From NCBI GenBank assembly GCA_963930775.1, contig OZ005697.1, positions 8,454,292-8,518,291 on the forward strand: DNA of 64,000 nt, in the 5' to 3' direction. This stretch comes from Cliona cf. orientalis. Lineage: Eukaryota; Porifera; Demospongiae; Clionaida; Clionaidae. Below are positions 1 to 64,000 of the stretch, one piece after another. Under the pieces are notes generated by a model. It saw only the letters and a program-made list of their open reading frames with translations, made no database searches and was not told the DNA's origin. The translations under genes and the position numbers were made by a program. Position 1 is the stretch's first letter; each line of letters starts with the position of its first letter.

Positions 1-581
1 AGTATGTGGATACATACCAGCTTATGAAGGATGTAATTTCGTCTGTAGAAGCATCTTGAAGTTGATCAATTCCAAAGAGGACGACATTGGCTTGGTAGCC
101 TCCAAAGGCGAGAGACATTACAATAAGCAGCACCATTGTTATGCACTTCTTAGCGCTATTATGATAATAGTGTTCAACTACTGGTAACTGTGACAGTACA
201 GAGCTTGCTGCTACCAGCACAGAGGCTATCCACATGATCAAGATACTCCAACGCATTACTTTGTACCTCTTAAGGTAAACATCAGCTAGCCAGCCTGCTA
301 TGGGAAGAGTTAGTCCCCATATAGAGCTGTAAGCACTTATATGTGAAGTTGAATGAAACATATCGGGATACGTAATGAAAGACACTAATCACCAGGCAGT
401 TCCAAACCAATATCAGAAGAGCTCCTTTATTTTTGAGTTTCCTGATTCGATAAGAAGGTTCGAAATTCATATTCAGCCTGTTTCCAGCAATAGCAGATCT
501 GTTGCTTAGCTGAAGAATATCTTGCATTGATCCAGAATTGGACTCTCTTTCACTGCCAACCTCTTTTGAGTTATCTTCCAT
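1..581 (-). pseudogene. POT-like transporter copy 1, frameshifted, cut by window edge
   Basis: Minus-strand N-terminal third of a POT/SLC15-like transporter. It starts at an ATG at 581 (MEDNSKEVGSE...) and runs through the cytosolic leader and first membrane helix. Near position 360-375 bases are missing relative to sister copies, so the frame leaves the family sequence and stops at 282. From about 360 down to 1 the expected sequence continues in another frame, with the PIAGWLADVYL loop and the FGIDQLQDAS motif. The gene continues beyond the left edge. With one clear frameshift in the visible part it is most likely a pseudogene. Confidence 0.8.
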
Positions 582-1413
582 TATTTTGGGTCACTGGAGT
601 TAGTGCCAGGAGATTTAGTCCATACTGCAATCGGGCCACTGCGCTTGGATCACCTAATGGTTTCCTATATGCATACCAGTCAATAAAGTATATCTGCTAA
701 ACTACCATAACAGTAAACTTCCGGTATGCAGCTGTTAATTAAATAAGTTCAAGCTGAAAGCTTCTAATCTAAGACAAACTGGCGGAGGGTGGGGGTGCTG
801 CTGCTTGAGCCTCCCGGCCCACCTTTTTTTCGCCAATGCTTCACAATTTGAAGAAGTTAACTTTCAATGAAGTCTGGATCAGCAGTAGTAGATCCCATTA
901 TGGCATTCGTTAGCATAATGGTGCTAATCAGTAACTCGTCACTGATTGCATGAGATCAGAAGCACTGTCAATGGCTATGGTCTATTGGTTGCAGCCTGGG
1001 ACCTGTGGTGGGGGCTCCCCTCTTTGCTTGGAGTGAAAACACATACAGGTTAGTAGTTCCAGGAGTACACACCATGGCATGCCACGATAATAATGGTGAA
1101 CTGCACCACTCTTTATTTGGCCTCTGAATCATCACTTTGTCTTTGATCTACTCTGTGTGGGTGTTGTGGTTGTGGCTGTAATTAGCCTACTACTGCCCAA
1201 AAGCATTGAAATGGATAATAATATTGTCCATTAAATTAATATTGATTCTAATGAGTGAAAAATGATTTAACCATTAGCTAATTATATGCACAGCTGCTAC
1301 AGCAACACAACAATGTTAGTTCGGGCCTAGCTATGGGGTTTGAAGAAGATTGACTATACTATTATTAATTCTATACTATAGCTATAATAACAAATAATAC
1401 AGTTCATTCCTAG
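582..1413. other. Intergenic spacer of the transporter array
   Basis: This stretch between copies 1 and 2 holds no gene I can support. It carries blocks that recur in most spacers of the array: a segment just upstream of the start codon (GGGTCACTGGAGTTAG), a G-rich stretch near 785, a block around 960-1010 (CACTGTCAATGGCTATGG), and a block near 1130-1210 that precedes the 3' end of the next gene. The recurrence shows that spacer and gene were duplicated together. Confidence 0.6.
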
Positions 1414-3024
1414 CTAGTACGTATAGTATCTCTCAGCAAAAACTTGTTCATTCGGTAAAATATCTTCCCTCTTTCTATTCTTGTACCACTTGGAAAGTAT
1501 GCAGACCATTATGCTGTTCAGTATCAGGATGACTAGTATCAAAAGCAAGTACCAAAACTCACAACTGATGATTCCTGTGCCCCATGATATTGATGTTGAC
1601 AGCTTTGTAAACGGCTTCATTATTCCATACCCCACCAAAAAGTAGAGCATTACGCAACAGTATGTAGCACCAAATAGAAGTCCTCTCATTGAGTAAGGGC
1701 TTTGAGAACAGATGAATTCAAATGCACCCGTGACTGAAGTGATTAATGAGATGGAATTGAATAGTTGTGCTAAGACCATCCACCGCATGTTAAAACTAGA
1801 ATTGAGGATTCCACTTTGTTCCATGAATATGCACTGGATGGTTGCATTATTGTGTTCAATATAACTGTGACGAGCTATTAAGTCAATTATCATAAGGACG
1901 ATGATTTTAGCTATTTGAGAAAACATTCCAACTGCCATTTTCCACTGATAATTTTGCATGTATGGTACATAATTTCGCAGGAGAGGGTAGAAAATAAACT
2001 CGTATAAGAGTATCAGGACTGTGCCACTAAAATAAAACGTCGTCTCTACAGTTATTAAGGTTATCCAGCTGCTATCATGGAACCTGTCGAAGTGAAATAA
2101 TCTGTCATAGCTGTCATCTTCAAGAGTTATTATTAGTTGATACTCTAAATTGTACAATGATAATGTTCCACATGCCATTGCAGCAATGATGAAAATGACA
2201 ACTAGTAGTCTTAGAAATGTCTTGACATCTTCCACTTCCTCTGTTGTGAATGGTCCTCCATATTTATGTTTTCCAAAGTCGATACGAGAAGGAAGGTCAT
2301 CTTCACAGTAAGTGAAAGCACTTCGATATCTTGGATGTTTAGTTTTGATGGCATACTTGATGACTTTGTAGATTAACTTAAAAGGATTTTGTGTTATTGG
2401 TTCTTTTAGAAAAATTTGGTCACACATGAGTGCCAGTACAACCATAATAGTAAGGCAAATACAAACTAGGAACTCTGGTAGCAAACTATTGTATGCTTCT
2501 CCCAGGCATATGTATATGAATTTGATGACAAAACCACTACTGAAGTATGTGGATACATACCAGATTATGAAGGATGTAATTTCGTTTGTAGAAGCATCTT
2601 GAAGTTGATCAATTCCAAAGAGGACGACATTGGCTTGGTAGCCTCCAAAGGCGAGAGACATTACAATAAGCAATAACATTGTTATGTACTTCTTAGTGCT
2701 ATTATGATAATAGTGTTCAACTACTGGTAACTGTGACAGTACAGAGCTTGCTACTACCAGCACAGAGGCTATCCACATGATCAAGATACTCCAGCGTATT
2801 ACTTTGTACCTCGTAAGACAAATGTCTGCCAGCCAGCCTGCTATAGGCAGAGTGAGTCCCCATATTATAATACTGTAAGCATATATAGGTGAAGTTGGAT
2901 GAAACACATCGGGATACCCAATAAGATAATGAAAAGTACTTATCACCAGGCAGTTCCAAACTAATATCAGAAGAGCTCCTTTATTTTTGAGTTTCCGTAT
3001 TCGATAAGAAAGTTTGAAATTCAT
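1414..3024 (-). CDS. POT-like transporter copy 2, N-terminus lost to a 2-nt insertion
   Basis: A 536-residue open frame with the full set of membrane helices of the array's POT/SLC15-like transporters, including the WLADICLTRY loop, FGIDQLQDAS and the conserved C-terminus ending in RYYTY. The family start codon is at 3122, but two extra bases near 3030-3040 (AGTAGATATATG where sisters read AGTAGATCTG) break the frame after about 28 codons. Translation could still start at the internal Met at 3024 (MNFKLSYRIRK), just before the first helix. Only the acidic cytosolic leader would then be lost. It may be a functional N-truncated gene or a young pseudogene. Confidence 0.6.
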   Translation of the reverse strand: MNFKLSYRIRKLKNKGALLILVWNCLVISTFHYLIGYPDVFHPTSPIYAYSIIIWGLTLPIAGWLADICLTRYKVIRWSILIMWIASVLVVASSVLSQLPVVEHYYHNSTKKYITMLLLIVMSLAFGGYQANVVLFGIDQLQDASTNEITSFIIWYVSTYFSSGFVIKFIYICLGEAYNSLLPEFLVCICLTIMVVLALMCDQIFLKEPITQNPFKLIYKVIKYAIKTKHPRYRSAFTYCEDDLPSRIDFGKHKYGGPFTTEEVEDVKTFLRLLVVIFIIAAMACGTLSLYNLEYQLIITLEDDSYDRLFHFDRFHDSSWITLITVETTFYFSGTVLILLYEFIFYPLLRNYVPYMQNYQWKMAVGMFSQIAKIIVLMIIDLIARHSYIEHNNATIQCIFMEQSGILNSSFNMRWMVLAQLFNSISLITSVTGAFEFICSQSPYSMRGLLFGATYCCVMLYFLVGYGIMKPFTKLSTSISWGTGIISCEFWYLLLILVILILNSIMVCILSKWYKNRKREDILPNEQVFAERYYTY

Positions 3025-3122
3025 TTTTCTAGTAGATATATGTTGCTTAGCTGAAGAATATTTTGCATTGATCCAGAATTGGACTCATTTTCACTGCCAA
3101 CCTCTTCTGAGTTATCTTCCAT

Positions 3123-3772
3123 TGTTTTGGGTCACTGAAGTTAGAGCTGGGAGATTGAGTAGCTACATAGCTACTGCAAGTGTACCACTGGGCTTGGGGT
3201 TTCCTATATATAGTCATGTGTCCATCCAATAATAATCTGCTAACTACCATAACTGTTACAGTAATAATAATATGCTTATTAAAACTTGAACAAGTTAGCT
3301 TTCAATATCCCTTGATGTTTCTCTCACAGTGAGCATCATATATATTTATCCATTAAGTAATTGATACTCAATTGGGTACCTGAGTTTCAATATCATAAAC
3401 ACAGACACTTCCATCCCCTATTCACAGTGGAGTCATCCACTGAGCAAGATACCCAAGCCAGTTCTTGGTACAAAGGTCACCACCGATATATAGGCGTCTG
3501 GTTGATGAGAGCGTAACTAGCAAGCTCTGGGGTTGTGGCTATATGTGCTAGCCTGAACGACTGTTAACTTATCTGGCCATGACTTCTCTTTTGAATCATC
3601 ATGGCTGGTTAGCTACCTGCTGGCAAGCTACAAACAGCTCAGTACTACATAACAAGCCTGAGTATAGCAACACATAGAGCTATCCAAGCATTGTATCACT
3701 ATAATATTGTATGCTCCAATATTTTAAGCTTGCTTGAACTATATTAATTCATGTAAAAAATAGATTGGCTTA
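3123..3772. other. Spacer upstream of transporter copy 2
   Basis: Non-coding as far as I can see. From about 3290 to 3750 it is homologous to the spacers of triplicated units A-C (29800-30650 and equivalents). It lacks the insertions those spacers carry: the GTGGCGTAGGAAAGG element after the CACAGTGGAG block, and the element containing the G-run and C-run. It is therefore an older or independent empty-site version of that spacer. Confidence 0.6.
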
Positions 3773-3980
3773 ATGACGTTTTCCCTTAATCAGATGAACA
3801 ACCCTTCGATTAATCTCTTAGCAATAGCAGTGATGGCTTTTCTTTTGCTAGCCTACCTATCTTTTGTTGGTGGAGTGTATAAGAGCTGGGTGTGCAACAT
3901 CCTTGAGATAGCATTCATACTTAATGCTGGAGTGGCTATAGTAGCTGTTCTTTATCAACCCCTTAATGGAAACCATACAG
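3773..3980 (+). pseudogene. Fragment of the receptor-like multi-TM gene
   Basis: This 208-bp piece is nearly identical to 27262-27470 of the intact gene at 24138-27710. It encodes the late membrane helices (NNPSINLLAIAVMAFLLL and the following NILEIAFILNAG). At 3977-3980 it switches within the four shared bases ACAG into the opposite-strand C-terminal coding region of a POT-like transporter. The open frame ends a few codons later. It is a truncated, fused, non-functional fragment. Confidence 0.9.
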
Positions 3981-4849
3981 TATGTAGCACCGAATAGATG
4001 TCCTCTCATTGAGTAATTATAAGGGCTTTGAGAACAGATGAATTCAAATGCACCCGTGACTGAAGTGATTACTGAGATGGAATTGAATAGTTATGCTAAG
4101 ACCATCCACCGCATATTAAAATTAGAATTGAGGATTCCACTTTGTTCCATGAATATGCATTGGATGGTTGCATTATTGTGTTCAATATAACTGTGATGAG
4201 CTATTAAATCGATGGTCATAAGAGCAATGATTTTAGATATTTGAGAAAACATTCCAATTGCCATTTTCCACTGATAATTTTGCATGTACGGTACATGATT
4301 TCGCAGGAGAGGGTAGAAAATAAACTCATATAGGAGTATCAGGACTGTACCACTGAAATAAAATGTCATCTCTATAGTTATTAAGGTTATCCAGCTGCTA
4401 TCATGGAACCTGTCAAAGTGAAATAATGCGTCATGATAGCTGTCACGTTCATGAGTTATTATTAGTTGATACTCTAAATTATACAATGATAAATTTCCAC
4501 ATGCCATTGCAGCAGCGATGGTTGAAAATACAAACTAGTAATCTTAGAAATGTCTTGACATCTTCCACCTCCTCTGTTGTGAATGATCCTCTATATTTAC
4601 GTTTGCCAAAGTCGATATGAGAAGGAAGATTGTCTTCACAGTAAGTGAAAGCACTTCGACATCTTGGATGTTTAGTTTTGATGGCGTACTTGATGACTTT
4701 GTAGATTAACTGAAAAGGATTTTTTGTTATTGGTTCTTTTAAGAAAATTTGGTCACATAAGAGTGTCAGTACAGCCGTCAGGGTTTCATCCAATGGGGGG
4801 GGGGGGGGGGGGAACAGGGGGGAAGCTTCCCCTCCAAACTCCCTAGCTC

Positions 4850-4883
<34 letters not shown>

Positions 4884-5759
4884 AATTTGACTTTAATTAA
4901 ATTAAGCATCATAATATCACAATAAGTCACCAAATCACTAGTATTTGTGTTTGATCAAAAATTACCCGAAACAATCTGGAGGAATTCTCCTAAAATACGT
5001 CTCAAGGAACTTTGTGAGCTAAATATGCCCGCTCATTTATCGTGCTTCCACCCCAAATTTTTGTCGCTAGATGAAATCCTGGCCGTAATAGTAAGGAAAT
5101 ACAGACTAGGAACTCCGGTAGCAAACTATTGTATGCTTCTCCCAGGCATATGTATATGAATTTGATGACCAACCCACTACTAAAGTATGTGGATACATAC
5201 CAGGTTATGAAGGATGAAATTTCGTCTGTAGAAGCATCTTGAAGTTGATCAATTCCAAAGAGGACAGCATTGGCTTGGTAGCCTCCAAAGTTGATACACA
5301 TTACAATAAGTAGCAACATTGTTATGTACTTGTTAGCGCTATCATGATAATAGTGTTCAATTGCTGATATCTGTGATAGTATAGAGCTTGCTATTACCAG
5401 CACCGAGGCTATACACATGATCAAGATACTCAAGCTCATTATTTTGTACCTAGTAGGACAAACGTCAGCCAGCCAGCCTGCTATGGGCAGAGTGAGTCCC
5501 CATATTATAATGCTGCAAGCATATAGATGCGAAGTTGGATGAAACATATCGGGATATCCAATAAGATAGTGAAAAGTACTCGTCACCAGGCAGTTCCAAA
5601 CCAATATCAGAAGAGCTCCCTTATTTTTGAGTTTCCGTATTCGATAAGAAGGTTGGAATTCATAGTTCTAGTAGATCTGTTGCTTAGCTGAAGAATGTCT
5701 TGCATTGATCCAGAATTGGACTCACTTTCACTGCTAACCACTTTTGAGTTGTCTTCCAT
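3977..5759 (-). pseudogene. POT-like transporter copy 3, multiply disrupted
   Basis: The family start codon is at 5759. The leader is intact for its first codons but is frameshifted near 5660 (GGTTGGAATTCATAG). A 303-bp MITE lies in the coding region at 4779-5081. A further frameshift occurs near 4515-4530 and a 4-bp insertion near 4018. The last ~100 codons are missing, because the copy is joined to the receptor-gene fragment at 3977-3980. With at least four independent lesions this copy cannot encode a full transporter. Confidence 0.9.
4779..5081. mobile_element. 303-bp MITE, 5-bp TSD, CAGGRTTTCATC termini
   Basis: The termini are inverted: CAGGGTTTCATC at the left, and the right end reads CAGGATTTCATCTAGCGAC on the other strand. 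The flanking duplication is GCCGT (4774-4778 and 5082-5086), and intact transporter copies show the uninterrupted sequence. Internally there are long G and C runs next to a GGGAAGCTTCCCC palindrome. A second member in opposite orientation lies at 56471-56751 and also has a 5-bp duplication. No transposase is present, so it is non-autonomous. The CAGGG ends and 5-bp TSD suggest a hAT relative. Confidence 0.85.
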
Positions 5760-6464
5760 TGTTTCGGGTCAATAGAGTTAGTGCTGGGAGATTGAGCACA
5801 TACTGAAATCGTACCACTCACCTTATTAATGGTTTCCTATCATAATAGTATGCATACCATGCTAAACTATCATAACAATAAACAATAGAGCTGTTAGTTA
5901 AATAAACCCAAGCTGAAAGCTTCTAATCTAAGACAAACTGGCGGATCGAGGGTGGGGGTGCTGCTGCTTGAGCCTCGAGCTCCCGCCCACCTTTAATTTC
6001 ACCTATGCTTCAACTTGAAGAAGTTACCTTTGAATTTCCATAGTCTCAGACTCTGGATCAGCAGTAGCAGAGTACACACCATACCACAATAATAATGGTG
6101 AACTCCTCCACTATTTATTTGACCTCTGAATCATCACTTTGTCTTTGCTCTTCTCTGTGTGGGTGTTGTGGTTGTGGCTGTGATTAGCCTACTACTGCCC
6201 AAGAGCATTGAAATGCAGAGAAAGAGAGAACCAGAATACACTTCAGTACAAGAAAATGCATAATCAATCATCATGATAATTATTAGCTATCCAATAATAA
6301 TATTATAAGTGAAAATGATTTATCATCAACTATTAAGTTTTAATAGCTAATCACATGCACAGCTATACAGAAATACAACATTGTTATAATAGTTCCTAGC
6401 TGCGATTCTGGTTTGAAGAGCTTGAGGACTATAAATTATAATACAATTATCACATCATTCATTC
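5760..6464. other. Array spacer with a 25-codon signal-peptide-like frame
   Basis: Spacer between copies 3 and 4, built from the recurring blocks of the array. On the minus strand, 6184-6261 reads as a 25-codon frame (MHFLVLKCILVLSFS... ending SWAVVG, then TAA) that resembles a signal peptide. Sister spacers keep most of this block but lack the ATG or other parts. It could be a relic first exon or chance. I see nothing else. Confidence 0.4.
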
Positions 6465-8166
6465 CTAGCTAGTATAGTATCTCTCAGCAAAAATTTGTTC
6501 GTTTGGTAAAACATCTTCCCTCTTTCTATTCTTGTACCACTTGGAAAGTATGCAGAGCATTATGCTGTTCAGTATCAGAATGACTAGTATCAAAAGCAAG
6601 TACCAAAACTCACAACTGGTGATCTGTGTGCCCCATGATATTGATGGCTTTGTAAATGGCTTCATTATTCCGTACCCCACCAAAGAGTAGAATAGTGTAC
6701 TACCGTATGAGGCGCCAAATAAAAGTCCTCTCATTGAGTAAGGGCTTTGAGAACAGATGAATTCAAGTGCACCAATGACTAAAGTGATTAATGAGATGGA
6801 ATTGAATAGCCGCGTTACAATCATCCACTGCATGTTAAAACTAGAATTGAGGATTCCGCTTTGTTCAGTGAATATGCATTGGATGGTGGCATTCTTGTGT
6901 TTGATATAACTGTGACGAGCTGTTAAATCAATAGCCATAAATGAAATGACTTGAGCTATTTGAGAAAATACTCCAACTGCCACTTTCCAACGATAATTTT
7001 GCATGTATGGTACTGTTCCGCAGGAGAGGGTAGAAAATAAACTCATATAGGAGTATCAGGACTGTACCACTAAAGTAAAATGTCAGCTCTATAGTTATTA
7101 CGGTTATCCAGCTGCTATCATGGAACCTGTCAAGGTGAAATAATGCGCCATGATAGCTGTCATCTTCATGAGTTACTATCAGGTGGTACTCTAACTTGTA
7201 TAACGATAATGCTCCATAAGCCATTGAAGTGGCGAAGAAAATGCAAACCAGCATCCTTAGAAAGGTCTTAACATCTTCCACCTCCTCTGTTGTGAATGGT
7301 CCTCCATATTTACGTTTACCAAAGTCGATACGAGAAGGAAGGTCATCTTCACAGTAAGTGAAAGCACTTCGACATCTTGGATGTTTAGTTTTGATGGCGT
7401 ACTTGATGACTTTGTAGATTAACTGAAAAGGGCTTTTTGTTATTGGTTCTTTTATAAAAATTCGATCATATAAGAGTGTCAGTACAGCCATAATAGTAAG
7501 GCAAACACAGACTAGGAACTCCGCTAGCAAACTATTGTACACTTTCCCCAGGCATATGTATATGAATTCGATGATCATCCCACTACTGAAGTATGTGAAT
7601 ATATACCAGCTTATGAAGGATGTAATTTCATCTGTAGAAGCATCTTGAAGTTGATCAATTCCAAAGAGGACATCATTGGCTGAATATCCTCCAAAGGCGA
7701 GAGACATTACAATAAGCAGTAACATTATTACGTACTTCTTAACGCTATTATGATAATAGTGTTCAACTACTGGTAACTGTGACAGTACAGAGCTTGCTGC
7801 TACCAGCACAGAGGCTATCCACATGATAAAGATACTCCAACGCATTACTTTGTATCTCTTAAGATAAACATCAGCCAGCCAGCCTGCTATGGGCAGAGTG
7901 AGTCCCCATATATTGCTATAAATATATGCAGTTGGATGAAACATAATGGTATAGGTAGTAAGATACTGAAAAATACTCATCACCAGGCAGTTCCAAACCA
8001 ATATCAGAAGAGCGCCTTTATTTTTGAGTTTCCGTATTCGATAAGAAGGTTTGAAATTCGTCCTGTTTCTAGCAGCATTAGATCTGTTGCTTAGCTGAAG
8101 AACATCCTGCAATGATCCAACATTGGACTCACTTTCACTGCTGATATCTTTTGAGTTATCTACCAT
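6465..8166 (-). pseudogene. POT-like transporter copy 4, single frameshift
   Basis: The start at 8166 (MVDNSKDISSE) aligns with the family's MEDNSKEV. An in-frame Met 13 codons upstream is not conserved. The frame is open through helix 8. At about 7015 two bases are lost (GGTACTGTTCCGCAGG against GGTACATAATTTCGCAGG in sisters), which shifts the frame. The remaining C-terminal 190 codons are open in the other frame down to 6465. Apart from this lesion the protein is complete and diverged from the other copies, so this looks like recent inactivation. Confidence 0.85.
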
Positions 8167-8439
8167 CTTTTTGGAGTGCCGAGAAATTGAGCACATAAGT
8201 ACCACTGTGCTTGGATCACCTAATCATTATGGTTTTCTATTCATAATTTATACCATCAAACTATGCTAGTACATATAATATACTAGTTGTGAATTGTTGA
8301 GCTTAGTAATTGACAATGATTCAAAATTATTATCTAAGACAAACAAGGGGGTATCAAGCAACAGCTATTTTATAGTTGAATAAACTCAAGCTGAAAGCTC
8401 TCAGCTTAATCTATAAGACAAACACTCCTTCCCCCCTCT

Positions 8440-8745
8440 CAGTGTCTCCCTCCACTGAGGCCAGAGTGGCGCAGAGTAGGCAGAGGGTCTTACCTAGTAC
8501 CAGTTAGGGACTCCAAGATGGCATTGGTGCCCTGCCAATGGAGAATCTAGTGTGCATGTATAGCTAGCTACTTGTACTATTTGTACCATGATGGTGGGCC
8601 AGGTGGACTAAAATTAAACTCAAACAGGAAGAGGGGGTAAAAATTGAGCACTACAGGTTTATTCAATTCTGAATTCTTACCTATATTGTAGCTAGTGCTT
8701 GCAATGAATGACCTTAACTAAAGCTTCTCCATGCAATCAGGAAGC
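8440..8745 (-). pseudogene. Stray copy of RTEL1 exon 2, intron 1 and part of exon 1
   Basis: This stretch matches 50160-50560 of the RTEL1 gene in the same orientation. It has the Walker A exon (plus-strand GGGTCTTACC, CTCCAAGATGGCATTGGTG), the flanking intron with ATGATGGTGGG, and a degraded part of exon 1 (GAATGACCTTAACTAAAGC). The Walker A codons carry small changes. No other part of the helicase is nearby, so this is a duplicated gene fragment. It abuts the receptor-gene pseudogene starting at about 8746. Confidence 0.85.
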
Positions 8746-9515
8746 ATATTCGCCTATTCATAGCAATCCTCGGCTCCTAGTATGCATGCATGCACAACCT
8801 ATACTCTTTATTCCCTACAATAGATCTCTCCCTGATTAATATTCAGTTGTTGCAAAGGATCCTCTCTTGTCTTGGGTCCTCAGGCATTTAATTTATAGCT
8901 ATGCCCCTTTTTGATGCCTACACTGGGCCTTATAAGCACAAGCATTGTTATATTAATACTGGTCATGACGATTTCCCTTAATCAGACAAACAGCCCCCTG
9001 GTTGATCTCTTAGCAGTAGCAGTGATGGCTTTTCTTTTGTTAGGCTATACCTATCTTTTGTTATAACAGGCAAGAGAGATTCTGAAGTGAAGTTAGTGGA
9101 TAGAGAAAAAATCTCGGGATCCAGCTTTCTTTTATTGGTGCTCGAGTGCATGTATAAGAGCTCGGCATGCAACATCCTTGAGACAGCATTCATATGCTGG
9201 GATGGCTTCAGTATAGCTATTCTTTATCAACCCCTTAATGGAAACCATACAGCATTAGTTACCACAGATTCAACGGGGGTCGCTTTTACTGCATTTACTG
9301 ATATTGTAGTTTACCGTGATATGCAACAACTGTTTCATTAAAGAAACTGCAAGGATTACTATAGTTAAAGGAAGGATAATTGCCAAGATACGTAAAAGAG
9401 ACCGCAAAAAGTTGAGGAGTCTAATACTTTTAAGACAACACAAGTCAAGTGATAAAGTATAATCATTCACACCTCAGTTGATTCAGAATTGACAATGTGT
9501 GAACCATTAATTTTA
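8746..9515 (+). pseudogene. Decayed 3' part of the receptor-like multi-TM gene
   Basis: Homologous to 27045-27715 of the intact gene at 24138-27710. It covers the last four to five membrane helices, the cytosolic tail and the stop region (GTGTGAACCATTAATTT). It has several insertions, deletions and stops, for example an insertion around 9060-9130 and an early stop at 9063-9066. The tail converges on transporter copy 5 with the same spacing as at the intact pair (27710/27855), so this locus once held the same convergent gene pair. Confidence 0.85.
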
Positions 9516-9609
9516 ACAACTCACCACAGCTACACTGGACTAACTATAATGATATTATATAGCTATATTAAATTTTTATAATGATACGTGACAGTCATCA
9601 TAATCACTC

Positions 9610-10003
9610 CTAGCTAGTGTAGTACTTCTCAGCAAAAACTTGTTCGTTTGGTAAAACATCTTCCCTCTTTCTATTCTTGTACCACTTTGAAAGTATGCAG
9701 ATCATTATGCTGTTCAGTATCAGGATGACTAGTATCAAAAACAAGTACCAAAATTCACAACTGATGGTTTCTGTGCCCCATGATATTGATGTTGTAAATG
9801 GCTTCATTATTCCGTACCCCATCAAAAAGTAGAGCATTACGCAACAGTATGTAGCACCAAATAGAAGTCCTCTCATTGAGTAAGGGCTTTGAGAACAGAT
9901 GAATTCAAATGCACCCGTGACTGAAGTGATTAATGAGATGGAATTGAATAGTTGCGCTAAGACCATCCACCACATGTTAAAATTAGAATTGAGGATTCCA
10001 CTT
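9610..10003 (-). pseudogene. POT-like transporter copy 5, only the C-terminal end remains
   Basis: The last ~120 codons are intact (QLFNSISLITSV through RYYT-type end at 9610). At about 10003-10005 the coding sequence (GAGGATTCCACTT) jumps directly into the family's 5' flank (GGATCACCTAATGG), which normally lies upstream of the start codon. An internal deletion of roughly 1.4 kb removed the promoter-proximal flank, the start and the first ~440 codons. Both parental sequences carry CTT at the joint. Confidence 0.9.
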
Positions 10004-10791
10004 GGATCACCTAATGGTTTCCTATATGCATACCAGTCAATAAAGTATATCTGCTAAACTACCATAAGAGTAAACTACCGGTATGCAGCTGTTAATTAAA
10101 TAAGCTCAAGCTGAAAGCTTCTAATCTAAGACAAACTGGCGGAAGGTGGGGGGGCTGCTGCTTGAGCCTCCCGGTCCGCCGTTTATTTTTGGCCTATGCT
10201 TCACAATTTGAAGAAGTTAACTTTCAATGAAGTCTGGATCAGCAGTAGTAAATCCCATTATGGCATTCGTTAGCATAATGGTGCTAATCAGTAACTCGTC
10301 ACTGATTGCATGAGATCAGAAGCACTGTCAATGGCTATGGTCAGGCACTGTGTGCTATTGGTCGCAGCCTGGGACCTGTGCTGGGGGCTCCCCTCTTTGT
10401 TTGGAGTGAAAACACAATGTCATGTTAGTAGTTCCAGGAGTACACACCATACCACGATAATAATGGTGAACTCCACCACTCTTTATTAAAATTAATTTTG
10501 ACCTCTGAATCATCACTTTGTCTTTGCTCTTCTCTGTGTGGGTGTTGTGGTTGTGGCTGTGATTAGCCTACTACTGCCCAAGAGCATTGAAATGGATAAT
10601 AATTATATTGTGCATTAATATTGATTCTAATGAGTGAAAACTGATTTAATCATTAGCTAATTATATGCACAGCTGCTACAGCAACACAACAATGTTAGTT
10701 CAGGCCTAGCTATGGGATTTGAAGAAGATTGACTATATTACTATTATGTACTATACTGGCTATAATAACAAATAATACAGTTCATTCCTAG
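10004..10791. other. Array spacer
   Basis: This spacer is made of the recurring blocks: the 5' flank from GGATCACCTAATGG, a G-rich stretch at 10145, the CACTGTCAATGGCTATGG block near 10325, the CTCTGTGTGGGTGTTGTGG block near 10535, and the AT-rich lead-in to the next gene's 3' end. It is closest to the 582-1413 spacer. I see no gene. Confidence 0.6.
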
Positions 10792-12265
10792 CTAGTACGT
10801 ATAGTATCTCTCAGCAAAAATTTGTTCGTTTGGTAAAACATCTTCCCTCTTTCTATTCTTGTACCACTTGGAAAGTATGAAGACCAGTATGCTATTCAGT
10901 ATTAGGATGATTAGTATCAAAAGCAAGTACCAAAACTCACAACTGATGATGTCTGTGCCCCATGATATTGATGTTGACTGCTTTGTAAATGCCTGCATTA
11001 TTCCATATCCCACCAACAGGTAGAGTACTGCACTACAGTATATAGCACCAAATAGAAGTCCTCTCATTGAGTAAGGGCTTTGAGAACAAACAAATTCAAA
11101 TGCACCGATGACTAAAGTGATTATTGAGATGGAATCCAATAATTGTACTAAGATCATCCACTGCATGTTAAAATTAGAATTGAGTATTCCACTTTGTTCC
11201 ATGAATATGCATTGGACTGCCATCATGGAATCTGTTGAAGTGAAATAATGTGTCATAGCTATCATCTTCATAACTTATGGTAAGTTGGACCTCTAAACTG
11301 TTTAATGATAACATTCCACATGTCATTGCAGTAGTGATGAAAATGCAAACCAGTATTCTTAGAAACGTCTTGACATCTTCCACCTCCTCTGTTGTGAATG
11401 GTCCTCCATATTTATGTTTGCCAAAGTCAATACGAGAAGGAAGGTCATCTTCACAGTAAGTGAAAGCACTTCGACATCTTGGATGTTTAGTTTTGATGGC
11501 GTACTTGATGACTTTGTAAATTAACTGAAAAGGGTTTTGTGTTATTGGTTCTTTGAGAAAAATTTGGTTACACAAGAGTGCCAGTACAACCATAATAGTA
11601 AGGCAAACACAGACTAGGAACTCCGGTAGCAAACTATCGTATGCTTCTCCCAGGCATATGTATATGAGTTTGATGACCAACCCACTACTGAAGTATGTGG
11701 ATACATACCAGCTTATGAAGGATGTAATTTCATCTGTAGAAGCGTCTTGAAGTTGATCAATTCCAAAGAGGACGACATTGGCTTGGTAGCCTCCAAAGCT
11801 GAGAGACATTACGATAAGCAACAACATGGTTACACAATCCTTAGTATTATTATGATAATAGTGTTCAATTACTGGTAACTGTGACAGTACAGAGCTTGCT
11901 ACTACCAGCACAGAGGCCATCCACATGATCAAGATACTCCAGAGTATTACTTTATACCTTTTGAAACAAACGTCAGCCAGCCAGCCTGCTATGGGCAGAG
12001 TGAGTCCCCATATAAAGCTGTAGCCATGTATATGTGAAGTTGGATGAAACACATCGGGATACATAATAAGATATTGAAGAGCACTCATTACCAGGCAATT
12101 CCAAACCAATATCAGAAGAGCACCTTTATTTTTGAATTTCCGTATTCGATAAGAAGGTTTGAAATTCATGTTTCTAGTAGATCTGTTGCTTAGCTGAAGA
12201 ATATCTTGCATTGATCCAGAATTGGCCTCACTTTCACTGCCAACCTCTTTTGAGTTATCTTCCAT
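10792..12265 (-). pseudogene. POT-like transporter copy 6 with internal deletion
   Basis: The start is at 12265 (MEDNSKEVGSESEANSG). The frame is intact through the conserved cytosolic loop and the DSYDTLFHFNRFHD segment. At about 11215-11235 sequence coding for roughly 100 residues (two helices and the PYMQNYQW loop in sister copies) is missing: GCATTGGACTGCC is joined to ATCATGGAATCTG. The downstream frame differs, so the upstream part stops at 11174 and the C-terminal 140 codons are open in another frame to 10792. Confidence 0.9.
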
Positions 12266-13279
12266 TGTTTTGGGTCGCTGGAGTTAGAGCTGGAAGACTG
12301 AGCCCATACTACAACTGTACCACTGCACTTGGATCACCTAATGGTTTTCTATATTATGCATACCTTCCAATAAATAATCTGCTAAACTACCATAACAGTA
12401 AACAATGCAGCTGTTAGTTAAATAACCTCAAGCAAAAAGCTTCTAATCTAAGACAAACTGGCAGAGGAATAAATAGGTCGGGGGGGGGGGGGGGGGAGGG
12501 GGGTGCTGCTTGAGCTTCCTGGCCTCCTTTGTTTTATCCTATATGCTTCATAACTTGAAGAAGTTAGCTTTCAATAATCTGGATCAGCAGTGGTAGATCC
12601 TATTATGGTATTTGTTAGCATAATGGTGCTGATCAGTAACTCCTCACTGACTGAGATCAGAGGCACTGTCAATGGCTATGGTCAGGCACTGTGTGCTGTT
12701 TATTGCAGCCCGGCTGGGACCTGTGGTCGGGGCTCCTCTCTTTGCTTGGAGTGAAAACATATGCAGGTTAGTAGTTCCAGGAGTACATTACAAGGGCTCA
12801 TATACAGTGTAATACATTGTGGACTTCTAAAGGAGAAAGGCATGCTACTAGCTATAGTGCTGTACTGCCAGCTGATTTTATAATCTAAAGTTTGCTAGAA
12901 GCAGATATGATTGATTGGAGTTGTATAAGCCTTTTTAACACCATACCACGATAATAATGGTGAGCCTCTCCACTCTTTATTTGGCCTCTGAATCATCACT
13001 TTGTCTTTGCTCTTCTCTGTGTGGGTGCTGTGGTTGTGGCTGTAATTAGCCTACTACTGCCCAAGAGCATTGAAATGGATAATTATTACCATTAATATTG
13101 ATTCTAATAAGTGAAAAATGATTTAACCATTAGCTAATTATAATATACACAGCTGCTACAGAAACACAACAATGTTAGTTCCGGCCTAGCTATGGGGTTT
13201 GAAGAAGATTGACTATAAATATTTAATTTTAATTCTATATACTATAGCTATAATAACAAATAATAAAGTTCATTCCTAG
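12266..13279. other. Array spacer with a G-run and an extra inserted block
   Basis: This spacer has the usual recurring blocks plus a long G-run at 12480-12500. A block at about 12780-12945 (GGACTTCTAAAGGAGAAAG) is shared only with the spacer near 23075-23310. The sequence GGTATTTGTTAGCATAATGG at about 12608 is the intact version of the site into which the gypsy element at 15317 inserted. No gene seen. Confidence 0.6.
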
Positions 13280-14998
13280 CTAGTATGTATAGTATCTCTC
13301 AGCAAAAACTTGTTCGTTAGGTAAAACATCTTCCCTCTTTCTATTCTTGTACCACTTTGAAAGTATGCAGACCATTATGCTGTTCAGTATCAGAATGACT
13401 AGTATCAAAAGCAAGTACCAAAATTCACAACTAATGATTCCTGCGCCCCATGATATTGATGTTGAGAGCTTTGTAAACGGCTTCATTATTCCGTACCCCA
13501 CCAAAAAGTAGAGCATTACGCAACAGTATGTAGCACCGAATAGAAGTCCTCTCATTGAGTAAGGGCTTTGAGAACAGATGAATTCAAACGCACCAGTAAT
13601 TGAAGTGATTGATGAGATGGAATTGAATACTCGCACTAAGATCATCCACTGCATGTTAAAATTAGAATTGAGGATTCCACTTTGTTCCATGAATATGCAT
13701 TGGATGGTTACATTAATATTGTTGTGTTTGATGTAATTGTGATGAGCTGTTAAATCAATGGTCATAAGAGCAATGATTCTAGCTATTTGAGAAACTATTC
13801 CAACTGCCACTTTCCACTGGTAATTTTGCATGTATGGTACATAATTTCGCAGGAGAGGGTAGAAAATAAACTCGTATAGGAGTATCAGTACTGTACCACT
13901 AAAGTAAAATGTCAGCTCTATAATTATTACTGTTATCCAGCTGCTATCATGGAATCTGTCAAAGTGAAATAATGCGTCATAGCTGTCATCTTCATGAGTT
14001 ATTATTAATTGAAACTTTAAACTGTACAATGATAATGCTCCACAAGCCATTGCACTAGCGATGAAAATGACAACCAGCATCCTTAGAAATGTCTTGACAT
14101 CTTCCACCTCCTCTGTTGTGAATGGTCCTCCATATTTACGTTTTCCAAAGTCGATACGAGAAGGAAGATCATCTTCACAGTAAGTGAAAGCACTTCGACA
14201 TCTTGGATGTTTAGTTTTGATGGCGTACTTGATGACTTTGTAGATTAACTGAAAAGGGTTTTGTGTTATTGGTTCTTTAAGAAAAATTTGGTCACACGAG
14301 AGTGTCAGTACAGCCATAATGGTAAGGCAAATACAGACTAGGAACTCTGGTAGCAAACTATTGTATGCTTCTCCTAGGCATATGTATATGAATTTGATGA
14401 CCAACCCACTACTGAAGTATGTGAATACATACCAGCTTATGAAAGATGTAATTTCGTCTGTAGAAGCATCTTGAAGTTGATCAATTCCAAAGAGGACAGC
14501 ATTGGCTTGGTAGCCTCCAAAGGCGAGAGTCATTACAATAAGCAGCAACATTGTTATGTACTTGTTAGCGCTATCATGATAATAGCGTTCAATTGCTGAT
14601 ATTTGTGATAGTACAGAGGTTGTTGCTACCAGCACAGAGGCTATCCACATGATCAAGATACTCCAGCGCATTATTTTGTACCTTGTAAAACAAACATCAG
14701 CCAGCCAGCCTGCTATGGGCAGAGTGAGTCCCCATATTATAATGCTGCAAGCATAATATAATACATGTGAAGTTGGATGAAACATCTCGGGATTCACAAT
14801 AAGATAGTGAAAAGTACTTATCACCAGGCAGTTCCAAACCAATATCAGAAGAGCTCCTTTATTTTTGAGTTTCCGTATTCGATAAGAAGGTTTGAAATTC
14901 ATGTTTCTAGTAGATCTGTTGCTTAGCTGAAGAATATCTTGCATTGATCCAGAATTGGACTCACTTTCGCTGCCAACCTCTTTTGAGTTATCTTCCAT
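13280..14998 (-). CDS. POT/SLC15-like multi-pass transporter, intact (copy 7)
   Basis: A 572-residue intronless gene for a plasma- or endomembrane carrier related to proton-coupled oligopeptide transporters. An acidic cytosolic leader (1-35) is followed by about 12 hydrophobic helices. The PIAGWLADVCFTRYK loop fits the PTR2 helix 2-3 signature. WYVFTYFSSGLV (near residue 185) sits where POT proteins carry FYxxINxG. A conserved loop (SAFTYCEDDLPSR, then GGPFTTEEVEDVK) is typical of animal SLC15-like proteins. The helix 1 ExxER motif of classical POTs is absent: the helix reads ALLILVWNCLVIS. Substrate and coupling are therefore uncertain. The ATG at 14998 is conserved in the family. It is the only intact copy left of the gypsy element. 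Confidence 0.85.
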   Translation of the reverse strand: MEDNSKEVGSESESNSGSMQDILQLSNRSTRNMNFKPSYRIRKLKNKGALLILVWNCLVISTFHYLIVNPEMFHPTSHVLYYACSIIIWGLTLPIAGWLADVCFTRYKIMRWSILIMWIASVLVATTSVLSQISAIERYYHDSANKYITMLLLIVMTLAFGGYQANAVLFGIDQLQDASTDEITSFISWYVFTYFSSGLVIKFIYICLGEAYNSLLPEFLVCICLTIMAVLTLSCDQIFLKEPITQNPFQLIYKVIKYAIKTKHPRCRSAFTYCEDDLPSRIDFGKRKYGGPFTTEEVEDVKTFLRMLVVIFIASAMACGALSLYSLKFQLIITHEDDSYDALFHFDRFHDSSWITVIIIELTFYFSGTVLILLYEFIFYPLLRNYVPYMQNYQWKVAVGIVSQIARIIALMTIDLTAHHNYIKHNNINVTIQCIFMEQSGILNSNFNMQWMILVRVFNSISSITSITGAFEFICSQSPYSMRGLLFGATYCCVMLYFLVGYGIMKPFTKLSTSISWGAGIISCEFWYLLLILVILILNSIMVCILSKWYKNRKREDVLPNEQVFAERYYTY

Positions 14999-15316
14999 TG
15001 TTTTGGGTCACTGAAGTTAGAGCTGGGAGATTGTCAGAGCACATACTACAACCGTACCACTGTGTTTGGATCATCTAATGGTTTTCTATATATGCATACC
15101 ATCCAATAAATAATCTGCTAAACTACCATAACAGTAAACAATGCAGCTGTTAGTTAAATAACCTCAAGCTGAAAGCCTAAGACAAACTGGCAGGGGGGAG
15201 GGTGCTGCTTGAGCCTCCTGGCCCACCTTTATTTTTATCTATACTTCAAATTGAAGAAGTTATCTTTCAATAGTCTGAATCAGCAGTAGTATAGACCCTA
15301 TTGTCACAGTGGTATT
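14999..15316. other. Array spacer, left part, interrupted by the gypsy element
   Basis: This is the 5' flank of copy 7 with the standard blocks (GGGTCACTGAAGTTAG, GCTAAACTACCATAACAG, a G-rich stretch near 15190). It stops at the target-site duplication GTATT (15312-15316). The spacer resumes at 20125 beyond the retrotransposon. It probably contains the promoter of copy 7. No clear TATA element could be fixed. Confidence 0.6.
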
Positions 15317-15609
15317 TGTAAGGTTTGTTAGTTCCTATAGCGACCGAGCTGCACGCTTAGTTAGGTGGCGATCTCAGCATAAAGATATTATTATTGAGAC
15401 TCAAGATATGGCAATGCCAGATTGATACATACATACAGTACATACATATGAGAAACACAAAACAAAGAGTCCGTATGCGCAAGGGCGCTAAAGACAATGG
15501 GGCCGGTTGCGCTAAGGCGCAATGCCCTAATGACAGGAAATAATAGTTAATACATGCATGATACAATAATCATTAATAACATGATACCAGGAAGTAAATA
15601 ATTATTACA
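15317..15609 (-). repeat. 3' LTR of the gypsy element
   Basis: This 293-bp direct repeat starts TGTAAGGTTTG and ends ATTATTACA. No difference from the copy at 19832-20124 was seen on reading, including the identical 69-codon chance frame each contains. It is the downstream LTR, since the element is on the minus strand. Confidence 0.95.
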
Positions 15610-15622
15610 ATTCCTCCCTCTT
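15610..15622 (-). other. Polypurine tract
   Basis: On the minus strand this reads AAGAGGGAGGAAT directly upstream of the 3' LTR. This is the expected position and composition for the second-strand primer of reverse transcription. Confidence 0.75.
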
Positions 15623-15663
15623 AAATGAACACAAATCATTAAAACAAAACTTAACTGTTCAGT

Positions 15664-18600
15664 TCAATAAGTACGGTAATCACCATACCTCGTAGGAGGT
15701 TGTCTAGATCGACTAGAACGTCGTATCTCAGGAGGTGCAGATTGCTCCTGTTCAGGTTCAGTGTTGTGTGCACCATTAGCAGTCAAGTCCAGATTCGGTT
15801 CTGGCTCAGGATCAGGAGATAGTGTTTCACTTTCAGGAAGAGTATCTCTACTCCCTGTCTCTGCACTCGGAACAGTCTCAGTAGGCGAAACTACAGTTGG
15901 ATACTCAACTGGATCACACTCTTCTGGTCCATTACTCTCAGTACGAGCAGTTTCAGCTGGCCTTACTCGAGTCATCAACTGATCCGTGTGTTTCCTAACT
16001 CTCCGGCCATCTGTCAATAACACAGTGTACAAGGTGGATCCCTGCTTCTCCACAATTTCTCCAGGTAACCACATTGGACCAGGACTGTAGTTTCTTGCAT
16101 ACACTAGATCTCCAACATTAAATTCTCTCGACTTTGTTCGAACATCGTGCCCCTTGGCTTGTCGAAGTTGAGCATCACGTGCTTTCTTGCTCATATCGGG
16201 ATGTAAATGATCGAATTGTGTTCGCAGACGACGACCAAACATGAGTTCAGCGGGAGAGATGCCTGTACTACTTTGAGGCGTCATTCTGTACTTAAAAAGA
16301 AAGCGAGCCAACTTAGTGTCAATTGAGCCATCTTTTAGCTTCTTCATTCCCTCCTTGAACGACTGAACTGCCCGCTCTGCGAGGCCATTTGAGGCGGGGT
16401 GATATGGAGGGGTTCGGACATGTCTCACTCCGTTGCGCTTCAGAAATTCTGAAAATTCCTCGGACGTGAAGTTGGCTGCGTTATCGGAAACAATCACCTC
16501 AGGCAGGCCTAGTGTCGCAAACGTGGTTCTGAGTAAACCGATAGTAGCAGTAGATGAGCTAGAGGCTGTCTTGTGGACCTCCATCCACTTCGAATGGGCA
16601 TCAATGATCACCAGAAACATCTTCCCCATGAATGGCCCCGCGTAATCTATGTGCACCCTTGACCACGGCTTGTTGGGCCAGGACCACGCATGCATCGGTG
16701 CTGCTGGTGGGGATTTCCTATTGACTTGACATGTCTCACAAGACTTAACACACTTTTCAAGCTGCTCATCGATACCTGGCCACCAGACATAACCCCTAGC
16801 AAGCCCTTTCATGCGGCTGATACCCGGGTGAGCTTCGTGAAGCATTTTCAAAACTCTGGGTCTCCCTTTTTGAGGCACAATTACCCTACTCCCCCACAAT
16901 ACACACCCATCTTCTACACTTAGCTCATACCTCCTCCTTGAAAATGGTTTGAGCTCTTCTTCCTCACTCGGGGTGGGGTCGGGCCATCCTGAAAGAATCC
17001 ATCTCTTAACTTTCGACAACAACGGATCCTGATCGGTCCATGTTCGGATCTGTGCACTTGACACCGGCGAAGAGTCAAGGTACTCCATTAAGTGCACGAC
17101 TTCGGGAGGTCTCGGTGGTTCCTTCTTTGATCCTGGTGCAGGGAGCCGACTCAATGCATCCGCGTTCGAATTTTCTTTGCCAGGTTTGTACTGAATCGTG
17201 TAGCTATAGGCACTCAAGATCAATGCCCAGCGTTGGATCCTGCCCGATGCGAGAGTAGGAATAGCTCGAGTCTCCTTAAAGATGTGTGTTAGGGGCTTGT
17301 GGTCGGTTTTCAACACAAACTGTCGACCGTAGAGGTACGAATGGTACTTTTTGACTCCGAAAACAATCGCGAGAGCCTCCTTGTCCAACTGTGAGTACTT
17401 CAGCTCAGTAGCTGTCAGTGTACGAGATGCAAATCCCACAGGTCTTTCCTCTCCATTCGGCATCTTGTGGGATAACACCGCTCCCAACCCATACGGAGAC
17501 GCATCGCAAGATAGAATGAGAGGTAGGCTGGGGTCGAAATGAACCAGTACGCGAGACGACTGTAGCAACTTTTTCACTGCTTGGAAGGCTTCCTCTTCGT
17601 TGGCACCCCATGACCACTTCTTTTTCTTTTGCAGCAATGCATACAAGGGTGAGAGTGTGTTTGCAAGGTCTGGGAGAAACTTTCCGTAATAATTTACGAG
17701 TCCCAGGAAGGATCTCAACTCTGAAACGTCTCGAGGAGCAGGAGCCTTCACAATCCCTGCAATCTTGGAATCTGATGTGCGTAGGCCTTCAGCGTTGATC
17801 ACGTGGCCTAGATAGTCCACTGCTGAGAGTAGGTAAGCACACTTCTTTTTCTTTAATCGCATCCCCGCTTCAGCTAGTCGGCGGATAACTTCATCGAGAT
17901 GCTCCAGGTGCTCTTCATCGGTACGACCCGAGATTAAAATGTCGTCTATATAGACGCAGACACCTTGGATGCCTTGGAGCAGGTTTTCCATCGTCCTCTG
18001 AAAAATTGAGGGGGCTGACGCCACTCCGAACGGTAATCGGTTGTAACGGAATAATCCTTTGTGGGTGCTGATTGTGACGTACTGTCGAGACTCGTCGTCC
18101 AACTCGATTTGCTGATAAGCATGGGAAAGGTCAAGCGTCGTAAATCGCTTGCCTCCTGCCAATGAGGCAAACAGATCGTCGATGAGCGGAAGAGGATACT
18201 TGTCAAGTTTGGCCACCCTGTTAACGGTAACTTTATAATCACCGCAGATTCTGACACTTCCGTCGCTCTTGATGACAGGGACAATCGGAGCCGCCCACTC
18301 CGAAAACTGCACGGGCTCTATGATGCCTTGTGCTTGGAGCCGATCCAACTCTGTCTCAATTTTCTCCCTTAGCGCCAGGGGAACTGATCTCGCTTTGTGG
18401 TACAAGGGTGTGGCCTTCGGATCAACGTGAATTTTCGCCTTGAGCCCTTTTACTGTCCCCAAGTCGTCCTTGAAGACATCGGGATACTTGTCGAGTACCG
18501 TCTGTAACGTGCGACCAGTCCTGACGGAGAATATTTGCTGCCAGTCCAATCGTAGCTTGGCTAGCCAGTTTCGGCCAAGTAGACATGGTCCCGTACCCTT

Positions 18601-19815
18601 CGTCACGATCAAAGGTAGGGTAGCAACCTGCTGATTGTGCTCCACTGTCACTTCTGTGGAACCAAGAACTCCAATAGCTTCTCCTGTGTAAGTGAACAAT
18701 TTTGCTTTGGACGGCTGGAGTGTTACAGAGGTGCTCCCTCGGAACTGCTGAAACTTCTCCTCGCTCATTATGGAGACTGACGCTCCCGTATCAACTTCCA
18801 TTTCCGTGTCGACACTGTTCAATTTCACGGTTACGAGCAGTGGCTTGGTCGAACCACTACTAACTCGATACAAGTTGTACTCGTCGTCGTTATCGTCATC
18901 GGAGTTATCTGTGATGTGGTGGGCCTGTTCACGTTTAGGCTCGCTCCTCGCTGCAACTCTCTTTTTCTTTCTGCAAACGGCGGCTAAATGGCCCTTTTTC
19001 TTGCAGAAGTGGCACTCGTAATCCTTAAATTTACAGCGAGCTGCTGGGTGCTTTCCACCACACCTGTGGCATTCGGTTTTGCCACGGCCATCGGTTCGAG
19101 GTGCGTTCTTTGTCACTCGATTGACAGGAGTCGGTTTCTCCTCGGTCTCAGGGGGTCGTGTTTCCCCCGAACGTGTTTCCTCCCTGTGTTCTTGGAGTCG
19201 CTTCGCATCCTTGCGGGCTGCTTCTGCCGCTATAGCCATGTCGAATGCTTGCTTGTAGGTGAGTTTAGATTCTTGGAGGAAACGGTGCTGAACTTTCTTG
19301 TCGAGCACTCCACACACTAGACGATCGCGTAATAAGTCGTCCAGAAACGTACCGAACTCACAATGCTCCGTAATCTTTTGAAGAGCCGCTACAAATTCGG
19401 CTACGGACTCCCCTTCCTTTTGAACTCTCGTGTTGAATTCAAAGCGTTTGATAATCACCGACGGTTTGGGGTTGTAGTGAGCTGTGACCTTCTCAACAAT
19501 CTGTTCAAACGTGAGGTCTTTGGGTACTCCGGGTAGTGCCAGGGTTTTGATCAAACGATAGGTAGACGCTCCTACTGCATTGAGCAAAATTGCTCTCTTT
19601 TTAGCGACATCAGTTATGTCGTTCGCGATGAAGTAATGTTCCAGTCGCTCCGCATAGTCGATCCACTCCTCCTCTTTATCGTTGAAGGGAGCTACGACCC
19701 CAATGACTCCTGCTACCCGAACGGTGGGCGCAGTAGCCGCGGTAGCTGCAGCAGTAGAGCTAGGGTCCCCAGTGCCACTCCCGGCACCCGTACCGTCGCC
19801 ACTTTCATCTGCCAT
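15664..19815 (-). CDS. gag-pol: Gag-pol polyprotein of the gypsy retrotransposon
   Basis: A single uninterrupted frame of 1,383 residues from the ATG at 19815; the frame is open five codons further, but that start would be TTG. In order: a gag region (about 1-240) with two zinc knuckles (CHRCGGKHPAARC, CHFCKKKGHLAAVC; about 250-282); an aspartic protease with VDTGAS (about 342); a reverse transcriptase with the YIDD catalytic box (about 622); RNase H starting near DASPYGLG (about 745); an HHCC-fingered integrase with DAHSKWMEV and SDNAANF of the DDE core; and a basic, proline-rich tail. There is no frameshift between gag and pol and no envelope gene. It appears competent, but activity cannot be read from sequence. 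Its GC content is clearly above the host surroundings. Confidence 0.95.
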   Translation of the reverse strand: MADESGDGTGAGSGTGDPSSTAAATAATAPTVRVAGVIGVVAPFNDKEEEWIDYAERLEHYFIANDITDVAKKRAILLNAVGASTYRLIKTLALPGVPKDLTFEQIVEKVTAHYNPKPSVIIKRFEFNTRVQKEGESVAEFVAALQKITEHCEFGTFLDDLLRDRLVCGVLDKKVQHRFLQESKLTYKQAFDMAIAAEAARKDAKRLQEHREETRSGETRPPETEEKPTPVNRVTKNAPRTDGRGKTECHRCGGKHPAARCKFKDYECHFCKKKGHLAAVCRKKKRVAARSEPKREQAHHITDNSDDDNDDEYNLYRVSSGSTKPLLVTVKLNSVDTEMEVDTGASVSIMSEEKFQQFRGSTSVTLQPSKAKLFTYTGEAIGVLGSTEVTVEHNQQVATLPLIVTKGTGPCLLGRNWLAKLRLDWQQIFSVRTGRTLQTVLDKYPDVFKDDLGTVKGLKAKIHVDPKATPLYHKARSVPLALREKIETELDRLQAQGIIEPVQFSEWAAPIVPVIKSDGSVRICGDYKVTVNRVAKLDKYPLPLIDDLFASLAGGKRFTTLDLSHAYQQIELDDESRQYVTISTHKGLFRYNRLPFGVASAPSIFQRTMENLLQGIQGVCVYIDDILISGRTDEEHLEHLDEVIRRLAEAGMRLKKKKCAYLLSAVDYLGHVINAEGLRTSDSKIAGIVKAPAPRDVSELRSFLGLVNYYGKFLPDLANTLSPLYALLQKKKKWSWGANEEEAFQAVKKLLQSSRVLVHFDPSLPLILSCDASPYGLGAVLSHKMPNGEERPVGFASRTLTATELKYSQLDKEALAIVFGVKKYHSYLYGRQFVLKTDHKPLTHIFKETRAIPTLASGRIQRWALILSAYSYTIQYKPGKENSNADALSRLPAPGSKKEPPRPPEVVHLMEYLDSSPVSSAQIRTWTDQDPLLSKVKRWILSGWPDPTPSEEEELKPFSRRRYELSVEDGCVLWGSRVIVPQKGRPRVLKMLHEAHPGISRMKGLARGYVWWPGIDEQLEKCVKSCETCQVNRKSPPAAPMHAWSWPNKPWSRVHIDYAGPFMGKMFLVIIDAHSKWMEVHKTASSSSTATIGLLRTTFATLGLPEVIVSDNAANFTSEEFSEFLKRNGVRHVRTPPYHPASNGLAERAVQSFKEGMKKLKDGSIDTKLARFLFKYRMTPQSSTGISPAELMFGRRLRTQFDHLHPDMSKKARDAQLRQAKGHDVRTKSREFNVGDLVYARNYSPGPMWLPGEIVEKQGSTLYTVLLTDGRRVRKHTDQLMTRVRPAETARTESNGPEECDPVEYPTVVSPTETVPSAETGSRDTLPESETLSPDPEPEPNLDLTANGAHNTEPEQEQSAPPEIRRSSRSRQPPTRYGDYRTY

Positions 19816-19816
19816 G

Positions 19817-19829
19817 ATCCTCGTCGCCA
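19817..19829 (-). other. Putative primer binding site
   Basis: Two bases inside the 5' LTR the minus strand reads TGGCGACGAGGAT. It begins with TGG, as expected for pairing with a tRNA 3'-CCA end. The specific tRNA was not identified. Confidence 0.5.
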
Positions 19830-19831
19830 AT

Positions 19832-20124
19832 TGTAAGGTTTGTTAGTTCCTATAGCGACCGAGCTGCACGCTTAGTTAGGTGGCGATCTCAGCATAAAGA
19901 TATTATTATTGAGACTCAAGATATGGCAATGCCAGATTGATACATACATACAGTACATACATATGAGAAACACAAAACAAAGAGTCCGTATGCGCAAGGG
20001 CGCTAAAGACAATGGGGCCGGTTGCGCTAAGGCGCAATGCCCTAATGACAGGAAATAATAGTTAATACATGCATGATACAATAATCATTAATAACATGAT
20101 ACCAGGAAGTAAATAATTATTACA
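19832..20124 (-). repeat. 5' LTR of the gypsy element
   Basis: The upstream LTR of the minus-strand element, which should hold its promoter. It appears identical to the 3' LTR at 15317-15609 and is followed at 20125-20129 by the target duplication GTATT. Confidence 0.95.
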
Positions 20125-20129
20125 GTATT

Positions 20130-20723
20130 TGTTAGCATAATGGCTGATCATGCAGTATAGCTTGTCACTGACTGAGACCACGGGCATTGTCATCATTGGC
20201 TGTGGTTAGGCACTGTGTGCTATTGGTCGCAGCCTGGGATCTGTGCTGGGGGCTCCTCTCTTTGCTTGGAGTGAGGTTAGTAGTTCCAGGAGTACACACC
20301 ATGCCACAATAATAACGGTGAACTCCTCCACTCTTATTAATCTTGGCCTCAGACTCTGAATCATCATTTTGTCTTTGATCTTCTCTGTGTTGGTGCTGTG
20401 GTTGTGGCTGTGCTTAGCCTACTACTGCCCAAGAGCATTGAAATGCAGCAAAAAAAGAGAACCTAAACACACTTCAGTACAAGAGAGTGCATAATCAATC
20501 ATCATGATAATTATCCAATAAATTCTAATAAGTGAAAAACGATTTAAAATAAATCATTAACTATCAATTTTTAACAGCTAATCACATGCAAAGCTGCTAC
20601 AAAAATACGACAATGTTAGTACCGGCCTAGCTACATTTCTGGTTTGAAGAGGATTGACTATAATAATTCTATACTATAGCTACATATACTTTATAACAAA
20701 TAATACAGTTCAAGTTCCTATAG
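20130..20723. other. Array spacer, right part, beyond the gypsy element
   Basis: A continuation of the spacer interrupted at 15316: TTGTTAGCATAATGG, the ACTGTGTGCTATTGG block near 20210, the CTCTGTGTTGGTGCTGTGG block near 20385, and the AT-rich lead-in to copy 8. No gene found. Confidence 0.6.
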
Positions 20724-22602
20724 CTAGTACGTATAGTATCTCTCAGCAAAAACTTGTTCATTTGGTAAAACATCTTCCCTCTTTCTATTCTTGTACCACT
20801 TTGAAAGTATGCAGACCATTATACTGTTCAGTATCAGGATGACTAGTAACAAAAGCAAGTACCAAAACTCACAACTGATGATTCCTGCGCCCCATGATAT
20901 TGATGTTGACAGCTTTGTAAACGGCTTCATTATTCCGTACCCCACCAAAGAGTAGAGCATTACGCAACAGTATGTAGCACCAAATAGAAGTCCTCTCATT
21001 GAGTAAGGGCTTTGAGAACAGATGAATTCAAATGCACCGATGACTGAAATGATTACTGAGATGGAATTGAATAGTTGCGCCAAGACCATCCACCGCATAT
21101 TAAAATTAGAATTGAGGATTCCACTTTGTTCCCTCATAGGCATAGGAACCATGGGGGCTCCGGGGGCTGGTGCCCCCCTATGTTTTCTTATAGTTACATA
21201 GCTAGGCTCAATTTTATACACACTGATCATACTGCCCTTGCCTATAGATCTATAGAGCCCCCCTTTACCAAACCATCTTCCTACGCCTCTGTCCCTGAAT
21301 ATGCATTGGATGGTTGCATTGTTGTGTTGAATATAACTGTGACGAGCTGTTAAGTCAATAATCATAACGACAATGACTTTGACTATTTGAGTAAACATTC
21401 CAACTGCCAATTTCCACTGATAATTTTGCATGTACGGTACATAATTTCGCAGGAGAGGGTAGAAATAACTCATATAGGAGTATCAGGACTGTACCACTAA
21501 AGTAAAATGTCATCTCTATAGTTATTAAGGTTATCCAGCTGCTATCATGGAACCTGTCGAAGTGAAATAATGCGTCATGATAGCTGTCATCTTCATGAGT
21601 TATTATTAGTTGATACTCTAAACTGTATAATGATAATATCCCACATGCCATTGCAGCAGTGATGAAAATAACAACTAGTAATCTTAGAAATGTCTTGACA
21701 TCTTCCACCTCCTCAGTTGTGAATGGTCCTCCATATTTATGTTTGCCAAAGTCGATACGAGAAGGAAGATTGTCTTCACAGTAAGTGAAAGCACTTCGAC
21801 ATCTTGGATGTTTAGTTTTGATGGCGTACTTGATGACTTTGTAGATTAACTGAAAAGGGTTTTGTGTTATTGGTTCTTTGAGAAAAATTCGGTCACATAA
21901 GAGTGTCAGTAAAGCCAAAATAGTAAGGCAAATACAAACTAGGAACTGCGGTAGAAAACTATTGTATGCTTCTCCCAGGCATATGTATATGAATTTGATG
22001 ACCAACCCACTACTGAAATATGTGGATATATACCAGCTTATGAAGGATGTAATTTCATCTGTAGAAGCATCTTGAAGTTGATCAATTCCAAAGAGGAAAG
22101 CATTGGCTTGGTAGCCTCCAGAGCCGAGACACATTACTATAAGCAACAACATTGTTACGTACTTGTTAGCGCTATCATGATAATTATAGTGTTCAACTAC
22201 TGATATTTGTGACAGTACAGAACTTGCTGCTACCAGCACAGAAGCTATCCACATGATCAAGATACTCCAACGTATTACTTCGAACCTCGTAAGACAAACG
22301 TCAGCCAGCCAGCCTGCTATGGGAAGAGTGAGTCCCCATATTATTATAATAATGCTGTAAGCATATATATAATATGAATTTGGATGAAACACATCGGGAT
22401 ACCCAATAAGGTAGTGAAAAGTACTCATCATCAGGCAGTTCCAAACCAATATCAGAAGAGCTCCTTTATTTTTGAGTTTCCGTATTCGATAAGGTTTGAA
22501 ATTCATGCTTCTAGTAGATCTGCTGCTTAGCTGAAGAATATTTTGCATTGATCCAGAATTGGACTCACTTTCGCTGCCAATCTCTTTTGAGTTGTCTTCC
22601 AT
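20724..22602 (-). pseudogene. POT-like transporter copy 8 with insertion and frameshift
   Basis: The start is at 22602 (MEDNSKEIGSESES). The frame is open for 400 codons. Near 21465 two bases are missing (GGTAGAAATAACTC against GGTAGAAAATAAACTC), which ends the upstream frame at 21355. The other frame stays open to 20724. About 165 bp of foreign sequence at 21134-21297 interrupts the C-terminal half and happens to keep the local frame open. It is non-functional as a full transporter. Confidence 0.9.
21134..21297. mobile_element. Short insertion in transporter copy 8
   Basis: Intact copies read TTGTTCCATGAATATGC here. This copy reads TTGTTCCC, about 160 bp of unrelated sequence, then GTCCCTGAATATGC. 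The insert starts near GGCATAGGAACCATGGGG, ends near CTACGCCTCTGTCCC, and has imperfect inverted ends (GGCATAGGAA against GGCGTAGGAA on the other strand). These resemble the GTGGCGTAGGAAAGG element in the unit A-C spacers. It is probably a small MITE; the exact ends are unclear. Confidence 0.6.
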
Positions 22603-24137
22603 TGTTTTGGGTCACTGAAGTTAGAGCTGGGAGATTGAGCACATGCTGCAAGTGTACCACTGCGCTTGGATCACCTAGTACTAATCGTTTCCTATATATG
22701 CATACCATTTAATCTGCTAAACTACCGTCACAGTAAACAATGCAGCTGTTAGTTAAATAAGCTCAAGCTAAAAGCTCCTATAATATAAGACAAACAAGTC
22801 GGGGGGGGGGGGGGGGGAGGGGGGAGGGGTGGTGCTGCTTGATGCTTCATAATTTGAAGAAGTTAGCTTTCAATAATCTGGATCAGCAGTAGTAGATCCT
22901 ATTTTGGAATTTGTTAGCATAATGGTGCTGATCAGTAACTCCTCATTGACTGAGACCAGAGGCACTGTCAATGGCTATGGTCAGGCACTGTGTGCAGTTG
23001 TTCGCAGCCTGGGACCTGTGGTCAGGGCTCCACGGTTGGAGTGAAACATGACATTGTATTAGTAGTTCCAGGAGTACATTATAAGGGGTCCTATAGTATA
23101 ATACATTGTAGACTTCTAAAGGAGAAGGGCACGCTTAGCCTAGTAGGCATCTGACACAATATCAAACCCAAGCTATAAACGATAGCTAGTAGAAAGGCCT
23201 CAGTAAGTGCTATGCGTAGTGCTAAACTACCAGCTGATGTTGTGATAAATCCCTGAAGTTGGTTAGAACCCGATTAGAGTAACAGTTGTAGAAGCCTTTT
23301 AACACCATACCACAATAACAGTCCATGGTGAAGTCCTCCACTCTCTCTCTATTAGGAAAGGATGGCCTCTAAATCATCACTTTATCTTTGATTTACTCTG
23401 TGTGGGTGCATGCTGTGCACGTGGTCATGGCTGTGCTTAGCCTACTACTGCATGCCCAAGAGCATTGAGTTGCAGAGAAACTTTGGAGAGAACCAGAATA
23501 CACAATAGAGTGCATAATCTATTGTTACAATCATTATGACCAGTATAAAGAGTGATCATAACTTATATGGTTGAGATTATCTATCTAATATAAGTTATTA
23601 TTAGGACGAAAGTGGCAGTATGAGGGTATAATAGTTACTGTAATGATTATTGTGTGCTCCTCTGAAGTTTCTAGGATGCAGAGATTGATCTATGAATGTG
23701 CACACATGCATGACACTAGTGGCTAGCTGGGCTATATACATGCATGCATGCATGCACAACCTTAGCTAATCATTATGCGTAATAATGTTATTTCACCCAA
23801 TTCTGCACGAGGCTTATAGCACGTACACTGATCAGAATTGCGTGTAGTCTTGTATTGAATCATTCTGAATCAGTAACAACACTGCTGAGAAATGTTTGCA
23901 GTCGTCAAAGATATATTCACATCCACACCTGATTGTTTATCACAATACTATTATTATTGAAAGTATGCCATAATAATATTATTGTCAAGATAGATAATAA
24001 TATTATTATCATTGTATAATAATAATAATAATATATAATACTGCATGACACCATGCATGCAGACTGGGATCATAAATTTTTCAATTGCTTGCATAATTGT
24101 AGCTTGTTCATTCATTTAATTTCTGTAATCAGTCAAT
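22603..24137. other. Spacer upstream of the receptor-like gene
   Basis: The left part (22603-23470) is a standard array spacer with a long G-run at about 22801-22820. It includes the GGACTTCTAAAGGAGAAG block shared with 12810. The right part (23470-24137) is unique, AT-rich, with ATAATAATATT repeats at 23945-24040 and GCATGCATGCATG near 23740. It should contain the 5' flank of the gene at 24138. I could not identify a specific promoter element. Confidence 0.55.
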
Positions 24138-27100
24138 ATGCTGTTTTGTTTAGTTTCTATCATCATTGGCCTACTGACCAATAGTACCAGTGTAGTAGGG
24201 GCTGAAATTATTCAGTGTGTGAAGCCTTCAGAATTTCCAGATATTCAATGCCAGTGTCCTAGTGAAGCCAATAATCGGAGTCACAGTAATTATTGCTACA
24301 CTCTCAATGATTGGATAGGAAGTACAAAAGCCAGTGACCAGAATTTGACAGTGAGGCTACTCCATGGAGTGCACCGATTGAACTTTACAAAAGAGAGACA
24401 AATGGAAAATTCTGTTACACTGACAGGTGGTAATCAGGAAAAACCCATCGAGATATCATGCATTCAAAGTATGATTCACTTTAGCTCTGGCCACAACCTA
24501 GAGATACTTAATATTACCTTTTCTGATTGCACAGTTGTGCTGTCCTTCATAAATAACATCAAAATGAACAATGTGACAATGATAAGTGGCAAGCTAATTA
24601 TCGATAATCAAATGTTGGATTTCCATTTCACACCCCACAATTATCAGCAAGATAATAACCTCAACTTGAAAGAGTATTGTGAGCATCAAGAACGTGTTGA
24701 TATTTTGTGGAGTATTTTTCAAAATTCAACCATCGTGATACAAGGATCTACAGATGTTCTGATGGATGATTATTTATATACAAGCTGTTTAGATGTATGC
24801 ATAAGGAAAACACAACTAGAAAGTGTATCACACAATGGAAATCCATCGGCTATAAGTTTTTATTATGCATACTCAGTTATCCTAAGTGATATGGTTATAC
24901 GAAACAGTTCGTCATCACAACTGTACTTGTTTGTGACGAACGTGATTTTATTTGAAGGATACAATTTATTCAGCTGGAACCATGGAAGAGGAATTAATAT
25001 CATCATCGTAGGGAGCATACATATCAAGAGTAACACTGAACTGAACTTTATAGGTAATACAGTATTTGGCCACTTGTTTCATGTATTCAAAAATGTGCTG
25101 AATAGAAGAATTGGCCGCGTGCAGCCACTAGAATTTCAAAAGTCGGCCATAACTTTCAAAAGAAATAGAGTGGAGAAGGGCAGCATTTTGGTATTAGAGA
25201 GCATAATTTTGCAAATGAATAGGATGAACTTAACATTCGAGAATAATACTAGTTTGATGGTCACTGGCATGAAACAGACAAGCCCCATGACAATATTTTT
25301 ACTTAAGTCATCTGAAGTCATCATACATAACTCCAAATTATTATTTATTAGAAATATAGCTGCTATGCTTAGTGGAGGGATTACATTTTCAGCAAGTACT
25401 TGCAGAATTAAAAACATCACTGCCACATTTGACTATAACAGTGGAATTGACGGAGGAGCATTGGCTTTCTACGACAATTCTTATGTGGGATTAGAAGATA
25501 CTCATTGGGAATTTGATAGTGTACAAACTACCATGCTTTTTCGCTTCAACAGAGCACAAACAAGGGGAGGAGCAATATTTGTTGATGACTCGGATTACAC
25601 TGACGTATTAACAACTCAATACTATGATCATTTTATTCAGGTGCTACCGACGATACAAGTGCCCATCAATGTTAATGTATACTTTAGCAATAATACTGCT
25701 GAAGTTGCTGGAGATGATATATATGGCGGCTGGATAGACACAATTTTAGCTCAGTTGATTAAATTAAATCTTACCGGGCACCCTCCACAGATAGACTCCC
25801 TGCATGCTGTGACCTCCGACCCTATTCGTGTCTGTATTTGTATCCACTCCCTTCCCATGTGTAATGTGACAGAGTATCAAACGGAAATCTTTCCAGGAGA
25901 ATCGTTTGAGATTGAGGCAGTTGCTGTAGGGCAAAGAATGGGAATTGTGCCATCTGTTGTCAGTGCATCATTCGCAGATGGTGAGGGAAGACTAGGTACC
26001 GGAGAGGATGTACAGACTGTTGGAAAACAGTGCACAGCCTTAAAATTTACTGTATACACGTCTAAGAAAAAGAAATCACTAGAACTGAGTGTTCAAAAAG
26101 GTGCAGTTCCAAACTTTAGAAATCTTTTTCCGTTGCTATATCAGGAAATCAACTTTACGGTTAGAGTTAGGAACTGTCCACTAGGCTATGTCTTTGATGA
26201 GAAGCTCTTAAACTGCCAGTGCTTAAAACAAATGGAGCGACTAGGAGTAAAATGCAACCATAAAACCTTCACAGTATTGAGGAAAAAACAGCAGTGGCTA
26301 TCATCAACAATGGAGCATGTATTTGGTCACAACTATGGAGTAATTGCTCACAACCATTGCCCTTACGATTATTGCCGTACTGATCCTGACTCGTTATCGT
26401 TTCATCTGGAACTGTCAGATGACCAATGTGCCTTCAATCGTTCAGGGATTCTCTGTGGAGCATGCCAAGCAAATTTCAGTCAAATTCTAGGCTCATCAAA
26501 GTGTGTTGAATGCTCCAATATCATGGTCTTTGCTATAATTCCAACATCAATAATCACTGGAGTGCTTCTTGTAGTTTTTCTTACGCTCTTCAACCTCACA
26601 GTCTCCCTAGGCACAATCAATGGACTCATCTTTTATGCAAACATAATCCGAAGCAGTCAAGCAGTCTTCTTTCCACCAGAATTTAATGCCCCCTTTCTTA
26701 GCACATTTATTGCATGGCTCAATCTGGATCTTGGTATAGAAGTATGCTTTTATAATGGTCTTGATGCCTATGGCAAAATCTGGTTTCAGTATGTCTTTCC
26801 TGTCTATATCTGGTTACTAGTCATCATTATCATAGTTGCTAGTCACTACTCCACAATTGCGTCAAAATTCACACCCAACAATGCAGTTCAAGTATTGGCA
26901 ACTCTATTCTTGCTCTCCTATGCAAAGATTCTTCAAATTGTCATAACTGTATTTTCCTCCACGATTCTCATCTATCCTGATAATTTCAAGAAGAGAGTCT
27001 GGCTTTATGACAGCAACATGGAGTTCCTGACTGGGAAGCACATTCCTCTATTCATAGCAACTCTCCTAATGCTCATCCTACTCTCCATTCCCTACACTCT

Positions 27101-27710
27101 CACCCTAATCAACATTCAATTGTTGCAAAGGATCTCTCACTATCGTTTCTTGTCTTGGGTTCACAGGCTTATGCCTCTCTTCGATGCCTACACTGGGCCT
27201 TATAAGCACAAGCATCGCTACTGGACTGGACTTCTACTCCTGATTCGAGTGATACTCCTAACGACATTTTCCCTTAATCAGACGAACAACCCTTCGATTA
27301 ATCTCTTAGCAATAGCAGTGATGGCTTTTCTTTTGCTAGCCTACCTATCTTTTGTTGGTGGAGTGTATAAGAGCTGGGTGTGCAACATCCTTGAGATAGC
27401 ATTCATACTAAATGCTGGGGTGGCTTCAGTAGCTGTTCTTTATCAACCCCTTAATGGAAACCATACAGCACTAGTTGCCACAATTTCAACGGGAGTTGCT
27501 TTTACTGCATTTGCTGCTACTGCAGTTTGCCATGCCATTCAACAACTGCTTTCATTGAAGGGACTACTACTAGTTAAATGGGGAAGAATAATAATTGCTA
27601 AGATACATACTAAAAGAGATTGCAAAAAAGTTGAGGAGCCAAATTCTTTAAAGACTGGTGATAAAGTAATCACTCACACCTCAGTTGAATTGTGTGAACC
27701 ATTAATTTAA
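24138..27710 (+). CDS. Secreted-ectodomain, multi-pass membrane protein (receptor-like), intact
   Basis: This 1,190-residue intronless gene encodes a signal peptide (about 1-22) and a long extracellular region with many N-glycosylation sequons. Between about 100 and 520 there are repeated short hydrophobic/Asn-rich strands (NMTLNF-like, FNRAQTRGGAIFV, NNTAEVAGDDIYGG), the pattern of a right-handed beta-helix or Chlamydia POMP-like repeat. A cysteine-rich module (about 770-793: GILCGACQANFSQILGSSKC) precedes eight or nine membrane helices (about 795-1136) and a basic cytosolic tail of about 50 residues. No enzyme motif is visible. The architecture suggests a surface receptor or adhesion protein; the function is unknown. 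It converges on the transporter at 27855, and partial copies occur at 3773, 8746 and 53035. Confidence 0.85.
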   Translation: MLFCLVSIIIGLLTNSTSVVGAEIIQCVKPSEFPDIQCQCPSEANNRSHSNYCYTLNDWIGSTKASDQNLTVRLLHGVHRLNFTKERQMENSVTLTGGNQEKPIEISCIQSMIHFSSGHNLEILNITFSDCTVVLSFINNIKMNNVTMISGKLIIDNQMLDFHFTPHNYQQDNNLNLKEYCEHQERVDILWSIFQNSTIVIQGSTDVLMDDYLYTSCLDVCIRKTQLESVSHNGNPSAISFYYAYSVILSDMVIRNSSSSQLYLFVTNVILFEGYNLFSWNHGRGINIIIVGSIHIKSNTELNFIGNTVFGHLFHVFKNVLNRRIGRVQPLEFQKSAITFKRNRVEKGSILVLESIILQMNRMNLTFENNTSLMVTGMKQTSPMTIFLLKSSEVIIHNSKLLFIRNIAAMLSGGITFSASTCRIKNITATFDYNSGIDGGALAFYDNSYVGLEDTHWEFDSVQTTMLFRFNRAQTRGGAIFVDDSDYTDVLTTQYYDHFIQVLPTIQVPINVNVYFSNNTAEVAGDDIYGGWIDTILAQLIKLNLTGHPPQIDSLHAVTSDPIRVCICIHSLPMCNVTEYQTEIFPGESFEIEAVAVGQRMGIVPSVVSASFADGEGRLGTGEDVQTVGKQCTALKFTVYTSKKKKSLELSVQKGAVPNFRNLFPLLYQEINFTVRVRNCPLGYVFDEKLLNCQCLKQMERLGVKCNHKTFTVLRKKQQWLSSTMEHVFGHNYGVIAHNHCPYDYCRTDPDSLSFHLELSDDQCAFNRSGILCGACQANFSQILGSSKCVECSNIMVFAIIPTSIITGVLLVVFLTLFNLTVSLGTINGLIFYANIIRSSQAVFFPPEFNAPFLSTFIAWLNLDLGIEVCFYNGLDAYGKIWFQYVFPVYIWLLVIIIIVASHYSTIASKFTPNNAVQVLATLFLLSYAKILQIVITVFSSTILIYPDNFKKRVWLYDSNMEFLTGKHIPLFIATLLMLILLSIPYTLTLINIQLLQRISHYRFLSWVHRLMPLFDAYTGPYKHKHRYWTGLLLLIRVILLTTFSLNQTNNPSINLLAIAVMAFLLLAYLSFVGGVYKSWVCNILEIAFILNAGVASVAVLYQPLNGNHTALVATISTGVAFTAFAATAVCHAIQQLLSLKGLLLVKWGRIIIAKIHTKRDCKKVEEPNSLKTGDKVITHTSVELCEPLI

Positions 27711-27854
27711 CAACTCACCTCAGCTACAGAAACACAACAATTAATTTCCTAGCTATTAAATATAATTCTCATTTGAACTGGACTAACTATAATAGCTATA
27801 GCTAATAATAATTAATAATAATGTCATCATAAGAACATTATATACTATTCATTC
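27711..27854. other. Convergent 3' intergenic region
   Basis: 144 bp separate the stop of the receptor-like gene (plus) and the stop of transporter copy 9 (minus). The sequence AACTCACC(T/A)CAGCTACAGAAA, then ATTAATTTCCTAGC, recurs at 32490 and 36140 ahead of copies 10 and 11, and a degraded form lies at 9515. It must hold the 3' ends of both transcripts. Confidence 0.7.
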
Positions 27855-29567
27855 CTAGCTAGTATAGTACCTCTCAGCAAAGACTTGTTCGTTTGGTAAA
27901 ACATCTTCCCTCTTTCTATTCTTGTACCACTTTGAAAGTATGCAGACCATTATGCTGTTCAGTATTAGGATGACTAGTATCAAAAGCAAGTACCAAAACT
28001 CACAACTGATGGCTTCTGTGCCCCATGATATTGATGTTGTAAATGGCTTCATTATTCCATACCCCACCATAGAGTAGAGCATTATGCAACAGTATGTAAT
28101 ACCGGATAGAAGTCCTCTCATTGAGTAAGGGCTTTGAGAACAGATGAATTCAAACGCACCCGTGACTGAAGTGATTACTGAGATGGAGCTAAATAGTTGC
28201 ACTAAGATCATCCACTGCATGTTAAAATTAGAATTGAGGATTCCACTTTGTTCCATGAATATGCATTGGATGGTTGTATTAATATTATTGTGCTCGATAT
28301 AACTGTGATGAGCTATTAAATCGATGATCATAAGGACAATGACTTTAGCTATTTGAGAAAATATTCCAGCTGCAATTTTCCACTGATAATTTTGCATGTA
28401 TGGTATACGATTTCGCAGGAGAGGGTAGAAAATAAACTCGTACAGGAGTATCAGTAATGTAACACTAAAGTAAAATGTCAGCTCTATAATTATTACAGTT
28501 ATCCAGCTGCTATCATGAAATCTGTCAAAGTGAAATAATGCGTCATAGCTGTCAATGACATCTTCATGAGTTATTATTAGTTGATACTCTAAACTGTACA
28601 ATGATAATGTTCCACATGCCATTGCAGCAGCGATGAAAATGCAAAGTAGTAATCTTAGAAATGTCTTGACATCTTCCACCTCCTCTGTTGTGAATGGTCC
28701 TCCATATTTATGTTTGCCAAAGTCAATACGAGAAGGAAGGTCATCTTCACAGTAAGTGAAAGCACTTCGACATCTTGGATGCTTAGTTTTGATGGCGTAC
28801 TTGATAACTTTGTAGATTAAGTGAAAAGGGTTTTGTGTTATTGGTTCTTTTAGGAAAATTTGGTCACACAAGAGTGTCATTACAACCATAACAGTAAGGC
28901 AAATACAAACTAGGAACTCTTGTAGCAAACTATTGTATGCTTCTCCTAGGCATATGTATATGAATTTGATGACCAACCCACTACTGAAGTATGTGGATAC
29001 ATACCAGGTTATGAGGGATGTAATCTCGTCTGTAGAAGCATCTTGAAGTTGATCAATTCCAAAGAGGACGACATTGGCTTGGTAGCCTCCAAAGGCGAGA
29101 GACATTACAATAAGCAGCAACATTGTTATGCCTTTCTTAGTGGTATTATGATAATAGTGTTCAACTACTGGTAACTGTGACAGTACAGAGCTTGCTACTA
29201 CCAGTACAGAGGCTATCCACATGATCAAAATACTCCAGCGTATTACTTTATACCTCTTGAGATAAACATCAGCCAGCCAGCCTGCTATGGGCAGAGTGAG
29301 ACCCCATATAATACTGTAAACATTATTTGCAGTGGGATGAAATATATTGGGATAGGTAGTAAGATAGAGAAAAGCACTCATCACCAGGCAGTTCCAAACC
29401 AATATCAGAAGAGCTCCTTTATTTTTGAGTTTCCGTATTCGATAAGAAGGTTTAAAATTCATGTTTCTAGCCACAAAAGTAGATCTGTTGTTTAGCTGAA
29501 GAATATCTTGCATTGATCCAGAATTGGACTCACATTTGCTGCCAACCTCTTTTGAGTTATCTTCCAT
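27855..29567 (-). CDS. POT/SLC15-like transporter, intact (copy 9, unit A)
   Basis: 570 residues from the conserved start at 29567 (MEDNSKEVGSKCESN). The frame is open for 21 codons upstream to 29630 only because this copy has one T fewer in the GTTTGGGTCAC sequence before the ATG. The sister genes have no such extension, so 29567 is preferred. It has about 12 membrane helices, the WLADVYLKRYK loop, FGIDQLQDAS, the WYVSTYFSSGLV segment and the EEVEDVKTFLR loop. It is almost identical to copy 10 (32641-34353), which points to very recent duplication or gene conversion. Its 3' end faces the receptor-like gene. Confidence 0.87.
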   Translation of the reverse strand: MEDNSKEVGSKCESNSGSMQDILQLNNRSTFVARNMNFKPSYRIRKLKNKGALLILVWNCLVMSAFLYLTTYPNIFHPTANNVYSIIWGLTLPIAGWLADVYLKRYKVIRWSILIMWIASVLVVASSVLSQLPVVEHYYHNTTKKGITMLLLIVMSLAFGGYQANVVLFGIDQLQDASTDEITSLITWYVSTYFSSGLVIKFIYICLGEAYNSLLQEFLVCICLTVMVVMTLLCDQIFLKEPITQNPFHLIYKVIKYAIKTKHPRCRSAFTYCEDDLPSRIDFGKHKYGGPFTTEEVEDVKTFLRLLLCIFIAAAMACGTLSLYSLEYQLIITHEDVIDSYDALFHFDRFHDSSWITVIIIELTFYFSVTLLILLYEFIFYPLLRNRIPYMQNYQWKIAAGIFSQIAKVIVLMIIDLIAHHSYIEHNNINTTIQCIFMEQSGILNSNFNMQWMILVQLFSSISVITSVTGAFEFICSQSPYSMRGLLSGITYCCIMLYSMVGYGIMKPFTTSISWGTEAISCEFWYLLLILVILILNSIMVCILSKWYKNRKREDVLPNEQVFAERYYTS

Positions 29568-30784
29568 TGTTTGGGTCACTGAAGTTAGAGCTGGGAGATT
29601 GAGCACATACTGCAACTGTACATGTACCACCGGGCTTGGGGTTTCCTATATTAAATCATGTATCCATCCAAAAATAATCCGCTAAACTAGCTAGTACCAT
29701 AACAGTAAACTATGCAGTTATTAGTTAAATAAGCTCAAGCTGAAAGCTCCTAATCTAAATAAATAGATCTGGAATTTGGGAGAGCTTCACCTCCTTTTCA
29801 TCTACGCTTATTAAAACTAGCTTTCAGTATTAGCTACCCTTGGTATTTCTCTCACAGTGAGTGTCACTTATACTCGTCCATTAAGTAATGGATACCCAGT
29901 TGGGCACCAGCTTCAATATCACGAACAGCATAAATACAAATACTTCCATCTCCTATTCACAGTGGAGCAGTGGCGTAGGAAAGGGGTGCACCATTATCAA
30001 ATTGCGTGCGTAGCGTGCGAAAACCTGACCACGCCCATTTTGATCAAAACCTCCGCCCATTTTGCATCGGTTTCTCCTGGCAGTGAACACAGTTCTTGGT
30101 ACAAAGGTCACTATCAATCAATAAGCGTCTGCTTGTTGAGAGCATTGAAGCTCTGGGGTTGTGGTTACATGCTAGCCTGAATCAGGACTGTCAACTTATC
30201 GGGCCATGTCCTCTTTTGAATCATCATGGCTGGTTAGTTATACCTGCTACACAAGGGTGTAGACACCGGGGGGGGGGGGGGGGGGGGTTACATTATATTT
30301 TATTGGGAACAATTGTTGACCGTTTGTATCAAATATTGGCTTTTATCAGTCTAAAACTTCCAAAATTGTAATTTATACTACCAAATTCATGAGCATATCT
30401 CCTCAAAAGTATATTTATCAATAACAGGGCAGAAAATTGTCGCGCGCCTCACGCGCAATGATCATCAAGCCCCCCCCCCCCCCCCCCCACATTATAAACT
30501 CCCATGCTACAAACAGCTCAGTACTACGTAACAAGCCTGAGTATAGCTACACATAGAGCTATCCAAGCATTGTATCACTACAGTATTATAATTATGCTCC
30601 AATACCGGGTATTTTAAGCTTGAACTATATTCATGTCTGAAGAGCGAGACTGGCTTTTCAATCGGCATGCTATGCGTGCAAAGCGCTGACGACCTTTACC
30701 AAAAGATCGCTAAATCGCATCACGTATACGACCATTACCAGGTAGTAAGTACAACTGAAAATTGCATACAATCAAGATTATTAA
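29568..30784. other. 5' spacer of unit A
   Basis: The upstream flank of copy 9. It has the standard start-proximal block, then sequence shared with 3290-3750. Two older insertions are shared by all three units: one beginning CAGTGGCGTAGGAAAGG at about 29968, and one at about 30250-30500 containing a G-run and a C-run. Open frames here are short and not conserved, so I see no gene. Confidence 0.6.
30250..30500. repeat. Insertion bounded by a G-run and a C-run, present in units A, B and C
   Basis: Compared with the empty version near 3620 (ACCTGCTGGCAAGCTAC), units A-C hold about 250 bp of extra sequence: GGGTGTAGACACC followed by 13-23 G, then AT-rich sequence, a GCGCGCCTCACGCGC palindrome, 10-20 C, and ACATTATAAACT. 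The other copies are at about 35045-35300 and 38927-39200. The ends are weakly inverted (GGGTGTAGACAC against GGGCGTATATAGACAC in unit C). Run lengths differ between the copies. It is probably an old MITE. Confidence 0.6.
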
Positions 30785-32480
30785 GGTACCATTAAATTGC
30801 GTGGGCGTGAGGTGGGGGATATGACACCTAAACCACATCAAAGTCATTAGTGAGGTGCATGCTGTGTAACCACGCCCTTTTAATTGCACAGGTCTCAGGG
30901 GTGTGGCTGCTAGAGCCGGAAGTGTTCATTTAATATCCTCCATGGACCGGAAGCCGAGCCGGAAGGGAGGGGCCAGGCCACGCCCAAAACAGTCCCACCC
31001 TGTTCCCCAAGGACCACCATTCTCAATCAAGTGCCTACTAACCACCGGATGTCCACCGGAAGCCCACAATCAATCCCAATTAAAACACACAGCTTCCTCA
31101 AGGCCAAAACACACACAAACACTTGGAGGCCGTTCTGCCACACCGCCCACACAAGAGCTCACCTCATTTCCTGTGTGGGCGGAGTAACAACACGTCATCG
31201 CAACCACATCCGCTTCAAACCATCGTCAGCTTCCGTCCAGCCGTACAGGCCCCTCGATCGCACCGCCTAGTCTCGAATCCAGACCCCTCCTTTCCCGCAG
31301 CGCTGGATGTATTGCATCACCAGCACGCGGAAGGAAGGGTCTGGCAACTCTTGCACGGTTTTCGTGTGCGTTTGGTATGCAATTAAAGCTATAGTCACAT
31401 GATTGGAATTTTATTATAATTTAAAATTTTGTTCTTTGGCGTTATTAAAATTCGCGCGACTCACATATCGACTTCACAGCCATGAAATGGTGCTCGCTGT
31501 GCTATTGCTCGCCACTTGAAGACTCGATCGAGCAAGCATAGACGACTAACACAGCTCCTCGTCGAGTCAGGACTAGTACTATCACTGAACACAGACACAA
31601 AGACGTCCTTTCCTAGAAAAACAGCTTCTTTCTCGGGCTTATCACGGAATGCTGTGTAGCCCATCTCCTTCGCCTTGTTCTCTAGTAGTCTACTGCGTCG
31701 ATAAACTCAGCCATAACTTTTCACTTACAGTATTGCCATATCAGTGTATGCCATGTCAACCGCGATCGCGCGTTCCTGCGGTCCATAATTCGAAAGTCAC
31801 ATGACATCTCGCACCCCATTGGCTCTATGCAAATTCCTCTAGAGAACACGAAAACCGTGCAAGAGTTGCCAGACCCTTCCTTCCGCGTGCTGGTGATGCA
31901 ATACATCCAGCGCTGCGGGAAAGGGAGGGGTCTGGATTCGAGACTACGCACCGCCGTACAGTGCCTCATTAACAGACATGGCCTCACCTTTGACCTCCTG
32001 CCACGCCCCCAAAGCCTCCTCGCGGGGTTCAAAGGTCACCACCGCTTCCGGGACACGCCCACCTATCGCCGAGGCCAAGTCCCAGGCGCCGATGTCCAAG
32101 CACTGGCCCGTGAAGCCACGCCCAATCGGAAGCAATAAAACCTGCATTAACGCACACGCACACACTCCACACAGTGCCAGGAACACGCCCACATGCTTAA
32201 TTAGGCCTAATAAGCTTTTTTTTTTTTTTTTTTTAAGTCGTTGCGGTTAATAGTTAAGAAAGAATGCTTTGATCTTGCTTTGATGTGGGCAATTACCGGC
32301 CTTTTCTTCAGGGGCAACTTCCGGTCGCTAATTACACGCGCATAATCATCCCTGGCCGATTCTGGACACGCCCACCTTCGACCAAAAGCACTCGTATGGC
32401 CTCTTCGGCCACGCCCCTTCACGATTCGCTAATTGAATTAGCCATTCCTGACGCTCACGCCCACGCAATTAAATGGTACC
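30785..32480. mobile_element. 1.7-kb TTAA-specific element, private to unit A
   Basis: A 1,696-bp insertion flanked by TTAA on both sides (30781-30784 and 32481-32484). The B/C joint near 36121-36140 shows the uninterrupted site with a single TTAA. Terminal inverted repeats of about 27 bp start GGTACCATT and continue AATTGCGTGGGCGTGAG, with one mismatch. The TTAA target points to the piggyBac or Kolobok groups. Inside there is no transposase frame I can recognise. The GC-rich interior includes a second, nested element (31268-31946). It is non-autonomous. Confidence 0.88.
31268..31946. mobile_element. 679-bp nested element with 9-bp TSD
   Basis: The ends are inverted, starting TAGTCTCGAATCCAGACCCC. 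The homology between arms extends for roughly 100 bp. The flanking 9-bp duplication is CGCACCGCC (31259-31267 and 31947-31955). It lies inside the TTAA element. The termini match the 543-bp element at 35462-36004, which also has a 9-bp duplication. The long arms and 9-bp TSD suggest a Mutator-like (MULE) non-autonomous element. Confidence 0.85.
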
Positions 32481-32640
32481 TTAATTTAATAACTCACCAC
32501 AGCTACAGAAATACAACAATTAATTTCCTAGCTATTAAATATAATTCTCGTTTGAACTGGACTAACTATAATAGTTATAGCTAATCATTAGTAATAATTA
32601 ATAATAATGTCATCATAAGAACATTATATACTATTCATTC

Positions 32641-34353
32641 CTAGCTAGTATAGTACCTCTCAGCAAAGACTTGTTCATTTGGTAAAACATCTTCCCTCTT
32701 TCTATTCTTGTACCACTTTGAAAGTATGCAGACCATTATGCTGTTCAGTATCAAGATGATTAGTATCAAAAGCAAGTACCAAAACTCACAACTGATGGTT
32801 TCTGTGCTCCATGATATTGATGTTGTAAATGGCTTCATTATTCCATACCCCACCATAGAGTAGAGCATTATGCAACAGTATGTAATACCGGATAGAAGTC
32901 CTCTCATTGAGTAAGGGCTTTGAGAACAGATGAATTCAAACGCACCCGTGACTGAAGTGATTACTGAGATGGAGCTAAATAGTTGCACTAAGATCATCCA
33001 CTGCATGTTAAAATTAGAATTGAGGATTCCACTTTGTTCCATGAATATGCATTGGATGGTTGTATTAATATTATTGTGCTTGATATAACTGTGATGAGCT
33101 ATTAAATCGATGATCATAAGGACAATGACTTTAGCTATTTGAGAAAATATTCCAACTGCAATTTTCCACTGATAATTTTGCATGCATGGTATACGATTTC
33201 GCAGGAGAGGGTAGAAAATAAACTCGTACAGGAGTATCAGTAATGTAACACTAAAGTAAAATGTCAGCTCTATAATTATTACAGTTATCCAGCTGCTATC
33301 ATGAAATCTGTCAAAGTGAAATAATGCGTCATAGCTGTCAATGGCATCTTCATGAGTTATTATTAGTTGATACTCTAAACTGTACAATGATAATGTTCCA
33401 CATGCCATTGCAGCAGCGATGAAAATGCAAAATAGTAATCTTAGAAATGTCTTGACATCTTCCACCTCCTCTGTTGTGAATGGTCCTCCATATTTATGTT
33501 TGCCAAAGTCAATACGAGAAGGAAGGTCATCTTCACAGTAAGTGAAAGCACTTCGACATCTTGGATGCTTAGTTTTGATGGCGTACTTGATAACTTTGTA
33601 GATTAAGTGAAAAGGGTTTTGTGTTATTGGTTCTTTTAGGAAAATTTGGTCACACAAGAGTGTCATTACAACCATAACAGTAAGGCAAATACAAACTAGG
33701 AACTCTTGTAGCAAACTATTGTATGCTTCTCCTAGGCATATGTATATGAATATGATGACCAACCCACTACTGAAGTATGTGGATACATACCAGGTTATGA
33801 AGGATGTAATTTCGTCTGTAGAAGCATCTTGAAGTTGATCAATTCCAAAGAGGACGACATTGGCTTGGTAGCCGCCGAAGGCGAGAGACATTACAATAAG
33901 CAGCAACATTGTTATGCCTTTCTTAGTGGTATTATGATAATAGTGTTCAACTACTGGTAACTGTGACAGTACAGAGCTTGCTGCTACCAGCACAGAGGCT
34001 ATCCACATGATCAAGATACTCCAGCGTATTACTTTATACCTCTTGAGATAAACATCAGCCAGCCAGCCTGCTATGGGCAGAGTGAGACCCCATATAATAC
34101 TGTAAACATTATTTGCAGTGGGATGAAATATATTGGGATAGGTAGTAAGATAGAGAAAAGCACTCATCACCAGGCAGTTCCAAACCAATATCAGAAGAGC
34201 TCCTTTATTTTTGAGTTTCCGTATTCGATAAGAAGGTTTAAAATTCATATTTCTAGCCACAAAAGTAGATCTGTTGTTTAGCTGAAGAATATCTTGCATT
34301 GATCCAGAATTGGACTCACATTTGCTGCCAACCTCTTTTGAGTTATCTTCCAT
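32641..34353 (-). CDS. POT/SLC15-like transporter, intact (copy 10, unit B)
   Basis: 570 residues from the conserved ATG at 34353; the 21-codon upstream extension is an artefact, as in copy 9. It differs from copy 9 at only about ten residues by eye (for example VIIFIYICLG for VIKFIYICLG, and RIPCMQNYQW for RIPYMQNYQW). The helices, the WLADVYLKRYK loop and the EEVEDVK loop are unchanged. The Lys-to-Ile change in the helix after the WYVSTYFSSGL segment removes a charge found in nearly every other copy, so it may alter function. Unit B is the likely daughter or partner of unit A. Confidence 0.87.
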   Translation of the reverse strand: MEDNSKEVGSKCESNSGSMQDILQLNNRSTFVARNMNFKPSYRIRKLKNKGALLILVWNCLVMSAFLYLTTYPNIFHPTANNVYSIIWGLTLPIAGWLADVYLKRYKVIRWSILIMWIASVLVAASSVLSQLPVVEHYYHNTTKKGITMLLLIVMSLAFGGYQANVVLFGIDQLQDASTDEITSFITWYVSTYFSSGLVIIFIYICLGEAYNSLLQEFLVCICLTVMVVMTLLCDQIFLKEPITQNPFHLIYKVIKYAIKTKHPRCRSAFTYCEDDLPSRIDFGKHKYGGPFTTEEVEDVKTFLRLLFCIFIAAAMACGTLSLYSLEYQLIITHEDAIDSYDALFHFDRFHDSSWITVIIIELTFYFSVTLLILLYEFIFYPLLRNRIPCMQNYQWKIAVGIFSQIAKVIVLMIIDLIAHHSYIKHNNINTTIQCIFMEQSGILNSNFNMQWMILVQLFSSISVITSVTGAFEFICSQSPYSMRGLLSGITYCCIMLYSMVGYGIMKPFTTSISWSTETISCEFWYLLLILIILILNSIMVCILSKWYKNRKREDVLPNEQVFAERYYTS

Positions 34354-36130
34354 TGTTTGGGTCACTGAAGTTAGAGCTGGGAGATTGAGCACATACTGCA
34401 ACTGTACATGTACCACCGGGCTTGGGGTTTCCTATAATCATGTATCCATCCAAAAATAATCCGCTAAACTAGCTAGTACCATAACAGTAAACTATGCAGT
34501 TATTAGTTAAATAAGCTCAAGCTGAAAGCTCCTAATCTAAATAAATAGATCTGGAATTTGGGAGAGCTTCACCTCCTTTTCATCTACGCTTATTAAAACT
34601 TGAATAAGTTAGCTTTCAGTATTAGCTACCCTTGGTATTTCTCTCACAGTGAGTGTCACTTATACTCGTCCATTAAGTAATGGATACCCAGTTGGGCACC
34701 AGCTTCAATATCACGAACAGCATAAATACAAACACTTCCATCTCCTATTCACAGTGGAGCAGTGGCGTAGGAAAGGGGTGCACCATTATCAAATTGCGTG
34801 CGTAGCGCGCGAAAACCTGACCACGCCCATTTTGATCAAAACCTCCGCCCATTTTGCATCGGTTTCTCCTGGCAGTGGGCAGTGAACACAGTTCTTGGTA
34901 CAAAGGTCACTATCAATCAATAAGCGTCTGCTTGTTGAGAGCATTGAAGCTCTGGGGTTGTGGTTACATGCTAGCCTGAATCAGGACTGTCAACTTATCT
35001 GGCCATGTCCTCTTTTGAATCATCATGGCTGGTTAGTTATACCTGCTACACAAGGGTGTAGACACCGGGGGGGGGGGGGGGGGGGGGGGGTTACATTATA
35101 TTTTATTGGGAACAATTGTTGACCGTTTGTATCAAATATTGGCTTTTATCAGTCTAAAACTTCCAAAATTGTAATTTATACCACCAAATTCATGAGCATA
35201 TCTCCTCAAAAGTATATTTATCAATAACAGGGCAGAAAATTGTCGCGCGCCTCACGCGCAATGATCATCAAGCCCCCCCCCCCACATTATAAACTCCCAT
35301 GCTACAAACAGCTCAGTAGCTACTACGTAACAAGCCTGAGTATAGCTACACATAGAGCTATCCAAGCATTGTATCACTACAGTATTATAATTATACTCCA
35401 ATACCGGGTATTTTAAGCTTGAACTATATTCATGTCTGAAGAGCGAGACTGGCTTTTCAATTAGTCTCGTCCCCAGACCCCACCCCCAAAAGGAGAAAGG
35501 GTCTGGGGACATAGTCTCGTCCCCAGACCCCACCCCCGGCCCCAAAAGGAGGAAAGGGTCTGGTACACATCGAGCGCTTTTTGGGGCGCACAGGATGCAG
35601 CATGTCATGTGATCGTCATGACAACGCATCGTATAGTCATGGCAACGCATCAGCGGCTCTCACGTGCAGCAATGGGCGGCTAGCGCGCGGTGTCACATGA
35701 TAATCACATGCAAGCCACATGGCGTGAATCTGATTGGTGCGACAGAATTCAGACATGCCAAGTCAGCAAGACCCAAAAAGCGCTCGATGTGTACCAGACC
35801 CTTTCCTCCTTTTGGGGGTGGGGTCTGGGCACGAGACTACTGGGGACATTGCTTGGTTCTGCAAGCTCAGCAGTCATGTGATTATTTGCATAGGTTTGTA
35901 TTGGAGCACGTGCAGTCACGTGATGGTGCGCACGACCAAGAAAAGGCCTCCAATGTCCCCAGACCCTTTCCTCGCGTGCGTGATGGGGTCTGGGAACGAG
36001 ACTACTTTTCAATCGGCATGCTATGCGTGCAAAGCGCTGACGACCTTTACCAAAAGATCGCTAAATCGCATCACGTATACGACCATTACCAGGTAGTAAG
36101 TACAACTGAAAATTGCATACAATCAAGATT
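34354..36130. other. 5' spacer of unit B
   Basis: The same layout as the unit A spacer, including the G-run insertion at about 35045-35300, plus the private 543-bp element at 35462-36004. Nothing else coding is seen. The short open frames are inside the inverted-repeat elements. Confidence 0.6.
35462..36004. mobile_element. 543-bp inverted-repeat element with 9-bp TSD, private to unit B
   Basis: It starts TAGTCTCGTCCCCAGACCCC and ends with the complement (GGGGTCTGGGAACGAGACTA). It is flanked by CTTTTCAAT at 35453-35461 and 36005-36013. Units A (about 30653) and C (about 39340) show the intact site GGCTTTTCAATCGGC. Inside, the terminal motif is repeated directly once, and long arms (AAAAAGCGCTCGATGTG and complement) can fold back. 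It belongs to the same family as 31268-31946. Confidence 0.9.
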
Positions 36131-36284
36131 ATTAATTTAATAACTCACCACAGCTACAGAAACACAACAATTAATTTCCTAGCTATTAAATATAATTCTC
36201 GTTTGAACTGGACTAACTATAATAGCTATAGCTAATAATAATTAATAATAATGTCATCATAAGAACATTATATACTATTCATTC

Positions 36285-37994
36285 CTAGCTAGTATAGTAC
36301 CTCTCAGCAAAGACTTGTTCATTTGGTAAAACATCTTCCCTCTTTCTATTCTTGTACCACTTGAAAAGTATGCAGACCATTATGCTGTTCAGTATCAGGA
36401 TGACTAGTATCAAAAGCAAGTACCAAAATTCACAACTAATGATTCCTGCGCCCCATGATATTGATGTTGATAGCTTTGTAAACAGCTTCATTATTCCGTA
36501 CCCCACCAAAAAGTAGAGCATTACGCAACAGTATGTAGCACCGAATAGAAGTCCTCTCATTGAGTAAGGACTTTGAGAACAGATGAATTCAAATGCACCC
36601 GTGACTGAAGTGATTACTGAGATGGAATTGAATAGTTGCGCTAAGATCATCCACTGCATATTAAAATTTGAATTGAGGATTCCACTTTGTTCCATGAGTA
36701 TGCATTGGATGGTTGCATTGTTGTGTTCGATATAACTGTGATGGGCTATTAAATCGATGGTCATAAGGGCAAGGACTTTAGCTATTTGAGAAAACATTCC
36801 AACTGCAATTTTCCACCGATAACTTTGCATGTACGGTACATGATTTCGCAGTAGAGGGTAAAAAATAAACTCGTAAAGGAGTATCAGTACTGTACCACTA
36901 AAGTAAAATGTCAGCTCTATAATTATTACTGTTATCCAGCTGCTATCATGGAATCTGTCGAAGTGAAATAATCCGTCATAGCTGTCATCTTCATGAGTTA
37001 TTATTAGTTGAAATTCTAAATAGTACAATGATAATACTCCACAAGCCATTGCAGCAGTGATGAAAATGACAACCAGCATCCTTAGAAACGTCTTGACATT
37101 TTCCACCTCCTCTATTGTGAATGGTCCTCCATATTTACGTTTTCCAAAGTCGATACGAGAAGGAAGATTATCTTCACAGTAAGTGAAAGCACTTCGACAT
37201 CTTGGATGTTTAGTTTTGATGGCGTACTTAATGACTTTGTAGATTAATTGAAAAGGGTTTTGTGTTATTGGTTCTTTGAGAAAAATTCGGTCACAAAACA
37301 GTGTCAGTACAGCCATAATAGTAAGGCAAATACAAACTGTGAACTCCGGTAGTAAACTATTGTATGCTTCTCCCAGGCATATGTATATGAATTTGATGAC
37401 CAACCCACTACTGAAGTATGTTGATACATACCAGCTTATGAAGGATGTAATTTCGTCTGTAGAAGCATCTTGAAGTTGATCAATTCCAAAGAGGACGACA
37501 TTGGCTTGGTAGCCTCCAAAGGCGAGAGACATTATAATAAGCAGTAACATTGTTATGCCTTTCTTAGTGCTATTATGATAATAGTGTTCAACTACTGGTA
37601 ACTGTGACAGTACAGAGCTTGCTGCTACCAGTACAGAGGCTATCCACATGATCAAAATACTCCAGCGTATTACTTTGTACCTTTTGAGATAAACGTCAGC
37701 CAGCCAGCCTGCTATGGGCAGAGTGAGTCCCCATATATTGCTGTAAGCATTCTTTGCAGTCAGATGAAATACAATATTAATAATGGGATAGGTAGTAAGA
37801 TACTGAAAAGTACTCATCACCAGGCAGTTCCAAACCAATATCAGAAGAGCTCCTTTATTTTTGAGTTTCCGTATTCGATAAGAAGGTTTGAAATTCATGT
37901 TTCTAGTAGATCTGTTGCTTAGCTGAAGAATATCTTGCATTGATCCAGAATTGGACTCACTTTCGCTGCCAATCTTTTTTGAGTTATCTTTCAT
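36285..37994 (-). CDS. POT/SLC15-like transporter, intact (copy 11, unit C)
   Basis: 569 residues from the ATG at 37994 (MKDNSKKIGSESES). It keeps the family layout: acidic leader, helix 1 without ExxER, the WLADVYLKRYK loop, FGIDQLQDAS, WYVSTYFSSGLV, the loop SAFTYCEDNLPSR then GGPFTIEEVENVK, and about 12 helices. Its C-terminal half resembles copy 7 more than copies 9 and 10 (for example LVGYGIMKLFTKLSTSISWG), while its 3' flank is that of units A and B. This suggests gene conversion or exchange within the array. Confidence 0.87.
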   Translation of the reverse strand: MKDNSKKIGSESESNSGSMQDILQLSNRSTRNMNFKPSYRIRKLKNKGALLILVWNCLVMSTFQYLTTYPIINIVFHLTAKNAYSNIWGLTLPIAGWLADVYLKRYKVIRWSILIMWIASVLVAASSVLSQLPVVEHYYHNSTKKGITMLLLIIMSLAFGGYQANVVLFGIDQLQDASTDEITSFISWYVSTYFSSGLVIKFIYICLGEAYNSLLPEFTVCICLTIMAVLTLFCDRIFLKEPITQNPFQLIYKVIKYAIKTKHPRCRSAFTYCEDNLPSRIDFGKRKYGGPFTIEEVENVKTFLRMLVVIFITAAMACGVLSLYYLEFQLIITHEDDSYDGLFHFDRFHDSSWITVIIIELTFYFSGTVLILLYEFIFYPLLRNHVPYMQSYRWKIAVGMFSQIAKVLALMTIDLIAHHSYIEHNNATIQCILMEQSGILNSNFNMQWMILAQLFNSISVITSVTGAFEFICSQSPYSMRGLLFGATYCCVMLYFLVGYGIMKLFTKLSTSISWGAGIISCEFWYLLLILVILILNSIMVCILFKWYKNRKREDVLPNEQVFAERYYTS

Positions 37995-39521
37995 TGTTTT
38001 GGGTGACTGGAGTTAGAGCTGGGAGATTGAGCACATACTGCAACCGTACATGTACCACTGGGCTTGGGGTTTCCTACAGTCATGTGTCCATCCAAAAATA
38101 ATCCGCTAAACTAGCTAGCTAGTACCATAATAGTAAACTATGCAGTTATTAGTTAAGAAGCTCAAGCTGAAAGCTCCTAATCTAAAATAAACAGATCCGG
38201 AATTTGGGAGAGCTTCATCTGTTTTCATCTACGCTTATTAAAACTTGAATATAAGTTAGCTTTCAGTATTAGCAAGGGCTTATAGACCCCAAAGGGGGAG
38301 AGGGCATGCAACTGCCATACATGATAGTGTACCTAGCAAACTTCGGTGGTTTGTAACTAATTATAGTAACAGTTGCTGTCTGGATTGCATTAGTGCTATG
38401 GACTGATAATGTGGATTTTACTATTTTTAGCCCATGGATTTGAATTTTGCCAGGTGCCAGTTAGCTACATGCCTTCTCCCCCTCTGGGGTCTATAAGCCC
38501 TTGGTATTAGCTACCCTTGGTGTTTCTCTCACAGTGAGTATCACTTATACTCGTCCATTAAGTAGTGGATACCCAGTTGGGCACCAGCTTCAATATCACG
38601 AATAGCATAAATACAAACACTTCCATTTCCTATTCACAGTGGAGCAGTGGCGTAGGAAAGGGGTGCACCATTATCAAATTGCGTGCGTAGCGCGCAAAAA
38701 CCTGACCACGCCCATTTTGATCAAAACCTCCGCCCATTTTGCATCGGTTTCTCCCGGCAGTGAACACAGTTCTTGGTACAAAGGTCACTATCAATCAATA
38801 AGCGTCTGCTTGTTGAGAGCATTGAAGCTCTGGGGTTGTGGTTACATGCTAGCCTGAATCAGGACTGTCAACTTATCTGGCCATGTCCTCTTTTGAATCA
38901 TCATGGCTGGTTAGTTATACCTGCTACACAAGGGTGTAGACACCGGGGGGGGGGGGGGGTTACATTATATTTTATTGGGAACAATTGTTGACCGTTTGTA
39001 TCAAATATTGGCTTTTATCAGTCTAAAACTTCCAAAATTGTAATTTACACTACCAAATTCATGAGCATATCTCCTCAAAAGTGTATTTTTATGACATTAT
39101 CAATAACAGGGCAGAAAATTGTCGCGCGCCTCACGCGCATGATCATCAAGCCCCCCCCCCCCACATTATAAACTGTGTCTATATACGCCCATGCTACAAA
39201 CAACTCAGTACTACGTAACAAGCCTGAGTATAGCTACACATAGAGCTATCCAAGCATTGTATCACTACAGTATTATAATTATGCTCCAATACCGGGTATT
39301 TTAAGCTTGAACTATATTCATGTCTGAAGAGCGAGACTGGCTTTTCAATCGGCATGCTGTGCGTGCAAAGCGCTGACGACCTTTACCAGAAGATCGCTGA
39401 ATCGCATCACGTGTACGACCATTACCAGGTAGTAAGCAATAATACAACTGAAAATTGCATACAATCAAGATTATTATGGTATCGAATACTGTTTAGCCTG
39501 GTCCCTGTTCGTGAAACTATA
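37995..39521. other. 5' spacer of unit C and end of the triplication
   Basis: The upstream flank of copy 11 with the blocks shared by units A and B. It includes the private 231-bp element (38273-38503) and the G-run insertion (about 38927-39200). Unit homology ends at about 39476 in CAAGATTATTA; after that the sequence is unique. No gene. Confidence 0.6.
38273..38503. mobile_element. 231-bp hAT-like MITE, private to unit C
   Basis: Perfect 18-bp inverted ends, CAAGGGCTTATAGACCCC. The flanks are GTATTAG (38266-38272 and 38504-38510); if the terminal C is assigned to the flank the duplication is 8 bp. Units A and B have the uninterrupted CAGTATTAGCTACCC. The CAAGGG ends and 7-8-bp target duplication suggest a hAT-derived MITE. 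No coding capacity. Confidence 0.87.
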
Positions 39522-39890
39522 ATGCACCTATCAAAGTAATGCCCCACCACCCCCCGTCCGGGCAATAGGAGGGGCATTTACTCGTATTTGACCCGTGGCC
39601 TTGCCCTAGGGGTGGGGCTTTTGTATCCAGTCGGGTAAAGGTCGCACGTGACTACAGTCAGTAGTGCATGCTATAGCAGCTACCTCGTGGAGGCAAGGGA
39701 GAGAATAAATCCGTTTCAAGGACGACGAATCGAGCTCAACTTTCTACCTGCAGCAGGTGGATTTGATGATATTTGACTTTTAATATTGCCCTGGATGCAG
39801 GGTTATTGATTGCATGGTGGTCAAATCCCCACCTAAGCCCCCACCTATGCCCAGATGGGGGGAGGTGGGGCCTCACTTTGATAGGTGCAT
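39522..39890. mobile_element. 369-bp MITE beside the SMYD-like gene
   Basis: Inverted ends ATGCACCTATCAAAGT, followed by GC-rich CCCCACC(A/T) arms (AATGCCCCACCACC and its counterpart GAGGCCCCACCTCC). The target duplication is not clear. The right end lies 59 bp from the stop codon of the SMYD-like gene, so the element may lie in its 3' UTR or contain its 3' end. Confidence 0.75.
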
Positions 39891-39949
39891 AATCTTATCA
39901 CTAGATAATCACTGGATTCCACACTCGGACCCGGGCTCTGGTTTCATCA

Positions 39950-41524
39950 TTATTCTCCATCAGCCATTGCAGTCAGTGGAATAAACATCGTTTTGTCAGC
40001 GATTTTTAATCCCTTCGGAGGTTCTATACCAGATTTCGAATACTGGAGATATTTGCGAAGGTTATCGACATTCACTCCATCAGGGATACAAAGCGAATCA
40101 CTATCAAGAGCTTGTTCCAATATCACTGCTGCTATTTTGTTATCCAGTGCAGAAATTTTAAGATTGCCCACCTTAGTTTCATCATGACACGCATTCAGTA
40201 CTGCGTCAGTAGAGGGTACTTTCGGATATAGCCGGTACATTTCTTGTGCCATTGGCATACTCTCTTCCGTCCTCCCCAGCTGTAATAGACAAAGGTGGAC
40301 ATCACAAAAAATGCTGTTAACGTAGCGCACTGTGGCGTACTCATTCATTAAGACATCAATAGACTTCTTAATGACCAATTCAAACTGTTTGATAGCTTTC
40401 TCACACTCTTCCACCTCTGTGTACTTAGATATAAGCCTCCTGGCCACCAAAAGTACGATGATGTTGTGCTCGTCTAGAATCCGACTGATTACCGCTTGCA
40501 CTGGTTCCAGTATGTGAATGGCTTCCATTGGGGTCAATTTTGTGCATCTACTCGCGCAGAGTTTCTCCCATCCTTCATCCATCGCCTTCTTGGCCATTTC
40601 AGAGGACCACGGTGCTATTAGTGAACGTTTCCGCTGATCTGTAACCCAGCAAGCAGACCCGGGAACTTCCTCCCCCAAACATACTGAGCAGCGGCAGTTG
40701 AATCCAAAATTTTGTTGTAATTTTGCCCTTCTTATTTCTCTCACGTTCAAATAAAACTCTTCTATTATATAACTGATACCTAATTGGGCACCAGCTTCAA
40801 TATCACGTGCGGCAAAAACATTAACCCTTCCGCCTTCCATCTCCCAGCCACAGTTTGGTCGACACATGTGGTTGAGAAGAGAATACTCCATGAAGAGAAC
40901 GGTGGCGGAAGTACCTTTAGGCGCGGTTACATCAGCACTATTGACGTTGACTGCACAAAATGCTCGGTAGATATCATGGTCACTCACCTCGTCGGGAACT
41001 AGCATACGCACGTATGGATACATAAGTGGGTAGTTGACCATCTTTGCATGCGAGTCATTCCAAGTGAAATACTCGAGCCAGTTCTCATCCTGATCACTAC
41101 CAAGAAGTACTTGCTTATTGAGAGCACGTGCAATCGTTACTACCATTGGCGGTGGCCAGTATAGTGTTTTATCGTCGGTAGTCACCGTATACGCCGCAGT
41201 AGAGCGTCCGCGAAGATTTTCCAACTGCACGAGTCCCTTGCATTCCATCGCGTGAAGCGGCATCGCGCTATCACGACACTCATCGCTACAGTATCCGACG
41301 ATCTTGCACTCGGGACAAACGACAGCCGCACCACGGACACGCACCATACAGTGATGGCAAACAGCTCTAACTCGGTCCACGGTGACGCCACCAATACCGA
41401 ACGAAAAGGGTCTGCTCGTGAATATGGTCTTCGCTCGAGTGATCGGACCGTCCGTGAATATTCCTCGTCCGATCATCGTATCCTTTAGCTTCAAGGATTG
41501 CGGGAGATTGATAAAGGAGCACAT
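39950..41524 (-). CDS. SMYD-like SET and MYND domain protein
   Basis: A 524-residue intronless gene for a putative lysine methyltransferase of the SMYD family. The split SET domain begins around residues 18-40 (GRGIFTDGPITRAKTIF). A MYND zinc finger follows at 56-95 (CHHC ... CPEC ... CSDEC ... HAMEC, all ligands present). The SET core motif NHMCRPNC is at about 218-225, and GISYI near 249-253 supplies the catalytic tyrosine region. The post-SET cysteines CRCSVC are at about 277-282. The remaining 240 residues are helical, like the TPR-like C-terminal domain of SMYD1-3. All signature residues are present, so it is probably active. Substrates cannot be predicted. It lies downstream of RTEL1 on the same strand. 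Confidence 0.9.
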   Translation of the reverse strand: MCSFINLPQSLKLKDTMIGRGIFTDGPITRAKTIFTSRPFSFGIGGVTVDRVRAVCHHCMVRVRGAAVVCPECKIVGYCSDECRDSAMPLHAMECKGLVQLENLRGRSTAAYTVTTDDKTLYWPPPMVVTIARALNKQVLLGSDQDENWLEYFTWNDSHAKMVNYPLMYPYVRMLVPDEVSDHDIYRAFCAVNVNSADVTAPKGTSATVLFMEYSLLNHMCRPNCGWEMEGGRVNVFAARDIEAGAQLGISYIIEEFYLNVREIRRAKLQQNFGFNCRCSVCLGEEVPGSACWVTDQRKRSLIAPWSSEMAKKAMDEGWEKLCASRCTKLTPMEAIHILEPVQAVISRILDEHNIIVLLVARRLISKYTEVEECEKAIKQFELVIKKSIDVLMNEYATVRYVNSIFCDVHLCLLQLGRTEESMPMAQEMYRLYPKVPSTDAVLNACHDETKVGNLKISALDNKIAAVILEQALDSDSLCIPDGVNVDNLRKYLQYSKSGIEPPKGLKIADKTMFIPLTAMADGE

Positions 41525-42551
41525 GTCTTCTTAGTCAACTCAGAGACTCACTGATTCACCGCTCACTTTAGCAAGTTCGAGTTCACTGGCATGCGTTTCG
41601 CGATCGTATGTGTAGGCGTGCGCGTGGCCCGAATGTCAAGTGTTATGGCGACCATTACCAGGTATATTGGTGGAGTCTGATTCAGAACTATAGGTGTAGT
41701 GTCACAGGACTATGTATGAGTCTTCCCAGGTAACATTGTGGTGCATGAGACAGAACACACTATTGAAAAGATTGGGTTGCCTGGGAAGACGCTAAGAGTT
41801 GATCTGGTTGACCAATGGGGAATGCAGGGATCCATGATGGAGGGCATAGATAGTAGTTTGGGAGGAGCCAATGGCCACATCAAAGCCTTTCAATCTCCCA
41901 ATTCCCATTCCTAGCTTGTGCCCGGTCCTATTCCCATATCTAAGACAAATCTGTGTAGCTGACTACTGTAACAGCTGTTTGCAAACTGCTGAATGGGCAG
42001 CAGGTTCTGAGACAAGTGCACCCAATAGCAACCTGCCATCACACAGTTGGAGGGAAGACTGGGCTGGACTTGTGGTAGCACTAGTGTCAACTGTGAGCCA
42101 CCTGGGAGTGTGAATGGGTATTAATTTGTGGCTGCTTATTTTGTCCCACAGGAGTAAAATGTGTGCATGACAAAAAAAAACAACTCTGACCAGAAGTAGT
42201 ACAGCTTGGGATAGGATATTTGCTTGAAAATTGTCCCATGTCCCACTACATGCCAATATGAGCTCTGAAATACCATCAGGATTGTAAGAGAGAGCTAATA
42301 ATTAGAATGATAGATAAGACAGGATTAGAATACTTCAAACGTGTAAATGTACAATGTCATGTATAATATCTAATCAATACCTCTACGGTTAAGATGTTTA
42401 CTTGTGGAAAGTTCAATGTTACTAGGAACTGAGTTTGAGCATTGCCCATGCGTGGATGAGTCCTAAACAAAGATTAAGAGTAGCTAAAAAACAATCTTCA
42501 TTATTATGATGATGATCACTTAGTCTCACCCCACAGGCCACTCCCACATTT
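41525..42551. other. Intergenic region between the SMYD-like gene and RTEL1
   Basis: No gene is seen. A segment at 41855-41950 (GGAGCCAATGGCCACATCAAAG, then TTTCAATCTCCCAATTCCC) is repeated in RTEL1 intron sequence at about 42953-43030 and, shortened, near 49270. It is a dispersed repeat. The region must contain the SMYD promoter and the RTEL1 3' end. An extra 3' RTEL1 exon here cannot be excluded. Confidence 0.5.
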
Positions 42552-50612
<8,061 letters not shown>

Positions 50613-51156
50613 GGTGTCCTCTGCAGAGGTACACCAAGCCATAGACCAAGCAGTTGGTAAAGGACGCCAAAGACCTATGACCTCTCTGCGCCGCGGCGTG
50701 CGCGGGGCTCATTTGTGACCTTTAACCCTATCCGATTGGAGCCAGCCCCTCCTATATACCCTGCTTGTACAATGTACACTACCGGGTATGCTCAGTGCTG
50801 CAGCATCCATCCTCAGGGCAATGGCATAAACTTAGGGGTCTACTACTGCTATATAACTTGTTCAATTTAGCTTTCAATATGCTTCAATTCGAGGCGAAAA
50901 AAAAAAAAGGCCCGTGGTTTTCCAGACCTGTTTGTCTCAGCTTGAGCTTATTTAGCTAACAGCTGCTATGGTTTACTGTTATGATGGTTAAGCAAATTAT
51001 TTGATGTTATAATATTATATACATGATATTGTAGGAAACCATTTATCATTAATATTAAAAGGTGATCCAAGCACAGTGATAGCTACGATTGTGTGCAGTA
51101 GTTATGCACAAATTATTCTAGATCTATGCACTGTAACTTCCAAGTGACCCAAAATA
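50613..51156. promoter_or_regulatory. Divergent intergenic region, RTEL1 and transporter copy 12
   Basis: 544 bp lie between the RTEL1 start (minus) and the transporter start (plus), so both promoters should be here. Near RTEL1 there is a GC/CpG-rich patch at 50690-50715 (CTGCGCCGCGGCGTGCGCGG) followed by CCTATCCGATTGGAGCCA, which contains an inverted CCAAT box. This suits a housekeeping promoter. Towards the transporter the sequence is AT-rich and has the family's 5'-flank blocks in inverted order (GTGATCCAAGCACAG near 51061). Confidence 0.6.
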
Positions 51157-52875
51157 ATGGAAGATAACTCAAAAGAGGTTGGTAGTGAAAGTGAGTCCAA
51201 TTCTGGATCAATGCAAGAGATTCTTCAGCTAAGCAACAGATCTACTTTTGCTAGAAACGGGATGAATATGAATTTCAAACCTTCTTATCGAATACGAAAA
51301 CTAAAAAATAAAGGAGCTCTTCTGGTATTGGTTTGGAACTGCCTGGTGATGAGTGCTTTTCACTATCTTGCTACCTATCTTACTATGTTTCATCCAACTA
51401 CGTATAATCCTTACAGCATTATATGGGGACTCACTCTGCCCATAGCAGGCTGGCTGGCTGATGTTTATCTTACAAGGTACAAAGTAATACGCTGGAGTAT
51501 CTTGATCATGTGGATAGCCTCTGTGCTGGTAGTAGCAAGCTCTGTACTGTCACAGTTACCAGTAGTTGAACACTATTACCATAATAGCACTAAGAAGTAC
51601 GTAACAATGTTGCTGCTTATTGTAATGTCTCTCGGCTTTGGAGGCTACCAAGCCAATGTCGTCCTCTTTGGAATTGATCAACTTCAAGATGCTTCTACAG
51701 ATGAAATTACATCCTTCATAAGCTGGTATGTATCCACATACTTCAGTAGTGGGTTAGTCATCAAATTCATATATATATGCCTAGGAGAAGAATACAATAG
51801 TTTGCTACCAGAGTTCCTAGTTTGTATTTGTCTTACTATTTTGATTGTACTGACACTGTTTTGTGACCGAATTTTTCTGAAAGAACCAATAACACAAAAC
51901 CCTTTTCAGTTAATCTACAAAGTCATCAAGTACGCCATCAAAACTAAACATCCAAGATGTCGAAGTGCTTTCACTTACTGTGAAGATGACCTTCCTTCTC
52001 GTATTGACTTTGGAAAACGTAAATATGGAGGACCATTCACAACAGAGCAGGTGGAAGATGTCAAGTCATTTATAAGAATACTTGTTTTTATTTTCATCAC
52101 TACACCAATGGCAAGTGGAATGTTATCATTAAACCTTTTAGAGTACCAACTTACCATAACTCATGAAGATGACAACTATGACACATCATTATTTCACTTC
52201 GACAGGTTCCATGATAGCAGCTGGATAATACAAATAACTACAGGGCTAAGTTTTTATTTCAGTGGCACAATCCTGATAATCCTATATGAGTTTATTTTCT
52301 ACCCTCTGCTGCGAAATCACATACCGTACATGCAAAATTATCAGTGGAAAATGGCAGTTGGAATACTTTCTCAAATAGCTAGAATCATTGCTCTTACGAC
52401 TATTGACTTAATAGCTCGTCACAGTTATATCAAGCACAACAATGCAACCATCCAATGCATATTCATGGAACAAAGTGGAATCCTCAGCTCTAGCTTTAAC
52501 ATGCAGTGGATGATCTTAGTGGAACTGCTCAGTTCCATCTCATTAATCACTTCAGTCACGGGTGCATTTGAATTCATCTGTTCTCAAAGCCCTTACTCAA
52601 TGAGAGGACTTCTATTCGGTGCTGCACACTGTAGTGTAGTGCTCTACTATACAGTGGGATATGGAATAATGCAGGCATTTACTAAGCAGTCAACGTCAGT
52701 AGCATGGGGCACAGAAATCATCAGTTGTGAGTTATGGTACTTATTTTTGATACTCATCATCCTGATACTGAATAGCATAATGGTCTGCATACTTTCAAAG
52801 TGGTACAAGAATAGAAAGAGGGAAGATGTTTTACCGAACGAACAAGTTTTTGCCGAGAGATACTATACTAGCTAG
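51157..52875 (+). CDS. POT/SLC15-like transporter, intact (copy 12, plus strand)
   Basis: 572 residues. It starts MEDNSKEVGSESESN, like the minus-strand array, and ends RYYTS. It is the only plus-strand member, separated from the array by the SMYD-like and RTEL1 genes. All family features are present (about 12 helices, WLADVYLTRYK loop, FGIDQLQDAS, WYVSTYFSSGLV, GGPFTTEQVEDVK). Distinctive substitutions include TPMASGMLSLNLLEYQL and AAHCSVVLYYTVGYG. The relic of the receptor-like gene converges on its 3' end, so the transporter/receptor pair was also present here in inverted orientation. Confidence 0.87.
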   Translation: MEDNSKEVGSESESNSGSMQEILQLSNRSTFARNGMNMNFKPSYRIRKLKNKGALLVLVWNCLVMSAFHYLATYLTMFHPTTYNPYSIIWGLTLPIAGWLADVYLTRYKVIRWSILIMWIASVLVVASSVLSQLPVVEHYYHNSTKKYVTMLLLIVMSLGFGGYQANVVLFGIDQLQDASTDEITSFISWYVSTYFSSGLVIKFIYICLGEEYNSLLPEFLVCICLTILIVLTLFCDRIFLKEPITQNPFQLIYKVIKYAIKTKHPRCRSAFTYCEDDLPSRIDFGKRKYGGPFTTEQVEDVKSFIRILVFIFITTPMASGMLSLNLLEYQLTITHEDDNYDTSLFHFDRFHDSSWIIQITTGLSFYFSGTILIILYEFIFYPLLRNHIPYMQNYQWKMAVGILSQIARIIALTTIDLIARHSYIKHNNATIQCIFMEQSGILSSSFNMQWMILVELLSSISLITSVTGAFEFICSQSPYSMRGLLFGAAHCSVVLYYTVGYGIMQAFTKQSTSVAWGTEIISCELWYLFLILIILILNSIMVCILSKWYKNRKREDVLPNEQVFAERYYTS

Positions 52876-53829
52876 GAATTAATGATATAAGATCTCAATG
52901 TCACGTGACTGTATCATATTATATAATTAGCTATAGCTGTGTTTTTTTTAATATAGCTAGTCAGTCCAATTTAAACCAGAATCATAGCTAAAAAAATTAA
53001 TAGTTGTTGTGTTTCTGTAGCTGTAATTAGTAGTTCAATTGAGGTATGAATGATTACTTTATCACCTGTATTAAGAGTTTTTGGCTCCTCTATAATTCTA
53101 CTTACAACATACTCTCCTATATAATAATATAATGTTATCATATATAGCTTACGTTCATGTTGCTGAGTATATGCTGTGGAGTAAAGTAAATAATTTATGC
53201 ATGTACATGGTATATATTTTGTGGGTAGATGTATTGGCAAATTGCCGCCCAGAAAATTAATTGTATACTATGGCTAGACGAGCGTTACATATGCACCAAA
53301 GGCAAAGGAAATTCTTTTCTTTTCTTCACAGTCAAGCACTATTATTATGTCTTGAGAATCATAACTTATCTTAATCAAACATGCATGCAATGCCTGTGCA
53401 TACTGCGCGGTATAATCATTGAGAAATAATATTGTCTGGTCATGATATGTAGCTATTACATCGATCCGCATGGTTCCATGCAAGCTTTGTTCCTTTTACA
53501 AGACATGCATGGAAGATGTTCATACTGTTGCATACCTGTATCTATCTGATTTACTTTACTCTCAGCAGTTTATCTGACTTATAAACTGTATCTGGTGAAA
53601 CTTTGGAGTTGTGTTTTTTTTCACAATGTCAATGACATATCAAAAGAAAAAAAAGGTTTCGTCGTTTGATTTGACAGCTTTCTTTATGCAGTCATGGTCA
53701 TACGCTCCAAACATTAATATTACCTTTAGTCAATCAAGCATGCACACAACATATACATACCTTGCAGTCTCCAGTAAGTTTGAGATTGTTATTGCAGGGT
53801 ATATGTAGCAGTAGCCTCTACCTTTGCTC
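52876..53829. other. Intergenic, transporter copy 12 to the secreted family
   Basis: Apart from the 53035-53112 relic nothing coding is supported. Blocks around 53280-53480 (GCACCAAAGGCAAAGGAA, GAGAATCATAACTTATCTTAATCAA) recur at 54800-54890 and 58240-58320. They mark the 3' flanks or spacers of the secreted coiled-coil family, which was duplicated with its surroundings. Confidence 0.55.
53035..53112 (-). pseudogene. Relic of the receptor-like gene's C-terminal tail
   Basis: On the minus strand this reads EEPKTLNTGDKVIIHTSIEL, clearly the tail of the gene at 24138-27710 (EEPNSLKTGDKVITHTSVEL). Upstream helices are not recognisable. It faces the 3' end of transporter copy 12, about 160 bp away. 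Confidence 0.85.
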
Positions 53830-53976
53830 AGGCACTGGCATGTTTATGGATCGAGTGATACGTAAAATGTTGTCACTATAGATAGCTACATCATTATATA
53901 TAAAGGCAATTGCAACTGTATAGGTAACAGTTATAGATTTGATCGTGATTATCAGTTTATTGATACCCATACAACC
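53830..53976 (+). promoter_or_regulatory. Conserved upstream region with TATA-like box
   Basis: This block (CTCAGGCACTGGCATG, GATCGAGTGATACGTAAAATG, then TTGATACCCATA just before the ATG) is nearly the same upstream of the paralogue at 57320 (57188-57319). TATATATAAAG at 53895-53905 is a plausible TATA box. The conservation could reflect recent duplication and not function. Confidence 0.45.
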
Positions 53977-54600
53977 ATGGCTGCTACTACTATGATTTTA
54001 TTTGCTGTCTTCATTGGTATTGTCCATGGTGATAGTACCTGCAAAATTGCTCCATCATTCAGTAATATTGAAATCTTAAGCAAATACATCGACGAAAGAA
54101 TCAATGCTACAGTTGCTTCCAGGGTAGTGGAGCTAACTGCAGCTACAGAAGATAGATTCAATGCCACAATCGATGAAAGAATTGCAACGGCCATAAATAC
54201 CACTGTCAGTGCTATTAGTTCTGAGTCAGCAACGTGGACACCCGTGGCTAAGACTCCTATTAGTCCAGGAGGACTTAATTTCCAAAACGCCACTACTTAT
54301 ACCTTTCAAATCCCCGATGTCATTCCCCTTGCAGCAAGGGAATTTATGGTCTATGGCATAGTGAAATGTGGAGGCGCTCATTTCCAAGAAGTTGGTGATA
54401 TCATATTTTACGTGAGGCACAATGGGTTGCGATTTGAAAAGTTTCTACACATGCATTCATATCGCTATCAGGAAGCTTGGAACACCAACTCAGACAACAT
54501 GTGGTTCCCAATGCCTGCTGATAGACTCTTCCACGTGGAGATAACTGTGGCCATCCCCGGAAACTGCCGTACTCTCTTCTTTGCTACTGGATACCGTTGA
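53977..54600 (+). CDS. Small secreted coiled-coil protein, type 1 C-terminal domain
   Basis: 207 residues, one exon. The signal peptide is about 1-18 (MAATTMILFAVFIGIVHG). A predicted helical stalk (about 27-80) has the family motif FSNIEILSKYIDERINAT and regularly spaced hydrophobics. The C-terminal domain (about 95-207) is rich in beta-forming residues (TYTFQIPDVIPL, EFMVYGIVKCGGAHF, DNMWFPMPADRLFHVEITV), with two cysteines and an end at GYR. The layout, stalk plus small beta domain, resembles secreted oligomeric lectin- or C1q-like proteins, but I cannot assign a family. The paralogue at 57320 is close. The start is fixed by the signal peptide and its conservation. Confidence 0.8.
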   Translation: MAATTMILFAVFIGIVHGDSTCKIAPSFSNIEILSKYIDERINATVASRVVELTAATEDRFNATIDERIATAINTTVSAISSESATWTPVAKTPISPGGLNFQNATTYTFQIPDVIPLAAREFMVYGIVKCGGAHFQEVGDIIFYVRHNGLRFEKFLHMHSYRYQEAWNTNSDNMWFPMPADRLFHVEITVAIPGNCRTLFFATGYR

Positions 54601-54985
54601 CTCATTAGAATTCCATTTTGTGCATGTTTACATGAATAATGGCTTGATTAATATAGTTTTTTATAGAATAAATTGCATTCCCCATGCATGCACCTTGATT
54701 TTAATTTTAGTTGCTACTATCATGGCATGATCATTATTGTCTTTTTATTTTGACTTGTAAGCTGTGTCTGATAAAACTTTCAAGTTGTCTTTTCGCACAT
54801 CGAAGGCAAAGGAAGTTTCATAGACTGATGTGACAGCATTTCTTGCCTTGAGAATCATAACTTATCTTGATCAATCATACATGCATGCAATACCATGCAT
54901 ACATAATAATTATTGTATTCAAAGAAAAATCTGGTCACATATCTCGTACTATAATTATGTACCCTCTAATCGTAAATAAACTATG
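54601..54985. other. 3' flank of the secreted gene
   Basis: Duplicated with the gene. ATTGCATTCCCCATGCATGC at about 54672 also occurs near 55966 and 58120. AATAAA-type signals lie at 54665-54670. Nothing coding. Confidence 0.5.
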
Positions 54986-55295
54986 CAAGGGCGCCCGCAC
55001 CATATACGCACAGTACGCACGTGCGTACCATTCTCACCACAGTAATCTGAGTTTATACATCTATCTGTTGGAAATAGTATAATTTTGAGCGTATTTCAGA
55101 CCTTTACTGGGCTTTAGGATCAGAAATAAGCTCAAATTTCACAACAGAATGATTGTCTCACCGTTCTTGCTGCTCGATCTACGCAGTGCGAGGTCAATAA
55201 TGGGCGTGGTCAACGTATCCGAAAAAAAATTTCAGCGCGCTTCGCGCGCAATCATATCATGCTTACCTATTCAGAAAATTCTGCGGGCGCCCTTG
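54986..55295. mobile_element. 310-bp MITE with 5-bp TSD, CAAGGGCGCCCGC termini
   Basis: Perfect inverted ends CAAGGGCGCCCGCA. The flanks are CTATG at 54981-54985 and 55296-55300. The paralogous sequence near 60024 (TAAATAAACTATGTAGCAT) shows the empty site. Inside is a GCGCGCTTCGCGCGC palindrome. It is non-coding. The end sequence and 5-bp duplication suggest a hAT relative. Confidence 0.88.
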
Positions 55296-55394
55296 CTATG
55301 TAACATTATACATGCATGTTACGACACAAATGCGATCTAACGCAAATGATCTATCAACAATTAGAAAAATTCAACAGGGAAAAAAAAAATCAAA

Positions 55395-55467
55395 GTGTAC
55401 GGCAAGATTTGAACCCGTTCTATTCCGTCCCATACATAAGAGCCCAACCACTCGGCCACGTACCACC
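55395..55467 (-). ncRNA. tRNA-like (tRNA-derived) sequence
   Basis: On the minus strand: GGTGGTACGTGGCCGAGTGG, with a class II-type A box (TGGCCGAGTGGTTGGGC). A B box follows (GGTTCAAATC) and, about 10 bp past the end, a run of T, as in a Pol III terminator. The acceptor stem pairs poorly and no convincing anticodon stem or long variable arm forms. It is more likely a decayed tRNA-Leu/Ser or a tRNA-derived SINE head than a working tRNA gene. Confidence 0.5.
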
Positions 55468-55502
55468 ATTGTTGTTGTTGGCAGCCATTATTTCAACTAT
55501 TT

Positions 55503-55815
55503 GCTATTAGTTCTGAGTCAGCAATGTGGACACCTGTGGCTAAGACTCCTATTGGTCCAGGAGGACTTGCAATTGGTCTCTGAAACGCCACTACTTTTAA
55601 CTTTCAAATTCCCGATGTCATTCCCCTTGCAGCAAGGGAATTTATGGTCTATGGCATAGTGAAATGTGGAACAGCTCATTTCCAAGAAGTTGGTGATATC
55701 AAATTTTATGTGGTGTACAATGGGTTGCGATTTGAAAAGTTTCTACACATGCATTCATATAGCTATCAGGAAGCTTGGAACACCAACTCACTTCTTTACT
55801 ACTGGATATCGCTGA
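55503..55815 (+). pseudogene. Truncated copy of the secreted type 1 gene
   Basis: Matches the C-terminal domain of the genes at 53977 and 57320 (from GCTATTAGTTCTGAGTCAGC). It lacks the signal peptide and stalk. It has a frameshift near 55575 and an internal deletion of about 90 bp after ACACCAACTCA, joining directly to the last codons (CTTCTTTACTACTGGATATC). Non-functional. Confidence 0.9.
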
Positions 55816-56134
55816 GATTTGCCTATTGAATACAGCTACCTATTTGAACCTGAACAATGTCTATTCTTAACTAATACTGCATAATTACTTTGCTTAAAAT
55901 TACATTTTGTGTATTTTAATGGCTTAGCTTGATGATAATTTTTGTTCACATATTAAAGATTAAATTGCATTCCCCATGCATGCACCTTGATTTTAATTTT
56001 AGTTGCCATTATCGCAGCATGATCATAGTAGTCTACGTACAATTATGTTTTTAGATACATTATCAAAAGCATAAAATTAATACCATACTGCATTATTATA
56101 AGAGCTCTGATTTTGTACTGTTGCAGAGGTACAG

Positions 56135-56760
56135 TTATGGCAGGCGCAGAATCTCTCTCGGCCCCTTAATAATTTATAACTTCAGATGCCACAATGATTA
56201 AGAGCTGGTGGTAGCAGATACACCAGGACTGCTTCAAAATCTGATACATACGCTTGGTCAAACATACTACAGCCTGTGACTCCAATTCCGTATATTATTG
56301 CTATGGATTGAGTGTTGCTAAAGATGTGGAAATGATTGCCAGCATCGGATGCTTGGATAAAGGCCTTTCCAACTGGAAGCTGTCCTCTTCAAAGGTGAAC
56401 AACTGGTATTCCAGATTGACAAAAGTATTGCCTCCTGAATGGCTGGAAATAGTTGGGACGATAGGCCAGACAGGGTTTCATCTAGTGACAAACATTTGGC
56501 CCAGGGGTGGAAGCGCGATAAATGAGTTGGATGTATTTAGCAGTTCCTTGGGACGTATTTTTAGGAGAATTTCTTTAATTCCTCCAGATTGTCTCGGGTA
56601 ATTTTTGATCAAAAACAAATGTTAATGGTTTGATTTGGTGACTTATAATTAATGTGATATTATGATTTAATTAAAGTCAAATTCTTAGGGAGGAAAGCTA
56701 GGGAGTTTGGGGGAGAAGCTTTCCCCCTGTTTCCCACTGTATGAAACTCTGCCAGAACAT
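56135..56760 (-). pseudogene. Decayed exon 2 of the secreted type 2 family, with MITE
   Basis: On the minus strand, 56470 to about 56140 matches the second exon of the gene at 60623-62157 (AGGACAGCTTCC, CATCCGATGCTGGCAATC, GTCACAGGCTGTAGTATG, ending in CTCTTAATCATTGTGGCATC). It carries frameshifts and is interrupted at 56470/56752 by a MITE of the 4779 family. No first exon is nearby. Confidence 0.85.
56471..56751. mobile_element. 281-bp MITE, second member of the 5-bp-TSD family
   Basis: Ends CAGGGTTTCATCTAG and, on the other strand at the right, CAGAGTTTCATAC. The flanking duplication is CCAGA (56466-56470 and 56752-56756). The interior matches the element at 4779-5081 in reverse orientation (TTAGGAGAATTTCTTTAATTCCTCCAGA, TAATTTTTGATCAAAAAC) but without the long G/C runs. 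Confidence 0.9.
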
Positions 56761-57319
56761 TGATGGATAAGCATGCAATATAGGTATGATATCATGCATA
56801 GTTACTCATTTTTGGATGTGTAAATGGGTGAATAGGTAACATAATAATATTACTGTTGCAAATGCCTTTCAAATGTGACTATAAAATCATTTAGGTAGCT
56901 ATCATTCAATCATTAGAACAGTATCCATTTCATCTTTTGAAGTTCTCTGTATGTAGCTACTGAATGTTTATGCACGCATCTATCCATTTCTGTTGCCACT
57001 TTTAAAAGTTGGTACAGACTATTGGCATGTCTGTTATATACACAAAGCCCTTGGACAAGGACGGTTTACGTTGCCATAAATCCCTGGCTCCGTGCTATAA
57101 TAACAACATTAACATCAACTTTAGTCAATCAAGCATGCACACAACACATACCATGTAGTCACCAGTAAGTCTGAGATCGTTATTGCTCAGGCACTGGCAC
57201 GTTTATGGATCGAGTGATACGTAAAATGTTGTCACTATAGCCATCATTAGATGCAATTGCACTAACAGCTATAAATTTGGTCATGATTATCAGTTTATTG
57301 ATACCCATAATATACAATC
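56761..57319. other. 5' flank of the second secreted type 1 gene
   Basis: No gene. 57120-57319 repeats the upstream block of 53977 (TTAGTCAATCAAGCATGCAC near 57120 and GATCGAGTGATACGTAAAATG near 57208). CTATAAAT at 57270 is a possible TATA element. Confidence 0.5.
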
Positions 57320-57952
57320 ATGGCTGCTACTACTGTGATTTTCTTTGCTGTCTTCATTGGTATCATCCATGGTGATAGTACCTGCAAAATTGCTCCTTGC
57401 AAGTGTTCATTCAATAATGTTGAAATCTTCAGCAAATACATTGATGAAAGAATCAATGCTACATTTGCTGCCTATGTAGCGGAGCTAACTGCAGCTACAG
57501 AAGACGGATTCAATATCACAATCGATGAAAAAATTGCAACGGCCATAAATACCACAGTCAGTGCTATTAGTTCTGAGTCAGCAACGTGGACACCTGTGGC
57601 TAAGACTCCTATTAGTCCTGCAGAAGGACTTACTCTCGAAAATGCAACTACTTTTAACTTTCAAATCCCTGATATCATTCCCCTTGCAGCAAGGGAATTT
57701 ATGGTCTATGGCATAGTAAAATGTGGAACAGCTCATCTTCAAAGAGCTGGTGATATCATATTATACGTGATGCACAATGGCTTGCAATTTGAAAAGTTTC
57801 TATACATGCACTCATATGAACAGGCAGCTTGGAATACCAACTCAGATAACATGTGGTTCCCAATGCCTGCTGATAGACTCTTGCACGTAGAGATAACCGT
57901 GGCCATCCCCGGAACTTGCCGTGCTCTCTTCTCTACTATTGGATACCGTTGA
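57320..57952 (+). CDS. Small secreted coiled-coil protein, type 1, second copy
   Basis: 210 residues, one exon, closely related to the gene at 53977. Signal peptide MAATTVIFFAVFIGIIHG, the stalk with FNNVEIFSKYIDERINAT, and a C-terminal domain with REFMVYGIVKCGTAH and the ending ALFSTIGYR. It has one extra cysteine pair position near the stalk start (IAPCKCSFNN against IAPSFSN), which could allow an additional disulfide or inter-chain bond. No lesions. Likely secreted and oligomeric through the stalk; the role is unknown. Confidence 0.8.
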   Translation: MAATTVIFFAVFIGIIHGDSTCKIAPCKCSFNNVEIFSKYIDERINATFAAYVAELTAATEDGFNITIDEKIATAINTTVSAISSESATWTPVAKTPISPAEGLTLENATTFNFQIPDIIPLAAREFMVYGIVKCGTAHLQRAGDIILYVMHNGLQFEKFLYMHSYEQAAWNTNSDNMWFPMPADRLLHVEITVAIPGTCRALFSTIGYR

Positions 57953-59041
57953 CTCATTTGAGAATTGTCTATTAATAATAATTATAGCTACCAATTTGAA
58001 CCTGAACAATAGCTAATACTGCATTAATATCTTTGCTTAAAGTTACATTTTGTGTTTATTTACATGAATAATGCCTTAGCTTGATGGTTACTTAAATTAG
58101 TTCACATAAGGATTAAATTGCATTCCCCATGCATACACCTTGATTTAATTTTAGTTGCTACTATCACGGCATGCTCGTTATTGTAATGTCTTTCTATCTT
58201 GACTTGCAATTGTAAGCTGTATCTGATAATTTTTTTGCGCACCAAAGGCAAAGGAAGTTTCATAGACTGATGTGACAGCAATTCTGCTTTGAGAATCATA
58301 TTAACCAATCTTGCATGCAATACCATGCATGCATAATTATTGTAACTTTAGAAAAATCTGCATGGTCACGTATCTTGTACTATGTATCTGCATGCATATA
58401 TGTATATACAAACTATATTGATTCGTATGATTCCAACTTGCTTTTAAGTAATATGGCTTTCGTGTTATTATATACATAATAATTATTATGACTGCACGTC
58501 TATTTTTTTTACAGTGTATATGACTTGTAAACTGTATCTCATAAAATGTTCAAGTTGTCTTTTCACAATGTCATATCAAAATTTCATAGTAACTGTTTTA
58601 GTCTGATAGCTAAGTTTCTTTAGCTACATGCAGTCATGATCACACATTCATGCGAGTCTAAAACATTTACATAGTCAATCAAGTATTCTTGCATGCAATA
58701 TATATATATACTAGCCTTGTATCCAGGCCATTCCATGTTTATCAACGTTGCACGCAACACATGGGATGGCCTGGATACGAGGCTAACATAATATTATAAT
58801 AAATTCACTTAACATTATTATTGGTCACCAATAAGTCTGAGGTTGTTATTGTTGGGTAGCAGGCCATGCCTCTCCCTTTGCTCATGCACTGGCACGTGAT
58901 ACGGACATTAATGATTGTTGTAATAATTATATATTATCATTACTGTAACAAAGGAAATTGCAACAGAATAACACTTACTATAACAGTTATAAATTTGGTT
59001 GTAATTGCCAATTTATTGATACCCGTATAATCATGCATAAT
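57953..59041. other. Spacer after the second secreted gene
   Basis: It repeats the 3' flank seen after 54600 (ATTGCATTCCCCATGCATAC near 58120, GCACCAAAGGCAAAGGAAG near 58240). A hairpin repeat lies at 58712-58785. From about 58800 it repeats the 5' flank ahead of 53977 and 57320 (AATAAGTCTGAGGTTGTTATTG), leading to the relic at 59042. Confidence 0.55.
58712..58785. repeat. 74-bp hairpin repeat, TAGCCTYGTNYCCAGGCC family
   Basis: Arms TAGCCTTGTATCCAGGCC and complement, with a loop containing AACGTTGCACGCAAC. It is the same family as 49600-49676, which shares the loop motif GTTGCACG. Confidence 0.8.
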
Positions 59042-59224
59042 ATGGCTGGCATTATTATGACTTTATTTGCTGTTTTCATCACTAGACTGAGTGCCCATGA
59101 CACTAGTGATCTTCATAGAGCTAGCGATGTCATATCAGAATCTAGGTATGTACCTCCTCCACTCTGTTGCGACATGCAATTGATTCTAATTAACTGCCAC
59201 TATTATCACAAAATGATATCATAG
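59042..59224 (+). pseudogene. Signal-peptide relic of a secreted type 1 gene
   Basis: MAGIIMTLFAVFITRLSAHD aligns with the signal peptide of the genes at 53977 and 57320 and sits behind the same upstream flank (CAGTTTATTGATACCC...). The stalk and C-terminal domain are missing; the frame ends at 59224. A truncated copy, unless it is a first exon of an unrecognised spliced gene. Confidence 0.6.
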
Positions 59225-59399
59225 TTATTGTAATCTACACTTTAGGTAATAATTTTATTATGTGGATCTGTAGGTGTATACATTAAATAATATGCCATCA
59301 TGCATGTTAAAAATTTTGAAAAATGTTAGAACTTGTACCGTTGCAGATCATGCTAGCTATACAGTATTGCAGATACACAATCTCTCTCGTCCCTTATTT

Positions 59400-59745
59400 T
59401 GTAATTAATTTTCAAAGGCCACACTGATTAAGAGCTGGTGGTAGCAAGCATACCACAATTGGGGTAAGTACTTCAAAATCTGAAATACATGCTCGATCAA
59501 ACCGTTTAACGTACTACTGTAACAGCCTGTGACTCCAAACTTTATCCATACGTTGCTATGGATTGAGTGTTGCTAAAGATATGGATCCAAAATCGTTTCC
59601 ACCATCAGATACTTGCTGCTACCAAGGTAATGATTGTAGCATTGATTCTTTCATTGATGAATTGGCTTAAAACTTCAGAATCTATGCTACTGAGTATACA
59701 CTCACTAGCACTGGCATAACTATAGGTTCATTATGAAGGCAACAA
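59400..59745 (-). pseudogene. Decayed secreted type 2 gene, exon 2 joined to exon 1 remnants
   Basis: On the minus strand, 59745-59640 resembles the signal peptide/stalk exon of the gene at 60623-62157 (CAGTGCTAGTGAGTGTATAC, CCAATTCATCAATGAAAGAATC). It is followed without the usual intron by exon 2-like sequence (59600-59400: GTCACAGGCTGT, TACCACCAGCTCTTAATCAG). Many frameshifts. Non-functional. Confidence 0.75.
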
Positions 59746-60622
59746 GGATATTTACAACTGGTATGAAGAATATTCATCCATCTAGTTGCTATAGATACAT
59801 ACTCATGCAATATTATAGAGAGGGGATGAAGCGAGCTAATGATCAAAGCAAATCACAGGATATCACCTCCTTTGAATGCAGTTTGTTCACCATGGTTCCT
59901 AACTTAGTAAATATTTGCTTTGCCTATTGCTGCGTGGTAGTCTTTCTTGTGACGTTTGATGTACTATGTATAATACTAGACTCTTGGAGACAATGATCAA
60001 TGTCAGTACCCTCTAGTTCTAAATAAACTATGTAGCATAATACTGTCATGCACATTGCAAACTAATAACATTATTATTATAATAATTATAGCCTCATCCT
60101 CAGGCTTTTCAACGTAAAATAATATTCAGTGTGTCATAATATTGAAGCTGAGAATGCCATGGGCCTGGGATGATAAGGCCGCTATAGTAGACTAATACCT
60201 GGTTGGCTTAAAAGCTTAGCAACTGATACAATGCATCAAGAGCATTAATTATAGCACTGCAGGACTGCTGCTATTTATGGAAGATCAGAAGTGCAATTTA
60301 TTCCGATTCCGCATCCCGCGCCCGCATTCCACATAATATAGCTAGTTAGTATATATAGTTCACTGGCTAGTTTGCGGGATGAGGGATGCGGAATCAAACG
60401 AAATTGCCCTTCTCGGCTTCCGTAGCTATTCTTTTACCAACTGTGGCATTGAGAGCACTGACAGTTACAGTAAATACATTATCAAAATAACATCATGCAT
60501 GCAATAGTTCAGGGAAAATTAATGTTACAACGTTAACCTATTAGCTATAGCTAAATTAAATGTTGCAAAACTACATACAGTTAATAATATGAAAGATTCG
60601 CAATCTCTCTCGTCCCTTAATA
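59746..60622. other. Spacer of the type 2 family
   Basis: No gene. The segment around 59885-60060 (CACCATGGTTCCTAACTTAG, TGCCTATTGCTGCGTGGTA) is repeated at 62948-63130 and partly at 62300. 60130-60180 is repeated at 63262-63310. These repeats show tandem duplication of a unit of about 3.1 kb covering the type 2 gene. Confidence 0.6.
60287..60413. repeat. Inverted-repeat element, copy 1
   Basis: AGAAGTGCAATTTATTCCGA with GCATCCCGC, and the complement GCGGGATGAGGGATGCGGAA with AAATTGCCCTTCT about 60 bp later. A fold-back MITE. A second, more decayed copy lies at 63416-63523 within the duplicated segment. Confidence 0.75.
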
Positions 60623-62157
60623 TTAAATTAAAATTCGGATGCCACATTGATCAAGAGCTGGAGGTAGCAGGCACACCAGGGTTACTTCAAAAGTTGGAAC
60701 ACATGCTTGATCAAACGTACTACAGCCTGTGACTCCAAATCCATATGTTGCAATGTTCTGAGAACTGCTGAAGATGCGGAAATGATTGCCGATATCGGAT
60801 GCTTGGATGAATGCCTTTCCAAATTGGAAGCTGTCCTCTTCACGGGTAAACAACTGGCAGGCTGGACCTATCTCATTACCTCGATAGCACGGAATGGCAG
60901 CTTCTAGATTGATGAAGATAATAGCTGTATTGCCTCCTGAATTGCTGGAGTAATTGGGACGATAGGCCAGAACACTATTGTCGGAAGTGTAATCTTCTGA
61001 AATATTTGTAATTGTCAGTGTAGATATGTCGGCCCCCCCTGCTTGTGTTGAGGAGTCTATCGACTTCAGCCTGACTGTTCTTGGCTCGGTTCGACTTAAA
61101 CCAATGTACAGCATTTTTATCACTGTTTATATATGTAATGAAAGGCAAGATATTATTATTATTGTGGTACAGCTATTAAATTGGGACAAGCTTGAGCGAG
61201 CACACATTAATCAGTACTACGAGAAAACTGGTACTGCTGTACTTTTACGTCATCCACGTGTTCGCTAGCTCACTCAAGAAAAGTTTCTACAGTAACAAGG
61301 CAATATATTATAGTCTGGGTGCTAGGGCTACTAATTTCTGTAGCTAATGCTTCAAGTCCAAGCTAGCTATTGTTGCCCACTGAGACAATGTAGCCACATG
61401 CGGGCCAAAGCTCATGACATACTGGGAATGAAAATAGTAGCTACACTACTGTTATTAATTGTTTCTTGATCTTTATTATTAGCGTCAATAGATTGTGCTC
61501 AGTGAATGACGATAGCTATGATAGCTAGTACTTGTACATATAATTTGGATTGAAGATAGTAGAGGGGGCATCATTTTACTAAGTCTACGCTGTGAGCGAA
61601 GGCTCACTCCCTCAATGGTTTACATCACCCTTGTTAGTATATTATGTATTAACTGCAAAATTAGCCTCTTTCCCATGTTGCCATGGTTTAATGAAATGAT
61701 ATTGAAAAGCTGAAAGTATAATAGGCTTTCATGGATATGAGATAACACACTTACCTGGCTGGCCTAAAAGCTTAGAAATTGATACATCATGAGTATCAAC
61801 TGTAGTTCCAACTGTTGTTATTCTCTCATCAACTGTGGCATTGAGAACACTAACTGTCGTGTTGACTGCTGTTATTTTTTCGTCAACTGTGGCATTGAGA
61901 ACACTTACTGTCATGTTGACTGCTGCTATTTTATGACTGAGAGTGTTAAGTCTAGCATTGATACTTTCAGCTATACTTTTATCAAATGTTGTAGTGAATT
62001 CTGCTACCATGGTACTGAATGTAGCATTGATTCTTTCGTCAATCAATTGGCTTAAGATCTCAATGTTACTGAGTGAACATTCGCTGGCATAGCTAGGTAC
62101 ATTAGCAATAATTATGAAGGCAGCAAAGATAGACATAACTGGGATGAAGTTTGCCAT
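60623..62157 (-). CDS. Secreted coiled-coil protein, type 2 C-terminal domain (two exons)
   Basis: Proposed gene of 284 residues: exon 1 62157-61755 and exon 2 61074-60623. The donor is CCAG|GTAAGTG and the acceptor GAACAG|TC, and the 855 coding bases keep frame. Exon 1 gives a signal peptide (MANFIPVMSIFAAFIII...) and a stalk with LSNIEILSQLIDERINAT. Three near-identical heptad-rich repeats follow (VNTTVSVLNATVDEKIT and variants). Exon 2 gives a different domain from the type 1 genes, with GNTAIIFINLEAA, ASDIGNHFRIF, YGFGVTGCSTFDQACV and six cysteines. The shared N-terminus shows common origin; the C-terminal module differs. The upstream Met at 61123 is inside the intron and not used. Function unknown. 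Confidence 0.7.
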
Positions 62158-62469
62158 CGTAATCCACTAGTTTCACAATAGATGTGTTACTAGAACTGCA
62201 TCTATCTAGTAGCTAAATGTTCAAATACTTTCTAGAGAGGGATGAAACGTGGAGCTCAAAGTGAATTGCAGGATATCACCTCCTTTGAATGCAGTTTATT
62301 CTGTCATGGTTTCAAACTTTAGCAAATATTTACTTTGCTATAGTTAATGATGTGCATGCATGCTTGTGTATACAGTCAGTTTTATTATCAGTAAAAATTC
62401 ATGAAACTCTACTTGTATTATGCATGAATACTGTGTGCTGTCAAGTTTTAATAACTGAGTTGATTATTT
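62158..62469. other. 5' flank of the type 2 gene
   Basis: Upstream of the start at 62157, with the repeated block TTGAATGCAGTTTATTCTG at about 62284 that also occurs near 59871 and 62931. It should hold the promoter. No specific element identified. Confidence 0.4.
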
Positions 62470-62786
62470 AGTACCTGGTTGGCTTATAAGATTAGAAATA
62501 GATACATCATGAGCATCAGCTCTAGCACTGATTGCTGCTATTTTTTCATCAACTGTGGTCCTGAGACAACTGACTGTTGCTATTTTATTATCAATTATGG
62601 CACTGAGAGTTTTAAGTTTAGCGTACTGACTCTATAGCATTGATTCTTTTGTCGGTGAATTGGCTTAAGATTTCGATGTTACTGCAAGAGTATACACTCG
62701 CTAGAACTGGCATAACTAGGTTCGTTAGCAATAATAATTATTATGAAGGCAAAAAGGATAGTCATAACTGGGATTAAGTTTGTCAT
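62470..62786 (-). pseudogene. Decayed exon 1 of a second type 2 gene
   Basis: The start at 62786 (MTNLIPVMTILFAFIIII) matches the signal peptide of the 62157 gene. A frameshift follows at the stalk start: the family sequence SNIEILSQ continues in another frame after ECILLQ-stop. The three-repeat stalk is degraded, with a donor-like CCAG|GTAC near 62475. It probably belonged with a copy of exon 2 that is no longer present between here and 62157. Confidence 0.8.
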
Positions 62787-63701
62787 CGTAATCCACTAGT
62801 GCATGCCACATATACAATCAGATCAGTGTTTTATTAGAAGAACATATTAGCTAAATACATTTATTAATTATACATCCACATACTCGATATAGAGAGCTAG
62901 GGATGAAATGAGCTCAAGAATATCCCTCCTTGAATACAGTTTGTTCCACCATGGTTCCTATCTTAGTAAACATTTGCTTTGCCTATTGCTGCGTGGTATA
63001 TATAAGTCTTTTTTGTGACGCTTGATGTGTGTATATAATACTATTAATAGACCTTTGGAGAGAACGATAATGTCACCCGCTATAGTTTTAAACATGCTAT
63101 GTAGCATAATCATGCATATTGCAAACTTATTACAATATATTATAGCCTCCATCCCCAGTCGTTTCAATGTATTAATTTCAGTGTTCTTTTTATTTTATAT
63201 GATAATAATTCTAGGACACATACAATTATAGCTAATAGCTAATACAAGGTAGTGCCCAATGTGTCATAATACTAATATTGAAGCTGAGAATGCCATGGGC
63301 CAGCCACCTGCATGGGATGATAATATATACTTAGATCTACCTGCATGGCTGTCAACTGATACATCAAGAGCACCAACTGTAGCACTGTATGACTATACTG
63401 CTAATTATGAAAGGTGAGAAGTGCAATTTATTCCGATTTTGCATCCCTATCCCACCTTCTGTATATACTTAGTAGTTCACTGGCATGCTGGCTTGTGGGA
63501 TGTGGGATGCAGGGTACGAAATTCTTTCTAGCTTGTTCTATTCTTTCTCACCAACTGTGGCGTTGAGAGCACTGAGTCAGACTATTACAGTTACTGTTAT
63601 AGTAGATACATTATCAAAATAACGTCATACATGCAATAGTTCAGAAAAATGTTACAGTTATGAAAGATGCATAATCTCTCTCGTGCCTTAATTAAAAAGA
63701 T
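62787..63701. other. Spacer between type 2 copies
   Basis: This repeats 59746-60622: the TTCCACCATGGTTCC block at 62944, GCTGAGAATGCCATGGGCC at 63283, and the inverted-repeat element at 63416-63523. No gene. Confidence 0.55.
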
Positions 63702-64000
63702 TCAAATGCCACAATGTTCACGAGCTGGTGGTAGTAGGCACACCAGGGCTACTTCAAAATCTGAAACACATGCTCGATCAAATGTACTACAGCCTGTGAC
63801 ACCAAATCCATATGTTGCAACGAAATAACTATTGGCAAAGATACGGAAATGATTGCCAATATCAGATGCTTGTATGAATGGATGGAAGCTGCCCTCTTCA
63901 AAGGTGAAAAACTGGCAGGCTGGAGCTCTCCGCTCATGTCGATATCGATAGCACGGAATTACTCTTTCCAGATTTACAAAGAGAATGGCTGTATTGCCTC
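63702..64000 (-). CDS. Secreted type 2 protein, exon 2, cut by the right window edge
   Basis: The stop is at 63702-63704. Reading leftward-coded from 64000 the frame is open and matches the end of the 60623 gene: PACQFFTFEEGSFH, IQASDIGNHFRIF, YGFGVTGCSTFDRACV, then LVCLLPP and a shorter end. The cysteines are conserved. The first exon lies outside the window. Likely a functional gene as far as can be seen. Confidence 0.75.
   Translation of the reverse strand, partial: GNTAILFVNLERVIPCYRYRHERRAPACQFFTFEEGSFHPFIQASDIGNHFRIFANSYFVATYGFGVTGCSTFDRACVSDFEVALVCLLPPAREHCGI

Follow-up and report, generated by a model that had tools for sequence, protein, structure and literature searches.

The closest described systems are the fibres of the mosaic adhesive trimer (MAT) superfamily of Bdellovibrio bacteriovorus, in which unrelated tips are placed on a shared fibre, as in Bd2133 versus Bd1334; the tip domain of Bd2133 is trimeric, and glycan-array binding is reported for Bd2439 only and not for Bd2133 (PMC10769870). 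These fibres are typically about 1000 aa long, several of them with beta-helical regions, and they possess an N-terminal domain of their own. In this study, a stretch of 64,000 nt of the Cliona cf. orientalis genome (hereafter the window), which sits on a 9.9-Mb contig, was investigated together with the whole 217-Mb assembly. We observed that the proteins of the window, of which two types are distinguished, have the exchange of tips on a shared stalk in common with the MAT superfamily, whereas the type 1 protein is 207 aa long, with a short predicted helical stalk followed by the tip. It was rejected as a whole MAT fibre because of its size and its different N-terminal part. A likeness to C1q and the collectins is also seen, as the proteins are of secreted type, with a stalk, a C-terminal beta head and a probably trimeric state; however, Pfam disclosed no C1q, TNF or C-type lectin domain in the type 1 or type 2 proteins of the window; the two type 1 proteins drew no family at all at E<=10, and the matches for type 2 were weak and stayed below the cut-off.

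Results

Organization of the genes in the window

Both type 1 genes lie on the plus strand. Gene a (53977..54600, ATG at 53977) is a single open exon of 207 aa that comprises a hydrophobic N-terminus, a stalk predicted by the structure model to be helical at residues 31-82, and a Bd2133-type tip at about residues 83-207; within this tip (54223..54597, plus strand), residues 85-207 were aligned with residues 911-1031 of Bd2133. Gene b (57320..57952, ATG at 57320), again a single open exon, encodes 210 aa with the architecture of gene a and 83% identity to it, and a broken type 1 copy (55497..55793, plus strand; G000:C9:8509788-8510084) consists mostly of tip and carries one in-frame stop. The type 2 gene is on the minus strand and encodes 300 aa in two exons. 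Exon 1 (61755-62157, ATG at 62157) harbors a hydrophobic N-terminus and a long stalk with NAT/NTT repeats and ends in phase 1 at G^GTAAG; the 632-nt GT-AG intron (61123-61754, phase 1) stands exactly between stalk and tip; and exon 2 (60623-61122) encodes a tip that is beta-rich in the model. Other type 2 sequences on the minus strand include a tip fragment (56185..56379; G000:C9:8510476-8510670), a broken stalk exon with four in-frame stops (62473..62721; G000:C9:8516764-8517012), and a second exon 2 (63705..64000) that continues past the window end and is preceded by a type 2 stalk exon at G000:C9:8519403-8519798. The initial annotation had placed the genes at 53977 and 57320 on the plus strand and at 60623-62157 on the minus strand, with the type 2 intron exactly between stalk and domain; open frames and splice sites bear this out, and a junction intron proved not to be special to type 2.

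The type 1 tip and its carriers

Both its sequence and its structure model place the type 1 tip in the Bd2133-tip family. Homology in both sequence and fold to the Bd2133 tip (PDB 8ok3, 8ond) spans the whole domain, with 26% identity over 119 residues and an rmsd of 2.0, and Foldseek returned Bd2133 at E 1.8e-10 and, weakly, a C1q head at E 6.6e-3. The best-conserved stretch in the animal and bacterial relatives overlaps the trimerisation strand of Bd2133 (G989-W999), where N994 (28/29), S995 (24/29), D996 (25/29) and W999 (28/29) are identical to Bd2133 among 29 non-redundant rows; residues 989-993, which make up the first half of the strand, are less well conserved. The residues of the Bd2133 peptide pocket are poorly kept in the same 29 rows (N956 14%, Y985 48%, N1020 31%), so that the type 1 ligand need not equal that of Bd2133. 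No account of a type 1 tip in an animal was found among the papers returned by the literature search.

Relatives of type 1 gave 25 matches in the genome, with tip sequence in 20 and stalk only in five, and among the 20 are secreted-type forms in which the type 1 tip stands behind other N-termini (C2:3.72 Mb). Some constraint was noticed along whole sequences (dN/dS 0.38-0.66), and it was not seen in the tip alone of the pair formed by the gene at 53977 and its relative at C9:8525k (dN 0.094, dS 0.093). For prokaryotes, the search confirmed 21 tip loci, of which 12 bear the title Competibacteraceae, Competibacter or Contendobacter; four are partial (L067, L070, L076, L087), and the complete proteins, read by eye, start like lipoproteins, continue with a helical region and close with the tip. 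These proteins of Competibacteraceae and others (L067-L087) share with type 1 a tip of the same family at the extreme C-terminus, after a helical-looking region, but differ in their bacterial-lipoprotein-like N-terminus, and the best segments are 28-45% identical. The 20 tip-bearing matches of this genome also comprise four proteins in which the tip comes after a RING finger (recognised by Pfam in the two on which it was run and by eye in the remaining two), a below-cut-off zf-TRAF match and a coiled-coil-like stretch. With a RING-tip protein as query, seven public proteins were recovered, one of them with an identical tip and two of the seven with a precomputed zf-TRAF label. TRAF proteins carry MATH C-terminally, and the likeness to them lies in the succession of RING, zf-TRAF-like and coiled-coil-like parts, with the type 1 tip in the place of MATH, which was absent from both RING-tip proteins scanned by Pfam.

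The type 2 tip

The type 2 tip has 69 matches in the genome and 70 relatives in public sequence, with five invariant cysteines in 33 aligned sequences. Its structure model is confident and beta-rich (pLDDT 84, pTM 0.83), and no significant match was found in the PDB, by sequence or by fold, or among viral models. Profile comparison of the type 1 and type 2 C-terminal domains disclosed no homology (hhalign probability 0.1%), and their models match different things, so that the two domains are, as far as tested, unrelated, as had been claimed from the sequence. The accompanying statement that neither domain could be recognised fits type 2, which matches nothing known, and fails for type 1, which carries the Bd2133 fibre-tip domain. 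One type 2 relative (L034), read by eye, appears to be a type II membrane protein whose tip is preceded by a coiled coil.

The stalk module and its exchangeable tips

The stalk exon, of 57 residues, is composed of a hydrophobic N-terminus, a CRACNCQFNNVQVLDKMI-type motif and a short helix. When the type 2 stalk exon was compared with the 217-Mb genome in six frames, three type 1 stalks were recovered at E 1.7e-4 to 4.5e-6 and 45-53% identity, and BLASTP of the type 1 against the type 2 stalk, as a single comparison, gave 3e-13. At the sequence level, the similarity between the two stalks is not due to chance; the signal peptides, which had been described as shared together with the stalk, are only loosely alike. 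Genome-wide, the stalk exon gave 80 matches (E<=0.1), and in 71 of them a listed tip was found at most 3 kb downstream on the same strand, namely the type 1 tip in five, the type 2 tip in 26, and a third, cysteine-rich domain in 40. The chance expectation for such adjacency is 0.08 with 80 random placements, although duplicate arrays are not independent. From these sequences, the genes belong to a large family consisting of a putative signal peptide, a short stalk module and one exchangeable C-terminal tip. That the stalk oligomerises, as initially proposed, is plausible given the predicted helix of the window type 1 stalk and the trimeric state of the homologous Bd2133 tip (PMC10769870), yet no significant hydrophobic periodicity was measured in the window stalks, with 448, 577 and 126 of 1000 shuffles doing equally well.

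By profile, the third domain, which occurs in L100-L108, is unrelated to the type 1 and type 2 tips. It stands directly after Gly-X-Y repeats, in the same open frame, at C11:986k, C14:7625k, C14:2093k, C18:6520k and C18:6514k, that is, at at least five loci with 150 of 1006 collagen candidates scored, and is for this reason regarded as a collagen tail; the collagens carrying it are presumably those named 'spongin short-chain collagen'. Short collagens with a C-terminal non-collagenous domain thus have as that domain the third tip of the stalk exon, whereas the nine stalk and third-tip loci L100-L108 showed no Gly-X-Y run of at least five within their first 1600 nt. Since the third tip is a collagen tail, some members of the family may be parts of the matrix and not immune proteins.

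Stalk-tip junctions and phylogeny

Phase-1 splice sites at the junction of stalk and tip were found, as read from the sequence, for each of the three tips. In type 2, phase 1 is seen for the first GT behind the stalk in all nine of the stalk exons inspected, and for the nearest AG ahead of the tip in nine of nine tips. Among type 1 loci, the tandem neighbours L014 and L016 (C9:8591k, 8593k) display phase-1 sites on both sides, and an intron is required there by the differing frames of stalk and tip; in L005 (C9:8576k) the frame is open throughout and a phase-1 intron is possible and optional, and the junction of L007 is ambiguous. Third-tip loci L100 and L101 are in phase 1 on both sides, as is L103 if the AG overlapping the first codon is used. 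In total, the junction phase is ambiguous in two of four type 1 loci and, on at least one side, in three of six third-tip loci (L105, L106, L108). As an intron is present in two type 1 relatives and in the other kinds of tip, the uninterrupted type 1 junction of the window may be derived and have been fused later.

The stalk tree, built on 43 rows and 58 columns, places the window type 1 and type 2 stalks together in a 15-row clade (support 100/99) and the type 1 stalks of C9:8576k, 8591k and 8593k outside it. The tip labels require nine changes on this tree against a minimum of two, and the AU test rejected a single clade for type 1 stalks (p 0.0028) as well as for type 2 stalks (p 0.0028). 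The type 1 tip tree (55 rows), on the other hand, unites the tip at C9:8576k with those of the window (98/94); 13 bacterial rows are separated from all others by a branch with support 100/100, and Bd2133 is a long branch of unsure placement. As a single origin is rejected both for type 1 and for type 2 stalks and the tip tree disagrees with the stalk trees, stalks and tips have evidently been re-paired. The module replacement on a common stalk that had been proposed from the window is thereby upheld on a wider scale, with 80 stalk matches, three unrelated tips, phase-1 junctions and discordant trees.

Discussion

Our data make it fairly probable that these are secreted, trimeric proteins of recognition or adhesion, whose diversity arose by exon exchange and which act in the manner of MAT fibres or collectins. 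Each polypeptide would trimerise through its helix and tip, the three tips would form one multivalent head, and this head could bind glycans or further molecules on the surface of microbes, of the matrix or of other cells, the range of binding being diversified by exon exchange and gene duplication. The working mode would then resemble that of a collectin or C1q-type opsonin, or of a soluble MAT fibre, and a lectin-like or immune-type role may be inferred. A bolder proposal, which we put forward only tentatively, is that an early animal lineage has its own MAT-like system of exon-shuffled, trimeric secreted sensors on a standard stalk, in which one tip is held in common with bacterial predators through horizontal transfer and is coupled, within the cell, to RING/TRAF-like ubiquitin ligases as well; a single recognition domain would then serve both outside and inside.

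It is also conceivable, though rather unlikely, that the proteins are building blocks of the extracellular matrix, as a branch of collagen-tailed proteins that exchanged the triple helix for the short helical stalk and whose tips make matrix contacts. The collagen-tail domain near 40 of the 71 tip-adjoining stalk matches, and its position directly behind Gly-X-Y repeats in the same open frame at five or more loci, favor this explanation, but against it stand the homology of the type 1 tip to the fibre tip of a bacterial predator, the absence of any run of five or more such repeats from the stretch inspected in the nine stalk and third-tip loci, and the arrays with broken copies and elevated dN/dS, which better fit a fast-evolving recognition family. 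A role in self/non-self or cell-cell recognition, as allorecognition or aggregation proteins, is improbable; the genes are indeed multigene, diversified and of secreted type, and L034 looks by eye like a type II membrane protein, yet Pfam has no family for type 1 and only sub-threshold matches for type 2.

That the likeness of the stalks is mere convergence of low-complexity helices, with tips never exchanged, has been largely refuted and retains very little probability: the stalks are short and compositionally biased and their tree has only 58 columns, but the cross-type E value of 4.5e-6 genome-wide, the tips near 71 of 80 stalk matches, the phase-1 junctions and the AU tests speak against it. 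Still more remote is an origin of the genes from bacterial contamination or symbiont DNA, which the bacterial source of the closest solved homologue might suggest, given the 9.9-Mb contig, the many diverged copies on several contigs, and the GT-AG introns in the type 2 gene and several relatives.

With secreted recognition or adhesion proteins as the preferred explanation, an animal gene family now displays the exchange of tips on a shared stalk that is described for the MAT fibres of Bdellovibrio, and the two have one tip fold in common. The RING/TRAF-like proteins that carry the type 1 tip raise the question of intracellular sensing. The family makes it testable how an animal that feeds on bacteria and is surrounded by them diversifies its recognition proteins, by exon swap, duplication and re-pairing.

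Distribution of the tip domains and the stalk exon

The type 1 tip, which is homologous to the Bd2133 fibre tip of Bdellovibrio, was also observed on other N-termini. In the bacterial loci L067-L087, from Competibacteraceae and others, the same tip belongs to proteins that resemble lipoproteins and contain a helical region; proteins of this kind were detected in 3 of the 369 sampled genomes of the class. In the sponge genome, it is joined to a different, cysteine-bearing N-terminus at L006 and L008-L012. These loci, comprising an array at C2:3721-3735 kb and C9:8217 kb, encode short secreted-type proteins in single frames.

With reference to the type 2 tip, an open frame on the minus strand at C2:8993 kb (L034) has a hydrophobic segment in its interior and, upstream of the tip, a long stretch resembling a coiled coil; judged from its sequence, it appears to be a membrane version of type II topology. 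An orphan stalk exon was found on the minus strand at C4:1595000-1597750 (L109), followed by a frame with a Death domain (Pfam E 1.3e-9).

Within the window, the plus strand also harbors a POT/PTR2 family transporter (51157-52872; Pfam E 2.9e-12) and an open frame at 58949-59224, whose N-terminus (MAGIIMTLFAVFI...) resembles the type 1 signal peptide; this frame contains neither stalk nor tip and is perhaps a broken copy.

At C13:547-554 kb, four loci (L015, L017, L018 and L020) combine a RING finger, a weak zf-TRAF match and a coiled-coil-like stretch with a C-terminal Bd2133-type tip. Seven public proteins of this kind were identified (P0116-P0122), the tip being identical in one of them. 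TRAF proteins end in a MATH domain, whereas in the four sponge loci the Bd2133-type tip occupies that position.
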